Assembly: GCF_020982545.1 (NCBI RefSeq)
Contig: NZ_JAJKLK010000001.1
Coordinates: 682,001-746,000 of the forward strand
Length of the DNA: 64,000 nt
Source of the DNA: Streptomyces sp. MNU76
GTDB taxonomy: Bacteria > Actinomycetota > Actinomycetes > Streptomycetales > Streptomycetaceae
Direction: 5' to 3'
In this document: positions 1 to 64,000 of the stretch, piece by piece
How the letters are laid out: each line of letters begins with the position of its first letter
Position numbering within the stretch: position 1 is the stretch's first letter
Notes under the pieces: model-generated
What the model was told of the DNA's origin: nothing
The model's input: only the letters and a program-made list of their open reading frames with translations
Database searches by the model: none
Program-made: the position numbers and the translations under genes

Positions 1-1104
1 TGCCACAAGCGGTACCGCGCGGACCACCTGGAAGAGGGTTACGAGGAGAAGAAGGGCTACGCCCCGGCGAACGGCCTGGCCGACATCAACTGCCCCAACT
101 GTGGCAACAAGGGCCAGTTCACCGAGCCCAAGCAGTTCTCGGGTCTGCTCTCCACCCACCTCGGCCCCACCCAGGACACCGGCTCCATCGCCTACCTGCG
201 TCCCGAGACCGCCCAGGGCATCTTCACCAACTTCGCCCAGGTGCAGACCACTTCGCGCCGCAAGCCGCCCTTCGGCATCGCCCAGATGGGCAAGTCCTTC
301 CGCAACGAGATCACGCCCGGCAACTTCATCTTCCGCACCCGCGAGTTCGAGCAGATGGAGATGGAGTTCTTCGTCAAGCCGGGCGAGGACGAGAAGTGGC
401 AGGAGTACTGGATGCAGGAGCGGTGGAACTGGTACACCGGCCTGGGTCTGCGGGAAGAGAACATGCGCTGGTACGAGCACCCGCAGGAGAAGCTCTCCCA
501 CTACTCCAAGCGCACCGCCGACATCGAGTACCGCTTCCAGTTCGGCGGCAGCGAGTGGGGCGAGCTGGAGGGCGTCGCCAACCGCACCGACTACGACCTC
601 GGCGCGCACTCCAAGGCCTCCGGCCAGGACCTGTCGTACTACGACCAGGAGGCGGGCGAGCGCTACACGCCGTACGTCATCGAGCCGGCGGCCGGTGTCG
701 GCCGCACGATGCTGGCGTTCCTCCTCGACGCCTACACCGAGGACGAGGCGCCCAACGCCAAGGGCAAGCTGGAGAAGCGCACGGTGCTGCGCCTGGACCA
801 CCGGATCGCCCCGGTGAAGGTGGCCGTCCTGCCGCTGTCCCGCAACCCCGAGCTGTCCCCGAAGGCGAAGGGGCTCGCGTCGGCGCTGCGGCAGAACTGG
901 AACATCGAGTTCGACGACGCGGGTGCGATCGGTCGGCGTTACCGCCGCCAGGACGAGATCGGTACGCCGTACTGCGTGACCGTCGACTTCGACACGCTCG
1001 ACGACAACGCTGTGACCGTGCGCGAGCGGGACTCGATGAAGCAGGAGCGGGTGTCTCTCGACCAGATCGAGGGGTACCTCGCCGCTCGGCTCGTGGGCGC
1101 GTGA
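1..1104 (+). CDS. glyS: glycyl-tRNA synthetase, C-terminal part (5' end outside window)
   Basis: Class II aminoacyl-tRNA synthetase of the homodimeric bacterial/eukaryotic-like type; it charges tRNA-Gly in the cytoplasm. The window starts inside the gene and 367 codons remain. Visible are a CPNCGNKG zinc-knuckle-like stretch, the TAQGIF segment, a motif-2 region ([25 protein letters not shown], with the conserved FRNE and REFEQ), motif 3 ([14 protein letters not shown]), and a C-terminal anticodon-binding domain starting near [18 protein letters not shown]. The stop is followed within 75 bases by a strong palindrome that probably ends transcription. The gene is core and intact in the part seen. 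Confidence 0.97.
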
Positions 1105-1176
1105 TGCCAGGGCCGGGTTCGCCTCTGCCTGGCTCGAGTGATTGACCGGCCGCGGGTCGTTCGTTGTTGGTCGCGC

Positions 1177-1209
1177 AGTTCCCCGCGCCCCTTACGGGCG
1201 CGGGGAACT
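1177..1209. terminator. Palindromic terminator after glyS
   Basis: A perfect 14-bp stem (AGTTCCCCGCGCCC, loop cttac, GGGCGCGGGGAACT). The same CGCAGTTCCCCGCGCC sequence recurs between genes near 15.5, 19.6, 43.8 and 52.9 kb, so it is both a terminator candidate and a dispersed repeat. Confidence 0.7.
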
Positions 1210-1216
1210 CGGCGTT

Positions 1217-1640
1217 CTACAGGTCCAGGTCGGCGAAGGGGGCCGCGTGGTCGGAGGCCTGGTTGCGTTTTGAGGTGACTGTGGTGAAGGGCTCGAAGGT
1301 TCTCGGGGCCCAGATGCCCCGGCGTTCCACGCCGACGTGTGCCACGCGGTCCCACAGGTCCGGGCTGAACATGAGGTAGCCGAGCTTCTGTTCGTCGCGT
1401 TTGCCGGTGCCGTGGGTGCCCGGGGGTGCCATAGCTCTCGTGGGTCATGGCCTTGCGCAGGCCCGCGTCGAGGAGGAGCTTGATGGGGGCCTGGTCAGTG
1501 TGTCGTTGAGGTCGCCGGCCACGACGACCCGTGAGGAGCGTTCGAGGGTGGCCTCATGGATCTCCCTGACCCGCTTCCCCTGGGCCTTGCGGCGCTTGTC
1601 GTTCTCGGAGGCCTTTCCGAAGCCCTTGCTCTTGAATTGA
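1217..1640 (-). pseudogene. endonuclease/exonuclease/phosphatase-family remnant (C-terminal part)
   Basis: Reading the minus strand from 1640 gives FKSKGFGKASENDKRR...RVVVAGDLNDT, then in a second frame DQAPIKLLLDAGLRKAMTHESYG, then in a third frame GTHGTGKRDEQKLGYLMFSPDLWDRV...QASDHAAPFADLDL. These are the consecutive motifs of EEP-family nucleases/phosphatases (N-H-F-K-S-K-G, G-D-x-N-D, S-D-H-x-x). At least two frameshifts are needed to join them and no N-terminal half is seen beside them, so the gene is dead. It begins exactly at the right end of a TnpB element, which suggests that insertion disrupted it and decay followed. Confidence 0.75.
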
Positions 1641-3118
1641 CATCCTCCCCCTCCTTGAAGGGGGATTCCAACCCGGGTGGGTTGAGGTTCACGGACGCTC
1701 GACCGCTGGTTGGGCGGTGCCGTCCCTCCGGCACCGGCTGCTCGCCGGGGGCGGGGGATCCCGCCCTGTCCTGCCGCGATGTTGATACTGGCGTTGGTGT
1801 CGGCGTTGCAGGTGAAGCCGCAGGAGGAACAGACGAACCCGGCTTGGCTCTTGCGCGAGTTCTTGTCGATCCACCCACAGGCACTGCACCGCAGAGACGT
1901 GTAGGGGGCGGGAACGTCCTCGACCCGGCCGGGGGCCTTGTGCCCGGTGCGCTGCCGCAGCAGGCCCCAGCCCTGGGCGAGGATGGACCGGTTCAGGCCG
2001 GACTTCTGCGCCACGTGCCTGCCGGGCCGCTCCACGGTTCCCTTCGCGGAGCGGGTCATGTTTCTGATGTTCAGTTTCTCGAACCGGATGAGGCCGTAGG
2101 AGCGGGCGAGCAGGGTGCTGGTCTTCTCGCACCAGTCCTTGCGCCGGTTCGCCTCCCGCGCCCTGAGCCCGGCCACCTTCGCATGCTCGGTCGCTTTGGC
2201 GGGGCTGTCTTTCGGTGCTCGTGCTGCGGGCCGCTGGTGTTTGCGGATCCGGGCGCGTTCCTTGACCGTGAGCTGGGGGCAGTTCAGTGTCCGGCCGTCG
2301 GAGAGGGCGGCGGTGACGGTGACGCCCCGGTCGATGCCGATCACCGTGTCCGTGCCGGGCGCCGGGACCGGGTCGGGGGTGACGGCGAAGGCGATGTGCC
2401 ACTGCCCGTTGCGGAAGGTGACCCTGAACGTCTTGGCGGCGGGCAGTTTCGCGCCCTTGCCCTGGGCGCTGAGGCGGAAGCGGACCCAGCCGCAGCCGGG
2501 CACCTTCACCTGCGCCCACCGCCGGTTGAGTTTCTGCACGACCACCGACCGGCCCATGACCTGCCTGCCGGTCCTCACGTTCACCTTCGGCGACCCGTCC
2601 GCCTCGTATTCCGGCACGCGGTCGGTACCGATGACCCTAGGGGGTGTTTCGAAAGTCCCGCACAGCACCCACGGCGCCCGGCACGCACTCTCGCCGCACC
2701 GGCCGAAACCCCAAGTACGTTCAGTACGAGGGCTTTCGTCCGGCACGCCGAGAGCACGCACCGGACACCGCGGGCACCGCACAGGACTGTCGAAACACCC
2801 CCTAAAACCCTCATGCACATGCTTCCTGCGCCACGTCGGCTCACCGAACCCGGACGTGAACCGGGCACTCTTGGCCCGGGCGAAGTCCTTCAGCGCCTGC
2901 TGCTGCACATCCGCGTTCCCCGCACCCAGCCACGCGTTCTCCCGCCGCGCCTCGGTCAGCTGACGGCACTGCTCCGCGAAACCCGGCGCGGACCTGCGCC
3001 ACCGCCGCCAGTGGGCGTGCTGCTCGACGGCAAGGTTCCACACGTATCTCGCGTGCGCGCAGTGCGTGAGCATCTGCTCGGCCTGTGCGCGCGACGGATA
3101 CATCCGGAAACGAGACAT
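1445..3118 (-). CDS. tnpB: TnpB-type RNA-guided nuclease of an IS200/IS605-like element, interrupted in frame by a MITE
   Basis: 557-codon frame. Residues 1-105 are the N-terminal TnpB region (HTH_OrfB_IS605-like). Residues about 106-160 are encoded by a MITE. The RuvC-like core follows with D262 (GIDRG), E346 (RFEKLNI), a four-cysteine zinc ribbon (C410/C413, C429/C432) and D439 (NADTNAS). Deleting the 163-bp MITE and its TA duplication joins HVHEGF to RVIGTDRV in frame, as in normal TnpB. The natural C-terminus should end near the element's right end at 1637; the last 60 or so residues are read into the flanking endonuclease pseudogene. TnpB proteins of this group are omega-RNA-guided DNA nucleases. 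Whether this one is active with a 55-residue insertion is doubtful. No TnpA is present. Confidence 0.85.
   Translation of the reverse strand: MSRFRMYPSRAQAEQMLTHCAHARYVWNLAVEQHAHWRRWRRSAPGFAEQCRQLTEARRENAWLGAGNADVQQQALKDFARAKSARFTSGFGEPTWRRKHVHEGFRGCFDSPVRCPRCPVRALGVPDESPRTERTWGFGRCGESACRAPWVLCGTFETPPRVIGTDRVPEYEADGSPKVNVRTGRQVMGRSVVVQKLNRRWAQVKVPGCGWVRFRLSAQGKGAKLPAAKTFRVTFRNGQWHIAFAVTPDPVPAPGTDTVIGIDRGVTVTAALSDGRTLNCPQLTVKERARIRKHQRPAARAPKDSPAKATEHAKVAGLRAREANRRKDWCEKTSTLLARSYGLIRFEKLNIRNMTRSAKGTVERPGRHVAQKSGLNRSILAQGWGLLRQRTGHKAPGRVEDVPAPYTSLRCSACGWIDKNSRKSQAGFVCSSCGFTCNADTNASINIAAGQGGIPRPRRAAGAGGTAPPNQRSSVREPQPTRVGIPLQGGGGCQFKSKGFGKASENDKRRKAQGKRVREIHEATLERSSRVVVAGDLNDTLTRPPSSSSSTRACARP
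1637..1674 (-). other. IS605-type right end, predicted 3' part of the omega-RNA scaffold
   Basis: On the minus strand the region forms a short hairpin with five G:C pairs and ends in GATGTCAA. By analogy with characterised TnpB systems, the omega-RNA covers this end and its guide would be the next flanking bases (TTCAAGAGCAAGGGC, just below 1637). This is inferred from the family only. Confidence 0.4.
2640..2802. repeat. 163-bp MITE copy 1, inserted in tnpB
   Basis: Bounded by GGGGGTGTTTCGAAAGTCC and its near-perfect inverse (one mismatch, GGACTGTCGAAACACCCCC), with TA on both sides (2638-2639 and 2803-2804) as the target duplication. The whole element is a long imperfect palindrome around AAGTACGTTCAGTAC. 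It is almost identical to the copy at 60198-60360 and encodes no transposase. The insert plus the TA duplication is 165 bp, a multiple of three with no stop on the minus strand, so it leaves tnpB open. TA targeting fits IS630/Tc1-mariner or TA-duplicating IS5-group transposases. Confidence 0.9.
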
Positions 3119-3264
3119 GCCCCGAACCTAGGCATTTCGTTCCCCTACCGCCCACGACTTCGACCAACATCACCCCTGAGAGTGACCAGCACGCTCTCGC
3201 CTTCCAGAGCAACCCCCGACCACCGGGCCCTAAACCCGCCACCACCAACGGCTCCACGCCGACC

Positions 3265-3561
3265 TCACCGCCGTCCCTCCCGAGACGCCGAATCGCCCCG
3301 GCGTCGATTCGGCCTCCCCTGCCCCGCTACGTGGGAACGGGCATTCACCCCGGACCTGAAGGGCCAGGCGCCCTGCCCAGCGAGCAAGGTGGACACCGTG
3401 TAGAGCTTGGCACCGCCACGGGGCTGGTTGGCGAAGAACGGTCGGCGGCTGCCCGGGTCCGAGTCGTGCGCGCCGTGCTTCACGATCAGCGTGGTGATCC
3501 GTTCCTTGTCCGCCTCCTGGGGCCACGCGGCCGGTGACGGGCTTGACGGGCTGACAGGCAC
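3265..3561 (-). CDS. unidentified short ORF, possibly a gene fragment
   Basis: 98 codons; the middle (ADKERITTLIVKHGAHD followed by SDPGSRRPFFANQPRGGAKLYTVSTL) has the composition of real protein, while the last 40 residues are arginine/glycine-rich and look non-coding. I do not recognise a family. It lies just upstream of the TnpB element on the same strand as the endonuclease pseudogene, so it may be a displaced fragment of another gene. No convincing ribosome binding site is seen. Confidence 0.3.
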   Translation of the reverse strand: MPVSPSSPSPAAWPQEADKERITTLIVKHGAHDSDPGSRRPFFANQPRGGAKLYTVSTLLAGQGAWPFRSGVNARSHVAGQGRPNRRRGDSASREGRR

Positions 3562-3746
3562 CTCGAATCGTCCGAGAGCGGGCGAACGGTGTCCAACGGA
3601 ATGCCATGGAACCTCTGGAACACCACGGAAGCTTCCGAAGTGCCCGGAAAAATCTCGTACGACCCACCAATCCGGACGTTCCCCCGGTCCGAAGAAGGGG
3701 GCATACGGCCCGCAGAGGGCGGGCCGCGCATCTCACGGGGGCGCAC

Positions 3747-4709
3747 ATGCGCAAGCAAGCAGTCATCGGCGTACTGACCATGGCGGTGGCGATCGGGACG
3801 GTCGGCGCGGTCAAATCCGGGGCGCTGGGCGGATCGTCGGCGTCGACCGGGGTCGCGGGCAGCGACTCCTCCGGTTCCGGCACGGGTGCCGGAACCGGTA
3901 TCGAGTCCAAGGGCGGCGGTCTCGGCGCCGGGGTGCAGGTGCCCGGCGCACTGAAGGCCGTCGGTCTCACCACCGACCAGCGGCTCGTCGTCTTCCGCGT
4001 CGACAAGCCCGCCGCCGCCGTCCCGCTCGGCAAGGTCCGCGGCCTCAAGGGGGACACCCGGCTCGTCGGCATCGACTACCGCGTCCAGAACAACAAGCTG
4101 TACGGCGTCGGCGACAAGGGCGGCGTCTACACCCTGCGTGAGGTGGGAGCCAAGGCCACCAAGGTCTCACAGCTCACCGTCGCCCTCCAGGGCACGGCCT
4201 ACGGCGTCGACTTCAACCCCGCCGCGAACCGCCTCCGGGTGATCAGCGACACCGGTCAGAACCTCCGCCACAACCTCGACGACCCCCAGGGCGCCCCGGC
4301 CGCCGGCACCACGGCCGTCGACGGCACCCTCGTCAACCCGCCGGTGCCGCCCGCCACGACCGGCGTCACCGCCCGGGGGGTGACCGGGGCCGCGTACACG
4401 AACAACGACCTCGACGCGGCCACCGCGACCACCCTCTTCGACCTCGACACCGCGCAGGACCAGGTCTCCGTCCAGTCCCCGGCCAACGCGGGCAACCTCG
4501 CTCCCACGGGCAAGCTCGGCGTCGACGCCCCGCTGACCGCCGGGTTCGACATCTACAGCTCGGCGGGAAGCGGGGTGAACGCCGGGTACGCGGTGACGGG
4601 GACGCGACTGTTCGCCGTCAACCTGCTGACGGGGAAGGCGAGTTCGGCGGGGGTCTTCCCGAAGAGCCGCCAGGTGGTGGATCTGGCGATACCCCTGCGA
4701 CAGGGCTGA
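3747..4709 (+). CDS. secreted DUF4394-domain protein
   Basis: 320 residues from the ATG that starts MRKQAVIGVLTMAVAIGTVGAV, a signal-peptide-like N-terminus. An open frame extends 47 codons further upstream, but only this start gives a signal sequence. A Gly/Ser-rich linker (about 26-60) precedes a DUF4394 domain, marked by LVGIDYRVQNNKLYGVGDKGGVYTL, GTAYGVDFNPAANRLRVISDTGQNLRHN and the later GAAYTNNDLDAATATTLFDLD. The family is probably a beta-propeller-like extracellular domain of unknown function. The gene stands alone between two TnpB-derived segments and ends at a long hairpin. Confidence 0.85.
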   Translation: MRKQAVIGVLTMAVAIGTVGAVKSGALGGSSASTGVAGSDSSGSGTGAGTGIESKGGGLGAGVQVPGALKAVGLTTDQRLVVFRVDKPAAAVPLGKVRGLKGDTRLVGIDYRVQNNKLYGVGDKGGVYTLREVGAKATKVSQLTVALQGTAYGVDFNPAANRLRVISDTGQNLRHNLDDPQGAPAAGTTAVDGTLVNPPVPPATTGVTARGVTGAAYTNNDLDAATATTLFDLDTAQDQVSVQSPANAGNLAPTGKLGVDAPLTAGFDIYSSAGSGVNAGYAVTGTRLFAVNLLTGKASSAGVFPKSRQVVDLAIPLRQG

Positions 4710-4726
4710 CGGACGCCCGGACGTGA

Positions 4727-4777
4727 GCGCCACACGTCCACTCCCGCACTGCACGCGCGGGAGTGGACGTGTGGCGC
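4727..4777. terminator. 21-bp stem hairpin after the DUF4394 gene
   Basis: Arms 4727-4747 and 4757-4777 are perfectly complementary around a 9-base loop. The right arm is also the start of a TnpB zinc-finger remnant (REWTCGA), so the left arm is an inverted copy of TnpB coding DNA. It probably serves as a terminator for the gene ending at 4709. Confidence 0.6.
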
Positions 4778-4892
4778 CTGCGGCACGCTCCACGACCGGG
4801 ACCACAACGCCGCACTCGACATACCGCGTAGCGGCACGGCAGCCAGTCGAGAAAGCCAGAATCCTCGGGTTTCAGCCCGAGGTGCGAGTCAA
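4757..4892 (+). pseudogene. TnpB C-terminal relic with IS605-type right end
   Basis: The plus strand encodes WTCGACGTLHDRDHNAALDIPR: the second half of the TnpB zinc ribbon and the final RuvC motif (D-x-x-x-N-A-x-x-x). It runs into a right end with the hairpin CCTCGGG-TTTCAG-CCCGAGG and the terminal GAGTCAA at 4886-4892. The rest of tnpB and the left end are missing. Its sequence differs from the TnpB at 1.4-3.1 kb, so it is an independent, older insertion. The terminal TCA supplies the stop codon of the neighbouring VOC gene fragment. Confidence 0.75.
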
Positions 4893-5071
4893 GCCACGCA
4901 GAACTCGTTGCCCTCCGGGTCGCGCATGACCCACCAGTGGCCCGCCGGGCCCCGGTCGAACTCCTCGACGCGGGTGGCGCCCAGGGTCTCCAGGCGGGTG
5001 GCCAGGGCCTCCAGGCCGTCGGGGCCCGCGTGCACGTCGATGTGGAGGCGGTTCTTGGCCGTCTTGGGCTC
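4889..5071 (-). pseudogene. VOC (glyoxalase-like) gene, 3' fragment at attL
   Basis: Encodes EPKTAKNRLHIDVHAG...VMRDPEGNEFCVA, the C-terminal 60 residues of a VOC-superfamily protein, including the metal-ligand-type HIDV strand and the DPEGNEF motif. It is separated from its N-terminal half (13699-13983) by the 8.6-kb integrated element. Joining the halves at the 9-bp core rebuilds LLFQDVPEPKTAKN in frame, giving a 154-residue protein. Its TGA stop comes from the TnpB relic's right end. Confidence 0.85.
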
Positions 5072-5097
5072 GGGGACTTGTTCGGAAGACGTAACCG
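5069..5097. other. attL: 9-bp core plus right attP arm
   Basis: The core CTCGGGGAC is at 5069-5077. The element-side arm GAAGACGTAACCG at 5085-5097 is the exact inverse of CGGTTACGTCTTC at 13674-13686. The integrase start codon lies only 17 bases beyond the arm. Confidence 0.85.
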
Positions 5098-5113
5098 GGC
5101 GCACGCTGGGGTT

Positions 5114-6622
5114 ATGACTCAATGTGTTGCTTTGTACTGCCGACTGTCCCCCCGCCCCGACGGCAGCTATGAGGGTGTCGACCTCCAAGAGGGGTGGGGC
5201 CGCTCCTACGCCGCGAGCATGTGGCCGGGCATGCCCGTGAAGGTGTTCGCCGACGCTGGTATATCCGCCGCGAACGGCGACCACAGACCCCGCTTCGAAG
5301 AGTTCCGCGCGGCTCTCGCACGCGGGGAAGTCGCCCACGTCTGGGCCGTTGAACAGTCCCGGTTGGAACGGCGTGAGGTCGAGTGGTTCACTCTGGCCGC
5401 AGAGATGGACTCAGCCGGTATCAGTGAGCTGCACACGAACAGGGACGGCGTTGTACGCGTACATGATGAGGTCGCCGGAATCCGCGCGGTACTCAACGCT
5501 GGGGAGGTGCGCAAGATGAAAAAGCGGGTCAACGATCGTCTTGCCGAGAATGCCGCCCAGGGGCGCCCTGCGGGCTCCAAGCCGTTCGGGTACGGCCACG
5601 CTGTCGACGAATCCGGCAACAAGACGTACGTGATCATCCCGGAGCAGGCAGAGGCGATCCGGTGGGCCGCCGAAAAGGTGCTGGACGGTTGGTCGCTCGC
5701 CAACATCGCTGCGGAGTTGCGGGCGCGCGGACTGGTCGGGGCGCACAAGGTGAAAGTCAAGGATGCCAACGGGGAGATCGTGACCGATGCGGCGGGGAAG
5801 CCCGTCACGCGGCCCTCTACGCTCACGGCAAGCTCTGTGCGGTCCATGGTGACCAAGCCGACCATTGCGGGGTTCCGAGTCCATCAGGGCGTGATTGTGG
5901 GCCGTGGAAACTGGGCGCCCATTCTCGATGAGGCAACGTGGCAGGCATGCCGGGCGAAACTGTCGGCGCCGCGCACGGTCCGCACTTCTGACGGCTTCAC
6001 CTACCCGATTACTGACGCGCACAAGGGCAACCGCGCCGGGCGCAAATACACCCTGACCGGTGGCCTGGCAGTGTGCGGCGTATGTGACGCGCCCATGGTC
6101 GGCTCGATGAAGAAACTGAAGAATGGAAAGCGGACGCCGTACCTGTTGTGTCACCCGAATCGGGGAGGTAAGGGCTGCACGGGAATCATGCTGGAAGCCA
6201 CCGAACAGTACGTTGCGGATGAACTGTTCAACTTGCTGGACATGCCGGGATTTCTCGATTCCCTCACGTCTGACGACAATGCCACCCGCCGGGATGAACT
6301 GACCGTCGAACTCACGGCAGTTGAGGCGGAGCGCAACGAAATCGCTGCCGAGCGGGGACGCGGTGAACTGACACTCGCCGAGTGGAAGAACATGCGGGCC
6401 GGTCTGAACGAGCGGGAACAGCGCCTACGGGCCGAACTGACCGCCATACCGGCCCCGGTCGCGACTGTCGACTACAGGGAGGCACGGGGGTCGTGGGAGG
6501 CCATGACGCTGGACGAGAGGCGCGCGCTCCTGCGAGTGTTCATTGAGCGTGTGACGGTCAAGCGCGCCAAGCCGGGGACCAAGGGGTTTGATCAGAACCG
6601 CGTCTTGATCGAATTTCACTAG
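5114..6622 (+). CDS. int: large serine recombinase (integrase)
   Basis: 502 residues from ATG 5114; the frame is open further upstream, but that part overlaps the att site and antisense VOC sequence. The N-terminal resolvase domain begins CVALYCRLSPRPDGS, with the catalytic Ser in the Y-x-R-x-S position. A Recombinase domain follows (GRPAGSKPFGYGH, and AGFRVHQGVIVGRGNWAPILDEATW), then a zinc-ribbon (CGVCDAPM...LCHPNRGGKGC) with a coiled-coil of about 60 residues (TVELTAVEAERNEIAAERGRGEL). It catalyses attP x attB integration at the adjacent site and, with a directionality factor, excision. The gene is intact. Confidence 0.95.
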   Translation: MTQCVALYCRLSPRPDGSYEGVDLQEGWGRSYAASMWPGMPVKVFADAGISAANGDHRPRFEEFRAALARGEVAHVWAVEQSRLERREVEWFTLAAEMDSAGISELHTNRDGVVRVHDEVAGIRAVLNAGEVRKMKKRVNDRLAENAAQGRPAGSKPFGYGHAVDESGNKTYVIIPEQAEAIRWAAEKVLDGWSLANIAAELRARGLVGAHKVKVKDANGEIVTDAAGKPVTRPSTLTASSVRSMVTKPTIAGFRVHQGVIVGRGNWAPILDEATWQACRAKLSAPRTVRTSDGFTYPITDAHKGNRAGRKYTLTGGLAVCGVCDAPMVGSMKKLKNGKRTPYLLCHPNRGGKGCTGIMLEATEQYVADELFNLLDMPGFLDSLTSDDNATRRDELTVELTAVEAERNEIAAERGRGELTLAEWKNMRAGLNEREQRLRAELTAIPAPVATVDYREARGSWEAMTLDERRALLRVFIERVTVKRAKPGTKGFDQNRVLIEFH

Positions 6623-6652
6623 GCATGATCTGAACGCGCCATCCACGCACTG

Positions 6653-6680
6653 ACAGCGGCTCTCCCCGGAGGGCCGCTGT
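6653..6680 (+). terminator. Terminator after the integrase gene
   Basis: Stem ACAGCGGC/GCCGCTGT around a 12-base loop, followed by TTCGTGTT. It separates int from the downstream small genes. Confidence 0.65.
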
Positions 6681-6828
6681 TTCGTGTTGCGGGCACCCCG
6701 ACGCACTGGTGTGAGGCCGGTCACAACCCCCCTACCGGTGGCAAGAATCTGTGCTTAGTCTGATTGGCAACCGGGCCGCGACGGTAAGCGGCCCCGCGCT
6801 CCGAGACGGAGCATATCCGGGACGCCTC

Positions 6829-7098
6829 ATGCCCATTTCCCCAGAGGCCGCACGAATCCGCGCACGCATTGCCGCGCAGAAACGGCACCACCCCGACGCG
6901 GACACTTCCGCCCTCGAACGCGAACTGAAAGCTGCCACTCAGGCCGCACATGTTCAACTCGCGATCGACGACCCCGTACAGCTTGCCCAGGCTGCCCGCA
7001 TTGTGCGCGCGGCCCTCGAACGCAAGCGTCTCGCCCTCGCTGTCTTGCCCCCGCCTCCGGCCCAGCGCCCGGACGGGGATTCCCTCGATGCCGCATAG
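6829..7098 (+). CDS. small helical protein of the satellite
   Basis: 89 residues from ATG 6829 (MPISPEAARIRARIAAQKRHHP); an earlier in-frame start at 6751 exists but adds a low-quality tail. The protein is Ala/Arg-rich and predicted helical (DTSALERELKAATQAAHVQLAI, QLAQAARIVRAALERKRLALAVL), with a proline-rich end. No family is recognised. Its position after the integrase makes it a candidate recombination directionality factor or a small DNA-binding protein; this is inference only. Confidence 0.55.
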   Translation: MPISPEAARIRARIAAQKRHHPDADTSALERELKAATQAAHVQLAIDDPVQLAQAARIVRAALERKRLALAVLPPPPAQRPDGDSLDAA

Positions 7099-7284
7099 GC
7101 AAATATCACGCCTGCGCACTTTCCCGCGCACTGGGCGGTAATTCGCTACGCCTGAAAATCCCCAAAGCAGTCATGGTCCTTGGACCTTGGAGGGGCGCCC
7201 CCGGTCCCTTGGCAGGTAGCCATTCCACGGGGAGTACAAGCAAGGGGATAACTGTGACCAAACCGATTTTGGATGTGATGAAAC

Positions 7285-7572
7285 ATGCCAGGAAACAAGA
7301 AATCCAGAAAGCCGAAGCCGGCGCCGAGTGGACCCCCGAAATCGGTCAAAGAGTTTGCCCGGCAATACCGTTGTTCACATTGCCGCTCACGCGTCCACGG
7401 CATCGTCAAGGACGCGTCCGGGATTTGGCGCATGACGATCTGCCATGATTCGAGCTGTCCCGTATTGAGAGGCACCCTCACAGACATGCATGACGCCGTC
7501 CGGGCGGCCGTAGCCGCAAGTGGAGTCACAGGGGTCGTAACTGGTCCATTTGGCGGGGGGTCGAGTGAATGA
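7285..7572 (+). CDS. small zinc-ribbon-like protein of the satellite
   Basis: 95 residues. A lysine/proline-rich start (MPGNKKSRKPKPAPSGPPK) leads to CSHCRSRV...MTICHDSSCPV, a C-x2-C...C-x4-C arrangement that could bind zinc, then an alanine/glycine-rich end. Its stop overlaps the GTG start of the next gene by 8 bases, so the two are probably co-translated. No family is recognised. Confidence 0.55.
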   Translation: MPGNKKSRKPKPAPSGPPKSVKEFARQYRCSHCRSRVHGIVKDASGIWRMTICHDSSCPVLRGTLTDMHDAVRAAVAASGVTGVVTGPFGGGSSE

Positions 7573-8053
7573 CCTGTTCGTGCCCCTGTTGAAATTGGTT
7601 GGGCCACTTCGGGCTATCCAACTCTGTATAGAACATGACGGGGGCCTCCTCAACGACGAAGAGTGGACTAGGTGGGACCTCAATAAGGACTTTAATGCGC
7701 TGGCGCTCAAAGCCATGGCCGTCAGCCGACGCGCCTATTTCTATGCGGTTGATAACGGCCTAGGCCCCCCGCCACAGGATGAGAGCGGTCCCATCTTTAG
7801 CCAGCCAGGGTCAGCCGCCAACGCTGGAGGTCGATTCGTTGGCCTCATTCGGACGGTATTGGAAGCGAAAGAAGGTAGCAGAAATCACGCGATTTACTGG
7901 GCTGCCTGTCGCGCGGCTGAAATGGTGGCAGCAAAGGAAGTAACCAGAGAACAAGTCGAGAGAGCGCTAGTCGACGCGGCGGGGCGCATTGGGATACTCG
8001 CCAATGAAGCCATGGCCACCATTCGCAGCGCCTTTAGGGCGGTAGACAGATGA
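7565..8053 (+). CDS. hypothetical satellite protein upstream of the AAA ATPase
   Basis: 162 residues from GTG 7565, chosen because a GGGGGG ribosome-binding run lies 5 bases ahead; ATG 7550 is the alternative. The body reads NDLFVPLLKLVGPLRAIQL and later NHAIYWAACRAAEMVAAKEVTREQVERALVDAAGRIGILANEAMATIRSAF. The last part resembles the small C-terminal helical domains that follow primase/RepA modules (E-x-x-E-x-A-L-x-x-A-A). It overlaps the ATPase start by 4 bases (ATGA), which suggests a replication partner. Base composition is lower in GC than the host. Confidence 0.6.
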   Translation: MNDLFVPLLKLVGPLRAIQLCIEHDGGLLNDEEWTRWDLNKDFNALALKAMAVSRRAYFYAVDNGLGPPPQDESGPIFSQPGSAANAGGRFVGLIRTVLEAKEGSRNHAIYWAACRAAEMVAAKEVTREQVERALVDAAGRIGILANEAMATIRSAFRAVDR

Positions 8054-9087
8054 CCGAGGCGCATCAGATAGCCGCTAGCGTCGGGGTGATTGCCAACCAG
8101 TCAGAGAATCCCACGCAGGCACGGCTAGATCAACTACGGGCGACATTGGTCAGCAGTCATGCACTGGACACTATTAATGACCCTATTCCCATCCTTGACG
8201 GAATTCTGTACCGGGATTCCCTTGCGTGGCTGTACGGCAAGCCTGGGAGCGCTAAATCATTCGTCGCGCTCGACTGGGCGGGATGCATAGCGAACGGAAT
8301 GCCATGGCACGACCACACCTCCACTAAAGGGCGAGTGCTCTATATCGTGGCCGAAGGCGTATCCGGCATTCGCAAGCGAGTAAGAGCCTGGGAGGAAGCC
8401 TTTAGGATCTCAATGGGTGACGTTATCTTCCTGCCTGTTGCTGTGCAGCTTCTCAGGCTCGAAGACCTGTCGGCCCTTATCGAGCTAATCAAGGAACTGC
8501 GGCCAATCCTGGTAGTTATCGACACACAGGCACGCGTCACCGTTGGAGCCGACGAGAACAGCAACAGCGAAATGGGAAAGGTGGTTCACGCTGCTGACAA
8601 GATCAGGCAGGCATGCGGGGCCTGCGTCCTCATGGTCCACCATTCCGGCAAGAATGGGCTAGACCTGCGTGGTGCGTCCGCAATCGAAGGTGCGGCAACC
8701 AGCATAATCAAAGTCGTCAAGGATGGGGATCGGGTAGACGTCCATAGCGGGAAACAAAAGGACGTCGAGGACTTCCCCAAGATCTCATTGCGCCTGCGTC
8801 CCATCGGAGCGTCAGCCGTTCTGTATTCGTCCCACGCATTCGATCCTACGTGCGTGAACATGACAGGAATGGTGACCAGTGAAAGGGTCATTCTCGACGC
8901 CCTGCGAGACAACTTCGGGACAACCAGCGCGACAGGGCCGCAACTCATCGAGATCACGGGCCTACCCAAGTCGACGGCCTACCGAGCGATAAAAGACCTG
9001 CACACAAGGGGTGCAGTGCAGAACATAGGTACAGAGAAACGCCCTCTCTGGGCAATGCCAAGGGGGGTGCAGGACACCTTGACCTGA
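8050..9087 (+). CDS. RepA-like AAA ATPase (AAA_25 type) with C-terminal winged helix
   Basis: 345 residues. Walker A is GKPGSAKS (about 80-87), the Walker B-like strand is ILVVIDTQARV (about 152-162), and a sensor-like VLMVHHSGKNG follows (about 196). These are hallmarks of RecA-fold hexameric RepA/DnaB-type replication ATPases of plasmids, phages and satellites. The last 70 residues (SERVILDALRDNFGTTSATGPQLIEITGLPKSTAYRAIKDLHTRGAVQ) form a winged-helix domain suited to origin or operator binding. It is translationally coupled to the preceding gene, and a repeat array resembling iterons begins 5 bases after its stop. Its likely role is replication of the excised element. Confidence 0.88.
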   Translation: MTEAHQIAASVGVIANQSENPTQARLDQLRATLVSSHALDTINDPIPILDGILYRDSLAWLYGKPGSAKSFVALDWAGCIANGMPWHDHTSTKGRVLYIVAEGVSGIRKRVRAWEEAFRISMGDVIFLPVAVQLLRLEDLSALIELIKELRPILVVIDTQARVTVGADENSNSEMGKVVHAADKIRQACGACVLMVHHSGKNGLDLRGASAIEGAATSIIKVVKDGDRVDVHSGKQKDVEDFPKISLRLRPIGASAVLYSSHAFDPTCVNMTGMVTSERVILDALRDNFGTTSATGPQLIEITGLPKSTAYRAIKDLHTRGAVQNIGTEKRPLWAMPRGVQDTLT

Positions 9088-9091
9088 CTTT

Positions 9092-9177
9092 GTCCCACGT
9101 AGTCCCACGCTGTCCCATGGGAATTCCCGTCCCGTCCCACCCCCCTATAGGGGTGGGACTCGGGGCATTGGTGGGAC
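9092..9177. repeat. GTCCCA repeat array, candidate satellite origin or operator
   Basis: GTCCCA occurs at 9092, 9102 and 9112 at exact 10-bp spacing, again at 9134, with a partial copy GTCCC at 9129. Two inverted copies (TGGGAC) lie at 9154 and 9172, around CCCCCCTATAGGGG. Phased direct repeats immediately after a RepA-like gene fit an iteron origin or an autoregulatory site. Confidence 0.6.
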
Positions 9178-9312
9178 AGAGACAGAGCAGGCACGTAGCC
9201 ATGCAGGTCAGAGCACCCCGGTTTTTAGGGCCGCGCGTCTTTCCCTGCCCCTGTGCCAACTCGGAATTTTCTCCCCGATAGCCGATGCATCGGTGATCTT
9301 GAAGGAGTCGAC

Positions 9313-9540
9313 GTGGACAGTAAGACCGTTGAGCCCGCAGCCATCCCGGCTTTCCTCCGGGCCTGTCTCGCCGGAGACGAGACAGGCGCTGCGGTGATCG
9401 TGGACAACTCAGACCCGATAGAGCTGATATTCGCGTTGGCGGCATGGGCGAATGCATACGGGATCTCTACAAAGAATGATTCACCTGTGATTTGGGATAC
9501 GGCACTAGCAGAGGTTCAGAGACAAATGTCTGGGCGGTGA
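9313..9540 (+). CDS. small acidic protein of the satellite
   Basis: 75 residues from GTG 9313, preceded by GAAGGAG at 9301-9307. The sequence (SKTVEPAAIPAFLRACLAGDE, VIVDNSDPIELIFALAAWANAYG) is acidic and predicted helical, with no recognised family. It lies between the repeat array and the capsid gene. Confidence 0.55.
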   Translation: MDSKTVEPAAIPAFLRACLAGDETGAAVIVDNSDPIELIFALAAWANAYGISTKNDSPVIWDTALAEVQRQMSGR

Positions 9541-9745
9541 TATACACTCCAGAGACTTCCGGGTATGGATAGCGCTCCCCGGCAGATGTCCCGTGTGGAG
9601 CGCAGTCCGGCCGGATTCTATGTGCCACGGCAGCCCCCTCCGAGCGGGCTAGGTGTCCTGGCTTGTCGGGCAGATGCCCCCGATGGTCAACCCTTTTGCA
9701 GCGGGCACGCGTCCTTTTCTCGCGTGTTGACCCTGGGGGTTCATC

Positions 9746-11170
9746 ATGACCTCGTACATACTTACCGACCGTATTCGCCAGGTCGAAACGGTGCGCGATA
9801 ATGCGCGCCACAGCAAGGAAATCGCACAACAGCAAATCAATGCCATTCTTGACGCCGCGCAGCGAGCCGGCCGTTCCAACCTCACACAAGAGGAGGACCG
9901 GGAAGTAACGCGCTTGATCGAAGCGAAAGACGCTTCGGTCATTGAGGCGAGGAATGCTGGGCGCGACCTTGAGCAGTTGCGCGCCGTGCAGCTCGAAGAA
10001 ATCGAGTACGGCAAGAGGGTGAATCAGATCACGCCCACGAACGTGCGCAAGCCTGCTTATGACCGTGTCGCGCGGATCGGTATGGAGGAGCGCACTTACC
10101 GGCCCGACCAGGACCCGAACGGCCGGAACTTCCTGACTGATGTTTCCCGTCAGTTCCTTTTCGGGGACCCTGGGGCGCAAGAGCGCCTTGCCCGGCACAT
10201 GCGGGAAGAACAGACGGAGCGGGGCGAGTATCTGTCGCGTGCGGTCGGTACGGGCGCGTTCACCGGCCTTACGGTGCCGCAGTACATGACCGAACTGTTC
10301 GCCCCCGCTACGGCCGCTCTGCGCCCGTTCGCGGATGCTGCCTGCAACCGGCACCCGTTGCCCGCGCAGGGTATGTCCATCAACATCTCTCGGATTACGA
10401 CGGCATCGAGTGCGGCTCTCCAGTCGGCGGAAAATGCCGCAGTCTCTGAGACGAACATGGATGACACCCTGTTGACCGTTCCTGTGCAAACGGCGGCAGG
10501 GCAGCAGACTGTTTCTCGTCAGGCTATCGAGCGCGGGACTGGAATTGACGACGTCACCATGCAGGACCTTTTCGACCGTGTCGCAACAACGCTGGACAGT
10601 ACGCTACTGAACCAGGCCACTACTGGACTGACGAATGTTGCTTCGGCCACGGCCTACACCGACGCTTCGCCGACTGCGGCTGAACTCTGGCCGAAGATTC
10701 AGGGTGCCGCTTCCACTGTTGAGGCCACGCTCTTGAACATGGGCTACGCCACGCATGCGGTAATGCATTCCCGTCGCTGGAACTGGCTTGCCTCTCAGGT
10801 GGGTTCTTCCTGGCCGTTCGTGTCGACCAGCGGAATGCCGGTCAATGCGGGTGGTCTGACGCTCACCAATGAGTACGGCCCTGCCGTTCGGGCAAAGCTG
10901 TCGTCTGGCCTCTTGGTCGTCGTGGACAACAACATTGCGACCAATCTCGGCGGCGGCACGGAAGACGAGATCTACGTAGTTCCGCGAAATGAGTGTCACC
11001 TTTGGGAGGACCCTGCGGCCCCGATGTTTATTCGGGCGGAACAGCCTGCCGCCGCTTCCCTGGGCGTGCTCCTGGTGGCCTACTCGTACTTCGGGTACAC
11101 CTTCCAGCGCTACGCGTCCGGCGCTATGGCAAAGGTGGGCGGCACGGGCCTGATCGCACCGACCTTCTGA
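9746..11170 (+). CDS. HK97-fold phage major capsid protein
   Basis: 474 residues. Residues 1-95 are charged and coiled-coil-like (RQVETVRDNARHSKEIAQQQINAIL, DREVTRLIEAKDASVIEARNAGRDLEQLR), like the delta/scaffold domain of HK97 gp5. Residues about 160-474 carry the capsid fold: TGAFTGLTVPQYMTELFAPATAALRPFADA (N-arm/spine), TVPVQTAAGQQTVSRQAIERG, DLFDRVATTLDSTLLNQAT, NMGYATHAVMHSRRWNWLASQ and the C-terminal LVAYSYFGYTFQRY. Length and domain order match a full capsid protein rather than an encapsulin, which lacks the delta domain. No prohead protease, portal or terminase accompanies it. It ends 2 bases before a strong terminator. Confidence 0.92.
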   Translation: MTSYILTDRIRQVETVRDNARHSKEIAQQQINAILDAAQRAGRSNLTQEEDREVTRLIEAKDASVIEARNAGRDLEQLRAVQLEEIEYGKRVNQITPTNVRKPAYDRVARIGMEERTYRPDQDPNGRNFLTDVSRQFLFGDPGAQERLARHMREEQTERGEYLSRAVGTGAFTGLTVPQYMTELFAPATAALRPFADAACNRHPLPAQGMSINISRITTASSAALQSAENAAVSETNMDDTLLTVPVQTAAGQQTVSRQAIERGTGIDDVTMQDLFDRVATTLDSTLLNQATTGLTNVASATAYTDASPTAAELWPKIQGAASTVEATLLNMGYATHAVMHSRRWNWLASQVGSSWPFVSTSGMPVNAGGLTLTNEYGPAVRAKLSSGLLVVVDNNIATNLGGGTEDEIYVVPRNECHLWEDPAAPMFIRAEQPAAASLGVLLVAYSYFGYTFQRYASGAMAKVGGTGLIAPTF

Positions 11171-11172
11171 CG

Positions 11173-11223
11173 AAAAGGTCCCGGTATCCCCTCGCGTCTG
11201 CGGGGCGAATACCGGGACCTTTT
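11173..11223. terminator. Bidirectional terminator between capsid and regulator genes
   Basis: A 15-bp perfect stem, AAAAGGTCCCGGTAT/ATACCGGGACCTTTT, with a GC-rich 21-base loop. A/T runs on both sides suit both convergent genes. Confidence 0.85.
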
Positions 11224-11234
11224 CTATGTTCGGA

Positions 11235-12575
11235 CTATTGAGCGGGCAGCAGGGACGGCGGAGTGACTAGCCGTGCGCGTTCGTAGAGTTCCCGTGCTGT
11301 CGGGTTACCCAGGTGAGGGCGAATCATTTTGAACATGTTCTGCATTCGATGATCTGCCCGCCCGGATTGGACGAGAGGGTAATCATCCAACGCGTGATTC
11401 CACGTGGCGCATGCAGCTTCCAGGTGTCCAACGGCTAGTTGGCGCTCAGCAAGGATGGTGCGATGATGGACGCGCGTGCGCCGGTAGACGCTGTACCGCA
11501 ACTTATCGGCTTGCTGCATTGCCTCAACGGCGCCCGCCATGTCTCCCAATTCGTACCGCACTTGACTTGTGTGGTAATTGAGAGCGGCGGGATCGTACGA
11601 ACCAAAGATTTTGGCTCGGGATTCTGCCTTATCCATTGCAACTTCGGCTTCCCGAAGGTGCGTAAGAGCTTTATTGCGTTCGCCGGTTTGAGCGGCAGCG
11701 TGCGCCTGTTGCCCAGCAAGGAAAGCACGCATACGAGGACCAGCATTCGGAGAGGCCGCAGCGGCAGCATCGGCTAGGCGCATTGCCTCTTGTCCGTGCC
11801 CTAGTTCTACGGCTTGAACGCTCATGCCTCGCAGCGTTGTGCAATACGTCAGGTGATCCTCTGACGCTCCGGCAAGTTCCAACGCCTTCAGGTAATACTG
11901 TTGAGCCAGCCCGTGGACTCCCTCGTCTGTGGCCATATAGCCAGTGAGATAGCAGAGATCAGAAGCCGCCGCCATCATCGCTTTACGGACATGGTCCGGG
12001 GCATCTGCCCGAAGGTACGGGGAAACCGTATTCACGAGAAATGCGGCTGCCATCGGGCGCGCATGGCGCCCGCCGAATTGGTCGTCAAGGTCAGACACCC
12101 GTTCGGTCATGGCAATGACCATGTCTACCTCGGGCATTCCTACCCGCTGCGTCTGGCCTTTCTCGACGGCTTCCATTCGACCAACAACATCCGGCCAGTT
12201 GGGCACGGTAAGGGCAACAGAGAACAAACCTGCGCCTAGCACGCTGCGGCGGGACGGGTCCATATCGTTTCGCCCAAGATCAATGAGCCCTTCCACCGTG
12301 CTAGGAAGCGCGTTCGGCTGATCCTGGGGCGTAGGAAATCCAGCTTGGGCATGGGTGACAGGACGATTCAGTTGCCGGGACAGTGCTTCCAAGACCAACG
12401 GCCGCGCTGCCACTTTCGGCATGTGCCCCTTTAGCCACTGGTGAACAGACGGCTCCCGGTAGTTGAGCGGAGTTCCGTGTTCCGTGCCTACGCGATTCAC
12501 GCCCTGGGCGAACTGGCGCAGCGTCCACCCTGTCTCGCGGTACAGCCGCTCAAGATCAGCGTTCGGTTCCGGCAT
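11235..12575 (-). CDS. XRE-type regulator with TPR-like helical C-terminus (satellite control gene)
   Basis: 446 residues from the ATG of MPEPNADLERLYRETGWTLRQFAQGVNRVGTE; the longer frame adds 23 unlikely residues. Residues 1-70 form a helix-turn-helix (WTLRQFAQGVNRV...YREPSVHQWLKGHMPK). A helical array from about 170 contains tetratricopeptide-like repeats (HGLAQQYYLKALELAGASEDHLTYC, AMRLADAAAAASPNAG, GERNKALTHLREAEVAMDKAE). Streptomyces has many such HTH-TPR regulators, and in RRNPP-like systems they sense peptides. Convergent to the capsid gene and divergent from the small gene at 12747, it occupies the immunity-repressor position of the element. Confidence 0.8.
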   Translation of the reverse strand: MPEPNADLERLYRETGWTLRQFAQGVNRVGTEHGTPLNYREPSVHQWLKGHMPKVAARPLVLEALSRQLNRPVTHAQAGFPTPQDQPNALPSTVEGLIDLGRNDMDPSRRSVLGAGLFSVALTVPNWPDVVGRMEAVEKGQTQRVGMPEVDMVIAMTERVSDLDDQFGGRHARPMAAAFLVNTVSPYLRADAPDHVRKAMMAAASDLCYLTGYMATDEGVHGLAQQYYLKALELAGASEDHLTYCTTLRGMSVQAVELGHGQEAMRLADAAAAASPNAGPRMRAFLAGQQAHAAAQTGERNKALTHLREAEVAMDKAESRAKIFGSYDPAALNYHTSQVRYELGDMAGAVEAMQQADKLRYSVYRRTRVHHRTILAERQLAVGHLEAACATWNHALDDYPLVQSGRADHRMQNMFKMIRPHLGNPTARELYERARLVTPPSLLPAQ

Positions 12576-12611
12576 GCTCACTGGGCCTTCAACTCCTCGT
12601 GCTGGCGTGGC

Positions 12612-12628
12612 ACTTAAAGCTCTTAAGT
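12612..12628. promoter_or_regulatory. Palindromic operator upstream of the XRE/TPR regulator
   Basis: Perfect palindrome ACTTAA-N5-TTAAGT, 37 bases upstream of the regulator start and in the divergent region shared with the gene at 12747. It is a notable AT-rich patch in this sequence and a good operator candidate. Confidence 0.55.
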
Positions 12629-12746
12629 CCTGGTGCCGCTTCAACGGTACCGCTGTGCGTAGCGGTGCAGTTGCCTAGAGCAGCAAAGACCCCCGCACCG
12701 CTGGAACGGCCGGGGGCATGGTCGACGCTACGAAGGAGCGCCAACA

Positions 12747-13037
12747 ATGTCCGTCCTATCACGAACGCTCGAACGAGTGAGAGCCGCATTCCGGCGCCGC
12801 ACGCCCGCCCGGCACCGCCGCTCCGCTACGCCCCCCGTAGCGCCTCCAGCGCCCCCGGTGCGACTCGCCCCCGGCGTGCTGGGCGCTCGCCTGGTAGCAG
12901 CGCGCAGGCACCGCACAGAGAGCCCCTGGGAGGACACAGGGGCTCTCGTCCGCCCCTATGTGGCAGCGCTGAGCGAGACGCCCAGGAATGCGCGCACAGG
13001 CGCCCAGGGCGACCCTTGGGGGCGACGCGTCCAGTGA
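12747..13037 (+). CDS. small basic satellite protein
   Basis: 96 residues with a GGAG ribosome binding site 8 bases upstream. Strongly basic N-terminus (SRTLERVRAAFRRRTPARHRRS), a proline/alanine linker, then PWEDTGALVRPYVAALSE, a GALVRPYV segment that I associate with small conserved proteins of Streptomyces integrative elements. Its stop shares one base with the next start. Function unknown; divergent from the repressor, so probably the first gene of a repressed early operon. Confidence 0.6.
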   Translation: MSVLSRTLERVRAAFRRRTPARHRRSATPPVAPPAPPVRLAPGVLGARLVAARRHRTESPWEDTGALVRPYVAALSETPRNARTGAQGDPWGRRVQ

Positions 13038-13243
13038 TGACCATCGCTGTGTACCGGATCGATCCGCAGACAGGCGCCCGGACCCTCGTACGCGCTGAGC
13101 ACACCGTGAAACCTGCGAAGGTGCCGGATTACTCCAGCTCATATCCACCGTGCGCCTGCCCGAACTGCAAGGGCAAGGGCAGCAGAGGCAGGCTGCATTC
13201 CCTTGTGGCCGAAGCAAACCGCCGTAGCAGGGGGGAAGCGTGA
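13037..13243 (+). CDS. small cysteine-containing satellite protein
   Basis: 68 residues (MTIAVYRIDPQTGARTLVRAEH). A CACPNC cluster near residues 42-47 suggests metal binding. The start overlaps the previous stop by one base (TGATG) and the end overlaps the next gene by 4 bases, so the three genes form a tight operon. No family is assigned. Confidence 0.55.
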   Translation: MTIAVYRIDPQTGARTLVRAEHTVKPAKVPDYSSSYPPCACPNCKGKGSRGRLHSLVAEANRRSRGEA

Positions 13244-13524
13244 CGCGCTCAATCATCAGGGCCGCCGAGTGGACGCTAGGGCCGGAAACCGCCCAGGGCG
13301 CAACGCAGGGCATCTACTCCGCCGAGTGCATCACGTGTGGGGCGCAGGCGCAGCCAACTGACAATGAGCGCTTGCCAGTTGAGGTCTGGACGTTGAAGCA
13401 CACGGGTCTGAATCCGACGCATCGTCAGTTCAAGGCGACTACGGAAACCTTCTGGCGTGTGACTCCGGCAGAGGGCAACCCGTACGGCGAGAGTGACGCC
13501 CAGGGCGCCATACAGGGCGCGTAG
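13240..13524 (+). CDS. DUF7848-like conserved small protein
   Basis: 94 residues from a GTG in the GTGA overlap. AECITCGAQAQPTDNERLPVEVWTLKHTGLNPTHRQFKATTETFWRVTPAEGNPYGE is a pattern I recognise as widespread small actinobacterial proteins (DUF7848 in current nomenclature, from memory) with a CxxC pair and an invariant HTGLNPTHRQF. Such genes often accompany Streptomyces integrative elements and XRE regulators. Function unknown. Confidence 0.65.
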   Translation: MTRSIIRAAEWTLGPETAQGATQGIYSAECITCGAQAQPTDNERLPVEVWTLKHTGLNPTHRQFKATTETFWRVTPAEGNPYGESDAQGAIQGA

Positions 13525-13618
13525 CACCACCCCCGATGGCTGCCGCTTCCGGGGCGCTGCGAGGCGCAAGGGCAGCAACGCATGACCCCCGTCCTGCCTC
13601 CCCCGACGGGACGGGTAC

Positions 13619-13661
13619 AGCGCCCCCGACTACGTGAGCAAGGGCCGTAGTCGGGGGCGCT
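13619..13661 (+). terminator. Terminator ending the satellite, next to attR
   Basis: A 16-bp perfect stem, AGCGCCCCCGACTACG/CGTAGTCGGGGGCGCT, with an 11-base loop, 12 bases before the attP arm. Confidence 0.8.
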
Positions 13662-13673
13662 CTGCCGTGGCAG

Positions 13674-13707
13674 CGGTTACGTCTTCGCTACGACTACCCT
13701 CGGGGAC
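13674..13707. other. attR: left attP arm plus 9-bp core
   Basis: Arm CGGTTACGTCTTC at 13674-13686 and core CTCGGGGAC at 13699-13707. With the attL arm it rebuilds a 54-bp attP whose arms are exact inverses centred on the TC of the core. Confidence 0.85.
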
Positions 13708-13983
13708 GTCCTGGAAGAGCAGGCGGCGGCCCTTGCCGATGCCGGTGAAGGGGTCGTACGGGTCGTCGGGGTGGCGCACGGCGGCGTAGCCGCGGAAGAC
13801 GCGGTGGCCGTGGTGCTCGGCCACCGCCGCCTCGGGGAGGTCGCCCGTCGAGAGGAGATGGGTGATCAGGGTGCTCGGGTCCTCCACCTCGTACCCGAGC
13901 GCCGCGGCCCAGAAGTCGGCCAGGGGCTGGGCGTCCCGGGTGTCGATGACCAGTTTCCAGTTCAGTGCGGTGGTCGAAGCCAT
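13699..13983 (-). pseudogene. VOC (glyoxalase-like) gene, 5' fragment at attR
   Basis: 95 codons: MASTTALNWKLVIDTRD, ADFWAAALGYEVED, YDPFTGIGKGRRLLFQDVPE. This is the typical first half of an actinobacterial VOC protein, whose remainder is at 4889-5071. The frame now runs on into the element (GSRSEDVTAATAERP). It starts 21 bases from the divergent CGNR gene, so its promoter and probable leaderless start remain intact. Confidence 0.85.
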
Positions 13984-14004
13984 GTAACCGGTTATATTGG
14001 TTAC
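13984..14004. promoter_or_regulatory. 21-bp palindromic divergent spacer between VOC and CGNR genes
   Basis: The complete gap between two divergent ATGs is GTAACC-N9-GGTTAC with an AT-rich centre. There is no room for ribosome binding sites, so both transcripts are probably leaderless. The palindrome is likely the operator of the CGNR regulator. Confidence 0.55.
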
Positions 14005-14682
14005 ATGGGTACGACGTCCAGGGCATCGGTCGCGCAGGGGGTGTCGGGAGTGTCGGGAGATTCGGCACCGGGTGGCATCCGGCTCCGCTCCTACTCCGGG
14101 CACGTCTACCGGTTCGATCCGGGCGCCCTGTGCCTGGAGCTGCTCGTCACCGGCGGCCCCGGCGCCCTGACCCGCCACGAGGTGCTGCACGCCCCCGGTG
14201 ACCTGCTCGAATGGGTCGAACAGTCCCGGCTCACCCCCACGCCCCCCACCCTCCACGTGACGGCGGACGACGTGACGTACGCCCGGCGGCTGCGCGACGC
14301 GCTGACCCGAACGGTCGTCTCCCATGTCGTGGGCGGCGCCGGACTTCCCGAGCTGGGCATCGCCCCGGCGGACACCGCCGACCTGGACCTCGTCAACGAG
14401 GCCGCGGCCCGCCCCCCGCTGGCCCCGGCGATCCGTGCGGACGGCACCCGGGGCTGGGCCGCCGGCACGGCGACCGGCGCGCACCTCCTGTCCACCGTCG
14501 CGCGCGACGCGGTCGACCTCCTCACCAGTCCGTACGCGGAACGGATCCGAATGTGCGCCGGGGACCGCTGCTATCTCCTCTACGTCGACACCTCACGCCC
14601 CGGCCGCCGCCGCTGGTGCTCGATGGAGCACTGCGGCAACCGCCACAAGGTCCGCGCCCACCGCGTACGGCAGAAGTCCTAG
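14005..14682 (+). CDS. CGNR zinc-finger transcriptional regulator
   Basis: 225 residues. The N-terminal ligand-type domain contains YRFDPGALCLELLVTGG and LTRHEVLHAPGDLLEWV. The C-terminal zinc finger is CAGDRCYLLYVDTSRPGRRRWCSMEHCGNRHKVRAHRVRQ, with Cys/Cys/Cys/Cys ligands and the family-defining CGNR. Start ATG 14005 follows the 21-bp palindromic spacer directly. It is divergent from the VOC gene and probably represses it and itself, a common arrangement of CGNR regulators with small enzymes. The C-terminal codons and stop fall in a 19-bp tandem repeat. Confidence 0.9.
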   Translation: MGTTSRASVAQGVSGVSGDSAPGGIRLRSYSGHVYRFDPGALCLELLVTGGPGALTRHEVLHAPGDLLEWVEQSRLTPTPPTLHVTADDVTYARRLRDALTRTVVSHVVGGAGLPELGIAPADTADLDLVNEAAARPPLAPAIRADGTRGWAAGTATGAHLLSTVARDAVDLLTSPYAERIRMCAGDRCYLLYVDTSRPGRRRWCSMEHCGNRHKVRAHRVRQKS

Positions 14683-14721
14683 CGAACGGCAGAAGCCCTG
14701 GAGAACGGCAGAAGTCCCAGA
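14665..14721. repeat. 19-bp tandem repeat, three units, spanning the CGNR stop
   Basis: Units at 14665, 14684 and 14703 share (G)(T/A)ACGGCAGAAG(T/C)CC. The first unit holds the CGNR stop codon; the last lies just before the SRPBCC gene's ribosome binding site. Confidence 0.75.
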
Positions 14722-14734
14722 GAGGGTGATCCCC

Positions 14735-15139
14735 ATGTCCGCTCGATCCACCGGACTCACCAAGGACGCCGGATGGCAGGTCGGTGTCTCCCGCACCCTG
14801 CCCCAATCGCCCGCCACCGTATGGGAGTTCGTCAGCGGGCCGCGTGGGCTGGAGCTGTGGCTCGGGGCCGGGGCGCGGCTCACTCCCGAGCGCGGCGCCG
14901 GGTACGAGACCGACGCGGGCGCCACGGGCGAGGTGCGCGGCTACCGCCCCGGTGACCGTATTCGCGTCACCTACGGCGACACGACCGTCCAGGTCGCCGT
15001 CTCGGCGGCCGGTGGCGGCAGATCGGTGCTCGTCTTCCACCAGGAGCGCATGGCGGGCCCGGAGGAACGGGAACGTCAACGGGCCCACTGGCAGCACGTG
15101 ATGGACCGAGTCGCCGAGGAGCTCGACCAACTGGCGTGA
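14735..15139 (+). CDS. SRPBCC (START/AHSA1-like) domain protein
   Basis: 134 residues from ATG 14735, with GAGAGGG upstream. QVGVSRTLPQSPATVWEFVSGPRGLELWLG and TYGDTTVQVAVSAAGGGRSVLVFHQERMAGPEERERQRAHWQHVMDRVAEEL are the first strand/helix and final long helix of the AHSA1-like START fold, which binds hydrophobic ligands. It lies 52 bases after the CGNR gene on the same strand and probably forms an operon with it. The ligand is not evident. Confidence 0.8.
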   Translation: MSARSTGLTKDAGWQVGVSRTLPQSPATVWEFVSGPRGLELWLGAGARLTPERGAGYETDAGATGEVRGYRPGDRIRVTYGDTTVQVAVSAAGGGRSVLVFHQERMAGPEERERQRAHWQHVMDRVAEELDQLA

Positions 15140-15166
15140 CGGCAGGGGCCCGTGGACCTACGGCGG

Positions 15167-15379
15167 TCACGAGTCCGAGTCCGTCGGGTCCACCGTCGCC
15201 TGGTGGGCCTCGGCGAGGTGTTCCTCGGCCTTCAGCCACGGCAGGAACTGCGCGCCCCGGCGCCAGCCGCAGGTGTCGCATCTGATCGTGCGCTGCACCC
15301 CCGAGCGCTGTACCCGCACGGTGTGTTCCCGGCCGTGCTGGTCCCAGCGGGTCACCTTGCTCGTGTTGATCTGCTGCAT
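15167..15379 (-). CDS. conserved small zinc-binding-like protein
   Basis: 70 residues: MQQINTSKVTRWDQHGREHTVRVQ...IRCDTCGWRRGAQFLPWLKAEEHLAEAHQATVD. The C-x2-C and later H-x4-H resemble a C2H2-type zinc site, common in short Streptomyces hypothetical proteins. Convergent with the SRPBCC gene; function unknown. Confidence 0.65.
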   Translation of the reverse strand: MQQINTSKVTRWDQHGREHTVRVQRSGVQRTIRCDTCGWRRGAQFLPWLKAEEHLAEAHQATVDPTDSDS

Positions 15380-15522
15380 GACGTCTCCAGCCGTACGGTC
15401 CGCGAGGCTCGTGAGGCCCGTGAGGAGTGTGCGGCAAGACCAACATCAACAGGGGGGATCGACCGAGGAGTTGTCCCAGGCGTTACCTCGGGCCACTGGA
15501 GAAGGGTGCGACCCGGTGGGGC

Positions 15523-15599
15523 TTCTCGCGCAGTTCCCCGCGCCCATGAAAAGCACGGGGCGCGCCCAGAGTCTTTGGGGGCGTGGGGAACTGCGAGAG
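15523..15599. repeat. Intergenic CGCAGTTCCCC inverted repeat
   Basis: Arms CTCGCGCAGTTCCCCGCGCC and GGCGTGGGGAACTGCGAGAG enclose about 37 bases. This is a longer-looped relative of the glyS terminator and lies between two minus-strand genes, in the otherwise empty 15380-15649 stretch. Confidence 0.65.
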
Positions 15600-15649
15600 C
15601 AACCACGACGCACTGGTACCCGCCGACGCGCCCCAAGACCCCGCCGCCC

Positions 15650-17104
15650 CTACGACCTCACTCCCGCTGCATCCCTCACCTCGGGTGACTCCAGCCGCTT
15701 CGCCGTCCGCGCCGCGGTCTCCCGTGCCCACGGGCCCGTGGTGACCGCGCCCAGGACGAGGACGGCGAAGCCGCACACCGCGACGATCCACCAGGCGGGG
15801 CGGGCCGCCGCGACGAAGGAGTCGGCGTACGAGGAGGAGCCGATGCCCGCCGCCAGCACCGCTCCTATCACCGCGACGCCCAGCGTCTGGCCGATCTGGC
15901 GGCTGGTGGAGGCGATCGCGGCGGCGACACCGGCCTGGGCGCGCGGCATGCCCGAGACGGCCGTGTTGGTGATGGGCGCGTTGACGAAGCCGAAGCCGAG
16001 GCCGAAGAGGACGTAGCCGATGACGAGGGTGACGTCGCCGGTCTCGGCCTCGAACGCGGCGAAGAGCACCCCGCTCGCGGTCATCGCGACCCCGGCGATC
16101 AGGAGCGGCAGACGCGGGCCCCGGCTGCCGATCAGCCGCCCGGAGATCGGCGCGCAGACGAAGCACAGCAGCGCCATCGGGAGCATCCACAGGCCGGCGT
16201 GCAGCGCGTCGAGGCCCCGGACGTTCTGCAGGTACAGCGTCGACAGGAACAAGAAGCCGCCGAGCGCGGCGAACGCGCTGATCGCGGTCACCGTCGCTCC
16301 GCTGAACGGTGCCGAACGGAAGAAGCGCAGGTCGATGAGGGGTTCCGCGCGGCGGGGCTCGTAGCGCAGGAGGCCGAGGAACGCGGCGAGCGCGACACCG
16401 CCGAGGGCGAGGGTCTCGGCGACCGGCGCGGTCGGCGCCTCGATGATCGCGTAGGTGAGGGAGCCGAGCAGCGCGATGACGAGCAGCTGGCCGACGGGGT
16501 CGGGGCGGCGGGCCTTGGGGGCGCGGGACTCGGGGACGTACCGCCGGGTCAGCAGGAGTGCGGCCAGACCGACCGGCAGGTTGATCCAGAAGATCGAGCG
16601 CCAGCCGACCGACTCCACGAGCAGTCCGCCGATGATCGGCCCGGCGGCCATCGAGATGCCCACCACCGCACCCCAGATACCGATCGCCCGGGCCCGCTCG
16701 CGCGGGTCCGTGAACGTGTTGGTGATGATCGACATCGCGACCGGGTTGAGCATCGAGCCGCCGACCGCCTGCACCATCCGGAAGGCGACCAGCGATTCGA
16801 GGTTCGGGGCGAGCGAGCACAGCAGGGAGCCGACGGCGAAGACGACCAGCCCGGCCATGAAGACCCGTTTGCGGCCGATCCGGTCCGCGGTGGAGCCGGC
16901 CAGCATCAGCAGTGCGGCCAGTACCAGGGTGTAGGCGTCGACGGTCCACTGGAGCCCCGCGAGGCTCGCGTTCAGGTCGCGCTGCATGGAGGGCAGGGCG
17001 ACGTTCAGGACGGTGTTGTCCAGGCTCACGATCAGGAGGCTGATGCAGCAGATCGCGAGCACCAGCAGACGGTGACGGCGACTGAGCTCGGGCATGCGCC
17101 CCAT
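15650..17104 (-). CDS. MFS multidrug exporter, DHA2 (14-TM) family
   Basis: 484 residues; MPELS 9 bases inside is an alternative start. The first membrane helix is LLVLAICCISLLIVSLDNTVLNVALP, with the conserved D-x-T-V-L-N-V-A-L-P of DHA2 exporters. Motif A is GSTADRIGRKR (about 74) and motif C is in GAVVGISMAAGPIIGGLLVESVGWRSIFWINLP, followed by further helices to about 465, matching the EmrB/QacA group. It should export a drug or metabolite by proton antiport. No regulator gene is adjacent on the same strand; it is divergent from dusB across 72 bases. Confidence 0.93.
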   Translation of the reverse strand: MGRMPELSRRHRLLVLAICCISLLIVSLDNTVLNVALPSMQRDLNASLAGLQWTVDAYTLVLAALLMLAGSTADRIGRKRVFMAGLVVFAVGSLLCSLAPNLESLVAFRMVQAVGGSMLNPVAMSIITNTFTDPRERARAIGIWGAVVGISMAAGPIIGGLLVESVGWRSIFWINLPVGLAALLLTRRYVPESRAPKARRPDPVGQLLVIALLGSLTYAIIEAPTAPVAETLALGGVALAAFLGLLRYEPRRAEPLIDLRFFRSAPFSGATVTAISAFAALGGFLFLSTLYLQNVRGLDALHAGLWMLPMALLCFVCAPISGRLIGSRGPRLPLLIAGVAMTASGVLFAAFEAETGDVTLVIGYVLFGLGFGFVNAPITNTAVSGMPRAQAGVAAAIASTSRQIGQTLGVAVIGAVLAAGIGSSSYADSFVAAARPAWWIVAVCGFAVLVLGAVTTGPWARETAARTAKRLESPEVRDAAGVRS

Positions 17105-17176
17105 CGTACGCCCGACTCGATAGTGCGCCTAACTAATGAATGGCGAGCATGCGTCCGTGTGCGTGACAATGGGGGA

Positions 17177-18385
17177 ATGTCCACGCCCGTGTCCCTCGCC
17201 CCGGCCCTCCTGCGGATCGGCCCGCACACCGTCACCCCGCCCGTCGTCCTGGCTCCGATGGCCGGGATCACCAACGCGCCCTTCCGCACCCTGTGCCGGG
17301 AGTTCAGCGGCGGCAAGGGGCTGTTCGTCAGCGAGATGATCACCACGCGGGCGCTGGTCGAGCGCAACGAGAAGACCATGCAGCTGATCCACTTCGACGC
17401 GACCGAGAAGCCGCGCTCGATCCAGCTGTACGGCGTGGACCCGGCGACCGTCGGCAAGGCCGTCCGCATGATCGCGGAGGAGGGCCTCGCCGACCACATC
17501 GACCTCAACTTCGGCTGCCCGGTCCCCAAGGTGACCCGCAAGGGAGGCGGCTCGGCCCTCCCGTACAAGCGGAACCTGCTGCGTGCCATCCTCCGCGAGG
17601 CCGTGAGCGGCGCGGGCGACCTCCCGGTCACCATGAAGATGCGCAAGGGCATCGACGACGACCACATCACCTACCTCGACGCCGGCCGGATCGCCGTCGA
17701 GGAGGGCGTCACCGCGATCGCCCTGCACGGCCGCACCGCCGCCCAGCACTACGGCGGCACCGCCGACTGGGACGCCATCGCCCGCCTCAAGGAGCACGTC
17801 CCCGAGATCCCCGTCCTCGGCAACGGCGACATCTGGTCCGCCCAGGACGCGCTGCGCATGGTCCGCGAGACCGGCTGCGACGGAGTGGTCGTGGGGCGCG
17901 GCTGCCTGGGCCGGCCGTGGCTGTTCGCCGACCTGGTCGCGGCCTTCGAGGGGCGTACCGAGGACATCGCGCGTCCGTCGCTGCGCGAGGTGGCCGACGT
18001 CATGGTCCGGCACGCCACCCTGCTCGGCGAGTGGATCGAAAATGGTGAGGCGGCCCGAAGGGTCACCGTTGAGGGTGGTGGGGGGAGACGGGTGGGCGAG
18101 TCGAAGGGGGTCGTCGACTTCCGCAAGCACGTCGCCTGGTATCTCAAGGGATTCGCCGTCGGCTCCGAGATGCGCAAGCGGCTCGCCATCACCTCCTCCC
18201 TCGCCGAACTCCGCGCCGGACTCGACGAGTTGGACCTCGACCAGCCCTGGCCCACCGGCGCCGACGGGCCGCGCGGCCGCACCTCCGGCAACAACCGCGT
18301 CGTCCTGCCCGACGGCTGGCTCAAGGACCCCTACGACTGTGCGGGCGTGGGCGAGGAAGCCGAACTGGACACGTCCGGGGGGTAG
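17177..18385 (+). CDS. dusB: tRNA-dihydrouridine synthase DusB
   Basis: 402 residues from ATG 17177 (GGGGGA just upstream). An FMN TIM-barrel with VVLAPMAGITNAPFRTLCREF, DLNFGCPVPKVTRKGGGSALP (catalytic Cys in NFGCP), IALHGRTAAQHYGG, VLGNGDIWS and VVVGRGCLGRPWLF. It reduces uridines in the tRNA D-loop with NADPH. A low-complexity stretch (about 296-311, RRVTVEGGGGRRVGES) sits before VVDFRKHVAWYLKGF and looks like a small lineage-specific insertion. A core gene. Confidence 0.96.
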   Translation: MSTPVSLAPALLRIGPHTVTPPVVLAPMAGITNAPFRTLCREFSGGKGLFVSEMITTRALVERNEKTMQLIHFDATEKPRSIQLYGVDPATVGKAVRMIAEEGLADHIDLNFGCPVPKVTRKGGGSALPYKRNLLRAILREAVSGAGDLPVTMKMRKGIDDDHITYLDAGRIAVEEGVTAIALHGRTAAQHYGGTADWDAIARLKEHVPEIPVLGNGDIWSAQDALRMVRETGCDGVVVGRGCLGRPWLFADLVAAFEGRTEDIARPSLREVADVMVRHATLLGEWIENGEAARRVTVEGGGGRRVGESKGVVDFRKHVAWYLKGFAVGSEMRKRLAITSSLAELRAGLDELDLDQPWPTGADGPRGRTSGNNRVVLPDGWLKDPYDCAGVGEEAELDTSGG

Positions 18386-18531
18386 TTGCCCGCTTCTGCG
18401 GGTGTTCCGGTCGTTGTGCGGCCGGTTTCCGTCATCTCGGAATGAGTGCGGAAATGTCCGGGTAGCGCCTTTTGGTGTGCGGAGCGAACGAGACACCGAA
18501 GAAGCCGACGAAGACGCCCCGGAAGCGGCCG

Positions 18532-19674
18532 ATGCGGAAACCCTCGGCGCCCCCGTCCTACGTCCCCCACTGCGCCCACTACGTCTCGTACGTCCTGACC
18601 GTGCTGGACCGGCTGGTCCCGGCCGGCACCCGGTGCGCGCTCATCGGCGCGCCGCTCAACTCCAACGTCGGCGACAGCGCGATCTGGCTCGGCCAGCGCG
18701 CCCTGCTGGACGCGCTCGGCGCCGACGTGCGCTACGCCTGCGACCTGATGTCGTACGACGCCGGGCAGTTGGCCGCCTGCCTCCCGGACGGTCCGATCAT
18801 GCTGACGGGCGGCGGCACCCTCGGCGACCTGTGGGAGGACAGCCAGCTCCTGCGCGAACAGGTCCTGCGTGACTTCCCGGACCGCCGGATCGTCCAGCTG
18901 CCCCAGTCCGTGCACTTCACGGACCACGCCAACCTCACCCGCGCCCGCCGTGTCTTCGACGCCCACCCCGACCTGACGCTGCTGCTGCGCGACCGGCACA
19001 GCCTGCACCGCTGCCGCGCCGTCTTCGAGGCCCCCTCGCTGCTCGCCCCCGACCTGGCGTTCGCCGTGCCGCCGGACGCGCTCACCGGCGGCACGATCGC
19101 CCATGACGTGATCTGGCTGGCCAGGGAGGACAAGGAGTCGGCGAAGGGCCCACCGGCCGGGCGCGGCACGGCACGCAAGGAGCGCGGCGGCCCGTACGTC
19201 TTCGACTGGACCCGGGAGGGCGAGGACACCGACTGGCGACGGGCCAAGGAGGCGCTGTGGCGGAGCCGGGCCCGCGCCCTGTGCCGCGCCGCCTCGGGCG
19301 ACCCGCCCGGCGCCGTCCCCGCGCTCCTCGCCGCCTACGACGGCCTCGCCCGCCTCCAACTCGCGTGCGGCTGCCGCCTGTTGGCTGCCGGCCGGGTCAC
19401 GGTCACCGACCGCCTCCACGGCCACGTCCTCGCCCTCCTCCTGGGCCTTCCCCACGTCCTGCTCGCCGACCGCTACGGCAAGGCCCGCAGCTACTGGGAC
19501 ACCTGGCCGACCCACCGCCCCCCGACCACGGAGTGGGCGTGGACGGAGGCGGAGGCAAGGCAGCGGGCGGGAGCCCTGCTGGCGGGCCTCCGGCCTGAAA
19601 GGCGGGGGGAACTGCGCGAGAAGCCCCACCGGACCCGCACCCGCCATCGCACAGGAACCGTTCCTGGGGACTGA
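18532..19674 (+). CDS. polysaccharide pyruvyl transferase family protein
   Basis: 380 residues from ATG 18532 (GGAAG 7 bases upstream); TTG 18472 or GTG 18475 would add about 20 basic residues. The N-terminus CALIGAPLNSNVGDSAIWLGQRALLDALGA and the middle IMLTGGGTLGDLWEDSQLLREQVLRDFPDRRIVQLPQSVHF are typical of the CsaB/WcaK fold. TVTDRLHGHVLALLLGLPHVLLADRYGKARSYWDTW is the conserved C-terminal D-R-L-H-G motif. It probably adds pyruvate ketals to a surface glycan. The last 25 residues are read through a dispersed GGGGAACTGCGCGAG repeat, so the native C-terminus may have been extended by repeat insertion. Confidence 0.88.
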   Translation: MRKPSAPPSYVPHCAHYVSYVLTVLDRLVPAGTRCALIGAPLNSNVGDSAIWLGQRALLDALGADVRYACDLMSYDAGQLAACLPDGPIMLTGGGTLGDLWEDSQLLREQVLRDFPDRRIVQLPQSVHFTDHANLTRARRVFDAHPDLTLLLRDRHSLHRCRAVFEAPSLLAPDLAFAVPPDALTGGTIAHDVIWLAREDKESAKGPPAGRGTARKERGGPYVFDWTREGEDTDWRRAKEALWRSRARALCRAASGDPPGAVPALLAAYDGLARLQLACGCRLLAAGRVTVTDRLHGHVLALLLGLPHVLLADRYGKARSYWDTWPTHRPPTTEWAWTEAEARQRAGALLAGLRPERRGELREKPHRTRTRHRTGTVPGD

Positions 19675-20060
19675 GCATGAGTGAGTCCGCCCAGCCGCAC
19701 GCCCCGAACGGTCTGGGGCGTTCCCCCACTGCCTCAAGGGCGTGGGAGGTACCCCCAGGTCCCCGGCGTACTCAACCCCGGGGCGGCGACACGCATCCTG
19801 TACGTGGTCCGGTCCCGGGAGGCCGGTTCCCTCACGACCTGGCCAGGTGGGTACGGACAGAGGGCGACGGAGAGGCCCCGGACCTTCTCTCCGGAGGAAA
19901 GGGGGGCTCCGCACGCCGGCTCCGTTCCCGGTGTCCCGGATCGCCCGCTCACCGTAGCCCGAACAGCCCACACCGTCGCAAACCCGGAAGCCGATCATCG
20001 CACGATCGAGCTCATCCACCCTCGTACGCACTCCCCGGCAAGCAGCTGGCAACCCACGCC
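19675..20060. other. 386-base stretch without a supported gene
   Basis: It contains a GTTCCCCCACTGCC...GTGGGAGGTACCCCC inverted motif (near 19720-19760) of a kind common between Streptomyces genes, and weakly coding-like ATRILYVVRS near 19785. Frames here are open only because of high GC. It could be a decayed gene after the pyruvyl transferase; nothing definite is seen. Confidence 0.5.
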
Positions 20061-22001
20061 CTAGGCACCCCCCACCGCAGTCAACAACGCCAACGGAGCC
20101 GCCGCCGACCGCGCCTCCCGCACGCAGGCGTGCGGATACGGCACCGGCACCGGATGCGTCTCCCTCCCGTACCCGGCCAGTACCTCCGGCAGCCGATGCC
20201 CCCCGGCCGACGCCGCGTCCACCATGCCGGAGGCCACCGCCCGCGCCTCGTCATGCAGCCCGTACCGCGCCAGACCCAAGGTGATCAGCGCGTTGTCGTG
20301 CGGCCAGACCGACCCCCGGTGGTACGACAGCGGGTGGTACGCCGGCTGCCCGGCGGCCAGCGTCCGCACGCCCCACCCGGAGAAGAAGTCCGGCTCCAGC
20401 AACCGCCGCCCGACCACCTTCCCGTACTCCTTGTCCAGCAGCCCCGACCAGAGCAGATGCCCCGCGTCCGAGGCGAGGGCGTCGACCTGCGCGCCCTCGC
20501 CGTCCAGCGCCAGCGCGGGGAACTCGTGCCCGGGCATCCAGAAGTCCCGCTGGAACCGGTCGCGCAGGTCACCCGCGGCCTGTTCCAGCAGCGCCGCGTA
20601 CACCTCGTCCTCCCAGACCGTGCGGGCCAGCACGGCGGTGCGGCGCAGCGCGTCGTACGCGTAGCCCTGCGCGCCCGCGGCCATCACCGGCCCGCCGGCG
20701 GGCCGGCCGCCGTCGGCGGAGCAGATCGCGCCGGGGGAGTCCTTCCAGTTCTGGTTGGCGAGGCCGCCCTGGTCGGCGCGGTAGACGAGGTAGCCGCGCG
20801 AGGTGAGGCCGCCGTGGTCGAGCATCCAGCCGATCGCGGCCCGCGCGTGGCGTTCGAGACGGCGGGCCAGGGTGACGTCCCCGGTCTGCTCGACATACGT
20901 GCCGAGCAGCACGAGGAAGAGCGGGGTCGCGTCCACCGAGCCGTAGTAACGGCCGTACGGGACCTGCCCGAAGTGTGCCAGCTCCCCGTGCCGCACCTCG
21001 TGCACGATCTTGCCGGGCTGGGCCACCGAGTCGACGCCGACCTCGGTCGCCTGGGCGGCGGCGAGCGCGAGCAGGGTGGCGGCCGCCGGCTCCGGTCGGT
21101 AGGGGAGCGTGAAGAGGGAGGTCAGCAGGGCGTCCCGGCCGAGGAGGGTGAGGAACCAGGGCGCCCCGGCGGCGGGCACCCGCAGGGTCTCCCCGTCCGG
21201 GCCGGTCGCCGGGATCTGCAGCGCGGCGAGATCGGCGAGACCGCGCTCGCACGCGGCGGCCAGCTCCGGCCAACCCGTGGGGAAGGCCACGCCCTCCACG
21301 AACTCGTCCTCCAGACCGCGGAGTTGTTCGTGCACGGCGGAAGGGGAGCTCGGCACCCGCAGGGCCCGGCGGTCACCGTGGGTCCGCGCCATCACCCGGC
21401 AGGTCAGCTCCGCCGAGCCGTGCGGCGCGACATCGAGGGCCCAGACCAGGCGCCGCGCCCCCGTCCCGGTCTCCTCCACAGCGTCCGGTGCGGGCTCGGT
21501 CGTCACCGTCGTGCAGGACCGCCACTCGCCACGCCGGTAGCTGAACTCCACCCCGTCGTCCAGGACTTCGCGCCTGCGGACGACACCGATCTTGGCGTAC
21601 GTACGGAAGTCGGAGCGCAGCTCGAACTGGTCGGTGAAGTCGGCGTCGACGGTGATCGCGATCCGGACGGTCGTCGCCACCGGCCGGTTGCTGGTGACGC
21701 GCAGCGTCTCCACGAACGCGCTGTCGGAGACGGCCTGTTCACGGAAGAGCGTGTACGCCGGCGGCTCCCGGCGCCCGCCCCGGGGCACGAGCACACAGCG
21801 GGCGACGTCACCGTCCGCGACGGGTGTGAGCGTCTCGGGAACCGCGCCGTCGACGGTCAGCTGCCACCTGCTGAGATGCCGGGCGTCCCGGACGAACAGC
21901 CCGTCCGGTGAACTGCCGCCCCGCACACCGCTGATGTCGCCGCCGTCGCCCACGGCGGCGAACGTCCCGCCGCGCACGAGCAGGTGATGCCGGTCCGTCA
22001 T
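20061..22001 (-). CDS. glycogen-debranching-type glycoside hydrolase (amylo-alpha-1,6-glucosidase-like)
   Basis: 646 residues. The N-terminal domain (about 1-200: FAAVGDGGDISGVRGGSSPDGLFVRDARHLSRWQLTVDG, DADFTDQFELR) is the GDE_N-type beta-sandwich. An (alpha/alpha)6 barrel follows, with APWFLTLLGRDALLTSLFTLPYRP, SVDATPLFLVLLGTYVEQTGD, GLANQNWKDSPGAI and HRGSVWPHDNALITLGLARYG. The FLTLFGRDS-like and WKDS motifs mark bacterial debranching-enzyme-like hydrolases. Its start overlaps the stop of the upstream GH gene (ATGA), so both act together on an alpha-glucan or glucoside. Confidence 0.9.
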   Translation of the reverse strand: MTDRHHLLVRGGTFAAVGDGGDISGVRGGSSPDGLFVRDARHLSRWQLTVDGAVPETLTPVADGDVARCVLVPRGGRREPPAYTLFREQAVSDSAFVETLRVTSNRPVATTVRIAITVDADFTDQFELRSDFRTYAKIGVVRRREVLDDGVEFSYRRGEWRSCTTVTTEPAPDAVEETGTGARRLVWALDVAPHGSAELTCRVMARTHGDRRALRVPSSPSAVHEQLRGLEDEFVEGVAFPTGWPELAAACERGLADLAALQIPATGPDGETLRVPAAGAPWFLTLLGRDALLTSLFTLPYRPEPAAATLLALAAAQATEVGVDSVAQPGKIVHEVRHGELAHFGQVPYGRYYGSVDATPLFLVLLGTYVEQTGDVTLARRLERHARAAIGWMLDHGGLTSRGYLVYRADQGGLANQNWKDSPGAICSADGGRPAGGPVMAAGAQGYAYDALRRTAVLARTVWEDEVYAALLEQAAGDLRDRFQRDFWMPGHEFPALALDGEGAQVDALASDAGHLLWSGLLDKEYGKVVGRRLLEPDFFSGWGVRTLAAGQPAYHPLSYHRGSVWPHDNALITLGLARYGLHDEARAVASGMVDAASAGGHRLPEVLAGYGRETHPVPVPYPHACVREARSAAAPLALLTAVGGA

Positions 22002-23614
22002 CCCCGTTCCCCTCCCTGGTCACTCATACCGAACTTGGTCTCGTCCCTGCCGAACCCGGCCCCGCCCGTGCCGGACTCCACCTCGTCTCTGCCGGACTCC
22101 ATCCCGTTCCTGCCGAACCCGGCTTCGTCGGTGGCGTGGTGCCGTGCGTGGTGCCGTTCCCGGGCGCGCTGCCGCTCGCGGGCGGGCGGCCGGCCGTGGT
22201 CGTCCCGGTGCAGCAGGTCGAGGGTGAGCGCGGCCGTCCAGCCGAAGCCGGCCGCTCCGCACGCCTCGCCGGTGTACGGGTCGACGTACTCGGCGAACCC
22301 GGACGCCACCGCCGTCTCCAGCAGCGCCGTCCGCAGCGCGTCGGCCCGCCCTCTCTCCCCGTGCAGCCTGAGTCCCCGTTCCAGCATCCAGTTGGTGTTG
22401 AACCAGGCGGGCCCGCGCCAGTAGCGGTGCGGATCGAAGGCCTCGCCGGTCAGGTCGTACGACGGCACCAGCAGGGTGGTGTCGCCGAGCCCGAAGTGCG
22501 GGCCGTGCATCGTGCGGACGAGGGCGGCGGCGATGTCCCGGGGGAGACCCGGGAGCAGCAGCGGGACGAGGCCGGAGACGCCGCGCTCGGGGATGAGCGC
22601 GCCGGTGGTGACGTCGCGGCAGAGGAACATGCCCTCCGCCGGGGCCCACAGCCGCTCCACCAGGGCCGCCGTCAGCCGTTCGGCGCGCGTGTGCCGGGCC
22701 GTCCCCGACGCGCCCAACTCCTTCGCGATCCGGGCGAGGGCGTGCTCGGAGGCGATGAGCAGCGCGTTGAACGCCGGGTCCTCGACGGCGAACTCCGCCT
22801 CCCCGGCCCCGCTCCTCCCCGTGAGCCGCTCACCCGCCCGCTCACCCACCCGGTCCCGGTACCCCGCGTCGCGGTAGTCCGCCGCCAGTCGCACGTACCG
22901 CCCGTAGTCCAGATCCGTCGGCCGGTCCTCGGCCGCGCCGTGGTCGAGGTCGGCGCGGCGGAAGGAGCGGGCGGGGGCCGGGGTGATCCGGGCGAGCGGC
23001 GCGTCCCAGGCGGGGCTGTTGTCCATGCCCTGCTCCCAGGGGTGGACGACCGAGGCCAGCCCGCCGCCGCCCAGGTCACGGCGGTCCAGCAGATAGCGGT
23101 GCCAGGCGGCAAGCCCCGGATAGACCCGCTCCAGGAAGCCGCGCGCCCTGGACAGCTCCGGGTCGGCCCGGTGCACCAGCCATGCCGCCAGCGCGTGCAC
23201 CGGCGGCTGCACGATGCCCGAGGTCTCGGTGGTGCGTGGGGCGTCGGCGGCGCGTCCCGCGGTCGAGGAGCGCCAGAAGTCGGGGCTCGGGAAGTACGCG
23301 TCCAGCGGCACCGAGGGGTTGAAGACGATGTGCGGGATCCGCCCGTCCCCCCACCGCGCGGCGAGCAGCGTCTCCAACTCGGTCTGCGCCCGCAGGGGCG
23401 AGACATGCCGCAGGCCGATCGCGATGAACGCCGAGTCCCAGGACCACTGGTGCGGATACAGCGTGCGCGACGGCACGGTGGACCGCCCGGTCCAGTTGGC
23501 CGCCAGCACCTCGGCCGCCGCGCGGTGCGGCGAACCGGGCGGATCGTATACGTAGTCCCGGACACGGGTTGTCGTGCCTGGTCGACGGGCGGTGAGCTGG
23601 GTAGTGCGGTCCAC
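21998..23614 (-). CDS. MGH1-like/GH63-like glycoside hydrolase
   Basis: 538 residues. An (alpha/alpha)6-barrel hydrolase: LYPHQWSWDSAFIAIGLRHVSPLRAQTELETLL, GRIPHIVFNPSVPLDAYFPSPDFW, SGIVQPPVHALAAWLVHR, LASVVHPWEQGMDNSPAWD, RYWRGPAWFNTNWMLERGLRLHG and YVDPYTGEACGAAGFGWTAAL. These fit the mannosylglycerate hydrolase/glucosidase (GH63 clan) signature. The last 45 residues (EAGFGRNGMESGRDEVESG with near-repeats) are a low-complexity tail from a degenerate tandem repeat. First gene of a two-gene operon divergent from a ROK regulator. Confidence 0.88.
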   Translation of the reverse strand: MDRTTQLTARRPGTTTRVRDYVYDPPGSPHRAAAEVLAANWTGRSTVPSRTLYPHQWSWDSAFIAIGLRHVSPLRAQTELETLLAARWGDGRIPHIVFNPSVPLDAYFPSPDFWRSSTAGRAADAPRTTETSGIVQPPVHALAAWLVHRADPELSRARGFLERVYPGLAAWHRYLLDRRDLGGGGLASVVHPWEQGMDNSPAWDAPLARITPAPARSFRRADLDHGAAEDRPTDLDYGRYVRLAADYRDAGYRDRVGERAGERLTGRSGAGEAEFAVEDPAFNALLIASEHALARIAKELGASGTARHTRAERLTAALVERLWAPAEGMFLCRDVTTGALIPERGVSGLVPLLLPGLPRDIAAALVRTMHGPHFGLGDTTLLVPSYDLTGEAFDPHRYWRGPAWFNTNWMLERGLRLHGERGRADALRTALLETAVASGFAEYVDPYTGEACGAAGFGWTAALTLDLLHRDDHGRPPARERQRARERHHARHHATDEAGFGRNGMESGRDEVESGTGGAGFGRDETKFGMSDQGGERG

Positions 23615-23795
23615 GCAGGGCTCCCTGAGGACAAGGTGCCGACCGGTTCGGCAGTAGCTACCGTAGGGTTACGTCTACTTAACACGCAAAACTCAATATG
23701 TAATGCAGAGTTGGTGAGCGCAAGAGGGTGCGGGGGAACGAATTCCCATGGGGCCGCGACAATGGCGGCATCGAGGACGACATGAGCGAAGGGCC

Positions 23796-25001
23796 GTGAA
23801 GGTGGGCAGTCACGCGGGGGCAGGAGATCTGCTGGAGCTGGTCCGCAGCGGCCGGGCCACCACCCGGGGCGCGCTCCAGCAGGCCACGGGCCTCTCCCGG
23901 GCGACCGTCGGCCAGCGCCTGGACCGGCTCTTCCGTGCGGGCTGGCTGCGCGAGGGCGCCGGCGGCCCCGTCGGCTCGCCGCTCGGCGGCCGCCCCTCCA
24001 TCACCCTGGAGTTCGACGACGAGCACGCGGTCGTCCTCGCCGCCGACCTCGACACCCGCCATGCCCGCGCCGCCGTGCTCTCCCTGACCGGCGAGATCCA
24101 GGCCGAGCACGCCGGCGTCCTGCTCATCGAGGAGGGCCCCGACGCCGTCCTGGACGAACTCGGGCGCTGGTTCGCCGAGTTGCTGGAGAAGGCAGGCCAC
24201 CCCGCCGACGCCGTCTGCGGGATCGGCCTCGCGGTCCCCGGCCCGGTCGACATCGACACCGGTCGTGTGGTGCAGCCGCCGATCATGCCCGGCTGGGACG
24301 GCTACGACATACGAGGCCGCCTGGCCCGCGCCTTCACCGACCACGCGAGCGGCCCCGCCGGGACACCGGTCCTCGTCGACAACGACGCCAACCTCATGGC
24401 GTACGGGGAACAGCGCGCGGGCTACGCCGACTGCGCGGCGTTCGCGCTGGTCAAGGTCTCCACGGGTATCGGCGCCGGGGTCGTGGTGGGCGGCTCGATA
24501 TTCCGGGGCGTGGACGGCGGTGCCGGGGACATCGGCCACATCCGGGTCCCGCAGGGCGCGGAGGCGCTGTGCAAGTGCGGCTCGTACGGCTGTCTGGCGG
24601 CGGTCGCGAGCGGCGGCGCCGTGGCCCGACGGCTTGCGGAGGCGGGGGTTCCGGCGGCCTCCGGCTCAGATGTGCGGGATCTGCTGGTCGCCGGCCACCC
24701 GGGGGCGACGGCCCTCGCGCGGGAGGCGGGCCGGGCCGTCGGGGACGTCCTGGCGACGGTCGTGACCCTGCTGAACCCCGGCGTCCTGATGATCGCCGGC
24801 GATTTGGCCGGAACCCCCTTCCTCACGGGCGTCCGCGAACTGCTCTACCAGCGCGCACTGCCCCGCTCCACGGCCCACCTGGACGTGGTGACCTCGAAGC
24901 TCGGGGAGCGGGCGGGGCTGGTGGGGGCGGGTGCACTGGTCGTCGAGCACCTCTACGCGCCGGAGCGGGCCGAGCAGCGGTTGGTGGCGCTCGGGGTGTG
25001 A
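23796..25001 (+). CDS. ROK-family transcriptional regulator
   Basis: 401 residues from GTG 23796 (GAGCGAAGGG upstream); ATG 23748 is the alternative. A winged helix occupies residues 10-60 (LLELVRSGRATTRGALQQATGLSRATVGQRLDRLFRAGWL). The ROK domain follows with IGLAVPGPVDIDTG, LVDNDANLMAYGEQ (the D-N-D-A-N motif) and the zinc site GHIRVPQGAEALCKCGSYGCLAAVASG (C-x-C-G-x-x-G-C-L). Such regulators usually bind a sugar and control the adjacent glycoside-hydrolase operon, here transcribed divergently. The 181-base spacer holds AACTC...GAGTT near 23693-23715 as a possible operator. Confidence 0.92.
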   Translation: MKVGSHAGAGDLLELVRSGRATTRGALQQATGLSRATVGQRLDRLFRAGWLREGAGGPVGSPLGGRPSITLEFDDEHAVVLAADLDTRHARAAVLSLTGEIQAEHAGVLLIEEGPDAVLDELGRWFAELLEKAGHPADAVCGIGLAVPGPVDIDTGRVVQPPIMPGWDGYDIRGRLARAFTDHASGPAGTPVLVDNDANLMAYGEQRAGYADCAAFALVKVSTGIGAGVVVGGSIFRGVDGGAGDIGHIRVPQGAEALCKCGSYGCLAAVASGGAVARRLAEAGVPAASGSDVRDLLVAGHPGATALAREAGRAVGDVLATVVTLLNPGVLMIAGDLAGTPFLTGVRELLYQRALPRSTAHLDVVTSKLGERAGLVGAGALVVEHLYAPERAEQRLVALGV

Positions 25002-25128
25002 CGGGGGCGTTTCCGTCCCGTGGAGCGGTCCGCATGGTGAAATCGGGCTCCCTCGAACTGCGTGATTCTCGCCACCCCTGATAGGGGTTCCGCTCAGATG
25101 AGCGAATCGTGGGCGGCTCTGCGACTTC

Positions 25129-25155
25129 AAAGGGTGGCACTGGGTGCCACCCTTT
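25129..25155 (+). terminator. Terminator after the ROK gene
   Basis: AAAGGGTGGCAC...GTGCCACCCTTT, an 11-12 bp stem with a tiny loop, about 130 bases after the ROK stop and well before the PPDK leader. Confidence 0.75.
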
Positions 25156-25407
25156 GATCGTTCATCGAGCGAACTCAGGCGTGTCGATAGCCGCTCATGT
25201 GGGCGACATGAGGGGCGAGTGGGGCTTGCCCCCTTCAAGAGGTGAACACATTCCGGCCGTCTTCCTTGCCAAGCTTTGACTTTCGATCTCTTGGCGGACG
25301 GGTGGTTACAGGCGCATGACGCGCAAGTGGACGTACCCAGGTGCCTTCGATCTGGGTATGTTCCTGGCCGTCAGGGCAGCCACCGCGTCCTCAAGGAGTT
25401 GGGACCT
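25156..25407 (+). promoter_or_regulatory. Leader and promoter region of the PPDK gene
   Basis: No gene is seen. It holds a TTGACT box at 25277 with TACAGG downstream as a weak promoter candidate, and an inverted repeat TACCCAG-N11-CTGGGTA at 25334-25358, 50 bases ahead of the GTG start, which could form a 5'-UTR hairpin. Confidence 0.4.
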
Positions 25408-28155
25408 GTGTCGGAAAACAAAGATCCCCACGTAGGCCACGTAGCTCAGAGCGTTGAGGGCGTGAAGTTTGTTTATGACTTCACCGAAGGCAACAAGGAC
25501 CTCAAGGACCTCCTCGGCGGCAAGGGCGCGAACCTCGCCGAGATGACCAACCTCGGGCTCCCCGTGCCTCCCGGCTTCACCATCACCACCGAGGCCTGCA
25601 AGGTCTACCTCGACAGCGGCGACGAACCCGCGGCACTCCGTGACGAGGTCACCGCCCATCTCGTCGCCCTCGAAGAGAAGATGGGCAAAAAGCTCGGCCA
25701 GGCCGACGACCCGCTCCTCGTCTCCGTCCGCTCCGGCGCGAAGTTCTCGATGCCGGGCATGATGGACACCGTTCTGAACATTGGATTGTCGGACAAGTCG
25801 GTCCAGGGCCTGGCCAAGCAGGCCGGCGACGACCGCTTCGCCTGGGACTCCTACCGCCGCCTCATCCAGATGTTCGGCAAGACGGTCCTCGGCGTCGACG
25901 GCGACCTCTTCGAGGAGGCGCTGGAGGCGGCCAAGGCGGCCAAGAAGGTCGTCGTCGACACCGAGCTGGAGGCGGCCGACCTCAAGAAGCTCGTCACCAA
26001 GTTCAAGAAGATCGTCAAGACCGAGGCCGGCCGGGACTTCCCCCAGGACCCGCGCGAGCAGATGGACCTCGCCATCAAGGCCGTCTTCGACTCCTGGAAC
26101 GGCGACCGCGCCAAGCTCTACCGCCGCCAGGAGCGCATCCCCGGCGACCTCGGCACGGCGGTCAACGTCTGTTCCATGGTCTTCGGCAACCTGGGCCCCG
26201 ACTCCGGAACCGGCGTCGCCTTCACCCGCGACCCCGCCTCCGGCCACCAGGGCGTCTACGGCGACTACCTGCAGAACGCCCAGGGCGAGGACGTCGTCGC
26301 GGGCATCCGCAACACCGTCCCCCTGGCCGAGCTGGAGTCGATCGACAAGAAGTCGTACGACCAGCTGATGCAGATCATGGAGACCCTGGAGAACCACTAC
26401 AAGGATCTCTGCGACATCGAGTTCACCATCGAGCGCGGCCAGCTGTGGATGCTGCAGACCCGCGTCGGCAAGCGCACCGCGGGCGCGGCCTTCCGCATCG
26501 CGACCCAGCTGGTGGACCAGGGCCTCATCGACGAGGCGGAGGCCCTCCAGCGGGTCACCGGCGCCCAGCTCGCGCAGCTGATGTTCCCCCGCTTCGACGA
26601 GGACGCGAAGGTCGCCCAGGTCGGCCGCGGGATCGCCGCCTCCCCGGGCGCGGCGGTCGGCAAGGCGGTCTTCGACTCGTACACGGCCGTGAAGTGGTCG
26701 CGCTCGGGCGAGAAGGTCATCCTGGTCCGCCGCGAGACCAACCCCGACGACCTCGACGGCATGATCGCGGCCGAGGGCATCCTGACCTCGCGCGGCGGCA
26801 AGACCTCCCACGCGGCCGTGGTCGCGCGCGGCATGGGCAAGACCTGCGTCTGCGGCGCGGAGGAACTGGAGGTCGACACCAAGCGCCGCCGCATGACGAT
26901 CCCCGGCGGTCATGTGGTGGAGGAGGGTGACCTCATCTCCATCGACGGTTCGAGCGGCAAGGTGTACCTGGGCGAGGTGCCCGTGGTCCCCTCCCCGGTC
27001 GTGGAGTACTTCGAGGGCCGGATGCACGCCGGCGCCAACGACGCCGACGAACTGGTCGAGGCCGTCCACCGGATCATGGCCTTCGCCGACCGCAAGCGCC
27101 GGCTCCGCGTCCGCGCCAACGCCGACAACGCCGAGGACGCGCTGCGCGCCCGCCGCTTCGGCGCCCAGGGCATCGGCCTGTGCCGTACGGAGCACATGTT
27201 CCTCGGCGACCGCCGCGAGCTGGTCGAGCGCCTGATCCTGGCCGACACGGAGGCGGAGCGCGAGGAGTCCCTGAAGGCCCTGCTCCCGCTGCAGAAGCAG
27301 GACTTCGTCGAACTCTTCTCCGCGATGGACGGCCTCCCGGTCACGATCCGTCTGCTGGACCCGCCGCTGCACGAGTTCCTCCCCGACATCACGGAACTGT
27401 CGGTCCGCGTGGCCCTCGCGGAGTCCCGCCAGGAGCCGCACGAGAACGAGTTGCGGTTGTTGCAGGCCGTCCATCGCCTGCACGAGCAGAACCCGATGCT
27501 GGGCCTGCGGGGTGTACGCCTCGGCCTGGTCATCCCCGGCCTGTTCACGATGCAGGTCCGTGCCATCGCGGAGGCGGCCGCCGAGCGCAAGAACGCGAAG
27601 GGCGACCCGCGTGCCGAGATCATGATCCCGCTCGTGGGCACGGTCCAGGAGCTGGAGATCGTCCGCGAGGAGGCGGACGCGGTGATCGCGGAGGTCGAGG
27701 CGGCGACGGGCGTGACGCTGAAGCTGTCGATCGGCACGATGATCGAACTGCCGCGGGCCGCGCTGACCGCCGGTCAGATCGCGGAGGCGGCGGAGTTCTT
27801 CTCCTTCGGCACGAACGACCTGACGCAGACGGTATGGGGCTTCAGTCGCGACGACGTGGAGGCGTCCTTCTTCACGGCGTACCTGGAGAAGGGCATCTTC
27901 GGGGTGTCGCCGTTCGAGACGATCGACAAGGACGGCGTGGGCTCCCTGGTGAAGCTGGCGGCGGAGGCGGGCCGTGCGACCCGCCCCGACCTCAAGCTCG
28001 GCGTCTGCGGTGAGCACGGCGGTGACCCGGAGTCCGTCCACTTCTTCCACGAGGTCGGACTCGACTACGTCTCCTGCTCCCCGTTCCGCATCCCCGTGGC
28101 TCGCCTGGAGGCGGGGCGGGCGGCGTCGCAGTCGACGGGGAGTGACCACCGGTAG
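25408..28155 (+). CDS. ppdK: pyruvate, phosphate dikinase
   Basis: 915 residues from GTG 25408, chosen for AAGGAG 9 bases upstream; an open frame begins earlier. The ATP-grasp domain starts KFVYDFTEGNKDLKDLLGGKGANLAEMTNLGLPVPPGF and contains SVRSGAKFSMPGMMDTVLNIGLS. The swivelling phosphohistidine domain has GGKTSHAAVVARGMGKTCVCGAEEL (catalytic His near 468). The C-terminal TIM barrel has GIGLCRTEHMF, EIMIPLVGTVQEL, SFGTNDLTQTVWGFSRDD and LGVCGEHGGDP with the catalytic Cys. It interconverts pyruvate + ATP + Pi and PEP + AMP + PPi. Full length, single gene, own terminator. Confidence 0.97.
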   Translation: MSENKDPHVGHVAQSVEGVKFVYDFTEGNKDLKDLLGGKGANLAEMTNLGLPVPPGFTITTEACKVYLDSGDEPAALRDEVTAHLVALEEKMGKKLGQADDPLLVSVRSGAKFSMPGMMDTVLNIGLSDKSVQGLAKQAGDDRFAWDSYRRLIQMFGKTVLGVDGDLFEEALEAAKAAKKVVVDTELEAADLKKLVTKFKKIVKTEAGRDFPQDPREQMDLAIKAVFDSWNGDRAKLYRRQERIPGDLGTAVNVCSMVFGNLGPDSGTGVAFTRDPASGHQGVYGDYLQNAQGEDVVAGIRNTVPLAELESIDKKSYDQLMQIMETLENHYKDLCDIEFTIERGQLWMLQTRVGKRTAGAAFRIATQLVDQGLIDEAEALQRVTGAQLAQLMFPRFDEDAKVAQVGRGIAASPGAAVGKAVFDSYTAVKWSRSGEKVILVRRETNPDDLDGMIAAEGILTSRGGKTSHAAVVARGMGKTCVCGAEELEVDTKRRRMTIPGGHVVEEGDLISIDGSSGKVYLGEVPVVPSPVVEYFEGRMHAGANDADELVEAVHRIMAFADRKRRLRVRANADNAEDALRARRFGAQGIGLCRTEHMFLGDRRELVERLILADTEAEREESLKALLPLQKQDFVELFSAMDGLPVTIRLLDPPLHEFLPDITELSVRVALAESRQEPHENELRLLQAVHRLHEQNPMLGLRGVRLGLVIPGLFTMQVRAIAEAAAERKNAKGDPRAEIMIPLVGTVQELEIVREEADAVIAEVEAATGVTLKLSIGTMIELPRAALTAGQIAEAAEFFSFGTNDLTQTVWGFSRDDVEASFFTAYLEKGIFGVSPFETIDKDGVGSLVKLAAEAGRATRPDLKLGVCGEHGGDPESVHFFHEVGLDYVSCSPFRIPVARLEAGRAASQSTGSDHR

Positions 28156-28246
28156 CCTCCGGCGGCCACGCCGCGTCCCGACCCCGGAACCGCCGCTTGT
28201 CCCCGACCGACCCTCACCGATGGGCGGCGGTTCCGGCCCACGAAAC

Positions 28247-28282
28247 AGAAGGCGGCACCCCGTGCGGGGGGTGCCGCCTTCT
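28247..28282 (+). terminator. Terminator after ppdK
   Basis: AGAAGGCGGCACCCC/GGGGTGCCGCCTTCT, a 15-bp perfect stem followed by GGGTTTTG; a strong intrinsic-type terminator. Confidence 0.9.
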
Positions 28283-28348
28283 GGGTTTTGGGCGGGTTGT
28301 GCATCCTTCGGTGCCTCTTGTGCTTCAAGATCACCTGATTCGGTGGTG

Positions 28349-29875
28349 ATGAGGTTGATCGATCGTTTCTGTAAGTATTCAAGTCGTGTGGGGCTGCCCG
28401 GCCTCAAGTGGTATCCCCCCGATGGTGCGTTGTCCGTTTCCACCGTCCTCGTTTGTGTCATGGGCTGCCCTGCGCTCGCATGGTTCGTGGGCCGGGTGGC
28501 CGCGAGGAGGACGGCGGCCCAGCCGCTGGCCGTACGGCGCAGCGCTGCGGAGAAGTCACCAGGAAAGTGGGGCATGTTCCTGTTCGTACCGGGACTGAGT
28601 ATCGTCGCCGCGTACTGCGTGGCCGGTGCGACCGGTCATCCGCCCCGGGACACCGGACTCTCGTCGATCCTCATGCCCCTTGCGGTCGTTCTGCTCGGCA
28701 TCGGACTGGTTGCGATGCTGCCGATTTTCTCCCGAAAACTCGCCCAGAGGGCGGCTCACTCCACCCAGTCGATTTCCCTCGGCCTGGCCATGCGGCGCAA
28801 CGAGGCGGAACCCGGCGGCGCGCTACGGGTGGCGACCGGGTTGGTGATCCTGGTCTTCGCGGCGTCGCTGGTGCAGGGGGTGCTGATCGAGCTGGATCAA
28901 GTCTCCAGGAACACGTCGTCGGTCCAGACGTACAACATCTCTCTCGCGGGGACCACGGCCGACCGGCAGCGGGCCTGGGAGAAGGTGAAGGGTGTCCGGG
29001 GGCATGCGGTCGTCATGCGATCGCGGTCGCGTCCCGAGGTCGATCGCTGGGTTCCGAGTCTGGAAGCCGTGGTCGCCACGTGCGAGCAACTGCGCAGCAT
29101 GGTGCAGAAGATCGACGGCTGTGTGGACGGTCGGCCCATGCGGTTGTGGGACCCGAAACACGTTGCTGTGGATGACAACAAGCCCGGTGCACGCTTCCCC
29201 TTCGACCTGTGGCACGACGGGCAACGCCGTGTCGTGCAGGTGACCGTTCCGCGAGCGGTTCTCCGGTACAGCGACGACGCCGGTCTCCCGGTCTTTCAGA
29301 GCGGTTCCGTGCTGTTGCCCCCCTCGGCGGTTCCCGCCGGACATCGCCCCGACTCCGCCACCCTCACCCTCCTCAGCAGCTCCGCCCCCGAAACGGTGCG
29401 GCAGGTTCTCGATGGCATCGGTGGTGTGGACCCCACGACGGAGGTCGACACGCCAGGGGTGGTGGTGACGTCGTTGCAGCAGATCACCGTGGTGAAGAGC
29501 CTGTTGGGCATCGGCATGGTGTTGGGGCTCGTCATCGGAGTCGCCGCATACCTCGTAGCCGCCACCGACCGTGCCGTGGAGCGCAAGCCCCAGGTCACCG
29601 CGCTGTCGCTGCTCGGGGCCCGGCCCCGTACGCTCCGGGCCGTGCAGGTCGCCCAGGTGGTCGTGCCGTTGGCCGTCGGGCTCGCCCTCGCCGTGGTGCT
29701 GGGCAAACTCGCCGAGTCCAGCTACCTCGTGACCGGCGGCGGTGCCGTCTACTGGGACGGTGCCGGCATCCCCCTGCTGCTGGCCTGCGCCCTCGGCGCG
29801 GTCGCCGTGGCAGCGGTCGGTGCGCTGCCCCTCGTCGGCCGTCGGATCGACCCGGAGCTGATCCGGCGGGACTGA
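28349..29875 (+). CDS. FtsX-like ABC transporter permease, probably truncated at the N-terminus
   Basis: 508 residues from ATG 28349 (MRLIDRFCKYSSRVG). Membrane helices near 33-50, 85-105 and 112-130 precede SISLGLAMRRNEAEPGGALRVATGLVILVFAASLVQGVLIEL. A periplasmic-type domain follows (about 190-375), then three C-terminal helices (ITVVKSLLGIGMVLGLVIGVAAYLVAATDRAVERKPQVTALSLLGARPRTLRAVQ), the conserved FtsX end. Family members of this type usually start with another helix and a MacB-type extracellular domain, and pair with an ATPase; both are absent here. Probably the surviving part of a larger permease, possibly inactive. Confidence 0.7.
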   Translation: MRLIDRFCKYSSRVGLPGLKWYPPDGALSVSTVLVCVMGCPALAWFVGRVAARRTAAQPLAVRRSAAEKSPGKWGMFLFVPGLSIVAAYCVAGATGHPPRDTGLSSILMPLAVVLLGIGLVAMLPIFSRKLAQRAAHSTQSISLGLAMRRNEAEPGGALRVATGLVILVFAASLVQGVLIELDQVSRNTSSVQTYNISLAGTTADRQRAWEKVKGVRGHAVVMRSRSRPEVDRWVPSLEAVVATCEQLRSMVQKIDGCVDGRPMRLWDPKHVAVDDNKPGARFPFDLWHDGQRRVVQVTVPRAVLRYSDDAGLPVFQSGSVLLPPSAVPAGHRPDSATLTLLSSSAPETVRQVLDGIGGVDPTTEVDTPGVVVTSLQQITVVKSLLGIGMVLGLVIGVAAYLVAATDRAVERKPQVTALSLLGARPRTLRAVQVAQVVVPLAVGLALAVVLGKLAESSYLVTGGGAVYWDGAGIPLLLACALGAVAVAAVGALPLVGRRIDPELIRRD

Positions 29876-29982
29876 GCGAAGCGACAGGGACACAGCGGGC
29901 AGGCGGCGCCGCCGACGGGGTGCCGCCTGTCGTCGTCCCGCCGCAGCCCAAGTCACCGGCCCCCGGCGCGCCGCGCCCCCGA

Positions 29983-30918
29983 TCACCACGCGCTCGCGAT
30001 CGGCGCCCCCGGCTCATACCGCCGCCACGCCTCGTTCAGGCGACCCAGCCGGTGCGCGGCGGCGACCCCGCACATGTACGCGACCTTGCCGCCTGCGACT
30101 TCGAACGCCACCGCCCCCACCACCCGTCCCTCGACCACGGCGACGACGGCCGGGGACCCGTTGAGCAGCGTGAGGTGCATCGTGGGGTTGCCGCCCGCCA
30201 TCCGCCGCTTCGCCGCAGTCGGCCTGAAGCCGGCCCGCACGAGGGACGCGATGCGCTCGGGCGTCCGGTAGCGCAGCAGCCGCCTGGCCAGCCCGGCCCC
30301 GTCCGAGACCGCGATCGCGTCGGCGGTGAGCAGCTCCACCAGACGTTCGGTGCGCCCCGACGTGGCCGCGGCGAGGAACTCCTCCACGACCTTGCGCGCG
30401 GTCGCCGGATCCACCGGGTCGCCGCGGCGCTCGGCGGCGACCCGGCGCCGGGCCCGGTGCACATGCTGCTGGCTCGCGGACTCGGTGATGTCGAGGATTC
30501 CGGCGATCTCGGCGTGGGGATACGCGAAGGCCTCGCGCAGGACGTAGGCGGCCCGCTCGACCGGTGAGAGGCGCTCCATGAGGGTCAGTACGGCCAGCGA
30601 CACCGATTCGCGCTGCTCCACGGTCTCGGCGGGGCCGAGCATCGGGTCGCCTTCGAGGAGCGGCTCGGGCAGCCGGTCCCCGGCCGCCCGCTCGTGGCGG
30701 GCCTGCGCCGAGCGGAGCCGGTCGAGGCAGAGATGGGTGACGACCTTCGTCAGCCATGCCTCCGGGACCTCGATGTGGTCCCGGTCCGCGGCCTGCCAGC
30801 GCAGGAACGCGTCCTGCACGGCGTCCTCGGCGTCGGCCGCCGAGCCGAGCAGACGGTACGCGAGCGAGGCCAGCCGTCCCCGGCCGGCCTCGAATCGGTC
30901 GATGGCTGCGGTGTCCAT
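29983..30918 (-). CDS. ECF41-type RNA polymerase sigma factor (SigJ-like)
   Basis: 311 residues from the ATG of MDTAAIDRFEAGRGRLASLAYRLLGSAADAEDAVQDAFLRWQ. Sigma region 2 is residues 8-75, region 4 is about 110-160 (LSPVERAAYVLREAFAYPHAEIAGILDITESASQQHVHRAR), and a fused SnoaL/NTF2-like domain follows (180-311: VEEFLAAATSGRTERLVELLTADAIAVSDGAG). The linker RLPEPLLEGDP and the DGAG element correspond to the ECF41 hallmarks WLPEP and DGGGK. In ECF41 the C-terminal domain replaces an anti-sigma factor. The FAD oxidoreductase upstream is the usual ECF41 partner and likely target. A 14-bp tandem repeat fills its 5' region. Confidence 0.92.
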   Translation of the reverse strand: MDTAAIDRFEAGRGRLASLAYRLLGSAADAEDAVQDAFLRWQAADRDHIEVPEAWLTKVVTHLCLDRLRSAQARHERAAGDRLPEPLLEGDPMLGPAETVEQRESVSLAVLTLMERLSPVERAAYVLREAFAYPHAEIAGILDITESASQQHVHRARRRVAAERRGDPVDPATARKVVEEFLAAATSGRTERLVELLTADAIAVSDGAGLARRLLRYRTPERIASLVRAGFRPTAAKRRMAGGNPTMHLTLLNGSPAVVAVVEGRVVGAVAFEVAGGKVAYMCGVAAAHRLGRLNEAWRRYEPGAPIASAW

Positions 30919-30942
30919 GCACGGGAGCCTATGCGGCGGTAT

Positions 30943-31040
30943 CACAACAGGGCCTTCACAACGGGGCCTCCACGACAGGGTGTCCACAACAGGACCTTCA
31001 GGACAGGGCCTCCACGACAGGGTTTTGCAGCAGGGCCGTT
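30943..31040. repeat. 14-bp tandem repeat, seven units, ahead of the ECF41 gene
   Basis: Units of the type CACAACAGGGCCTT begin at 30943, 30957, 30971, 30985, 30999 and 31013, with a decayed unit at 31027. They occupy most of the gap between the oxidoreductase stop and the sigma factor start. Confidence 0.85.
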
Positions 31041-31052
31041 GTACCAAGACCC

Positions 31053-32354
31053 TCACGCCGCGGAGTTCGCACCCGCGGCCTCCACCCCCGCCGCCCTCAC
31101 TCCACCCCGTTCGGCCCCGGCGGCCAGCCGCTGCCGTCGCTTCGGTACTCCGAAGGTCGGGTGGGCGATGCCCAGCGCCGCCCCCTTGAGCACGCCCGCC
31201 TTGAGGCGCGCGGCGGTTCGGCCGCCCAGGTACCAGGACTTCGACCTGGCCTCCTCGTCCACCATCTGGAAGATCGCGTCCCGCCGCCCGAGGCTGATGT
31301 GGTTGCCGTGGTACTTCAGCCCGACCGTCGGGATCTCGCGGCCCGTCAGACGCGCGATGATCGCGGCAGTCGCCTGCATGTTGGTGTAGCCGGCCGAGGC
31401 GCAGGACATCGGCAGCGGGCGGCCGTTGTCCCCGATCGCGTAGGCGCAGTCACCAGCGGCATAGACGTCCGGGTGCGACACCGAGCGCATGGTGCGATCG
31501 ACGAGTATCTGGCCGGTCTCGGCCACCCGGAGGCCGGCCGCGGCCGCGAGCGGGTGCACGGTGAACCCCGCCGACCAGACCGTCACGTCGGCCGGGATGG
31601 CCGTACCGTCGGCGGTGATCGCCCGTGTCGGCTCGACGGCTTCGACCGTGGTGTGCTCGTGGACGGTGACGCCGAGCCGGTCGAAGGCCCGGCGCAGATG
31701 CCTGCGGGCCTTCGGGGAGAGCCAGGCGCCCAGCTCCCCGCGGGCGACGAGCGCGACCGAGAGGTCGGGCCGGGACTCGGCGAACTCGGTGGCGGTCTCG
31801 ATGCCGGTCAGCCCCTCGCCGACGACCAGCACCGTGCCGCCCTCGCCCAGCCCGGCCAGGCGCTCACGCAGCCGCAACGCCGAGGACCTGCCGGTCACGT
31901 CGTAGGCGTGCTCGGCCACACCGCTCACGCCATGGTGGGCCACGGAACTGCCGAGCGCGTAGAGGAGGGTGTCGTACGGGAGCTCGCGGTCCCCGGCCTC
32001 CCCGGCGTCCCCGGCCTCGTCGGCCGCCTCCGCCTCCCTGCGCGCCCGGTCTGCCGCGATCGCCCCCGCCGCGCCGGTCTCCTCCGTCACGGTGACTGTC
32101 CGCCGCTCGGGATCGATGCCGGTGACGCGCGCCACGCGGAGCCTCACCCCGGTGCCGGCGAACACGTCGGCGAGCGGGCGGGGCGTGAGTTCCTGGCCGC
32201 TCGCGAGCTGGTGGAGCCGCATCCGCTCGACGAAGTCGGGCGCGGCGTCGACCACGGTGATCTCGGTGTCGGCGGGGGAGAGCCGACGGGCGAGGTTCCC
32301 GGCGGCGAAGGCCCCGGCGTATCCGGCGCCGAGGACGACGATGCGGTGCTTCAT
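31053..32354 (-). CDS. NAD(P)/FAD-dependent oxidoreductase (NDH-2-like), ECF41 partner
   Basis: 433 residues. The FAD-binding start is HRIVVLGAGYAGAFAAGNLARR (G-x-G-x-x-G), the NAD(P)-binding motif is VLVVGEGLTGIETATEFA near residue 165, and the FAD-closing motif is HPDVYAAGDCAYAIGDNGRPLPMSCASAGY. This is the pyridine-nucleotide-disulfide oxidoreductase fold close to type II NADH dehydrogenases. An acidic low-complexity loop (REAEAADEAGDAGEAGDREL) interrupts the first domain. The C-terminal 30 residues are Ala/Gly/Arg-rich. Upstream lies an ECF41-like promoter; the sigma gene is downstream on the same strand. Confidence 0.9.
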   Translation of the reverse strand: MKHRIVVLGAGYAGAFAAGNLARRLSPADTEITVVDAAPDFVERMRLHQLASGQELTPRPLADVFAGTGVRLRVARVTGIDPERRTVTVTEETGAAGAIAADRARREAEAADEAGDAGEAGDRELPYDTLLYALGSSVAHHGVSGVAEHAYDVTGRSSALRLRERLAGLGEGGTVLVVGEGLTGIETATEFAESRPDLSVALVARGELGAWLSPKARRHLRRAFDRLGVTVHEHTTVEAVEPTRAITADGTAIPADVTVWSAGFTVHPLAAAAGLRVAETGQILVDRTMRSVSHPDVYAAGDCAYAIGDNGRPLPMSCASAGYTNMQATAAIIARLTGREIPTVGLKYHGNHISLGRRDAIFQMVDEEARSKSWYLGGRTAARLKAGVLKGAALGIAHPTFGVPKRRQRLAAGAERGGVRAAGVEAAGANSAA

Positions 32355-32387
32355 GGCGATGCTCCTGTCTCGTTCGCGTGCCTCCTG

Positions 32388-32414
32388 AACGGGATGGCGT
32401 CACGATTCCTGACA
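32388..32414 (-). promoter_or_regulatory. Candidate ECF41-type promoter of the oxidoreductase gene
   Basis: On the minus strand, TGTCAGG (32414-32408), a 16-base spacer and CGTT (32391-32388). The published ECF41 consensus, as I recall it, is TGTCACA-N16-CGTC. The -10 lies 34 bases from the start codon at 32354. Confidence 0.45.
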
Positions 32415-32566
32415 GGAGTGGGGTGTGACGTGGGTCACGCGAGCGCGGTGCGTCGGTGAGCCTCCGGGGAGCTCGGCGCGGGGCCTATTTCCCGTGCCTC
32501 TCCCGCCCGGGGTCGGTAGTGTCGCCGCCCGGTGGACCGAACCGCGGTCGCCGTGTTCGGAGAGTG

Positions 32567-32929
32567 ATGCGTTCCGTGAGCGGGCAGCGAGAGACGACGA
32601 CCCTGTGGCGGCCGACCGGCCCCGTGGAGCTGGGACTGGTGCGGGAAGCGGGATGGCGGGCCTGGCCACCCCGGCTTCCGGAGCAGCCGATCTTCTACCC
32701 GGTGCTCGACGAGGAGTACGCCGTCAAGATCGCTCGGGACTGGAACGTCAAGCACGACGGGGCGGGGTACGTCACCAGGTTCGAGGTCGAGACCGACTTC
32801 CTGCGGCGGTACCCGGTGCGGCAGGCGGGCGGGGAGACGATCCTCGAACTCTGGGTGCCGGCTGAGGAGCTGGAGGAGTTCAACGCCCGCCTCGTGGGCG
32901 AGATCGAGGTCGTGCACGAGTTCCACTGA
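32567..32929 (+). CDS. small conserved protein annotated elsewhere as ADP-ribosylation/crystallin J1-like
   Basis: 120 residues from ATG 32567 (GGAG just upstream); GTG 32576 is possible. TTLWRPTGPVELGLVREAGWRAWPPRLPEQPIFYPVLDEEYAVKIARDWNVKHDGAGYVTRFEVETDFLRRYPV...LWVPAEELEEFNARLVGEIEVV is a well-conserved bacterial family with invariant RLPEQPIFYPVL and ARDWN. The automatic name rests on weak evidence and the biochemical role is unknown. Divergent from the oxidoreductase gene. Confidence 0.8.
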   Translation: MRSVSGQRETTTLWRPTGPVELGLVREAGWRAWPPRLPEQPIFYPVLDEEYAVKIARDWNVKHDGAGYVTRFEVETDFLRRYPVRQAGGETILELWVPAEELEEFNARLVGEIEVVHEFH

Positions 32930-33022
32930 GAGCGGCAAGCCGCGAGGTCCGCGCGCGGTGGCCCGGCAGGCATGGTGACCCGCCGTCGAGGGGCGGCGGG
33001 CGGGCCCAGCGGCGCCCCGTCG

Positions 33023-33076
33023 CCCCTCGACGCCGATCAGTCCCTCGACGCCGATCAGTCCCTCGATGTCGGTCAG
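33023..33076. repeat. 18-bp tandem repeat at the condensation gene's 3' end
   Basis: Three units of (T/C)CCCTCGACGCCGATCAG at 33023, 33041 and 33059, the last diverged. The array runs up to the stop codon of the minus-strand gene. Confidence 0.75.
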
Positions 33077-34575
33077 CTCCGTACGGCCGGCCTTGCCCGT
33101 GAGGGGCGGGGGATGGGGACCGGCGTGCTGTCCCGCTCGCCCGCGATCTCCCGCAGGACGCGTACGAGTTCCTCGTGGAGGGCGTCGCCGATCTCGTGTG
33201 CCCGGGGTGTGTCCACGTGCAGCATGTTGACGTGGAGGCCGGTGGCGGTGCGGTGGAACCAGTGGCTGATGCCGTTGCCCCGGGCGGCCCACACATGCAA
33301 CTTCGGCTGCCAGCGCGGGTGTTGGAGGCCGCCAGGAGTCCTGCGGAAGTCGATGTAGGAGAAGAAGTTCACCGGGAACGGCCAGTGGTGCAGCGTGAAG
33401 GTCTCCGGGGCCAGCAGCTCCCACGCCCGTACGAAGGGGATGTCCGTGTGCCGCTGCAACTCGCCGTACGCCGTGCGCGCCCGCGCGATCGTGGTGGCGT
33501 GGTCCGCGCCGCCCTCGCCCACCCGGAACTCGATCGGCATCGTGTTCACGAACCAGCCGACCGAGTGCTGCCAGGGGTTCGGAGCCCCGCCGACCGCCGC
33601 TCCGGCCGCCCCCGCGTCCACTCCGCCGTGCTCGCCCCGGCCCTCGTCCGTTCGTTCGCTGATGGGGAGCAGGCCCCGGTAGACCCCCGGTCCTCCGAAG
33701 CGGTGCTGGGCCGTCGCCGCGGCCGCCAGCACGGCGGTGAAGACGCTGCCGCCCGAGGCGCGGGCGCCCGCCGCCAGGGCGTCGGTGCGGTGCGGGTCGA
33801 GCAGGGGGAGAGCCCGGTTCACCAGGGGGTACAGGTGGCCCTCCGGTACGCCCAGGTCGAAGGGGAACTTGGGGAAGAACCCGCCGTTGCCGCGGATGAA
33901 GTCCTTCCAGTACCGCAGGCGGCCGTCGTCGGGTCGGAGTGCGGCGTAGCGGCGTCGCTGGTCGTCACCGAAGGTCAAATAGCTCGCGGCCGCCGGGAGT
34001 TCGGGGGTTCGGTCGGCCGACAGGGCGGCGTACGAGGTCTGGAGTTCGTTCACGACGACGGGCATGGACAGGCCGTCGCACACGATGTGGTCGAAGCAGA
34101 GGTAGACCGTCGCGCCGTTCTCCCGGACCACCGCGCCCATGAGGAAGAGCGGCCAGGAGAGCGTGTCGATGCTCTTGAACGTCTTGTCGAGGTGGGTGTG
34201 CAGATCGTCCCCGCTGTGGAAGTGGCCGACCTCTTCCGCCTCCAGGGTGATGGAATCGGGCGCCAGCGCCGCGCAGTTCAGGTCGCCGGCGAGCCGCTGG
34301 AACTCGCAGCGGAGCACCTCGTGGCGTCGTACGAGCAGCAGGAGTGCCGCTTCGAGGGCCTTGGTGTCCAGCTCGCCCGTGATCTCGAAGGTGACCGTGA
34401 TCGAGCTGGCGATTCCGTCGCTCGTGCTCCGGGTCGCCTCGGACGACGAGTGGTGCTTGTCCTGGTTGAACGAGGCCGATGTGAAGGGAATCGATGCGGC
34501 GCGCTTCGTATGGAGGGACCAGGAGATGACGGTTCCGGGCTCGATGGTGGCGTCGGAGAAGGGAATCTGCAGCAC
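33073..34575 (-). CDS. condensation-domain acyltransferase (PapA-like)
   Basis: 500 residues. An NRPS condensation/PapA fold: SSITVTFEITGELDTKALEAALLLLVRRHEVLRCEF is the first subdomain; VYLCFDHIVCDGLSMPVVVNEL carries the active-site H-x3-D-G; HSVGWFVNTMPIEFRV is the typical G-x-F-x-N motif. As a stand-alone condensation domain without adenylation or carrier domains, it may transfer an acyl chain to a sugar or alcohol, as mycobacterial PapA proteins do. Downstream of, and probably co-transcribed with, a GT1 glycosyltransferase. A Gly/Ala-rich loop (GRGEHGGVDAGAAGAAVGG) is inserted before the NTMP motif. Confidence 0.88.
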   Translation of the reverse strand: MLQIPFSDATIEPGTVISWSLHTKRAASIPFTSASFNQDKHHSSSEATRSTSDGIASSITVTFEITGELDTKALEAALLLLVRRHEVLRCEFQRLAGDLNCAALAPDSITLEAEEVGHFHSGDDLHTHLDKTFKSIDTLSWPLFLMGAVVRENGATVYLCFDHIVCDGLSMPVVVNELQTSYAALSADRTPELPAAASYLTFGDDQRRRYAALRPDDGRLRYWKDFIRGNGGFFPKFPFDLGVPEGHLYPLVNRALPLLDPHRTDALAAGARASGGSVFTAVLAAAATAQHRFGGPGVYRGLLPISERTDEGRGEHGGVDAGAAGAAVGGAPNPWQHSVGWFVNTMPIEFRVGEGGADHATTIARARTAYGELQRHTDIPFVRAWELLAPETFTLHHWPFPVNFFSYIDFRRTPGGLQHPRWQPKLHVWAARGNGISHWFHRTATGLHVNMLHVDTPRAHEIGDALHEELVRVLREIAGERDSTPVPIPRPSRARPAVRS

Positions 34576-34628
34576 TCGGGGGCTTTCTGTTCATGACTTG
34601 TGGGGGGAAGTCGAGGGAGTATTCGAGC

Positions 34629-34705
34629 GGTGAATCAGGGGAGGGAATCAGGTAGGGGTGAATCAGGCGGGGGTGAATCAGGTGGGGTGAGTCACATGAG
34701 GGGGT
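34629..34705. repeat. Degenerate 15-16-bp tandem repeat between glycosyltransferase and acyltransferase
   Basis: About five copies of GGTGAATCAGGNGGG fill half of the 171-base gap; on the transcribed strand they read as CCTGATTCACC repeats. No ORF explains them. Confidence 0.7.
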
Positions 34706-34746
34706 GAGCGTTGGTCGTCGGAATCCGTCGTCAATGGTGGTCGGGA

Positions 34747-36087
34747 TCAGATGACGTGTGTCAGTAGGGAATTCACCGCCGCGTCCACACCGTCCTCGGC
34801 CCGGACGAGGCGGGCGATCTCGGTCGCCCGGTGTGCCAGGTGGCGGTCCGTCATCGCCGTCGTGATCGCCTCCGCGAGCCCGGGCGCGGTGAGAGCGCGG
34901 GCGGTGAGGGGGGCGGGGGCGACGCCCAGTGCGCGCATACGGGCGGACCAGTGGGTCTGGTCGCCCATGTGGGGGCAGAGGACCTGGGGGCGGCCCGCGG
35001 CGAGGGCGGCTCCGACCGTGCCCTGGCCGCCGTGGTGGACGATCGCGGCCGTGCGCGGGAAGAGCCAGTCGTGCGGGGCCTGTTCGATCATCAGCATGTT
35101 CGGTGGCAGGGGGGCGGAGCTCCTGCCCGGCGCGCCGATGCCGCCCCAGCCGGTCGCGACGACGGCCCGTACGCCGGTACGGCGGATCGCCTCGGTGACC
35201 AGGGCGTGGTTCCGGCGGGCCCGGGTGCCGGCCATGCTGCCGAAGCCGATGTAGACGGGGGGCGGGCCCTCGTCCAGGAATCGGCTCAACTGCCTCGGCG
35301 GCGTCCAGCCGGGGCGCGCGGGCAGGTACCAGAAACCGGTGGTGCGTACGGCGTCGCCCCACGCCGGGTCGACCGGGGTGATGTGCCGACTGAACGGCTG
35401 GAGCACCGGGCGCCGACGGCCCTCGGGGTCCCGTAGCCACCGTCGGGCACCGTGCCGACGGGGGGCCAGCCCCAGTTCGCACGTCCGCCAGCGCTCCACC
35501 TCACGGGACCGCTGGGCCGCCGTGACCAGGGCGTACGTGCTCCGGTTCAGGAAGCGGGGCACCCGGGGGAGCGGCAGCAGCGGGCAGGGGAACGCGTCGG
35601 TGGGGATCCAGCCAGGCTGGAGCGCCACGACGACGGCGGGTACGTCCAGCATGTCGGCGACGTGCTGGAAGGGGAACGCCGCCGAGTGCACCACCGCCGC
35701 CACGTCCCCGTGGTCGTGCGCGATGGCCGCCACGTCGCGCAGCGGGGCGACCATCAGCCGTCTCAGCCGGGCCACGGTCCGCGCGGCCGCGATCTTTCCC
35801 CGCACACCCATGAGGCCGCCGTCGATGATGCTCCGGGTCGCCGTCTCGTCGAGGATCCGGGCCGGCCCGTCGTCGATCGCGGCGAAATCGACGCCGTACG
35901 CGGCTGCTTCGGGCGCATAAGAGGAAGGGGCCGCCAATAACGGCTGTTGGCCGTGGCGACGCAGCGCCACGGCCAATGCGAGAAAAGGCTGTACATCCCC
36001 GCGGGTACCGCATGCCGCCAGAAGTACCTTGCGGGGGCGGGCGCCGGCCACGAGGCTCTCCGGCCCCCATTCATTGGGCATGACCAC
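34747..36087 (-). CDS. GT1-family glycosyltransferase (sterol/lipid glucosyltransferase-like)
   Basis: 446 residues. GT-B fold: the N-terminal PRKVLLAACGTRGDVQPFLALAVALRRHGQQPLLAAP is the start of sterol-glucosyltransferase-like GT1 proteins. The acceptor domain runs to about 240. The C-terminal nucleotide-sugar part has PPPVYIGFGSMAG, APHDWLFPRTAAIVHHGGQGTVGAALAAGRPQVLCPHMGDQTHWSARM, with the HHGGxGT and D-Q motifs. It probably transfers glucose or rhamnose to a lipid or polyketide. First gene of a pair with the condensation protein. Confidence 0.92.
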   Translation of the reverse strand: MVMPNEWGPESLVAGARPRKVLLAACGTRGDVQPFLALAVALRRHGQQPLLAAPSSYAPEAAAYGVDFAAIDDGPARILDETATRSIIDGGLMGVRGKIAAARTVARLRRLMVAPLRDVAAIAHDHGDVAAVVHSAAFPFQHVADMLDVPAVVVALQPGWIPTDAFPCPLLPLPRVPRFLNRSTYALVTAAQRSREVERWRTCELGLAPRRHGARRWLRDPEGRRRPVLQPFSRHITPVDPAWGDAVRTTGFWYLPARPGWTPPRQLSRFLDEGPPPVYIGFGSMAGTRARRNHALVTEAIRRTGVRAVVATGWGGIGAPGRSSAPLPPNMLMIEQAPHDWLFPRTAAIVHHGGQGTVGAALAAGRPQVLCPHMGDQTHWSARMRALGVAPAPLTARALTAPGLAEAITTAMTDRHLAHRATEIARLVRAEDGVDAAVNSLLTHVI

Positions 36088-36167
36088 GCGCTGAACCTAG
36101 CAGAAGGAAAATCGAACTAGTCCGGCGTGGTAATGAGTTCGATATTTCCGGTGGCGCCGATTTCCGA

Positions 36168-37328
36168 TTACGCGGACCGGAAAGGCCCCGTCACCTCGTA
36201 GGTGATCCCGCCCGATGAACTGCCGCTGGTCCCGCGCTGGCTGGAGAAGTACAGACGGCGGCCGTCGGGGGAGAAGGCGGGGCCGGTGATCTCGGAGGCG
36301 GACTGGCCGTCGACGCGGAGGAAGGGGGCGATGGTGTCGTTCGGGGTGATGAGGCAGATCTCCATGCTGCCGCCGTCCTCGGCGACGTAGAGGTCCCCCG
36401 AGCCGGTGCTCGTGATGTTGTCGACGCCGGTGAGCGGTGCCGTTCCGCCGGTGACCAGCGAGTCGTCGTAGGCGAGTTCGATGGTCTGCGCGGCGGCGTC
36501 GTACTGCCAGACGCGGTTGTCGCCCTTGGTCGTGAACCAGCAGGTGCCGTCGGCGTAGTGACATCCCTCGCCGCCGTTGAAGCGCTTGGCGCCGGACACC
36601 TGGTGACGGGTGGCGGTGGCGCCGGTGGGGTCCGGGACCCGGGACCAGGTCACCGGCCCGCTGGTGGCGGTACCGGCCACCAGCACCTCCAGCGTGCCCG
36701 ACGACAGGTCGCCCCAGGTCGTGGGCCGGAAGCGGTAGAAGCAGCCGTCGGAGACGTCCTCGGTCAGGTAGACGACACCTCGGGTGGGGTCGGCGGCCGC
36801 CGCCTCGTGCTTGAAACGGCCCATCGCGTCCCGGCGGACCGCCGCTTTCGTGCCCCACGGGTCCGTCTCGTAGACGTATCCCCGGTCCACCTCCTCGCAG
36901 GACAGCCAGGTGTTCCAGGGTGTCCGCCCGCCGGCGCAGTTCTGGCGCGTGCCGGACAGGATCCGGTACGCCGACGTCACCGCGCCCGTCGACGAGAAGC
37001 GCACCGCGCTCGCGCCGCCGGACGGATTGATCTCCGAGTTGGAGACGTAGATCCACCCGCTGCCGTCCGCGTAACAAGCTCCGCCGTCGGGGGCGTTGTG
37101 CCAGGTGTACGACGTCCCGGGGACCGTCCGGCCGGAGCGGGCGATCACCCGGCTCGTGAACCCGCTCGGCAACCGGATGCCGTTGGCGTCCGGCGAGCCG
37201 AGCGCCCCGTAGGGGCCGGGACCGGGCTGGGCGGGCGCGGCGTACGCGGCGCCGCGCCACAGGGCGCCGCCGAGGACGGTCGACGTGCCGCCGAGTACGG
37301 CCGTGCGCAGGAGAGTACGACGTTCCAC
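36168..37328 (-). CDS. Tat-exported PhoX/DUF839-like protein
   Basis: 386 residues. The N-terminus MERRTLLRTAVLGGTSTVLGGALWRGAAYAAPAQ is a twin-arginine signal (RRTLLR) with an AYA-A cleavage site. The mature protein is a beta-propeller of the PhoX/DUF839 type: TWHNAPDGGACYADGSGWIYVSNSE, TPWNTWLSCEEVDRGYVYETDPWG, GRFKHEAAAADPTRGVVYLTEDVSDGCFYRF, RFNGGEGCHYADGTCWFTTKGDNRVW, and a C-terminal FSPDGRRLYFSSQRG. The E-E (LSCEE) and F-x-x-E (FKHEA) motifs match metal ligands of PhoX phosphatases. Shorter than the classical 600-residue PhoX. No pho box is evident. Confidence 0.85.
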   Translation of the reverse strand: MERRTLLRTAVLGGTSTVLGGALWRGAAYAAPAQPGPGPYGALGSPDANGIRLPSGFTSRVIARSGRTVPGTSYTWHNAPDGGACYADGSGWIYVSNSEINPSGGASAVRFSSTGAVTSAYRILSGTRQNCAGGRTPWNTWLSCEEVDRGYVYETDPWGTKAAVRRDAMGRFKHEAAAADPTRGVVYLTEDVSDGCFYRFRPTTWGDLSSGTLEVLVAGTATSGPVTWSRVPDPTGATATRHQVSGAKRFNGGEGCHYADGTCWFTTKGDNRVWQYDAAAQTIELAYDDSLVTGGTAPLTGVDNITSTGSGDLYVAEDGGSMEICLITPNDTIAPFLRVDGQSASEITGPAFSPDGRRLYFSSQRGTSGSSSGGITYEVTGPFRSA

Positions 37329-37470
37329 AGTCGCTCCAAGGGATGCCTTGACCGGCCCGCCGCACGGTCGGCGGCGGGGTCGCGCGCTGATGGAACCTAG
37401 AGGAGCGGAATTGACGGTACATGGACAACGGGTGGACGTCGCGGGTCCGCGAGTACGCGTACGAGACTCC

Positions 37471-37522
37471 GCCGTCCGCCGTCCGCCGTCCGCCGTCCGC
37501 CGTCCGCCGTCCGCCGTCCGCG
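37471..37522. repeat. 7-bp microsatellite-like array (CCGTCCG)
   Basis: Seven or so uninterrupted GTCCGCC units lie in the 249-base gap between the PhoX-like gene start and the histidine kinase stop. The gap holds no gene. Confidence 0.85.
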
Positions 37523-37577
37523 AGTTCGTGCGGCCGGGTGTCCGTGGACGGGGCCCCGGCCGCTGCGTGGCCTTCGC

Positions 37578-39227
37578 TCAGGCCGGTAGCGGCGGTGCCT
37601 CGCGACGTCGTTGCCCGGGACGTCCTCCGAACCCGTGGCCGTGGCTGTGGACCGGTCCCGGCGGCTCGGTCGACGGCAGGCGGACGACCGCGTCCAGGCC
37701 GCCCGTGGCCGCCTCCCGCAGCGTCACCTCACCACCACTGGCGTGGGCGAGCCGCTGGACCAGGGAGAGGCCGAGCCCGGTGCCGCCCTTGGGCGCGCCG
37801 GGGGCGCGCCAGAAGCGGTCGAACGCGCGGGCGCGCTGCTCCGCCGTCATACCGGGGCCCTCGTCGGTGACGTGCAGGTCGACCCAGTGGGGCCGGGCGT
37901 CGCGCAGTGCCCTGCGGGCCGGGACGAGGAGCCGTAGCTCCATGGTGACCGTACTGCCCGCCGGGGAGGCGCGCAGGGCGTTGGAGAGGAGGTTGTCGAG
38001 GATCTGCTCCACGGCTCCGGGAACGGCCGTCACCGGCCCCACCGCACCCGCGAAGAGGACCAGGGAGACCCTCTCGCGTTCGAACAACGGCCCCCACGTA
38101 CGGTGCCGTTCCGCGCAGATCGCCCCCAGGTCGACCGGGGCCGGAATGGCCGCCGACTCCTCCAGACGGGCCATCGCCAGCAGCCCCTCGACCATCCTGG
38201 CCAGCCGGTCGGTCTCGGTGACGGCGGCGTCGAGGCTCGGCCGGGCGCGCCGGGCTATGTCCGGCTCCAGGTTCTCCAGCCGTAGCCGCAGGGCCGCGAG
38301 CGGGGTCTTCAGCTGGTGCGAGGCCTCACCGGCGAACGCCCGCTGCGAGGCCAGCAGATGTTCGAGGCGGGCCGCGGTCGTGTTGAAGGCCGCCGCCAGA
38401 CTCCGTACCTCCGGCGGGCCCGAGGTGACCACCACGCTGGTCGCCGTACCGCCCTCGGCCAGCCGGTGCGTGGCCTCCTCCAACTGCCGGATGGGGCGCC
38501 CCGTCCAGCGCGCGAACGCGAACGCCACGGCGGCGACGCCGGTGAGCACGGCGAGTCCGGCGAGCGCCAGCAGCAGCCAGACCGCGAACACGCGGGCGTG
38601 CACCATGGTGGTCGGGAGCGTGATGCGCACGGCCCCCTGCGCCGACGCGCCCGTTTCCCGACCGGGCTCCGAGACGGGCCGCGCGTACGACACCGAGGCG
38701 ATACCCGAGTCGCTCTCCGGGCCGGCGTCGTCTCCCGAGCCGGAGTCGGGGCCGAGGTCGGGGGTCGTGTCGGAGTCCGTGTCCCTGTCGGAGTCGGTGT
38801 CCGCGGTCGCGTGGCCCACCGGGGCCGCCACGGACAGGTAGTGGACACCGCCCGTCGTCGTGGTCCGTACGTCCGTGGTGGCGCGGCCCCGCAGCGCGGC
38901 GGAGATCTCGGGGAGGGAGGCGAGGGACCGCTTCTCCTCGGCGGACAAGGAGTGGGAGGAGGCCAGCAGTTCACCGTCCGCGTCGACGATGACGACCCTC
39001 CCGCCGATGCGCTGGGCGCAGTGCCTGGCCCGTTCGGCGAGTTCGTCCGGGCGGTGGGCGGCGAGCGACAGCGCGGCGAACGCGGCCACCGACTCGGCCT
39101 CGTCATTGGCCGAGTTGACGATCCGCGCGCGCTCGGCCCGGGAGTAGACGATGCCCAGCGGGATCTCCAGGCCGAGGAGGACCAGGGCGGCCAGACTGAG
39201 GTAACTCAGCAGCAGGCGTCGGGTCAT
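37578..39227 (-). CDS. sensor histidine kinase of a two-component system
   Basis: 549 residues from the ATG overlapping the response regulator stop (ATGA). TM helix 1 (LLLSYLSLAALVLLGLEIPLGIV) and TM2 (FAVWLLLALAGLAVLTGVAAVAFAFA, about 230) enclose a sensor domain with an Asp/Ser-rich insertion (about 140-170). HAMP follows, then the H-box FAGEASHQLKTPLAALRLRLENL, N-box EQILDNLLSNALRAS, and the G boxes DEGPGM and GGTGLGLSLVQRLA. The C-terminal tail is Pro/Arg/His-rich. It should phosphorylate the regulator encoded just upstream; the signal is unknown. Confidence 0.94.
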   Translation of the reverse strand: MTRRLLLSYLSLAALVLLGLEIPLGIVYSRAERARIVNSANDEAESVAAFAALSLAAHRPDELAERARHCAQRIGGRVVIVDADGELLASSHSLSAEEKRSLASLPEISAALRGRATTDVRTTTTGGVHYLSVAAPVGHATADTDSDRDTDSDTTPDLGPDSGSGDDAGPESDSGIASVSYARPVSEPGRETGASAQGAVRITLPTTMVHARVFAVWLLLALAGLAVLTGVAAVAFAFARWTGRPIRQLEEATHRLAEGGTATSVVVTSGPPEVRSLAAAFNTTAARLEHLLASQRAFAGEASHQLKTPLAALRLRLENLEPDIARRARPSLDAAVTETDRLARMVEGLLAMARLEESAAIPAPVDLGAICAERHRTWGPLFERERVSLVLFAGAVGPVTAVPGAVEQILDNLLSNALRASPAGSTVTMELRLLVPARRALRDARPHWVDLHVTDEGPGMTAEQRARAFDRFWRAPGAPKGGTGLGLSLVQRLAHASGGEVTLREAATGGLDAVVRLPSTEPPGPVHSHGHGFGGRPGQRRREAPPLPA

Positions 39228-40731
39228 GACGCCCTGGCCTCGGGCGTGCGATGCCTCCCCTTGCCCACCCTCGACTCCGCCGCGGACCTCGTCCCCGGTC
39301 CGCGCCCGCCGCCGTGCGCCTGGCCCGGCCCCGGGGCGCGTACGGCGAGCCGGAAGCCCACGCCGCGCAGGGTCTGGATCCAGGCCGGGTCGCCCAACTT
39401 GCGCCGCAGGGTGGCGACATGGACGTCCAGTGTCTTGGTCGGACCCTGGTAGTGGTCGTCCCAGACGCGGTTGAGGATCTGCTGCCGGGAGTAGACCGCG
39501 CCGGGGTCCTCGGTGAGCAGCGCCAGCAGCTCGAACTCCTTGGGCGTCAGCGCGACCGGGACCTCGCCCACCCACACCTGCCGGGTCCGCCGGTCCACCA
39601 CGAGCGGACCGGGCGACGGGGTCGAACCGACGTCGGCCGCCGGGCCGCCGGAAGGGGCGCGGGGTGCGGGCGGTGCCTGCTCGTACATGAGGGGCTCGTA
39701 GGGCTCGAAGACCGGGGGCTCGTGGACCGGGCTGCCGTAGGCCGGAGTGCGGTACGCCGAACCGGAAGCGCCGGGCGCGGGGCTCCCGACGGTGGGCGCG
39801 TTCTGCGCCGGGTCGGCGTACGTGGGCGTCCCGTGCGCCGGCGTCTCGTACGCGGCCGACCAGTCGTACTCGGCGCCACGGCCTTCACCGACGCCCCCCG
39901 TTCCTTCGAAGCCACCAGCTCCTCGGATGCCGTACGCTCCACCGGTTCCGATTCCGCTCACCCCTCTGGTCCCGCCGGCTCCTCCGGCTCCACCTGGGTC
40001 TCCGGCTCCACCTGGGGCTCGGACCGCGCCTGTTGCTCCTGCTCCTGCCCGATACGGGTCCTCGGCTTCGAAGTTCCCGACCGACGCGAAGTCGTTGTCG
40101 GCCCCGAATCGGCTCCCGGCCCGGCGCCTGTCCCCGAAGCCGGCCCCGGCCGCCGACTTCCCGTGCGCCGCGGGCTCCGGTGCGGGCGCCGACCAGCCGC
40201 CGTACGCCGAACTCCCGGCCACGGACTCGAACTCGGCCGCTCCATCGGGCTCGGCCAAGTCCTCGGCCCCGGCCGGCCTCCCGACGCCCGCCTCGGCCAC
40301 CACGACCCCGGCCACCACCTCGCCGCCCATGGTCCCGCCCGCGCCCGCGCCCCGCCCGTCGCTCCGCCGCCCGGGCGCTGGTGGCGGCGCGACACCGCCC
40401 GTATCCGGGCGACCAGTTCCCGGATGCTGAATGGTTTCGCCAGGTAGTCGTCGGCGCCGAGTTCCAGGCCCAGCACACGGTCGGCCTCCTCGCCGCGCGC
40501 GCTGAGGATGATGATGGGGACGTCGGAGGTCCGGCGGATCCCGCGGCAGACGTCGATGCCGTCCATGTCGGGCAGGCCGAGGTCCAGCAGGACGACATCG
40601 CCGTGCGGACCTCTCAACCCGTCCGCTCCGGTGGCCACGTGGTGGACCGTCAGGCCGAAGTGCCGCAGCCCGTCGGCGAGCGGTTCGGCGATCGTCTCGT
40701 CGTCCTCGATGAGCAGCACTCGTACGCCCAT
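39224..40731 (-). CDS. OmpR-family response regulator with giant low-complexity linker; frameshifted
   Basis: The receiver domain is in one frame from ATG 40731: VRVLLIEDDETIAEPLADGL, LLDLGLPDMDGIDVC (phospho-Asp), ILSARGEEADRVLGLELGADDYLAKPFSIRELVARIRAVSRRH. The winged-helix domain is in the next frame near the 3' end: LVVDRRTRQVWVGEVPVALTPKEFELLALL...YSRQQILNRVWDDHY...LDVHVATLRRKLGD. Between them lie about 200 codons rich in Gly/Ala/Pro/Tyr instead of the usual short linker. A single frameshift around 40340-40400, in GC homopolymer-rich DNA, is needed to join the domains. It is either a sequencing error, a real mutation, or a recoding site. Coupled to the kinase by a 4-base overlap. Confidence 0.8.
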
Positions 40732-41035
40732 GGCCGCCTGTCTCTCCAGAAAGTCGGGACAACACGAGAGCCGTGCTGTGGGGCGCCACGCTACAAGAGA
40801 GCGAACAGCTCTGTGCAGGGAATCCAGAGCATTGTGAAATGACCCTCAGAAACCGCTTGTATTCGGTCGCCCGACCTGCGGCGGAGGGCTGCCTGGCTGA
40901 AATATGTGGAAAATCTGGCGTCGTTTTAGTGTTCGCTTAACCTTCCTCTGGTCATCGCCCCTCTACGGTCGTCAAGGCAGGTAAGGGCAGGTCAAAGCAG
41001 GCTGGAACAGCTCGGAACCAGTACAGGGAGGCACG
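40732..41035. other. 304-base divergent intergenic region
   Basis: Separates the response regulator (minus) from carbonic anhydrase (plus). AT-rich patches near 40900-40940 probably carry both promoters. AAGGCAGGTAAGGGCAGGTCAAAGCAGG near 40975 is a short imperfect direct repeat. No gene is seen. Confidence 0.5.
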
Positions 41036-41695
41036 ATGAAGGCGTTGCTGGATCGCGCCCGGTCGTTCAAACGGCGGGTCGACTTCGAGAGCGACGAATA
41101 CCGAAAACTCGCCGTCGGGCAATTTCCCGAGGCGCTGTTCATTACCTGCTCGGATTCGCGGGTGATTCCCGCGCTGATCACCGGGGCGCGGCCCGGCGAG
41201 ATATTCGAGCTGCGAAATGCGGGCAACATCGTGCCGCCGCACGACGCGTACGGGGCCGCCTCCGGCGAGGCCGCCACCATCGAGTACGCGCTGGAGGTGC
41301 TCGGCGTTCAGGACATCGTGGTGTGTGGTCATTCCCACTGCGGTGCGATGGGCGCACTGAAGTACGGCGCGGACCTGACCGGGCTGCCCCGGGTGGACGC
41401 CTGGCTCGACTACGCCAGGCCCGCGCTCGAACCGGTCCTGGGGGATGCCACCGGCAGTGACAACACCAGCCGTGACAGCACCGGCAGGGACAGTGCCTCG
41501 TCCGAGGATCCCGCCCTGCGTGAGGTCGTCCAGCTCAACATCCGCAACCAGTTGGCCGTCCTGCGGGACTACCCGGTCGCCCGGCAGCAACTCGACGCCG
41601 GACGCTTGCGGTTGCACGGCTGGTACTACGAGATCGACACCGGCAAGGTGCACGAACTCGACGCGGACGGCGACTTCCAGGTGCACGGGTCATGA
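41036..41695 (+). CDS. beta-class carbonic anhydrase
   Basis: 219 residues (ATG with AGGGAGG upstream). Zinc ligands Cys and Asp/Arg pair in FITCSDSRVIP, and His/Cys in VCGHSHCGAMGALKYG; ELRNAGNIVPPHDA is the conserved dimer/active-site strand. It interconverts CO2 and bicarbonate. Residues 139-158 form a Ser/Thr/Asp-rich loop (GSDNTSRDSTGRDSASSED). The stop overlaps the start of a SulP transporter by 4 bases, so bicarbonate handling is likely coupled to its transport. Confidence 0.95.
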   Translation: MKALLDRARSFKRRVDFESDEYRKLAVGQFPEALFITCSDSRVIPALITGARPGEIFELRNAGNIVPPHDAYGAASGEAATIEYALEVLGVQDIVVCGHSHCGAMGALKYGADLTGLPRVDAWLDYARPALEPVLGDATGSDNTSRDSTGRDSASSEDPALREVVQLNIRNQLAVLRDYPVARQQLDAGRLRLHGWYYEIDTGKVHELDADGDFQVHGS

Positions 41696-43740
41696 GCGGG
41701 GCGCACGGACGCCGGCACGCGGCGGGCGGCGGCGCTCACCGGTCCCACCGGTCCCACCGGAACGGCCGAAACGGTGGACCCGGGTTACCCGGATACGTAC
41801 CCGACCCGCCCCCGTACGCCCCGGACTTCCCGGAGTGGACCGTCACCGAGACCCTGGGCCGGGAGCATCCGGGCCGGGAGCATCCGGGCCGGGAGGATGC
41901 GGGTCGTCGGGTCGATGCGGGCCGGGACGATCCGGATCCGGACGGTCCGCCCTCCGGGTCCAAGCGCTCCCGCGCCGAAGCCTCCGCCGGGCGCATCGAC
42001 TTCGGTACGGAGATCACCGCGTCCCTCGTCGTCTTCCTGGTCGCGCTGCCGCTCTGCATCGGCGTGGCCGTGGCCTCCGGCGTACCGGCCGAACTGGGCA
42101 TCATCTCGGGGGTGATCGGCGGTCTGGTGGTCGGCGCGGTGAGGGGCAGCACCCTCCAGGTCAGCGGCCCGGCGGCCGGGCTCGCGGCGCTCGTCGCGGA
42201 GACGGTCATGGAGTTCGGCGTCGCGATGCTCGGCGTGATCGTCCTCTTCTCCGGCATCCTCCAGATCGTGCTGGGCCTGGTGAAACTGGACCGGATGTTC
42301 CAGGCGATCTCCATCGCCGTCGTGCAGGGCATGCTCGCCGGCATCGGACTGCCGCTGATGTTCAGCCAGCTGTACCCGATGTCCGACTCCAAGGCGCCGG
42401 GCACCCCCTTGGACAACATGGCGGGCGTCCCCGGACTGATCGCCGACACCGTGACGAACCCGCAGGCGCTGATCGCGGCCGGACTCGGGATCGTCACGAT
42501 CGTGCTGAGCTTCGTGTGGAAGCAGGTGCCGGGGCCGGTCAGGAAGATCCCGGCCGCGCTCGTGGCCGTCGGGATCGGTATCGCGGTCGCCTCGTTGCCG
42601 GGCGTCGAGGTGAAGACGCTCCAGGTCGGCAATCTGCTGGCGTCCGTGGACGTGCCGGGGCCGGAACAGTTGTCCGGGCTGACCAGTGCCGGGGTCATCA
42701 CGGCGATCCTCACCTTCACCGTGATCGCGTCGGCGGAGAGTCTGTTCACCGCCGCCGCCGTGGACCGGATGCACGACGGTCCGCGCACCCGGTACAACAC
42801 CGAGCTCATCGCCCAGGGCGCGGGCAACACCGTCGCCGGCATCCTCGGCGCGCTGCCCATCACGGCGGTCGTCGCGCGCAGCTCGGCGAACGTGCAGGCC
42901 GGCGCCAAGACCCGTCTCTCCCGTACGCTGCACGGCCTCTGGCTGCTCGCCTTCGCGCTGCTGCTGCCGCAGGTGCTGGCGCTGATCCCGATCTCGGTGC
43001 TGGCGGGTGTCCTCGTGCACAGCGGGTGGAAGCTGTTCGCGCCGGAGCAGTTCCCGAAGATGTGGCGGCAGGACCGGGGCGAGTTCGCGGTGATGACGCT
43101 GACCACGCTGGTCATCACGGCGACCGCGCTGCTCGAAGGGGTGCTCTTCGGGCTTGCCGCGGGGGTGGTGCTGGCCGCGCTGCGGATGTCGCAGACCGTC
43201 ATCCGGCAGCACATCGAGGACGACACGGCGAAGGTCGTCATGGCGGGCAACGCGACGTTCCTGCGGCTGCCGAAGCTGATCGACGCGCTGGAGGGCGCGG
43301 CCGCCTCTGGCAAGCCGCGCATCCGGCTGGACCTGCTCGGGGTGACCCACCTCGACCATGCCTGCCGCAGCCAGATCGAGGAGTTCGTGGCGCAGCAGCG
43401 GGGGGCGGGGCTGCGGGTGGAACTGCTGATGCCGGACCTCACGAAGTCGCCCGCGGCGGCCGAGCCGAAGGGGGCGGTGGCGGAGGAGCCGGCGTTCACG
43501 GGGACGGCGGAGCCGGAGCGGGAGCCGGAGCCGGTGCCGACGGAGGTGTGGGACTACGCGACGGTCGGTACGGCGGCGGTGGGTGGTACCGGGCGGCCGA
43601 TGCCGACCGGGGCCGGTGCGCGCCCGGGCCGGGGTGGGCCGGGGCCCGACGCCGAGTGGTTCTATCTCGACACCCGGCCGATGCCGGGGTGTCGGAGGAG
43701 CGGCCTCGTTGTTGCGCCGGGGGCGCGGTGGGGAGAGTGA
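41692..43740 (+). CDS. SulP-family anion (sulfate/bicarbonate) transporter with STAS domain
   Basis: 682 residues. A hydrophilic N-terminus (1-95) with His/Arg repeats and REHPG repeats precedes the SulP membrane core of about 10-12 helices (DFGTEITASLVVFLVALPLCIGVAVASGVPAELGIISGVIGGLVVGAVRGSTLQVSGPAAGLAALV is the signature region; TRYNTELIAQGAGNTVAGILGALPITAVVARSSANVQAGAKTRLSRTLHG the second). A STAS domain lies at about 500-590 (GNATFLRLPKLIDALEG, DLLGVTHLDHACRSQIEEFV). Translationally coupled to carbonic anhydrase, so bicarbonate is the likeliest substrate. The C-terminal 90 residues are low complexity. Confidence 0.93.
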   Translation: MSGAHGRRHAAGGGAHRSHRSHRNGRNGGPGLPGYVPDPPPYAPDFPEWTVTETLGREHPGREHPGREDAGRRVDAGRDDPDPDGPPSGSKRSRAEASAGRIDFGTEITASLVVFLVALPLCIGVAVASGVPAELGIISGVIGGLVVGAVRGSTLQVSGPAAGLAALVAETVMEFGVAMLGVIVLFSGILQIVLGLVKLDRMFQAISIAVVQGMLAGIGLPLMFSQLYPMSDSKAPGTPLDNMAGVPGLIADTVTNPQALIAAGLGIVTIVLSFVWKQVPGPVRKIPAALVAVGIGIAVASLPGVEVKTLQVGNLLASVDVPGPEQLSGLTSAGVITAILTFTVIASAESLFTAAAVDRMHDGPRTRYNTELIAQGAGNTVAGILGALPITAVVARSSANVQAGAKTRLSRTLHGLWLLAFALLLPQVLALIPISVLAGVLVHSGWKLFAPEQFPKMWRQDRGEFAVMTLTTLVITATALLEGVLFGLAAGVVLAALRMSQTVIRQHIEDDTAKVVMAGNATFLRLPKLIDALEGAAASGKPRIRLDLLGVTHLDHACRSQIEEFVAQQRGAGLRVELLMPDLTKSPAAAEPKGAVAEEPAFTGTAEPEREPEPVPTEVWDYATVGTAAVGGTGRPMPTGAGARPGRGGPGPDAEWFYLDTRPMPGCRRSGLVVAPGARWGE

Positions 43741-43792
43741 GGGGAGAGGGCGCCTGGGTGCGGGTGCGGGTGCGGGTCCGGTGGGGGCGGGC

Positions 43793-43924
43793 CGCGCAGT
43801 TCCCCGCGCCTGGCGAAGCCGGGGCTGCGCCCGGCTTCGCTTTTCGTCCCGGCCCTGGCCCTCAGGGCGGTGGGCTCCCTGGCCCGCAGGGCCCGGGCTT
43901 TCAGGGGCGCGGGGAACTGCGTGC
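43793..43924. repeat. Intergenic CGCAGTTCCCC inverted repeat, long-loop copy
   Basis: CGCGCAGTTCCCCGCGCC at the left and GGGGCGCGGGGAACTGCG at the right flank further nested inverted repeats (GAAGCCGGGGC/GCCCGGCTTC). It fills most of the gap between the SulP and SDR genes and may terminate the SulP operon. Confidence 0.7.
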
Positions 43925-44018
43925 CCCGCCTCACCGGACCGCGGTCGCCACACCTCCCGCAACACCCCCACCCGGTCTACGCTGGAAACCGCCCAGGAGC
44001 CTTCGGGAAGGTGGCGTC

Positions 44019-44951
44019 ATGACCGGCTGGAGTGTGCGTGACATTCCCGATCAGCGTGGCCGTTCCGCCGTCGTCACCGGTGCCAACAGCGGTATCGGAT
44101 ACGCCGCCGCCAGGGAGCTCGCCCGCCGTGGCGCGCATGTCGTCCTCGCCTGTCGGAGCGCGGAGCGCGGCGCCGCGGCTCTGGAGCGGATGAGTTCCGA
44201 AGTGCCGGACGGAAGCGTCGAGTTGATGCGGCTCGACCTCGGCGACCTCGGCTCCGTGCGGGAGTTCGCGGAAGCCTACGCGCAGGTGAGCGACCGGCTG
44301 GGTCTGCTCGTCAACAACGCGGGTGTGATGGCCGTGGCGCGTGGCCGTACGGCCGACGGCTTCGAGACGCAGTTCGGAACCAACCACCTCGGCCACTTCG
44401 CCCTCACCGGCCTGCTCCTACCTGCCCTGCTCGCCACGCCGGGTGCCCGTGTCGTGACCGTCTCCAGCATGATGCACCTCCGGGCGAACATCGACATCGA
44501 CGACCTCAACAGCGAGCGGAAGTACGGGCGTTGGCTCGCCTACGGCCGCTCCAAGACCGCCAACCTGCTGTTCACCCACGAGCTGGCCCGGCGCCTGGCG
44601 GCCGGCGGCTCGGAGGTCGTCGCCGCGGCCGCGCACCCCGGTTACGCGTCGACCAACCTCCAGACGGCCGGACCCAGCGCCGAGGGCCGCAAGGGTGTCG
44701 AACGCTTCATGCGGGTCGGCAACCGCTTCTTCGCCCAGTCGGCCGAGGACGGTGCCCTGCCCACCCTCTACGCGGCGACCGCCCCCGCCGTGCGCCCCGA
44801 CTCCTTCATCGGCCCGTCGTTCGCGATGTGGCGCGGCGCCCCGTCCCCGTCCCCGCGAGCCCCCTGGACCGTGGACGACCGGGTGAGCGAACGCCTCTGG
44901 ACCGCCTCCGAACACCTCACCGACGTCGCGTACGACGAGCTGAAGGCCTGA
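44019..44951 (+). CDS. short-chain dehydrogenase/reductase (retinol-dehydrogenase-like)
   Basis: 310 residues from ATG 44019 (GGAAGG upstream). The Rossmann start is RSAVVTGANSGIGYAAARELARRGAHVVLACRS (T-G-x3-G-I-G), followed by LLVNNAGVMAVARG (NNAG), VVTVSSMMH (catalytic Ser) and YGRSKTANLLFTHELARRL (Y-x3-K). AAHPGYASTNLQ follows, as in the RDH11-14-like branch of SDRs. It oxidises or reduces an unknown alcohol or ketone with NAD(P). Single gene. Confidence 0.93.
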   Translation: MTGWSVRDIPDQRGRSAVVTGANSGIGYAAARELARRGAHVVLACRSAERGAAALERMSSEVPDGSVELMRLDLGDLGSVREFAEAYAQVSDRLGLLVNNAGVMAVARGRTADGFETQFGTNHLGHFALTGLLLPALLATPGARVVTVSSMMHLRANIDIDDLNSERKYGRWLAYGRSKTANLLFTHELARRLAAGGSEVVAAAAHPGYASTNLQTAGPSAEGRKGVERFMRVGNRFFAQSAEDGALPTLYAATAPAVRPDSFIGPSFAMWRGAPSPSPRAPWTVDDRVSERLWTASEHLTDVAYDELKA

Positions 44952-45058
44952 CTGCAGCCGCGGCCGCCACCCGCCGTACCCAGCCCCGGTCCAGCGGGGC
45001 GGCGCACAGGGCCGCGCCGAGGGTGCCCGCCAGGTGGGGCCGGCGTTCCGTGCGACGA

Positions 45059-45094
45059 CGCGCGTGGCGCGCGTACGTCCGCGCGCCACGCGCG
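45059..45094. terminator. Terminator between SDR and nirD
   Basis: A 15-bp perfect stem CGCGCGTGGCGCGCG/CGCGCGCCACGCGCG with a TACGTC loop, placed between two convergent genes and suited to both. Confidence 0.75.
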
Positions 45095-45130
45095 GATGCC
45101 AGGTCGGACGGGGGACCCGCCCGTGGGGCG

Positions 45131-45481
45131 CTACGCGGCCCGCACCTCGTACACCGTGATCCGTACGGCCTCGTCGTCCAGGCACTGCCCGGTCTCCAGG
45201 TCGAAGCGCTGCTTCAGGAGCGGGGAGGCCACGAAGGGGCGGCCCCGGTGGCTGCCGGTGAGGCCCCGGGAGAGGACGGCGGCGCCGCCGAAGGGGTCGC
45301 GGTTGTCGATGGCGTACAGCTTGCCCGCGCGGTCGAGGAACAGCGCGGCCTGGTTGCCGTCGGGGAGCAGGGCGGCCACACCGCGGCCCGGGATCAGCAG
45401 GGCCAGGTCGCAGACCGTGAACCAGCCGTCCGCCAGCCGCAGTTGGACCTTGACGTCGATCTTCTCGGGGGCGAGGGTCAT
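45131..45481 (-). CDS. nirD: nitrite reductase (NADH) small subunit
   Basis: 116 residues. A Rieske-like fold without the cluster ligands, as usual for assimilatory NirD: WFTVCDLALLIPGRGVAALLPDGNQAALFLDRAGKLYAIDNRDPFGGAAVLSRGLTGSHRGRPFVASPLLKQRFDLETGQCLDDEAVRITVYEVR. The start overlaps the nirB stop by 4 bases. Together with NirB it reduces nitrite to ammonium for nitrogen assimilation. Confidence 0.95.
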   Translation of the reverse strand: MTLAPEKIDVKVQLRLADGWFTVCDLALLIPGRGVAALLPDGNQAALFLDRAGKLYAIDNRDPFGGAAVLSRGLTGSHRGRPFVASPLLKQRFDLETGQCLDDEAVRITVYEVRAA

Positions 45482-48078
45482 CGGGCGCTTCCTTCCAGGA
45501 CATCGGCGGGCCGCAGGCCGATGGACAGCAGGGGCAGGTCGGGCTTGATCTGGTCGCGCTCGGGGACGAAGCCGACGACCGGGTCCGGGGTGTCGGGGGC
45601 GTTCACGAAGGACACGAACCGGGCGAGCTTCTCGGGGTCGTTGATGGTGGAGGCCCACTCGTCGGCGTAGTGCGAGACATGGTCCGCCATCAGGGACTCC
45701 AGCTCCTCGCAGATGCCGAGGGAGTCCTCCACGACCACGTCCCGGACGTGGTCCAGGCCGCCGGGGATCCGCTCCAGCCATGTCGAGGTGCGCTCCAGGC
45801 GGTCGGCGGTGCGGATGTAGAACATCAGGAACCGGTCGATCAGCCTGATCAGTTCGGCGTCGGAGAGATCCTGGGCCAGCAGGTCCGCGTGGCGCGGGGT
45901 GGCGCCGCCGTTGCCGCCGACGTAGAGGTTCCAGCCGTTCGACGTCGCGATGACGCCGAAGTCCTTCGACTGGGCCTCCGCGCACTCGCGGGCACAGCCC
46001 GAGACCGCCGACTTCAGCTTGTGGGGGGACCTGAGTCCCCGGTAGCGCAGCTCCAGGTCGATCGCCATGCGGACCGAGTCCTGGACGCCGTAGCGGCACC
46101 AGGTCTGGCCGACGCAGGACTTCACCGTGCGCAGCGACTTGCCGTAGGCGTGGCCCGACTCGAAGCCGGCGTCCACCAACCGGGTCCAGATGACGGGCAG
46201 TTGCTCGACGCGGGCGCCGAACATGTCGATCCGCTGACCTCCCGTGATCTTCGTGTAGAGACCGAAGTCGCGGGCGATCTCACCGATCACGATCAGGCCC
46301 TCGGGGGTGATCTCACCGCCGGGGATGCGCGGGACGACCGAGTACGAGCCGTTCTTCTGCAGGTTGGCCAGGAAGTGGTCGTTGCTGTCCTGGAGCGCGG
46401 CCTGCTCACCGTCCAGGACGTAGCCGCTGGCGCCGATGGTCGGGGCGAGTGAGGCGATGATCGAGCCGACGGCCGGCTTGCAGATCTCGCAGCCGTCGCC
46501 GCCCCTGGCCTCGTCGCGGCCGTACCGGTCCAGCAGATCCTGGTAGGTGTTGATGCGCAGGGCGAGGACGATCTCGTACAGCTCCTCGCGGGTCTGCGAG
46601 AAGCAGCCGCACAGGCCCTTGTCGACGACGACGCCACTGGCCTCCAGCTCGGCGGTGACGAGCTGGCCGAGGACCTTGACGCAACTGCCGCAGCCCGTAC
46701 CGGCCTTGGTGCACTTCTTGACCTCGGGGACGGTCGTGCACCGGTGGTCGGTGACCGCGCCCCGGATCGTGCCCTTGGACACGTTGTGGCAGGAGCAGAT
46801 GATCGCGTCGTCCGGCAGCGCGGACGGGCCGAGTTGGGCGCCGCCGCCGGAGCCCGCCGGGAGGACCAGCGACTCGGGCGAGACCGGCGGGACCGATCCG
46901 GTGAAGGCCTTCAGCGTGCCGTACGCGTCCGCGTCACCGACCAGGATGCCGCCGAGCAGCTCGCCGTCCCGGCCGATGACCAGCTTCTTGTAGATGCCGG
47001 AGCGGGAGTCGGAGTACACGACGTCCAGGCAGTCGGCGGTCGCGCCGTGCGCGTCACCGAAGGAGGCCACGTCCACGCCCAGGAGCTTCAGCTTGGTGGA
47101 CAGGTCGGCGCCGGTGAAGGCGGCCTCGTCGGCGGCGATGGTCGCGGCGGCCGTCTCGGCCTGCTCGTAACCGGGGGCCACCAGGCCGTACACCCGCCCG
47201 TCGGAGGCCAGCGCGCACTCGCCGATCGCGAACACATGCGGGTCGTCGACCGTCCGGCACTGCTCGTCGACGGTGATGCCGCCGCGCTCGCCGACCGTCA
47301 GACCGCAGTCCCGGGCCAGCTGGTCGCGGGGGCGGACACCGGCGGAGAACACCACCAGGTCGGTGGCGAGTTCGGAGCCGTCGGACAGCTTCATGCCCGT
47401 GACCGCGCCGGACTCGTCGACGACGATCTCCTGCGTGCCCACACCGGTGTGGACCGACAGACCCATGTCCTGGATGGTGCGCAGCAGCGCGGCGCCACCG
47501 CCGTCGTCCACCTGCACCGGCATCAGCCGGGGCGCGAACTCCACGATGTGCGAGGTGAGTCCGAGACCCTTCAGCGCACCGGCCGCCTCCAGCCCGAGCA
47601 GACCACCGCCGACCACGGCACCGGTCTCGGCCGTCTTCGCGTACTCCTCGATCGCGAGCAGGTCCTCGATCGTGCGGTAGACGAAGCAGCCCGTGGCGTC
47701 CTTGCCCGGGACCGGCGGCACGAACGGGAACGAACCGGTGGCGAGGACCAGGATGTCGTACTCGAAGACCTGCCCGGAGCGTGCGGTGACCTTCTTCGCC
47801 TCACGGTCGATCGTCTCGGCCGGGTCGCCGACGAGCAGCTCGATGCCGTGCGTCTCGATGAACTCCATGTCGGTCATCGACAGGTCCTCGGGCGTCTTGC
47901 CCGCGAAGTACGAGGTGAGCGCCACCCGGTCGTACGCCGGGCGCGGCTCCTCGCAGAGCACGACCACGCGGTGCGTGGCGGCCAGGCCGCGCTCGGCGAG
48001 CGCTTCGAGGAAGCGCTGGCCGACCATGCCGTGGCCGACGAGCACGATCGTGGGGGTGGCCCCCAGGGTGGCGGACAT
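45478..48078 (-). CDS. nirB: nitrite reductase (NADH) large subunit
   Basis: 866 residues. The N-terminal FAD/NAD(P) oxidoreductase region (TIVLVGHGMVGQRFLEALAERG, GAVVGGGLLGLEAAGAL) is followed by a [2Fe-2S] BFD-like domain (CSCHNVSKGTIRGAVTDH...CTKAGTGCGSCVKVLGQL). The C-terminal sulfite/nitrite reductase ferredoxin-like and [4Fe-4S]-siroheme domains have GQTWCRYGVQDSV and KLKSAVSGCARECAEAQSKDFG...VGGNGG, the siroheme/cluster Cys motifs. It transfers six electrons from NADH to nitrite. Downstream of an associated FAD reductase; all three genes form one operon. Confidence 0.97.
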   Translation of the reverse strand: MSATLGATPTIVLVGHGMVGQRFLEALAERGLAATHRVVVLCEEPRPAYDRVALTSYFAGKTPEDLSMTDMEFIETHGIELLVGDPAETIDREAKKVTARSGQVFEYDILVLATGSFPFVPPVPGKDATGCFVYRTIEDLLAIEEYAKTAETGAVVGGGLLGLEAAGALKGLGLTSHIVEFAPRLMPVQVDDGGGAALLRTIQDMGLSVHTGVGTQEIVVDESGAVTGMKLSDGSELATDLVVFSAGVRPRDQLARDCGLTVGERGGITVDEQCRTVDDPHVFAIGECALASDGRVYGLVAPGYEQAETAAATIAADEAAFTGADLSTKLKLLGVDVASFGDAHGATADCLDVVYSDSRSGIYKKLVIGRDGELLGGILVGDADAYGTLKAFTGSVPPVSPESLVLPAGSGGGAQLGPSALPDDAIICSCHNVSKGTIRGAVTDHRCTTVPEVKKCTKAGTGCGSCVKVLGQLVTAELEASGVVVDKGLCGCFSQTREELYEIVLALRINTYQDLLDRYGRDEARGGDGCEICKPAVGSIIASLAPTIGASGYVLDGEQAALQDSNDHFLANLQKNGSYSVVPRIPGGEITPEGLIVIGEIARDFGLYTKITGGQRIDMFGARVEQLPVIWTRLVDAGFESGHAYGKSLRTVKSCVGQTWCRYGVQDSVRMAIDLELRYRGLRSPHKLKSAVSGCARECAEAQSKDFGVIATSNGWNLYVGGNGGATPRHADLLAQDLSDAELIRLIDRFLMFYIRTADRLERTSTWLERIPGGLDHVRDVVVEDSLGICEELESLMADHVSHYADEWASTINDPEKLARFVSFVNAPDTPDPVVGFVPERDQIKPDLPLLSIGLRPADVLEGSAR

Positions 48079-49305
48079 TCAGGAGCCTCCATCGTTGGTG
48101 AGCAGGTGGAGCAGGGGAGCGCCGTCTCCGGGGAGCGGCTCCGCTCCCTCCCAGGCGCGGGCGAGCGCGCCCACGGTGCCGAGTTCGCCGACGAGCACTC
48201 CGCCGACCAGGCGGTCGTCGCGGACGACGACCTTGCGGTACGTGCCGCGTGTGGCGTCGGCCAGCTGGATCACGTCGTCACCGGGCAGGGGCTCGGGCTC
48301 GCCGAACGCGGCGAGGTCGAGGAAGTCCGCTCCGGCGAGCGTCAGCCGGGTCAGGGCGCGGGTGCCGGTGTACCGGGCGGCCGGGGAACCGGCGTTCCCC
48401 GCGAGCAACTCGGCCAGGACATCGGCCTGTTCGAGCGCCGGGGTGGCGAGCCCGTACACCGTGCCCTCGAACTGGGCGCAGTCGCCGATGGCATGGATGC
48501 GAGGGTCGGAGCTGCGCAGCTCCTCGTCGACGATGACGCCCTTGTGCACCGCGAGCCCCGCCTCCTGGGCGAGACCCACCCGGGGGTGGACCCCGCAGGC
48601 GATGACCACGAGGTCCGCGTCGAGGGTGTATCCGTCGGCCATCGAGACCGACCGTACGGTCCCGCCGACGCTGCGCACGGCGCGTACGCGCGTCTCGGTG
48701 TGCACCTCGACACCGAGGTCGGTGAGGTGTCGGCGGACCAACTTCGAGGCGGACGGGTCGAGCTGACGTTCCATCAGGCGCTCGCCCTGCTGGGCGAGAA
48801 CGACCTGGGCGCCGCGCAGGGCGAGCGCGCGGGAGGCGGAGACCCCGAGGAGCCCGCCCCCGATGACGACGGCGCGCACACCCGGCCGGACCGCCTTCGA
48901 CAGCCCCAGACAGTCGTCCATGGTCCGGAAGGCGTGCACCCCGTCGGGGAACTCGTGCCGCTCCGGGTCCCAGAGGCCGCGCAGCGGCGGCAGCACCGGG
49001 TTGGAACCGGTCGCGAGGACCAGCCTGTCGTACGCGATCTCCGCACCGTCCGCGAGATGCACGGCTCGCATCTCGCGGTCGATACGGACCACCCGCCCGC
49101 GCGTCAGCTCGGCGGGGGCGGGCAACGCGATGACCTCGGGCGCGTACCGTCCGGCCAGCACCTCGGCGAGCAGCACCCGGTTGTAGGGTGTGTGCTCCTC
49201 CTCGCCCACCAGCGTGGCGGGCATGCCGAGCTCTCCCAGCCGCCGGGCTAGACGTACACCCGCGAGGCCGGAGCCGATCACCACCACACGCTCGTTCGAG
49301 GTCAT
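48079..49305 (-). CDS. FAD/NAD(P) oxidoreductase of the nitrite-reductase operon
   Basis: 408 residues. FAD motif VVVIGSGLAGVRLARRLGE, PYNRVLLAEVLAG, NAD(P) motif AVVIGGGLLGVSASRALALRG, and IHAIGDCAQFEGTVYGLATPALEQADVLAELL with the FAD-closing GD. It resembles the N-terminal half of NirB/NasB and rubredoxin reductases, without the Fe-S or siroheme parts. First gene of the nir operon, its stop directly touching the nirB start (48078/48079). It could deliver electrons to the nitrate or nitrite reductase. Confidence 0.9.
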   Translation of the reverse strand: MTSNERVVVIGSGLAGVRLARRLGELGMPATLVGEEEHTPYNRVLLAEVLAGRYAPEVIALPAPAELTRGRVVRIDREMRAVHLADGAEIAYDRLVLATGSNPVLPPLRGLWDPERHEFPDGVHAFRTMDDCLGLSKAVRPGVRAVVIGGGLLGVSASRALALRGAQVVLAQQGERLMERQLDPSASKLVRRHLTDLGVEVHTETRVRAVRSVGGTVRSVSMADGYTLDADLVVIACGVHPRVGLAQEAGLAVHKGVIVDEELRSSDPRIHAIGDCAQFEGTVYGLATPALEQADVLAELLAGNAGSPAARYTGTRALTRLTLAGADFLDLAAFGEPEPLPGDDVIQLADATRGTYRKVVVRDDRLVGGVLVGELGTVGALARAWEGAEPLPGDGAPLLHLLTNDGGS

Positions 49306-49690
49306 GTCCTTGAGCGTGCGGTGCCGGTGTTACCCGACCGCATCGCATCTGTTTCCCACGAGGAACGCTGCCCTCCCCATGGCCTCGAGCGGTGTGTGAG
49401 GGGTTTCCGAAAGGCCCGGGTGGGGTGTGAGGACACCCGGGATCACCGCGCTGACCTGGTGATACGAGGGTCGTGCGGGCGTATACGGGAGGACGGGCCG
49501 GGGCGCGGGCCGGCGCGGACGCCCCGGGCCGCGGTGCCGTAGGTCACGTCGGGCGGTGTCGTAGGTCACGTGGCGCGGGGTCGAGGGGGCGCGGGGTCGG
49601 GGGCGCGGCGAAACAATCCAGGGAACCCGACCTCAGAAGATCCTCAGGTCGATGGACGACACACCCATCCCGGCGCATAGGGTCCCGACC
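49306..49690. other. 385-base divergent region above the nir operon
   Basis: Holds the GlnR-like site (49329-49355). The remainder (49400-49690) is GC-rich with short CGCGGGGTCG-type repeats near 49560-49610, and no gene with real coding character. Confidence 0.5.
49329..49355 (-). promoter_or_regulatory. Candidate GlnR binding site of the nir operon
   Basis: On the minus strand GAAAC-N6-GATGC-N6-GTAAC, three half-sites at exact 11-bp spacing. Known GlnR boxes are GTnAC-N6-GAAAC arrays with the same phasing; the middle box here is degenerate. The site ends 24 bases upstream of the first start codon at 49305. Regulation of nirB by GlnR is known in S. coelicolor. Confidence 0.5.
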
Positions 49691-50476
49691 ATGCCTGACA
49701 TATCGCTGACCATGGTCGTCGTTCTGTGCGTCGCCGCCCTCGCGGCCGGCTGGATCGACGCCGTGGTGGGCGGCGGCGGGCTCCTGCTTCTCCCCGCCCT
49801 CCTCCTCGGCCTGCCGAACGGCACATCGGCCGCCCAGTACGCGCTGGGCACCAACAAGGCCGTCGCCATCGTCGGCACGACGGGTGCCGCGGTGACGTAC
49901 GCCCGGCGCACCCCCGTCGACGTGAAGACCGCCGTACGCATCGGCCTCGCGGCGCTCGCGGGCTCGACGGCCGGCGCCTTCGTGGCCGTCGGCATGAGCA
50001 CCGAGGTCCTGAAGCCCGTCGTCATGGTGGTCCTGCTCGCCGTGGGCGCCTTCGTGATCCTGCGCCCCTCCTTCGGCACGGCCCCCGGCACCGGCCCGGT
50101 CTCCGCGCGCCGCGTCCTCGCCGCGATCGGCCTCGCGGGCGTCGGCATCGGCTTCTACGACGGCCTCGTCGGCCCCGGCACCGGCACGTTCCTGGTCCTC
50201 GCCCTGACCGCCATCCTCCACCTCGACCTGGTCAGCGCCTCCGCCACCGCCAAGATCGTCAACTGCTGCACCAACGCGGGTGCCCTCGCCACCTTCGCCT
50301 GGAAGGGCACTGTGTACTGGCAACTGGCGGCCCTGATGGCGGTCTTCAACCTCGTCGGCGGGACCGTGGGCGCCCACACCGCCCTCAAGAAGGGCAGCGG
50401 CTTCGTCCGTGTCGTCCTGCTGACGGTCGTGTTCACCCTGGTGGCGAAGATGGGGTACGAGCAGTGGGTGGCGTGA
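49691..50476 (+). CDS. TSUP (TauE/SafE) family membrane permease
   Basis: 261 residues from ATG 49691; ATG 49652 would add 13 polar residues. About eight membrane helices in two repeats: LTMVVVLCVAALAAGWIDAVVGGGGLLLLPALLLGLP (the G-x-x-D-x-x-V-G-G-G-G signature of TSUP repeat 1) and VGIGFYDGLVGPGTGTFLVLALTAIL (repeat 2, D-G-x-x-G-P-G-T-G). It probably exports sulfite, organosulfonates or related anions. It is divergent from the nir operon, so a role with nitrite or sulfite is conceivable but not shown. Confidence 0.92.
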   Translation: MPDISLTMVVVLCVAALAAGWIDAVVGGGGLLLLPALLLGLPNGTSAAQYALGTNKAVAIVGTTGAAVTYARRTPVDVKTAVRIGLAALAGSTAGAFVAVGMSTEVLKPVVMVVLLAVGAFVILRPSFGTAPGTGPVSARRVLAAIGLAGVGIGFYDGLVGPGTGTFLVLALTAILHLDLVSASATAKIVNCCTNAGALATFAWKGTVYWQLAALMAVFNLVGGTVGAHTALKKGSGFVRVVLLTVVFTLVAKMGYEQWVA

Positions 50477-50512
50477 CCGGCCGGGGTGTGGGGTGGGGGC
50501 GGGCGCCGGTCA

Positions 50513-51205
50513 TCAGTCGGCCCGGCTGCTGTCGCGGCTGCCGGTGAGGGAGGCGACGCGGCTGCCGGTGAGGTGGGCGAAGACGACCACGTTCCCCCGG
50601 TAGCCGGTCGCCCGTGAGTATCCGCCGCCGCAGGTGATGACCCGCAGCTCGGGCCTCGGCGCGGCCCCGTACACCTTCTCGTCGGGGAAGCCGCGCGCGT
50701 CGTACACCTCCACGGCGTCCACCGTGAACAAGGCGGTCCCGCCGTCCCGCCGGTCCACCTCGATGGTGGCGCCCCGCCGCAGCGCGCCGAGGCGGTAGAA
50801 CACGGCGGCCCCGTCGGCGTTGTCCACGTGCCCGGCGACGATCGCCGTGCCTCGCTCACCCGGTGTCGTACCGGCCTCGTACCAGCCCGCCAGGTTCTTC
50901 TTCTCGGCGGGCGGGACGTCGAGGCTGCCGGTGGGTGTCAGGCCGAGTCCCATGAGCGGCGCGTCGACGCGGAGGGAAGGGACGCGGATCCGGACAGGCG
51001 GGGAGGCCGGCAGCGCGGCGGCCGCGGACCCGTCGTCCCCGCGCCCGCTCGACGTGCCCGGCGCACCGCTCGACCGGCTGTGGGCCTGCGCGGCCGACGG
51101 CTGCGGCGGCGCGTGCGACGCGGTCCCGCTGCGCAGCAACCACGCGCCCGAACAGAGGGCCACCACGGTGACCCCGGCTATGACGGCATTGGCGAGCCGA
51201 CGCAC
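50513..51205 (-). CDS. class F sortase
   Basis: 230 residues from GTG 51205, chosen for GGAGG 5 bases upstream; longer frames exist. N-terminal membrane anchor LANAVIAGVTVVALCSGAWLL, a Ser/Ala/Pro linker, then the catalytic domain: PVRIRVPSLRVDAPLMGLGLTPTGSLDVPP, GTAIVAGHVDNADGAAVFYRLG (catalytic His) and ELRVITCGGGYSRATGYRGNVVVFAHL (catalytic Cys; Arg near the end). Class F sortases are typical of actinobacteria and attach proteins to the cell wall. The next gene upstream encodes a small membrane-anchored envelope protein, the probable substrate. Confidence 0.92.
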   Translation of the reverse strand: MRRLANAVIAGVTVVALCSGAWLLRSGTASHAPPQPSAAQAHSRSSGAPGTSSGRGDDGSAAAALPASPPVRIRVPSLRVDAPLMGLGLTPTGSLDVPPAEKKNLAGWYEAGTTPGERGTAIVAGHVDNADGAAVFYRLGALRRGATIEVDRRDGGTALFTVDAVEVYDARGFPDEKVYGAAPRPELRVITCGGGYSRATGYRGNVVVFAHLTGSRVASLTGSRDSSRAD

Positions 51206-51360
51206 AGAAACCTCCTCAACCTCCTCATGGGCGGACGGGCACCCCCTCGGGCGCGTCACAAGCTGGTGCCCCTTGTTCCTCCCCTCCGGGTCGAGGGGCG
51301 TCGGACCCGGAGGGGAGGAGGGGACGGCGGTACCGGCGGACGGACGGCGGAGGGCGTCCG

Positions 51361-51891
51361 TCAGATCCCGTCGCTTCTCGCCCGGCGATGCAGGAGCCAG
51401 GTACCGCCCGCGGCGGCGACGGCCAGGGCCGCCACACCCGCCGCGGTCTGCACGGGGTCGGGACCGAGTGCGCCACCGACCCCCGTCTTCACACTTCCCC
51501 TCGGATACGCCGGCTGTCCGGTCCGCGTGCCGGTGAGCGAGACGACCAGGTCGCCGGTGACCCGGGAGACCCCTTCCGCGCAGGTCGCGACGATCTCGTA
51601 CGTCCCCGGCTGCGCGCTCGGCGGCACCTCGAACCGGCCGTCGAGCCGCCCCTGCCCCGCGCCCGGGGTGAGCGAGAAGGAGCCGGCGCCGACCGCGCTG
51701 GCGTCCCCCGTGGCGGTACCGTCCGCACCGCAGACCGCCGTGCGGACGGTGACCTCGTCGCCGGGGACGACACCGGTGGGGGACAGTTCGAGCCGCCCGG
51801 TGCCCGGATCGCCGTACGCGGGTGTGCCGGTGAGGGCCGCGAAGGCGAGGGCGAGCGCGGTCGTGGCCAGCGGCCGGGCGGTACGTCGCAT
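51361..51891 (-). CDS. small envelope protein with signal peptide and C-terminal anchor (sortase neighbour)
   Basis: 176 residues. Signal peptide MRRTARPLATTALALAFAALTGTPAYGDPG. A beta-rich domain (RLELSPTGVVPGDEVTVRTAVCGADG, GRFEVPPSAQPGTYEIVATCAEG) has two cysteines that could form a disulfide. C-terminal membrane helix QTAAGVAALAVAAAGGTWLL is followed by HRRARSDGI, the hydrophobic-helix-plus-positive-tail layout of sortase substrates. No LPxTG motif is visible; PRGSVKTGVGGAL sits in its place. It lies directly upstream of the class F sortase gene on the same strand. Confidence 0.75.
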   Translation of the reverse strand: MRRTARPLATTALALAFAALTGTPAYGDPGTGRLELSPTGVVPGDEVTVRTAVCGADGTATGDASAVGAGSFSLTPGAGQGRLDGRFEVPPSAQPGTYEIVATCAEGVSRVTGDLVVSLTGTRTGQPAYPRGSVKTGVGGALGPDPVQTAAGVAALAVAAAGGTWLLHRRARSDGI

Positions 51892-52177
51892 CGTGCTGCC
51901 TCCTCCGAGAGTCCTCCGTTCCCTTCCGAGGTAAGTGGCTCTCCGCTCCGCGCGCTTGCTGATGGACCGTCAGAAATGAGGTGAATGGGTGTCAGGGGCG
52001 GGCGGGGAAAGACGGACCGGCGGATGTTTGGGCAGGTCATGGGGTGCGCGGCGGGCGCGGAGAAGAGGAACGCGCCGGGCGGCCGGTGGGGTGTGAACGG
52101 GTGATTGGGGCGGGGACGCGGAGCCGTCCGCCGGGACGGGAAACCCGCGCGATCCCGCGCGATCCGGCACCGCTTGA
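51892..52177. other. Divergent intergenic region with no gene seen
   Basis: Between the envelope protein (minus) and FMN reductase (plus). Contains direct repeats CGCGCGATCC near 52147-52166, just ahead of the SoxR-like promoter. Open frames here are GC artefacts. Confidence 0.5.
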
Positions 52178-52195
52178 CCTCAAGTAAAGTTGAGG
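52178..52195 (+). promoter_or_regulatory. SoxR-like operator within the FMN reductase promoter
   Basis: CCTCAA-N6-TTGAGG, a perfect inverted repeat overlapping a TTGACC -35 box (52174-52179). This is the known SoxR box pattern. In S. coelicolor the homologous NADPH-dependent FMN reductase (SCO2478, from memory) belongs to the SoxR regulon that responds to redox-active metabolites. Confidence 0.75.
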
Positions 52196-52211
52196 TATCA
52201 CGCTGAGCCCC

Positions 52212-52892
52212 ATGAAGACCGCGACGCACGCCACCCACCCAGATTCCGCCCCGGCTCCCACCTCCGCACGCGCGCCCGCTCCTACTCCCACTCCCGCTGC
52301 GGCACCTGTTCCCTTCTCCGCCACGCCGGTGAGGGTGACGCTGGTCATCGGCAGCAACCGCACCGGCCGCTTCGGGTCGGTGATCGCCGACTGGCTGCTG
52401 AGCCGGGTCCGGGAGCACGGTGGCTTCGAGGTCGACGTGGTGGACGTAGCCGAGGCCGATCTGCCGACGACGTTCGCGCCGACCGCCGAGGCGACGGCAC
52501 GACTGGCCGAGATCACCCCGAAGCTGGCGGAGGCGGAGGCGTTCATCGTCGTGACGCCCGAGTACAACCACTCGTACCCGGCGGCCCTGAAGAACCTCAT
52601 CGACTGGCACTACGAGGAATGGCGGGCCAAGCCGGTGGCCCTGGTCTCCTACGGCGGTGTCTCAGGAGGTCTGCGCGCGGCGGAGCACCTGCGTCAGGTC
52701 TTCGCGGAACTCCACGCGACCACGATCCGGGACACGGTCTCCTTCCACAACGCCCACGCCGCCTTCGACGACACAGGCGACCTCCACGAGCCGACCACCC
52801 CGAACGCGGCGGCCCGGACGATGCTGGACCACCTCTCCTGGTGGGGCCACGCACTACGCGAGGCGAAGGAGAGGCGACCGTACGGGGGTTGA
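52212..52892 (+). CDS. NADPH-dependent FMN reductase, SoxR-regulated type
   Basis: 226 residues. The first 38 residues are Ala/Pro/Thr-rich; the flavodoxin-like domain begins RVTLVIGSNRTGRFGSVIADWLL (FMN phosphate-binding loop GSNRTGR) and includes FIVVTPEYNHSYPAALKNLIDWHYEEWRAKPVALVSYGGVSGGLRAAEHLRQVF. It probably reduces quinone-like or redox-active compounds. A SoxR-like box lies 16 bases before the start. The 3' end is followed at once by a GCGGGGAACTGCGCGAGG repeat. Confidence 0.93.
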   Translation: MKTATHATHPDSAPAPTSARAPAPTPTPAAAPVPFSATPVRVTLVIGSNRTGRFGSVIADWLLSRVREHGGFEVDVVDVAEADLPTTFAPTAEATARLAEITPKLAEAEAFIVVTPEYNHSYPAALKNLIDWHYEEWRAKPVALVSYGGVSGGLRAAEHLRQVFAELHATTIRDTVSFHNAHAAFDDTGDLHEPTTPNAAARTMLDHLSWWGHALREAKERRPYGG

Positions 52893-52920
52893 GGAGCGCG
52901 GGGAACTGCGCGAGGACTCC
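52893..52920. repeat. Half-copy of the CGCAGTTCCCC intergenic repeat
   Basis: GGAGCGCGGGGAACTGCGCGA directly after the FMN reductase stop. It is one arm only, like the copy near 19607. Confidence 0.6.
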
Positions 52921-53104
52921 AGTCGACCCGCGGACGAACGATAGGCGCCCGGGGGTGGAAGGGGCGCAGCCCCCTGGGGATGGGACGGGTAGGGGCGGCG
53001 GGGGCGAGAAATCCACGTGCCCCACCGCCACCCCTCACCATCAACAACCGCCTCCAGGCCCCCCACCCCCACCTTCCGGCTCCTCCGGCGACGGCTCGAC
53101 GGGC

Positions 53105-53390
53105 TCCTGGACGGGTGGGGCTTCTTCGGCGGGGGTCGACGACGGGTGGGGTCTCTTCGGCGGGGGTTCGACGACGGGTGGGGTCTCTTCGGCGGGGGTT
53201 CGACGACGGGTGGGGCTTCTTCGGCGGGGGTTCGACGACGGGTGGGGCTTCTTCGGCGGGGGTTCGACGACGGGTGGGGTCTCTTCGGCGGGGGTTCGAC
53301 GACGGGTGGGGTCTCCTCGGCAGGCGGTTCCACTACGGGCGGGCTTCCTCCGCAGGCGGTTCCACCACAGGCGGGCCTCCTCTACGGGCG
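53105..53390. repeat. 32-bp minisatellite, about nine units
   Basis: Six near-perfect units (GACGACGGGTGGGGTCTCTT... type) start at 53138, 53170, 53202, 53234, 53266 and 53298, with diverged units on both sides. Because 32 is not a multiple of three, every strand and frame stays open while the encoded peptide changes frame each unit (minus strand: TPAEETPPVVEPPP, then KRPHPSSNPRRRSPTRRR). The underlying peptide seems to be a PAEETPPVVEPP-type linker. Confidence 0.9.
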
Positions 53391-53409
53391 GCTCCACCCC
53401 AGACCCAGC

Positions 53410-53600
53410 CGGCTCCTCGCCCTCAGGTCCGTCAACTCCCGGCTCCTCGCCCTCAGGTCCGTCAACTCCCGGCTCCTCGCCCTCAGGTCCGTCAACTCCC
53501 GGCTCCTCGCCCTCAGGTCCGTCAACTCCCCGGCCTCGCCCTCAGGTCCGTCAACTCCCGGCCTCGCCCTCAGGTCCGCCAACCCCCGGCTCCTGGCCCT
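53410..53600. repeat. 30-bp minisatellite, about six units
   Basis: Perfect 30-bp units (GTCAACTCCCGGCTCCTCGC plus CCTCAGGTCC) at 53431, 53461, 53491, with 29-bp variants after 53521. On the minus strand one frame reads PGVDGPEGEE repeats and another RELTDLRARS repeats. It follows the end of the sigma factor frame at 53600 and may once have been its C-terminal tail. Confidence 0.9.
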
Positions 53601-54778
53601 CAGATCCCTCGCCCCCGGCGATTCAGGCGCCCGTACCTCCAGCCCGCCCCCTCCTCGCCGGAGCCCACGCCCCCACGGCCGCCACCCGCACCCTCCCCAC
53701 GAGGCGAGACCACCACATCCGTCACCGCTCCCCGGTGCTCGACGACATCGGGAGACGCCACCTCGGGCCGATGCGGCGCGGGCGCCTGCGCGACCGGCAC
53801 CCGCCGCTCGGGCCCTGCCCCCGAGTCGAGGGGCCCGAGCACGATGCCGGCCACAACCGCGGCGGCGGCCGCGGCCGCACCGACCGCCGCGACGGTGGGC
53901 ACCTTCACCCCACCCGCGCCACTCGCCGCCTGCCGCACGGCGTGCAGCACCTGGCCACCCCCGTGCCCACCCGCGGAGCCGAGCACCGCGGCCGTACCGG
54001 CGGAGCCACCCGTGAGGGCCATCAGCAGCTTGCCCCCACCTCCTCCCACGACGAACACCAGCAGGGCGGGACCGACGAACGCGGGCAGCCGGTCGTTCGT
54101 GCGCATCAGCACGGCGAGCCGCGCCCGGCAGTCGTCGCACGCGTCCACATGGCTGAGCAGTTGCTCGGACTGCCGCGCGGTCGCCGTACCGCGCACATAC
54201 GCCGGCATGCGCCCCCAACGCACCTGGCACGCCGGATCGATCGGCGCACCGGGCTGCTCGCGCAGGAACGCCTGGCGCATCCCCTCGCGCGCCCGGTGCA
54301 GCAGCACCGCCGTCGCGCCCTGCTTCGCGCCGATGCGCTGCCCGACCGTCTCCAGCGGCTGGCCCTCCGCCTCGGCCAGCCACAACGCCTGCACCCACCG
54401 CTCCGGCAGCTGGCCCAGGACCCGCACCAACAGATCGACGGAGGAGACCTGTTCGGCGGGGTCGGTGGCGTCGGCCACCCGGACGTCGGCCTCGGCCCGC
54501 TCGGGAGCCGTCGGATCCAGCGGTGTCTCCCGCGTCGCGGTGGAGCCCACGGCCGCCGCGAGATGCCGCACCGTCGTCATCAGATACGCGGGCACGTTGT
54601 CGATCTCGTGCCCTCCGGAGAGCCGCCGCCACACGCGGAAGTGCGCCTCGGCGACGAGGTCCTCGGCGGTCCAGGAGTTCCGGGTGAGGGAGCGCGCGTA
54701 CGCGACCAGGCGCGGATGCTGTTCCTCGTAGATGCGGGTGTACGCGGCGGTCGCGGACCCGGACAGGCCGTCGGTCAT
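53600..54778 (-). CDS. sigma-70-family factor fused to an anti-sigma-like zinc-finger/TM domain
   Basis: 392 residues. Region 2 (about 13-80: YTRIYEEQHPRLVAYARSLTRNSWTAEDLVAEAHFRVWRRL) and region 4 (about 118-170: LGQLPERWVQALWLAEAEGQPLETVGQRIGAKQGATAVLLHRAREGMRQAF) make an ECF-like sigma factor. It is fused to a zf-HC2-type motif (ARQSEQLLSHVDACDDCRARLAVL), a hydrophobic segment (FVGPALLVFVVGGGGGKLLMAL) and a second one (VAAVGAAAAAAAVVAGIVLGPL). Such fusions give a membrane-held, self-controlled regulator. A TGA ends the frame just before two minisatellites that look like a former extracellular Pro/Glu-rich tail. Confidence 0.85.
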   Translation of the reverse strand: MTDGLSGSATAAYTRIYEEQHPRLVAYARSLTRNSWTAEDLVAEAHFRVWRRLSGGHEIDNVPAYLMTTVRHLAAAVGSTATRETPLDPTAPERAEADVRVADATDPAEQVSSVDLLVRVLGQLPERWVQALWLAEAEGQPLETVGQRIGAKQGATAVLLHRAREGMRQAFLREQPGAPIDPACQVRWGRMPAYVRGTATARQSEQLLSHVDACDDCRARLAVLMRTNDRLPAFVGPALLVFVVGGGGGKLLMALTGGSAGTAAVLGSAGGHGGGQVLHAVRQAASGAGGVKVPTVAAVGAAAAAAAVVAGIVLGPLDSGAGPERRVPVAQAPAPHRPEVASPDVVEHRGAVTDVVVSPRGEGAGGGRGGVGSGEEGAGWRYGRLNRRGRGI

Positions 54779-55079
54779 GGCGGGAAACGCTCTCCAGTCG
54801 CCTGTAGATGGAATGACGACGATTTTGTATGTGGAGATGACAAAAAACTCAAGTAATCACCCAAAGTGACATGTATCACAGTGGGTAACTTCGAAAGCGG
54901 CGTAATACATGGGGGCTCGGCGCGGTCGACCGGGCGTGTGGCCCGAAGAAGCATCTGACGAACGCATGAACCCGCAACATCCGAGCATCCGAAGTATCCG
55001 CAGCCGCTGAAGCATCCGCGGCTTCCGCAGTGCCGCCATACCTGTCGCCATACCTGACGACCTACCTGAAGCGCCCGAA
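54779..55079. other. 301-base divergent region with CATCCG repeats
   Basis: The half next to the sigma gene is AT-rich and carries a Crp-like GTGACATGTATCAC (54866-54879). The other half has several CATCCG/CTTCCG repeats (54975-55030). No gene with coding character starts here except the possible early part of the SsgA-like ORF. Confidence 0.5.
54866..54879. promoter_or_regulatory. Crp-like site upstream of sigma and SsgA-like genes
   Basis: GTGACATGTATCAC has the GTG-N6-x-N-CAC layout of the Streptomyces Crp consensus (GTGNNNNNNGNCAC) except for A in place of the inner G. Placed in a divergent promoter region. Confidence 0.3.
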
Positions 55080-55532
55080 CTGGAGACCGCCCATGCCCCC
55101 CGCCCGGCCCGCCCGCCCGACGCCCCCGCCCTCGAACAGTGCGCCCGCGCCCGCCTGATCACCCCGGACTACGACGAGATCCCGGTACGCACCACCCTGC
55201 GCTACACCCCCGACGACCCCTTCGCCGTGCACATCGACTTCCCGTCCGGCTCCTCCGCCGACGGCGCCGACGTGACGTGGGCGTTCGCCCGCACGCTCCT
55301 CGCGGAGGGGCTGACCGGCCCGGCCGGTATCGGCGACGTGCACCTCTGGCCCTGCGGCCCGGCGCACACCGTCGTGGAACTCCACTCCCCGCACGGCATG
55401 GCCATGATCCGTTTCGACACCTCCTCGCTCCGCCGCTTCCTGCACCGCTCGTACGCCGTCGTCGCGCTCGGCGGAGAGGACCTGGAACCGGCGCTCGACG
55501 ACGGTCTGACGTCTCTGCTGGGTGGGGTCTGA
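55080..55532 (+). CDS. SsgA-like sporulation/cell-division protein (SALP), start uncertain
   Basis: The family match covers CARARLITPDYDEIPVRTTLRYTPDDPFAVHIDFPSG...VTWAFARTLLAEGLTGPAGIGDVHLWPCGPAHTVVELHSPHGMAMIRFDTSSLRRFLHRSYAVV, the full SALP fold (P-V-x-T-x-L-R-Y-x-x-x-D-P-F-A-V, F-A-R-x-L-L-x-E-G-L, G-x-G-D-V). The first ATG in frame (55227) would delete the first two strands, so translation must begin earlier. No ATG/GTG exists in frame after the TGA at 55008; CTG 55080 is the best candidate. SALPs guide septum formation and sporulation in streptomycetes. Confidence 0.75.
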   Translation: METAHAPRPARPPDAPALEQCARARLITPDYDEIPVRTTLRYTPDDPFAVHIDFPSGSSADGADVTWAFARTLLAEGLTGPAGIGDVHLWPCGPAHTVVELHSPHGMAMIRFDTSSLRRFLHRSYAVVALGGEDLEPALDDGLTSLLGGV

Positions 55533-55643
55533 CGCGTCGGTCCGGAGCGCCCGCTATGTTCGATCCGATCGTCCGGATATTCGGAGTGGGCACATGCAGA
55601 CGACAGCAGAACCGGCCGGCCGGACAGGGCGGGGGGAAAGACC

Positions 55644-56780
55644 GTGACCGAGGCCGCGAGCAGGACCTCGAACAGCACCACCGCGGAGGCGGCCATCGCT
55701 GGGGCGGAGGCCGATGACACCGACACCGGCGCACACCTGAGCGCCGCCACCTCCCAAAACCCCGAGGGCCCCGAACACCCCGAGCGTCCCGAGAACCCCG
55801 AGAACCCCGAGAACCCCGAGAACCCCTGGCCTCGTTACTGGCCCCTGCTGCTCCTCGGCGCGGCCCTCGTCCCCGGTGTCGTGCTGTTCGTGGTGGGGCG
55901 GTGGATGGAGGAGCCGGCGGTTCAGGCGTGGCGGACCGTGTGCCTCTCCATCACCGTGCAGGCGCTGCCGTTCCTGCTGCTCGGGACGGCCCTGTCCGGA
56001 GCCATCAACGCCTTCGTCCCGGCGCGCGTGTTCACCCGGGTGCTGCCGAAAAGGCCGACGCTCGCGGTCCCGGTCGCCGGCGCCGCCGGGGTCGTGCTGC
56101 CGGGCTGCGAGTGCGCCTCGGTGCCGGTCGCGCAGAGCCTGATCCGCCGGGGCGTCGACCCGGCCGCGGCCTTCGCGTTCCTCCTCTCCGCCCCGGCCAT
56201 CAACCCGATCGTCCTGACCGCCACGGCCATCGCCTTCCCCGGCAGCCCCGCGATGGTGCTGGCCCGGCTGCTCGCCTCCCTCGTCACCGCCGCCGCGATG
56301 GGCTGGCTGTGGCTCTGGCTGGGGCGCGCGGAGTGGCTCAAGCCGGTCGCGCGGCACACCGGGCACCGGCCCGGGCAGAGCCGCTGGAACGAGTTCCGCA
56401 CCGGCTTCCAGCACGACTTCCTGCACGCGGGCGGCTTCCTCGTCGTCGGCGCGATGGCGGCGGCCACGTTCAATGTGCTCGTCCCGCGCACCGTGCTCGA
56501 CACCTTCGCCGACTCGCCGTGGCTGTCGGTGCTGTTCCTCGCAGCGCTCGCCATCCTCCTCTCGGTGTGCTCCGAGGCGGACGCCTTCGTCGCCGCGTCG
56601 CTCACCGGCTTCTCGCCCACCGCGCGGCTGACCTTCATGGTGGTCGGCCCCATGGTCGACCTGAAGCTGATCGCCCTGCAGACGGGCACCTTCGGCCGGG
56701 CCTTCGCGGTCCGCTTCTCCGCCGCGACGGTCGTCGTCGCGATCCTGTGCAGCGCGCTGATCGGAGCCGTACTCCTGTGA
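55644..56780 (+). CDS. YcgR/DUF318-type permease
   Basis: 378 residues from GTG 55644 (GGGGGGAAAG upstream). Residues 1-62 are hydrophilic and end in PENPENPENPENP repeats. About eight membrane helices follow with the UPF0718 signature: LPFLLLGTALSGAINAFVPARVFTRVLPKRP, VLPGCECASVPVAQSLIRRGVDPAAAFAFLLSAPAINPIVL (C-E-C and A-P-A-x-N-P), and the repeated second half SEADAFVAASLTGFSPTARLTFMVVGPMVDLKL. Overlaps its partner gene (56777) by 4 bases. Homologous permeases are implicated in metal or thiol-compound export; the substrate is unproven. Confidence 0.9.
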   Translation: MTEAASRTSNSTTAEAAIAGAEADDTDTGAHLSAATSQNPEGPEHPERPENPENPENPENPWPRYWPLLLLGAALVPGVVLFVVGRWMEEPAVQAWRTVCLSITVQALPFLLLGTALSGAINAFVPARVFTRVLPKRPTLAVPVAGAAGVVLPGCECASVPVAQSLIRRGVDPAAAFAFLLSAPAINPIVLTATAIAFPGSPAMVLARLLASLVTAAAMGWLWLWLGRAEWLKPVARHTGHRPGQSRWNEFRTGFQHDFLHAGGFLVVGAMAAATFNVLVPRTVLDTFADSPWLSVLFLAALAILLSVCSEADAFVAASLTGFSPTARLTFMVVGPMVDLKLIALQTGTFGRAFAVRFSAATVVVAILCSALIGAVLL

Positions 56781-57622
56781 AACGACCCCTCCAGGCGCTC
56801 CTGCTCCTCCTCAGTGGCCTCGGCCTCCTGCACGCGACCCTCGTCACCGACGACTACCTGAGATACGTCAAGCAGGGCATGCACCCCCTCCTCGTGGCCT
56901 CGGGCGCACTGCTCCTCGTCCTGGGCACGGCGGAGGCATGGTCGCTGTGGAGACCGCGAGCACAAGACGCACGGCAAGCCGACGCCGACACCGCCGACAC
57001 CGACGCCGACACCGGCGCAGGCACCGCCCCCGATGGTCACGGTCACGGTCCCGGCCACGACCACTCCACCCCGCCCCGCGTCGCCTGGCTCCTGCTCCTC
57101 CCCGCGCTGAGCCTGCTCTTCTACGCCCCGCCGGCCATCGGCGCGTACACCGCGTCCCGGGAGACACCCAAGGCGGTGACGGTCACGGACCAGGACGACT
57201 TCGACCCGCTGCCGAAGACCTCACCGCTCCCGATCACCCTCACCGACTTCACCCGCCGGGTGCAGCAGGACCAAGACCGGGCCATCGACGGCCGGACCGT
57301 CGAGATGACGGGCTTCGTCACCCCTGACAAGGGCACGTCGGCCGGGGGCGGCGGGGACAGCGGGGACGACGGGACGACGACCACCTGGTACCTGACCCGC
57401 GCCATCTTCAGCTGCTGCGCAGCCGACGCCCAGTTCGTGAAGGTGCGCGTCCACGGCACCCCGCCCCCGCCCGCCGACACCTGGGTCACCCTCACCGGCA
57501 CCTGGCACTCCTCCGGCACCCTCGGCACGAGCTCCGCCGAGGCGGCTGTCGACGCCGACACAGTCAAGGAGGTCCCCCGCCCACCCAACGCATACGCCGA
57601 CGCCCTCACCCCCACGCGCTGA
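56777..57622 (+). CDS. TIGR03943 (YcgQ-like) membrane protein
   Basis: 281 residues from GTG 56777 in a GTGA overlap. Two N-terminal helices (LQALLLLLSGLGLLHATLVTDDYLRYVKQGMHPLLVASGALLLVLGTAEAW) surround the conserved Y-V-x-x-x-M-x-P. A His-rich loop (DGHGHGPGHDHS) and a third helix (WLLLLPALSLLFYAPPAIGAY) follow, then an extracellular OB-like domain (GRTVEMTGFVTPD, TWYLTRAIFSCCAADAQFVKVRV with CC). It always pairs with the DUF318 permease; the His-rich loop and Cys pair suggest metal handling. Confidence 0.92.
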   Translation: MKRPLQALLLLLSGLGLLHATLVTDDYLRYVKQGMHPLLVASGALLLVLGTAEAWSLWRPRAQDARQADADTADTDADTGAGTAPDGHGHGPGHDHSTPPRVAWLLLLPALSLLFYAPPAIGAYTASRETPKAVTVTDQDDFDPLPKTSPLPITLTDFTRRVQQDQDRAIDGRTVEMTGFVTPDKGTSAGGGGDSGDDGTTTTWYLTRAIFSCCAADAQFVKVRVHGTPPPPADTWVTLTGTWHSSGTLGTSSAEAAVDADTVKEVPRPPNAYADALTPTR

Positions 57623-57667
57623 CCTGGCCCATCGACCCACCCCGGAGACTCGGAGACGCGGAGACGC

Positions 57668-58093
57668 GTGGAAACGATCACGTACAGATCGGGCCTGCTC
57701 CAGTCCGTACTGCCCGTCGCGCTGGGGCTCCTGGGCGGGACGGCACTGCTGTATGCCGCCCTCGCTCTGACGTCCCACCCCATGGACGGCGACACGCTGC
57801 GGCAGTGCGTCTCGGCGGTGTTCACCGCCACCGTGGTCGTCGCGGTCCTGCGCCGGGGCGACGAGGTGGCCCTCGCCGAGGACGCCCTCGTGGTGCGCGG
57901 CCTGCGAACGCGCCGGATCCCCTGGACCGGCATCCGGAGCCTGGAGGTCCGTCGCGTCCTCGGCGTACGGCAGATCACCGTCCACACCACCGACGGCCGC
58001 CGCGCCACGCTGCGCACCCCGACGTGCTTCCTGGACCGGGAGTTCGACCTGAAGGCCGAGATCCTCACCCGGTGGTGGCGCGAGCGACGCTGA
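57668..58093 (+). CDS. PH-domain membrane protein
   Basis: 141 residues from GTG 57668. Two membrane helices (SVLPVALGLLGGTALLYAALAL and LRQCVSAVFTATVVVAVL) precede a small PH-like domain (EDALVVRGLRTRRIPWTGIRSLEVRRVLGVRQITVHTTDGRRATLRTP). This is the usual Streptomyces PH_6-type architecture, of unknown role. 45 bases after the TIGR03943 gene. Confidence 0.8.
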   Translation: METITYRSGLLQSVLPVALGLLGGTALLYAALALTSHPMDGDTLRQCVSAVFTATVVVAVLRRGDEVALAEDALVVRGLRTRRIPWTGIRSLEVRRVLGVRQITVHTTDGRRATLRTPTCFLDREFDLKAEILTRWWRERR

Positions 58094-58193
58094 AGCCTGC
58101 ACCGGCCGACGACACATCCGCCCGCGCCCCGCGGCCCCAGGCACCTCACACAAAGTCCCGATCCCCTTGGATTGGAGAGGAGAGACGACAACG

Positions 58194-58721
58194 GTGCTCC
58201 CCGTATTCGTCTACGGCACCCTCCGCCCCGGCGAGCCCAACCACGACCTCTTCCTGCGCGGCCGCACCGCCGCGGAGGAACCGGCCCGGATGCGCGGCAT
58301 GGCGCTCTACGACGGCCCCGGCTACCCGTACGCGGTCGAGCGCCTCGGCGACGGGGCCGCGCACGGAACCGGAACCGGAGCCGGAGCCGGGAGCGCGACC
58401 GAAACCAAGAACGCGACCGGGACCGAAACCGAGAACGCGACCGGGATCGGGGAACGTCACGGGGGAGTGGGCGAGGTGAGCGGTGAGGTCGTCACGGCGC
58501 TCCCCGAGGACTACGCCGAACTGCTCCGCGTCCTAGACCAGTTGGAGGAGTACGCTCCGGGCGACCCCACGAACCTCTACGAGCGGGTGGAGCGCCCGGC
58601 CGTCCTCGCCGACGGCACGGTCGTACGGGCCTGGGTCTACGTCGCCGCCCCGACCGTCGCGGCCCGACTCAGGGCCAGGGGAAAGCTGATCGAGAGCGGG
58701 GACTGGCGTCTGCGGGGTTAG
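58194..58721 (+). CDS. gamma-glutamylcyclotransferase-family protein with low-complexity insertion
   Basis: 175 residues from GTG 58194 (GGAGAGGAG about 12 bases upstream); TTG 58167 is less likely. LPVFVYGTLRPGEPNHDLFLRG is the GGCT/AIG2 substrate-binding Y-G-S/T-L motif; EDYAELLRVLDQLEEYAPGDPTNLYERVERPAVLADGTVVRAWVYV holds the catalytic Glu (D-x-L-E-x-Y). Residues about 56-84 are a GTGAGAGSATETKNATGTETENATG low-complexity insertion made of 6- to 12-bp repeats. Ends at a shared terminator. Confidence 0.88.
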   Translation: MLPVFVYGTLRPGEPNHDLFLRGRTAAEEPARMRGMALYDGPGYPYAVERLGDGAAHGTGTGAGAGSATETKNATGTETENATGIGERHGGVGEVSGEVVTALPEDYAELLRVLDQLEEYAPGDPTNLYERVERPAVLADGTVVRAWVYVAAPTVAARLRARGKLIESGDWRLRG

Positions 58722-58765
58722 GGCCCTTCTGATGGATCTCCGTGGGAGATCCATCAGAAGGGCCC
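58721..58765. terminator. Bidirectional terminator, 21-bp stem
   Basis: Arms 58721-58741 and 58745-58765 (GGGCCCTTCTGATGGATCTC type) are perfect complements with a 3-base loop. It began as the shared terminator of the cyclotransferase (plus) and the alpha-galactosidase (minus); two insertions now separate it from the latter. Confidence 0.85.
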
Positions 58766-58768
58766 TAG

Positions 58769-60194
58769 TAGGGCTCCGTTACGTCTGTCTGTCGGTCCTG
58801 TTTGGGGGAACGCTGAAGGTGTGGACGCACATGAAGTGAACCGTGCTCGGGCGACGTTGGCGTTATTCGTCGCTGACGTGTTCGCGTCGGTGCCGCGCAA
58901 GGATCAGCGGGCGAAGGGCGACTGCTACCTGCGGGGATTGATGCTGGACGGACGGCGGAAGTCGATCCAGCCGATGGCGGAACGGCTGCCCGACGGCAAC
59001 GAGCAGAACCTGCAGCAGTTCGTGAACCAGTCGACGTGGGATCCGGTGCCGGTGCGGCGGCGGATCGCCCAGCGGATGGTGCCGAGAATCGGCCCGGAGG
59101 CGTGGGCGGTCGATGACGTGTCGTTCCCCAAGGACGGGAAGATGTCGGTGGCGGTCGCGCGCCAGTACTGCGGGGCGCTGGGCAAGCGGGCCAACTGCCA
59201 GGTCGCGGTGAGTGTGCACGCGGTCTCCGACACCGCGTCCTGTCCGCTGCAGTGGCGGATGTTCGTGCCCGAGGAGTGGGCGGACGATGCGGTGCGGCGG
59301 CAGAAGACCGGGATACCGCAGGAGGTCGGGCACCGGGAGAAGTGGCGTCTGGCCCTGGACATCCTCGACGAGCTGGCCGGGTGGGGTCTGGTGCCGCCGG
59401 TGCTGGTCGCCGACGCCGGCTACGGGCAGAACGCCGACTTCCGCGACGGTCTGAGCGAGCGGGGCATCGGCTATGTCGTGGCGGTCCGTTCGGACGTGAC
59501 GGTCCACCCGCACGACGTGCGGCCCACCGCCCCGGCCTGGTCCGGGAACGGTCGCAGGCCGCAGCCCCGCTACCGGGACAAGCCGTCCTCGGTGGCAGCG
59601 CTGGCTCAGGAGCACGGACGGCAGGCGTTCACCGAGGTGACCTGGCGTGAAGGCTCCCGCGGGCCGATGCACTCACGCTTTCTGGCGCTGCGGGTGCGGC
59701 CCGGGGTGAGGGCCCGCCGTCTGGCCCAAGCCGCCGCCACTGCCGAGCACGGCCACTGGGACGGTGTCCTGCCCGAGGTGACGCTGCTGGTCGAATGGCC
59801 CCAGGACGCCGAAGCACCCACCGACTACTGGCTGTCCAACCTGCCCGCCGACACACCGATCACCGAACTGGTCCGCCTGTCCAAGATCCGCTGGCGCATC
59901 GAGCACGATTACCGGGAACTCAAGCACGGCCTCGGCCTGGACCACTTCGAGGGCCGCTCCTGGAACGGCTGGCACCACCACGTCACCCTGGTCACCGCCG
60001 CCCACGCCTTCCTCACCGAACAGCGCCTGTCCCCAAAAGCCGATACAGCGGACTCACCCTCTACCAGATCCTCGACGCCATCCAGGACCTGCTGAACTGC
60101 TGGACCGGCACCTGCACCACCTGCCACCGCCCGCTGCCCAGAACATCCACCACCAGCCAGAACCCAAGAGCCAGAGCAACCTAACGGAGCCCTA
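58769..60194 (+). mobile_element. IS701-family insertion sequence (1426 bp)
   Basis: 13-bp perfect terminal inverted repeats TAGGGCTCCGTTA (58769-58781) and TAACGGAGCCCTA (60182-60194), flanked by CTAG on both sides (58765-58768, 60195-60198), the YTAR-type 4-bp duplication of IS701 elements. It carries one transposase gene. The right CTAG duplicate ends on the first G of a MITE, so this IS was the last to arrive. Confidence 0.92.
58821..60184 (+). CDS. IS701-family DDE transposase; full length needs a -1 frameshift at 60032-60038
   Basis: The zero frame runs from GTG 58821 to 60095 (424 aa). Catalytic region: AWAVDDVSFPK (D98/D99), VLVADAGYGQN (D198) and IEHDYRELKHGLGLDHFEGRSW (Glu near 361-366). 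After AFLTEQRLSPK the zero frame turns into Ser/Thr-rich nonsense. The -1 frame continues with SRYSGLTLYQILDAIQDLLNCWTGTCTTCHRPLP and ends at TAA 60182-60184, inside the terminal repeat, as is usual for IS genes. The switch point CCCAAAA is in the correct X-XXY-YYZ phase for -1 slippage. Trans-frame product 454 aa. The alternative is a simple indel. Confidence 0.88.
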
Positions 60195-60197
60195 CTA

Positions 60198-60360
60198 GGG
60201 GGTGTTTCGAAAGTCCCGCACAGCACCCGCGGCGCCCGGCACGCACTCTCGCCGCACCGGCCGAGACCCCAAGTACGTCCAGTACGAGGGCTTTCGTCCG
60301 GCACGCCGAGAGCACGCACCGGACACCGCGGGCACCGCACAGGACTTTCGAAACACCCCC
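60198..60360. repeat. 163-bp MITE copy 2, at the alpha-galactosidase stop codon
   Basis: Same length, orientation and near-identical sequence as 2640-2802, with perfect 19-bp ends (GGGGGTGTTTCGAAAGTCC; GGACTTTCGAAACACCCCC). TA flanks at 60196-60197 and 60361-60362. The insertion falls in the TAG stop of the galactosidase and restores it with the MITE's first G. Confidence 0.9.
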
Positions 60361-62602
60361 TAGCTCCTCACCGGGGTCAGCCTCAGCAACACGACCGAGG
60401 GCGCCTCCGGCAGGCTCACCCGCAGCTCGGCGCCGTGCCACCGAGCCGTGGCCGTCGTCGCCCTCGGATGCAGGACCTCCACCCGTACGTCCCCCGCGCC
60501 CCCGCCAGGTGGCGTGAAGCACCGTGCGGTGTCCCCTCCCCGGCGCCAGACCGTCACGTACACCGGACCCGCGTCCGGCACCGGCGGTCTCAGACCCAGC
60601 GCGACCCAGTCGTCCGACCAGCCCGGCAGGCCCAGGGGCCAGAACGGCAGGGCGGTGCGCAGATCGCCGCGGATCGCCTTGTACGTGTCCAAGGCGTCAC
60701 GCACCAGATCGAGTTGACGATCTGTCATGTGGTCCAGGTGGCCGGAGAGATGGACCCGGCCGAGGAGCGCGGAACCGAGCGTGAAGGCGATCTCCTCGTC
60801 CGTGCAGGACGGTTGCGGGTACGCCCAGACCGCGCCCTGCTCCGGCGGCACGGCGGTGGGGGCGGAGGCGGCGATCGGCGGACAGCGCAGGGGATCCTGC
60901 TGGTCGGAGGTGGACTGGAGCTGGGCCACCGCGAGGGAGGCGCCGTCCATGCGCATACCGCCCGAGGCGCAGTTCTCGATGACCAGGCCGGGGTGACGGT
61001 CCAGGACCGAGGACAGCCAGGCGAGCCAGGCCCGGGAGTGGGCGAGGTGGGCCGGTGCGGAGGTGGTGATGTTGTAGTCGAGTTTGAGGTAGCCGACGCC
61101 CCACTCGTCGACGAGACGGTCGACCGTCCCGTCCAGATGGGCGCGGGCCGCCGGGTGGGTCAGGTCCAGCTGGTGCCGGCCCTGTTCGGTGACCCGGGTG
61201 CCGTCCTCGTGCCGGAGGAAGGCCTCGGCGGGCAGACCGGCGGCGAGTGGACTGCGGACCCCGACGACCTCGGGCTCCAGCCACAGCCCCGGCACCATGC
61301 CGCGCTCCCGGATCCGGTCGAGCACACCCCGGATACCACGGTCGCCGGGGAACCGTCGGACCGACGGCAACCAGGCCCCCACACTGTCCCACCAGCCCCG
61401 GGCGAACCATCACCCTCTCCGCTCTGTCCGCTCCCCCCGGCCTCTCCCCTCTCTCCGTCGTCGTACCACCCGGCGTCCACGCAGAAGTACGCCGCGCCCA
61501 CCTCCGCCGCCGCGTCGATCAGCGGGAGCAGTTTCTCGGTGGTCGGCTCGCCCATGAGGGTGTTCATGTAGTCGTTGAAGATCACCGGCAGTCGGGTGTG
61601 GTCCGGGTGAGGGCGGCGTACGACGCGGCGGTAGGAGGTCAGCGCGGCCAGGGCGCCGTCGAAGCGGTCGCCGAGGGCGAGGGCGGCCCACTCGGTGGTG
61701 AACTCGGCACCGGGCGCCAGGACTTGGCGCCACTGGTGTTCGTCGTGGGTGGGGCCGCCGAGGGCCAGATACGTCTGCCCCGCCGACTCGCCGGCCTCCC
61801 AGACCCAGCTGGACGCCGACTCGATCTGCCACAGCCAGCAACGGTCGTCCGTACGGTGCTGGAGCGCGCCCATCGCGAGATGCCCGTCCGTGGGCCAGCT
61901 GCCGCGTCCGGCGAGCCGGGCCGCCGCGTGCCCGGTGGCGCCGTGCACCTGGTGGTTGACGTCGGGGACGGAGTTCCGCAGCGGCTCGGTGTACCAACGG
62001 CACTCCGCGAGCCAGTCGTTGCGCGCGCGGAGGACGGACAGGTCGTCGGGGGAGGGAAGTCCGCCGAGGAGCAGGCTGCCGAGGGAGCGTACGGTGACCG
62101 ACCCGGAGCCGTCGTTGCGTAGCCGGACGCGGGAGCGCAGTACGGAGATGCCGTCCGGTGAGGCGTACTCCACGAAAGTGGTCAACCCGGTCGCCGGGTC
62201 GTGGAGTTCGAAGGTCAGCCGATGCCACCGCACGCGGTCACCCGAACCACCAGCCGAACCACCAGCCGAATCACCCTGCTCCGCAGCCGCGTTGTCGGGC
62301 CCGGGATCGCAAGTGGAGTGATGGGCACGGTACTTCAGACGGGCGCCGATCGCCGTGCCGGTGAAGCGGGGTCTGGCCCAGCCGGTGCCGTCGCCGAGCA
62401 GGACCAGGTCGACCAGGGGCGGCGAGGGGGTCGCCTTGGTCTCCTCGGGGCCGGGCGCGGGGTCGTCGGGGCGACGGACGCGCAGCAGCCGGGGAGTGTC
62501 TCCGCTGAGGTCGAAGTCGGCGGTCAGCGCGGAGTGGCCCCAACGGTAGGAGAGGCTCCACGGGAACGCGTCGGTCCACTGGTGACGGTCGTGCTGCGAC
62601 AT
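60360..62602 (-). CDS. alpha-galactosidase, GH36, frameshifted
   Basis: Start ATG 62602 with GGGGGGAT upstream. The N-terminal beta-sandwich (WSLSYRWGHSALTADFDLSGDTPRLLRV, FVEYASPDGISVLRSRVRLRNDG) and barrel start (LPVIFNDYMNTLMGEPTTEKLLPLIDAAAEVGAAYFCVDAGWYDDG) are in one frame. From RGWWDSVGAWLPSVRRFPGDRGI onward the barrel continues in another frame, with VGYLKLDYNITT (nucleophile Asp), VIENCASGGMRMD and STSDQQDP (acid/base Asp region). The two are joined by a frameshift near 61385-61450, beside a run of six C. The TAG stop is made from the TA target duplication and the MITE end. It hydrolyses alpha-galactosides if the frameshift is not real. Confidence 0.82.
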
Positions 62603-62799
62603 GTGATCCCCCCGGGTCGGCTGGGCTCCCAAGTGTTCACGGCGAGCTGTGCGTCCGCTGTCCCCATCGTGTGCGAAGCGGCGGGTCAACCACACAGGAT
62701 CTACGTATCCGAAAGCATGAACGTTCAAGCAGGCGAGGTGTCAATGCAGATCATCACAGCGACATCAGCACCGATAAGGCGAGCAGGAGGAGACCCCAC

Positions 62800-63180
62800 A
62801 TGAATGCCGTGGCGCTGAGCGAGACCGTCCTGAAGCACGCCTGTCCCGAAGTCGGGCTGTAGCTGGCCGAGTTCGTCGATCGGCACGGTGGCCTCGTCGG
62901 CTCCGTCCAGCTGTCCGAGCCCGCCGAGGAGGGGGAGATCGTGCTCGTCGCCGCGCGCAGCCTGCCTGCTGCCGTGGTGAACGGGGGTCGGTCACGCTGC
63001 CCGTCTTCGCCCCGGACGACCACACGAAGCTGGTCGCCGTCGTCGGCCTGGGCTTCGCGGAGCCCAAGGAGTTCACGGCCGAGGAGATAGCGAAGTACGC
63101 GGAGGACGCGGAGGACGCGAAAACCGTACCGACCACGCCCTGCCCCGAGGACCGGCCGACCGTCAACTCCACGGGCTGAC
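62800..63180 (+). pseudogene. broken small conserved gene
   Basis: A good AGGAGG site precedes ATG 62800: MNAVALSETVLKHACPEVGL, then an in-frame TAG, LAEFVDRHGGLVGSVQLSEPAEEGEIVLVAARSLPAAVVNGG, then a frameshift into VTLPVFAPDDHTKLVAVVGLGFAEPKEFTAEEIAKYAEDAEDAK. Both interruptions lie inside clearly protein-like sequence, so the gene is a pseudogene (or contains two sequence errors). The family is not recognised. It sits between alpha-galactosidase and nitrate reductase. Confidence 0.7.
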
Positions 63181-63411
63181 TCGCGGCTGACCCTGCCCCA
63201 TCTCGCGGCCGGTTCACGGGGCCGGCCCGCGACAGACTCACGGGCCGGTACAGCCGCACAGCCGCGCGGGCCGACTCACGGTCGCCCCAATGGCCTGCCC
63301 CCGGCCGCATGCACCCGCAGCCCGACGTATGAGCTGCTCCGCGAGTCGGGGCGGGCTGTCCGCGCGCCGGTCCATCTCGGGAGCGGGCCCCGGCCCCGCC
63401 GCCCGCCACCC

Positions 63412-64000
63412 CTACTTCCTCACCGTCTCCAACCGCACCGCGCACGTCTTGAACTCCGGCATGCGAGAGGTGGGGTCGAGGGCGGGGTTGGTGAGGGTGT
63501 TGGCGCGGCCCTCGCCCGGCCAGTGGAACGGCATGAAGACCGTGTCCGGGCGGATGGTGGTCGTGATGCGCGCCGGAGCTACGGCCCGGCCCCGGCGGGA
63601 GACCACGGCCACCAGGTCGCCCTCCGCCGCGCCGAGCCGCTCGGCCAGCCGGGGGTGCAGTTCCACGAAGGGCCCGGGCGCGGCGGAGTTGAGCTCGTCG
63701 ACCCGCCGGGTCTGGGCGCCCGACTGGTACTGGGCGACCACGCGTCCGGTGGTGAGCAGCACCGGGTACTCGGCGTCCGGTTCCTCGGCCGACGCCCGGT
63801 GTGAGACGGGCACGAACCGGGCCCGGCCGTCCTCGGTGGCGAACCGGTCGAGAAAGAGCCGCGGCGTCCCGGGATGCACCTCGGCGGACTCCACGGGACT
63901 TCCACCCCGCCCGCAACCCGCTCCGCCCCGGCCCCGCGGCCGGGCCTGCCCCGGCGCCCGTCACCTGCTCCGCCCCGGCGCCCGCGGTCGGGCTTGCTCC
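63412..64000 (-). CDS. molybdopterin nitrate reductase (NasA-like), C-terminal domain, cut by window edge and possibly frameshifted
   Basis: From about 63894 down: ESAEVHPGTPRLFLDRFATEDGRARFVPVSHRASAEEPDAEYPVLLTTGRVVAQYQSGAQTRRVDELNSAAPGPFVELHPRLAERLGAAEGDLVAVVSRRGRAVAPARITTTIRPDTVFMPFHWPG...NPALDPTSRMPEFKTCAVRLE. This is the molybdopterin-dinucleotide-binding domain of assimilatory nitrate reductases (T-T-G-R-x-x-x-Q-Y-x-S-G, F-x-P-F-H-W). Upstream of it, 63905-64000 is a Gly/Pro/Arg low-complexity stretch with an in-frame TGA near 63961, so the gene is either frameshifted or repeat-interrupted. It feeds nitrite to the nir operon. Confidence 0.75.

Follow-up and report, generated by a model that had tools for sequence, protein, structure and literature searches.

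RUP of Streptococcus pneumoniae is a small MITE of the IS630 type that uses a TA target and reaches high copy numbers. Among transposons of the Tc1-mariner type, IS630 and ISY100 duplicate a TA dinucleotide (PMC2170065), and a preference of IS630 for CTAG is stated in the title of a paper by Tenzen and Ohtsubo (1991) cited in the same article. Other short elements have been described by their relationship to host genes. Rickettsia palindromic elements (RPEs) are repeats of about 150 bp that can be translated in frame within a host protein, and nearly half of the RPEs of R. conorii are inserted into open reading frames (ORFs) (PMC10969869). QMITE1 and QMITE2 of Coxiella burnetii form stable hairpins, provide the stop codon of genes whose 3′ ends they overlap by a few bases, and include some in-frame insertions (PMC5896051). 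MITEPsy1 of Pseudomonas syringae targets CTAG or YTAA (PMC3189936).

Here, we analyzed a stretch of 64,000 nucleotides (the window) from Streptomyces sp. MNU76 that carries two copies of a MITE, one of them inside a tnpB gene. The sister copies of this element reveal a superfamily of CTAG-targeting, stop-rebuilding MITEs.

A MITE in frame within tnpB

Copy 1 of the element, which belongs to what we designate family A, lies within tnpB as follows.

1445..3118, minus strand: ORF holding the interrupted tnpB, with Pfam matches HTH_OrfB_IS605, OrfB_IS605 and Cas12f1-like_TNB
2805-3118, then the insert, then 2637 down to about 1660, minus strand: N-terminal part of tnpB, insert and C-terminal part
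2640..2802, plus strand: MITE family A copy 1, 163 bp, starting with GGGGG and ending with CCCCC
2638..2639: left TA of the target duplication of copy 1 (target CTAA, versus the usual CTAG)
2803..2804: right TA of the target duplication of copy 1
2671..2771, minus strand: conserved 101-nt hairpin core, position transferred from L002:1534-1634

Copy 1 has inverted arms and terminal inverted repeats, and the Pfam matches of the ORF all fall outside it, leaving no transposase domain in the element. An earlier note had called it a MITE, and its many copies, TA duplication and terminal inverted repeats bear this out; the element is a non-autonomous MITE of the IS630/Tc1-mariner type. As that note also stated, the 163 bp and the 2-bp TA together add 165 bp, or 55 codons without a stop, in frame after residue 105 of TnpB. 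Its statement that RuvC is kept holds as well: the OrfB_IS605 domain, the zinc ribbon and the RuvC motifs are all retained in the insert-bearing gene. The RuvC and zinc-ribbon motifs have catalytic roles in TnpB. The structure predicted for the insert-bearing protein with 30 homologues was useless as a model, at a mean pLDDT of 38.

We compared the gene with its homologues in a scan of named genomes that gave 121 stretches encoding a relative. Among the best 80 of these, none carries the insert; in 79, EGFR runs straight into [VIG][VI]G, and the remaining one has QGFRVIG. A tnpB paralogue in the same genome, 92% identical and with an open frame of 436 codons, is likewise uninterrupted. These uninterrupted loci and the paralogue prove that the insertion into tnpB is real. 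The insert parts F105 from R161, two residues that are invariant in 31 aligned sequences. The Phe-Arg codons at the insertion site contain TA in only 2 of the 80 sequences with Phe-Arg there (81 read); because TA is so rare at this site, a pre-insertion sequence TTTTAGG would need silent changes relative to most homologues, or else an unusual insertion. As a gauge of relaxed constraint on the interrupted gene, the changes assigned to each lineage, in small counts and with 14 codons unassigned, comprise 12 synonymous and 11 non-synonymous changes in the interrupted tnpB and 14 and 5, respectively, in the paralogue.

At the end of the tnpB element, the frame lacks a stop of its own and continues into flanking DNA (window 1445-1660), which from a motif we take to read like an endonuclease/exonuclease/phosphatase-type gene. 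A large serine recombinase with Resolvase, Recombinase and zinc-ribbon domains is encoded near the tnpB element (window 4937-6622).

The second copy in the window has a different setting.

60198..60360, plus strand: MITE family A copy 2 (locus L029), 98% identical to copy 1, target CTAG
60196-60197 and 60361-60362: TA duplication of copy 2
60360..61382, minus strand: melibiase-like gene; copy 2 rebuilds its TAG stop (60360-60362)
58821..60095, plus strand: DDE_5 transposase gene

Copy 2 had been credited with the same open minus-strand frame as copy 1, and the element was proposed to be selected for translatability in this orientation. The two copies do share their open frames, but the minus strand is not special: four of the six frames are open in both copies, and because these lie on both strands, neither orientation is favored. 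The remaining two frames are closed in both copies by TA and the first G of the element, which together read TAG. Read-through of the insert in tnpB follows from its length of 3n-2 together with the four open frames, of six, in the element. Copy 2, on the other hand, is not read through from its neighbor; it sits on the rebuilt stop of the melibiase-like gene, in which TA comes from the duplication and G from the copy, and is one of 18 family A copies on a predicted TAG stop. The insertion sequence of the DDE_5 gene, whose transposase we take to be IS701-like, abuts copy 2 at the same CTAG with its end CCCTAC. Elsewhere in the window, two direct-repeat arrays with spacings of 32 and about 30 bases lie next to each other (53099-53645).

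CTAG targets and stop codons

By BLAST, family A occurs in at least 40 places in its own genome. TA stands on both sides of 34 of the 38 copies that were aligned (the other 4 are irregular), and 16 of the 38 equal the consensus exactly. We analyzed the 34 regular copies, 31 of which are 163 bp long, and left out the 6 of 40 that are irregular or truncated. A strict two-ended pattern finds 26 copies in this genome and, across 392 genomes of the genus, a single copy in each of 2 others; because such copies are nearly confined to this genome, the family A burst looks recent and local. Looser matches, with two candidates scored per genome, occur in 278 of the 392. Solitary family A ends that run into unrelated sequence were seen at L041 1498 and L044 2004, with no exact partner end in the 3.5 kb around.

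CTAG is the target of 31 of the 34 regular copies, whereas in 864 kb of the genome only 174 of 9146 TA dinucleotides lie in CTAG. The tetranucleotide is itself 13-fold rarer than expected from base composition over these 864 kb (174 observed versus 2297 expected). The first base is G and the last base is C in all 34 regular family A copies and in all 43 superfamily elements. With the TA duplication, such ends recreate CTAG at both junctions (C-TA-[G...C]-TA-G), and because CTAG is palindromic, a TAG stop is rebuilt whichever strand or orientation is involved. Clusters at CTAG, in which a family A MITE lies beside a 99-bp family B-type element, an IS630 or IS701-like ends, were observed at L008, L186, L190, L025 and window 60190-60362. 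Every insertion at CTAG turns one such site into two. The clusters are in line with this doubling and look as if the restored CTAG of each insertion were reused.

To place the copies relative to genes, we used a home-made codon-model caller trained on this genome, which was applied to the other genomes too, and compared them with background CTAG sites, a set that leaves out sites at MITE ends or near stretch ends. Of the 34 family A copies, 18 coincide exactly with a predicted TAG stop, 15 are intergenic and 1 is inside a gene; for the 142 background sites, the corresponding counts are 27, 94 and 21 (stops, p=1.3e-4 by Fisher's test). The sole copy inside a predicted gene is the one in tnpB, with its CTAA target. 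With other thresholds, an earlier classification had put 16 of the 34 copies on stops, and likewise 28 of 147 background sites; another gave 18 of 34 and 29 of 142, called no site inside a gene and missed the tnpB copy. In each of the 18 stop cases, TAG directly follows the final sense codon in the inserted sequence. A Pfam match was obtained for 17 of the 18 proteins concerned, and the genes, some of them of housekeeping type, include those for a phosphofructokinase, a class II tRNA synthetase, a 6-phosphogluconolactonase-type protein and a sigma-70 factor (regions 1.2 to 4).

This pattern could be the work of the transposase alone, with CTAG sites merely happening to lie at gene ends and no selection afterwards. 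The strong depletion of CTAG and its use by nearly all copies are in keeping with this, but stops are commoner among the copies than among background CTAG sites even when intragenic sites are set aside (stop:intergenic 18:15 versus 27:94, p=9e-4). A wider target signal could rescue the idea and may exist beyond CTAG; what is seen is a mild over-representation of A/T two to four bases outside the target in family A relative to background CTAG, partly because neighboring insertion sequences share ends. We give targeting without selection some weight as a minority explanation.

Related elements repeat the pattern. Family B, with members of 210 and 148 bp and the ends GGGCGTGTTTCGG, contributes 18 clean copies, 12 of 30 loci having been left out as irregular or truncated. 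Six of the clean copies are on stops and 1 is inside a gene; for this family alone, stop enrichment is not significant (p=0.21). Among relatives in other genomes, where 12 of 29 loci were not usable, 12 of 17 clean-ended copies are on stops and none are inside genes, and at L056 the overlapping stops of two convergent genes are both rebuilt. Five further genomes contain elements with different terminal repeats, of which 20 of 29 clean-ended copies are on stops and 0 were counted inside genes (11 of 40 loci were not usable, including both of a sixth genome). One of these 20, L369 (target GTAG), was counted as a stop yet also falls within the final codons of a predicted gene that overlaps there. 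In the pool, in which a locus present in two sets (L335 = L073) counts once, 55 of 97 copies are on stops versus 27 of 142 background sites (p=2.8e-9) and 2 of 97 are inside genes versus 21 of 142 (p=6.5e-4). The own-genome test is the cleaner one, because the pool sets copies from several genomes against the CTAG sites of one genome.

These counts bear on the proposal that the MITE is selected as an open, frame-preserving insert able to live in proteins, like the palindromic elements of Rickettsia. Some of its features suit such a life. Of 43 superfamily elements, 34 have a length that gives a multiple of 3 when 2 is added, as does the prevailing 163-bp form of family A. The CTAG-recreating geometry means that an intragenic CTAG is met in only two phases per strand, and these four frames are open in 33 of 34 family A copies, in 25 of 43 superfamily elements, and in B210 and the 148- and 199-bp forms; the extra stops of several close variants fall in a frame that is already closed. 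All four frames stay open in only 4.1% of dinucleotide shuffles of the family A consensus and in 0.5% for B210.

Each of these points has a counterpart. The divisible lengths arise mostly because 163 and 175 bp recur, and 9 of the 43 superfamily elements do not fit; lengths that fail are 210 bp (family B), 173-174, 162 and 99 bp. Lengths of 3n-2 are compatible with a frame constraint but are not proof of one. The family A copies with all four frames open are near-identical, and 18 of the 43 superfamily elements have a stop in the relevant frames. Of permutations of the family A consensus that preserve the palindrome, 10% have no stop in any of the four frames, and the elements are related and so non-independent; given these permutation and shuffle rates, open frames alone are weak evidence. 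Insertion phase is indeed not uniform, but the commonest phase is one that the element closes, at stops, where it recreates TAG. Copies counted inside predicted genes amount to 1 of 34 regular family A copies and 2 of 97 pooled, and with so few copies in genes, read-through would offer selection little material. A weak frame constraint may exist; as the main force it is unlikely, and we regard selection for life within proteins as quite improbable. What does stand from the earlier note is that insertions are made less harmful, in that the copies seem placed to do little harm; this is better explained by CTAG targeting with stop rebuilding than by translatability.

Very probably, then, the element is an IS630/Tc1-mariner-type MITE that inserts at the TA within CTAG and whose ends rebuild CTAG and, with it, stop codons, the tnpB copy being a rare hit. 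Insertion at CTAG restores CTAG at both junctions through the G-first and C-last ends; where the target is the TAG stop of a gene, the stop is rebuilt in place and the protein left unchanged. The distribution would combine transposase preference for the rare CTAG with purifying selection against harmful sites, and the tnpB copy would have struck a CTAA variant inside another mobile gene. A rare target and target-rebuilding ends would give a transposon a route to multiply in a gene-dense, GC-rich genome at little harm, with stop codons, even two overlapping stops of convergent genes, surviving the insertions.

A hairpin core shared across the genus

A core of about 100 nt is common to same-genus elements with different terminal repeats. 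For the family A consensus, the folding energy is -146.6 kcal/mol on one strand versus -95.2 kcal/mol on the other; from this folding of the consensus, the better-folding RNA strand of copy 1 is the minus strand, which is the coding strand of tnpB. On the better-folding strand, the non-Watson-Crick mirror pairs of the consensus comprise 15 G-T, 0 A-C and 7 other pairs. Across 27 non-redundant elements, the 43 pairs predicted in the core make up 1161 cells, of which 907 are Watson-Crick, 242 G-U, 0 A-C and 12 other, so that 99.0% are paired. Fourteen pair columns alternate between G-U and Watson-Crick and none contains A-C, and 8 core pairs have changed at both of their positions; none of 500 shuffles attained as many. 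Two A-C/C-A cells occur in six symmetric column pairs lying beyond the predicted ones. Once the 48 elements are oriented by the core, the better fold falls on the same strand in every one of them, although 2 (148 and 99 bp) were oriented by short matches only. These elements are related, the structure was derived from the same sequences, and the element search required core similarity.

A class-wide sample of 296 lists 28 genomes of the same genus, and a covariance model of the core has matches in 17 of these; outside the genus, it gave three weak matches (E 4e-4 to 5e-4). Divergent elements found with this model were excluded from the one-strand evidence because the model selects for one-strand folding. 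In one divergent family, G218, the G-U asymmetry is absent from the five elements folded (4, 4, 4, 4 and 6 versus 3, 4, 4, 6 and 4). A search of window 1400-3300 against Rfam 15 returned two matches, both far below the gathering score, and no known structured RNA.

G-U pairing without A-C suggests selection at the RNA level. We tentatively propose, as a reading that we would not yet favor over its opposite, that the core is a selected structured RNA, read from one strand and shared across the genus by elements with different IS630-type ends. If so, wobble pairing would keep a near-perfect RNA hairpin while the DNA arms, in copy 1, are only about 74% complementary. Some nucleases cleave palindromes, and imperfect DNA arms perhaps escape them. 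With its stop-rebuilding ends, the element would then be a mobile 3′-untranslated-region cassette that adds an RNA hairpin and leaves the protein untouched, and the core would be a widespread mobile RNA hairpin at gene 3′ ends that is unlisted in Rfam.

Such a hairpin might be useful to the host, for example as a terminator or a stabilizer of mRNA 3′ ends between convergent genes, and copies at gene ends might be kept for this reason. Consistent with this idea, the fold is very stable, and 14 of 34 family A copies lie between convergent genes versus 13 of 142 background sites (p=2.9e-5), or 14 of 32 versus 13 of 112 when sites with an unknown neighbor are removed (p=1.5e-4). The better-folding strand is also oriented 6:0 relative to the gene in family B. 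However, this orientation is 9:9 in family A, which lends no support to a cis role in host mRNA, and 7:6 in the genus sample, and we consider retention for a useful hairpin unlikely. Stop rebuilding at CTAG remains the preferred account of the copies at gene ends.

The transposase and known systems

Movement of family A would depend on an IS630-type transposase acting in trans, whose gene may lie in an assembly gap. PF13358 has 27 IS630-type matches in this genome. A search of its assembly (37 contigs) found no intact autonomous element with the family A repeat; such a partner would be expected to have GGGGGTGTTTCGAAAGTC ends. L042/L292 joins a family A end (25 to 28 bp alignable) to the truncated start of an IS630 transposase, a full-length relative of which carries DDE_3.

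L042 1498-1720: chimaera of a family A terminal repeat and an IS630 transposase start

Among the relatives listed, most instead have the end GTGCTCTGACC or a close variant of it, and IS630 elements may therefore trade their terminal repeats. We also considered a resident 1254-bp IS630 with nine copies, likewise at CTAG in the copies inspected; it was rejected as the partner on account of its ends, which differ from those of family A.

A literature search that covered few subscription journals found no stop-rebuilding CTAG MITE and no such core. Neither the combination of CTAG targeting with stop rebuilding nor the proposed one-strand RNA core was met in the literature searched. RUP resembles the present MITE in its small size, TA target and high copy number.

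IS630 and ISY100 share with our element the TA duplication, and IS630 also the CTAG preference, whereas the MITE is without a transposase; stop rebuilding by G-first and C-last ends is not among the features that we found described in PMC2170065. MITEPsy1, which is listed as "IS5?", is 100 bp long and makes a 4-bp duplication, giving a frameshift in genes (PMC3189936), while the MITE described here keeps the frame. QMITE1 and QMITE2 differ in having direct repeats of variable sequence, and their supply of stops is listed gene by gene (PMC5896051). In contrast to the RPEs of R. conorii, nearly half of which are in ORFs, only 2 of 97 copies here are inside genes. As far as these sources describe them, in-frame MITE fusions (PMC10969869), MITEs that supply stops (PMC5896051) and the CTAG preference of IS630 (by a title cited in PMC2170065) are each known separately; in the superfamily described here, a CTAG preference is joined to ends that rebuild the stop.
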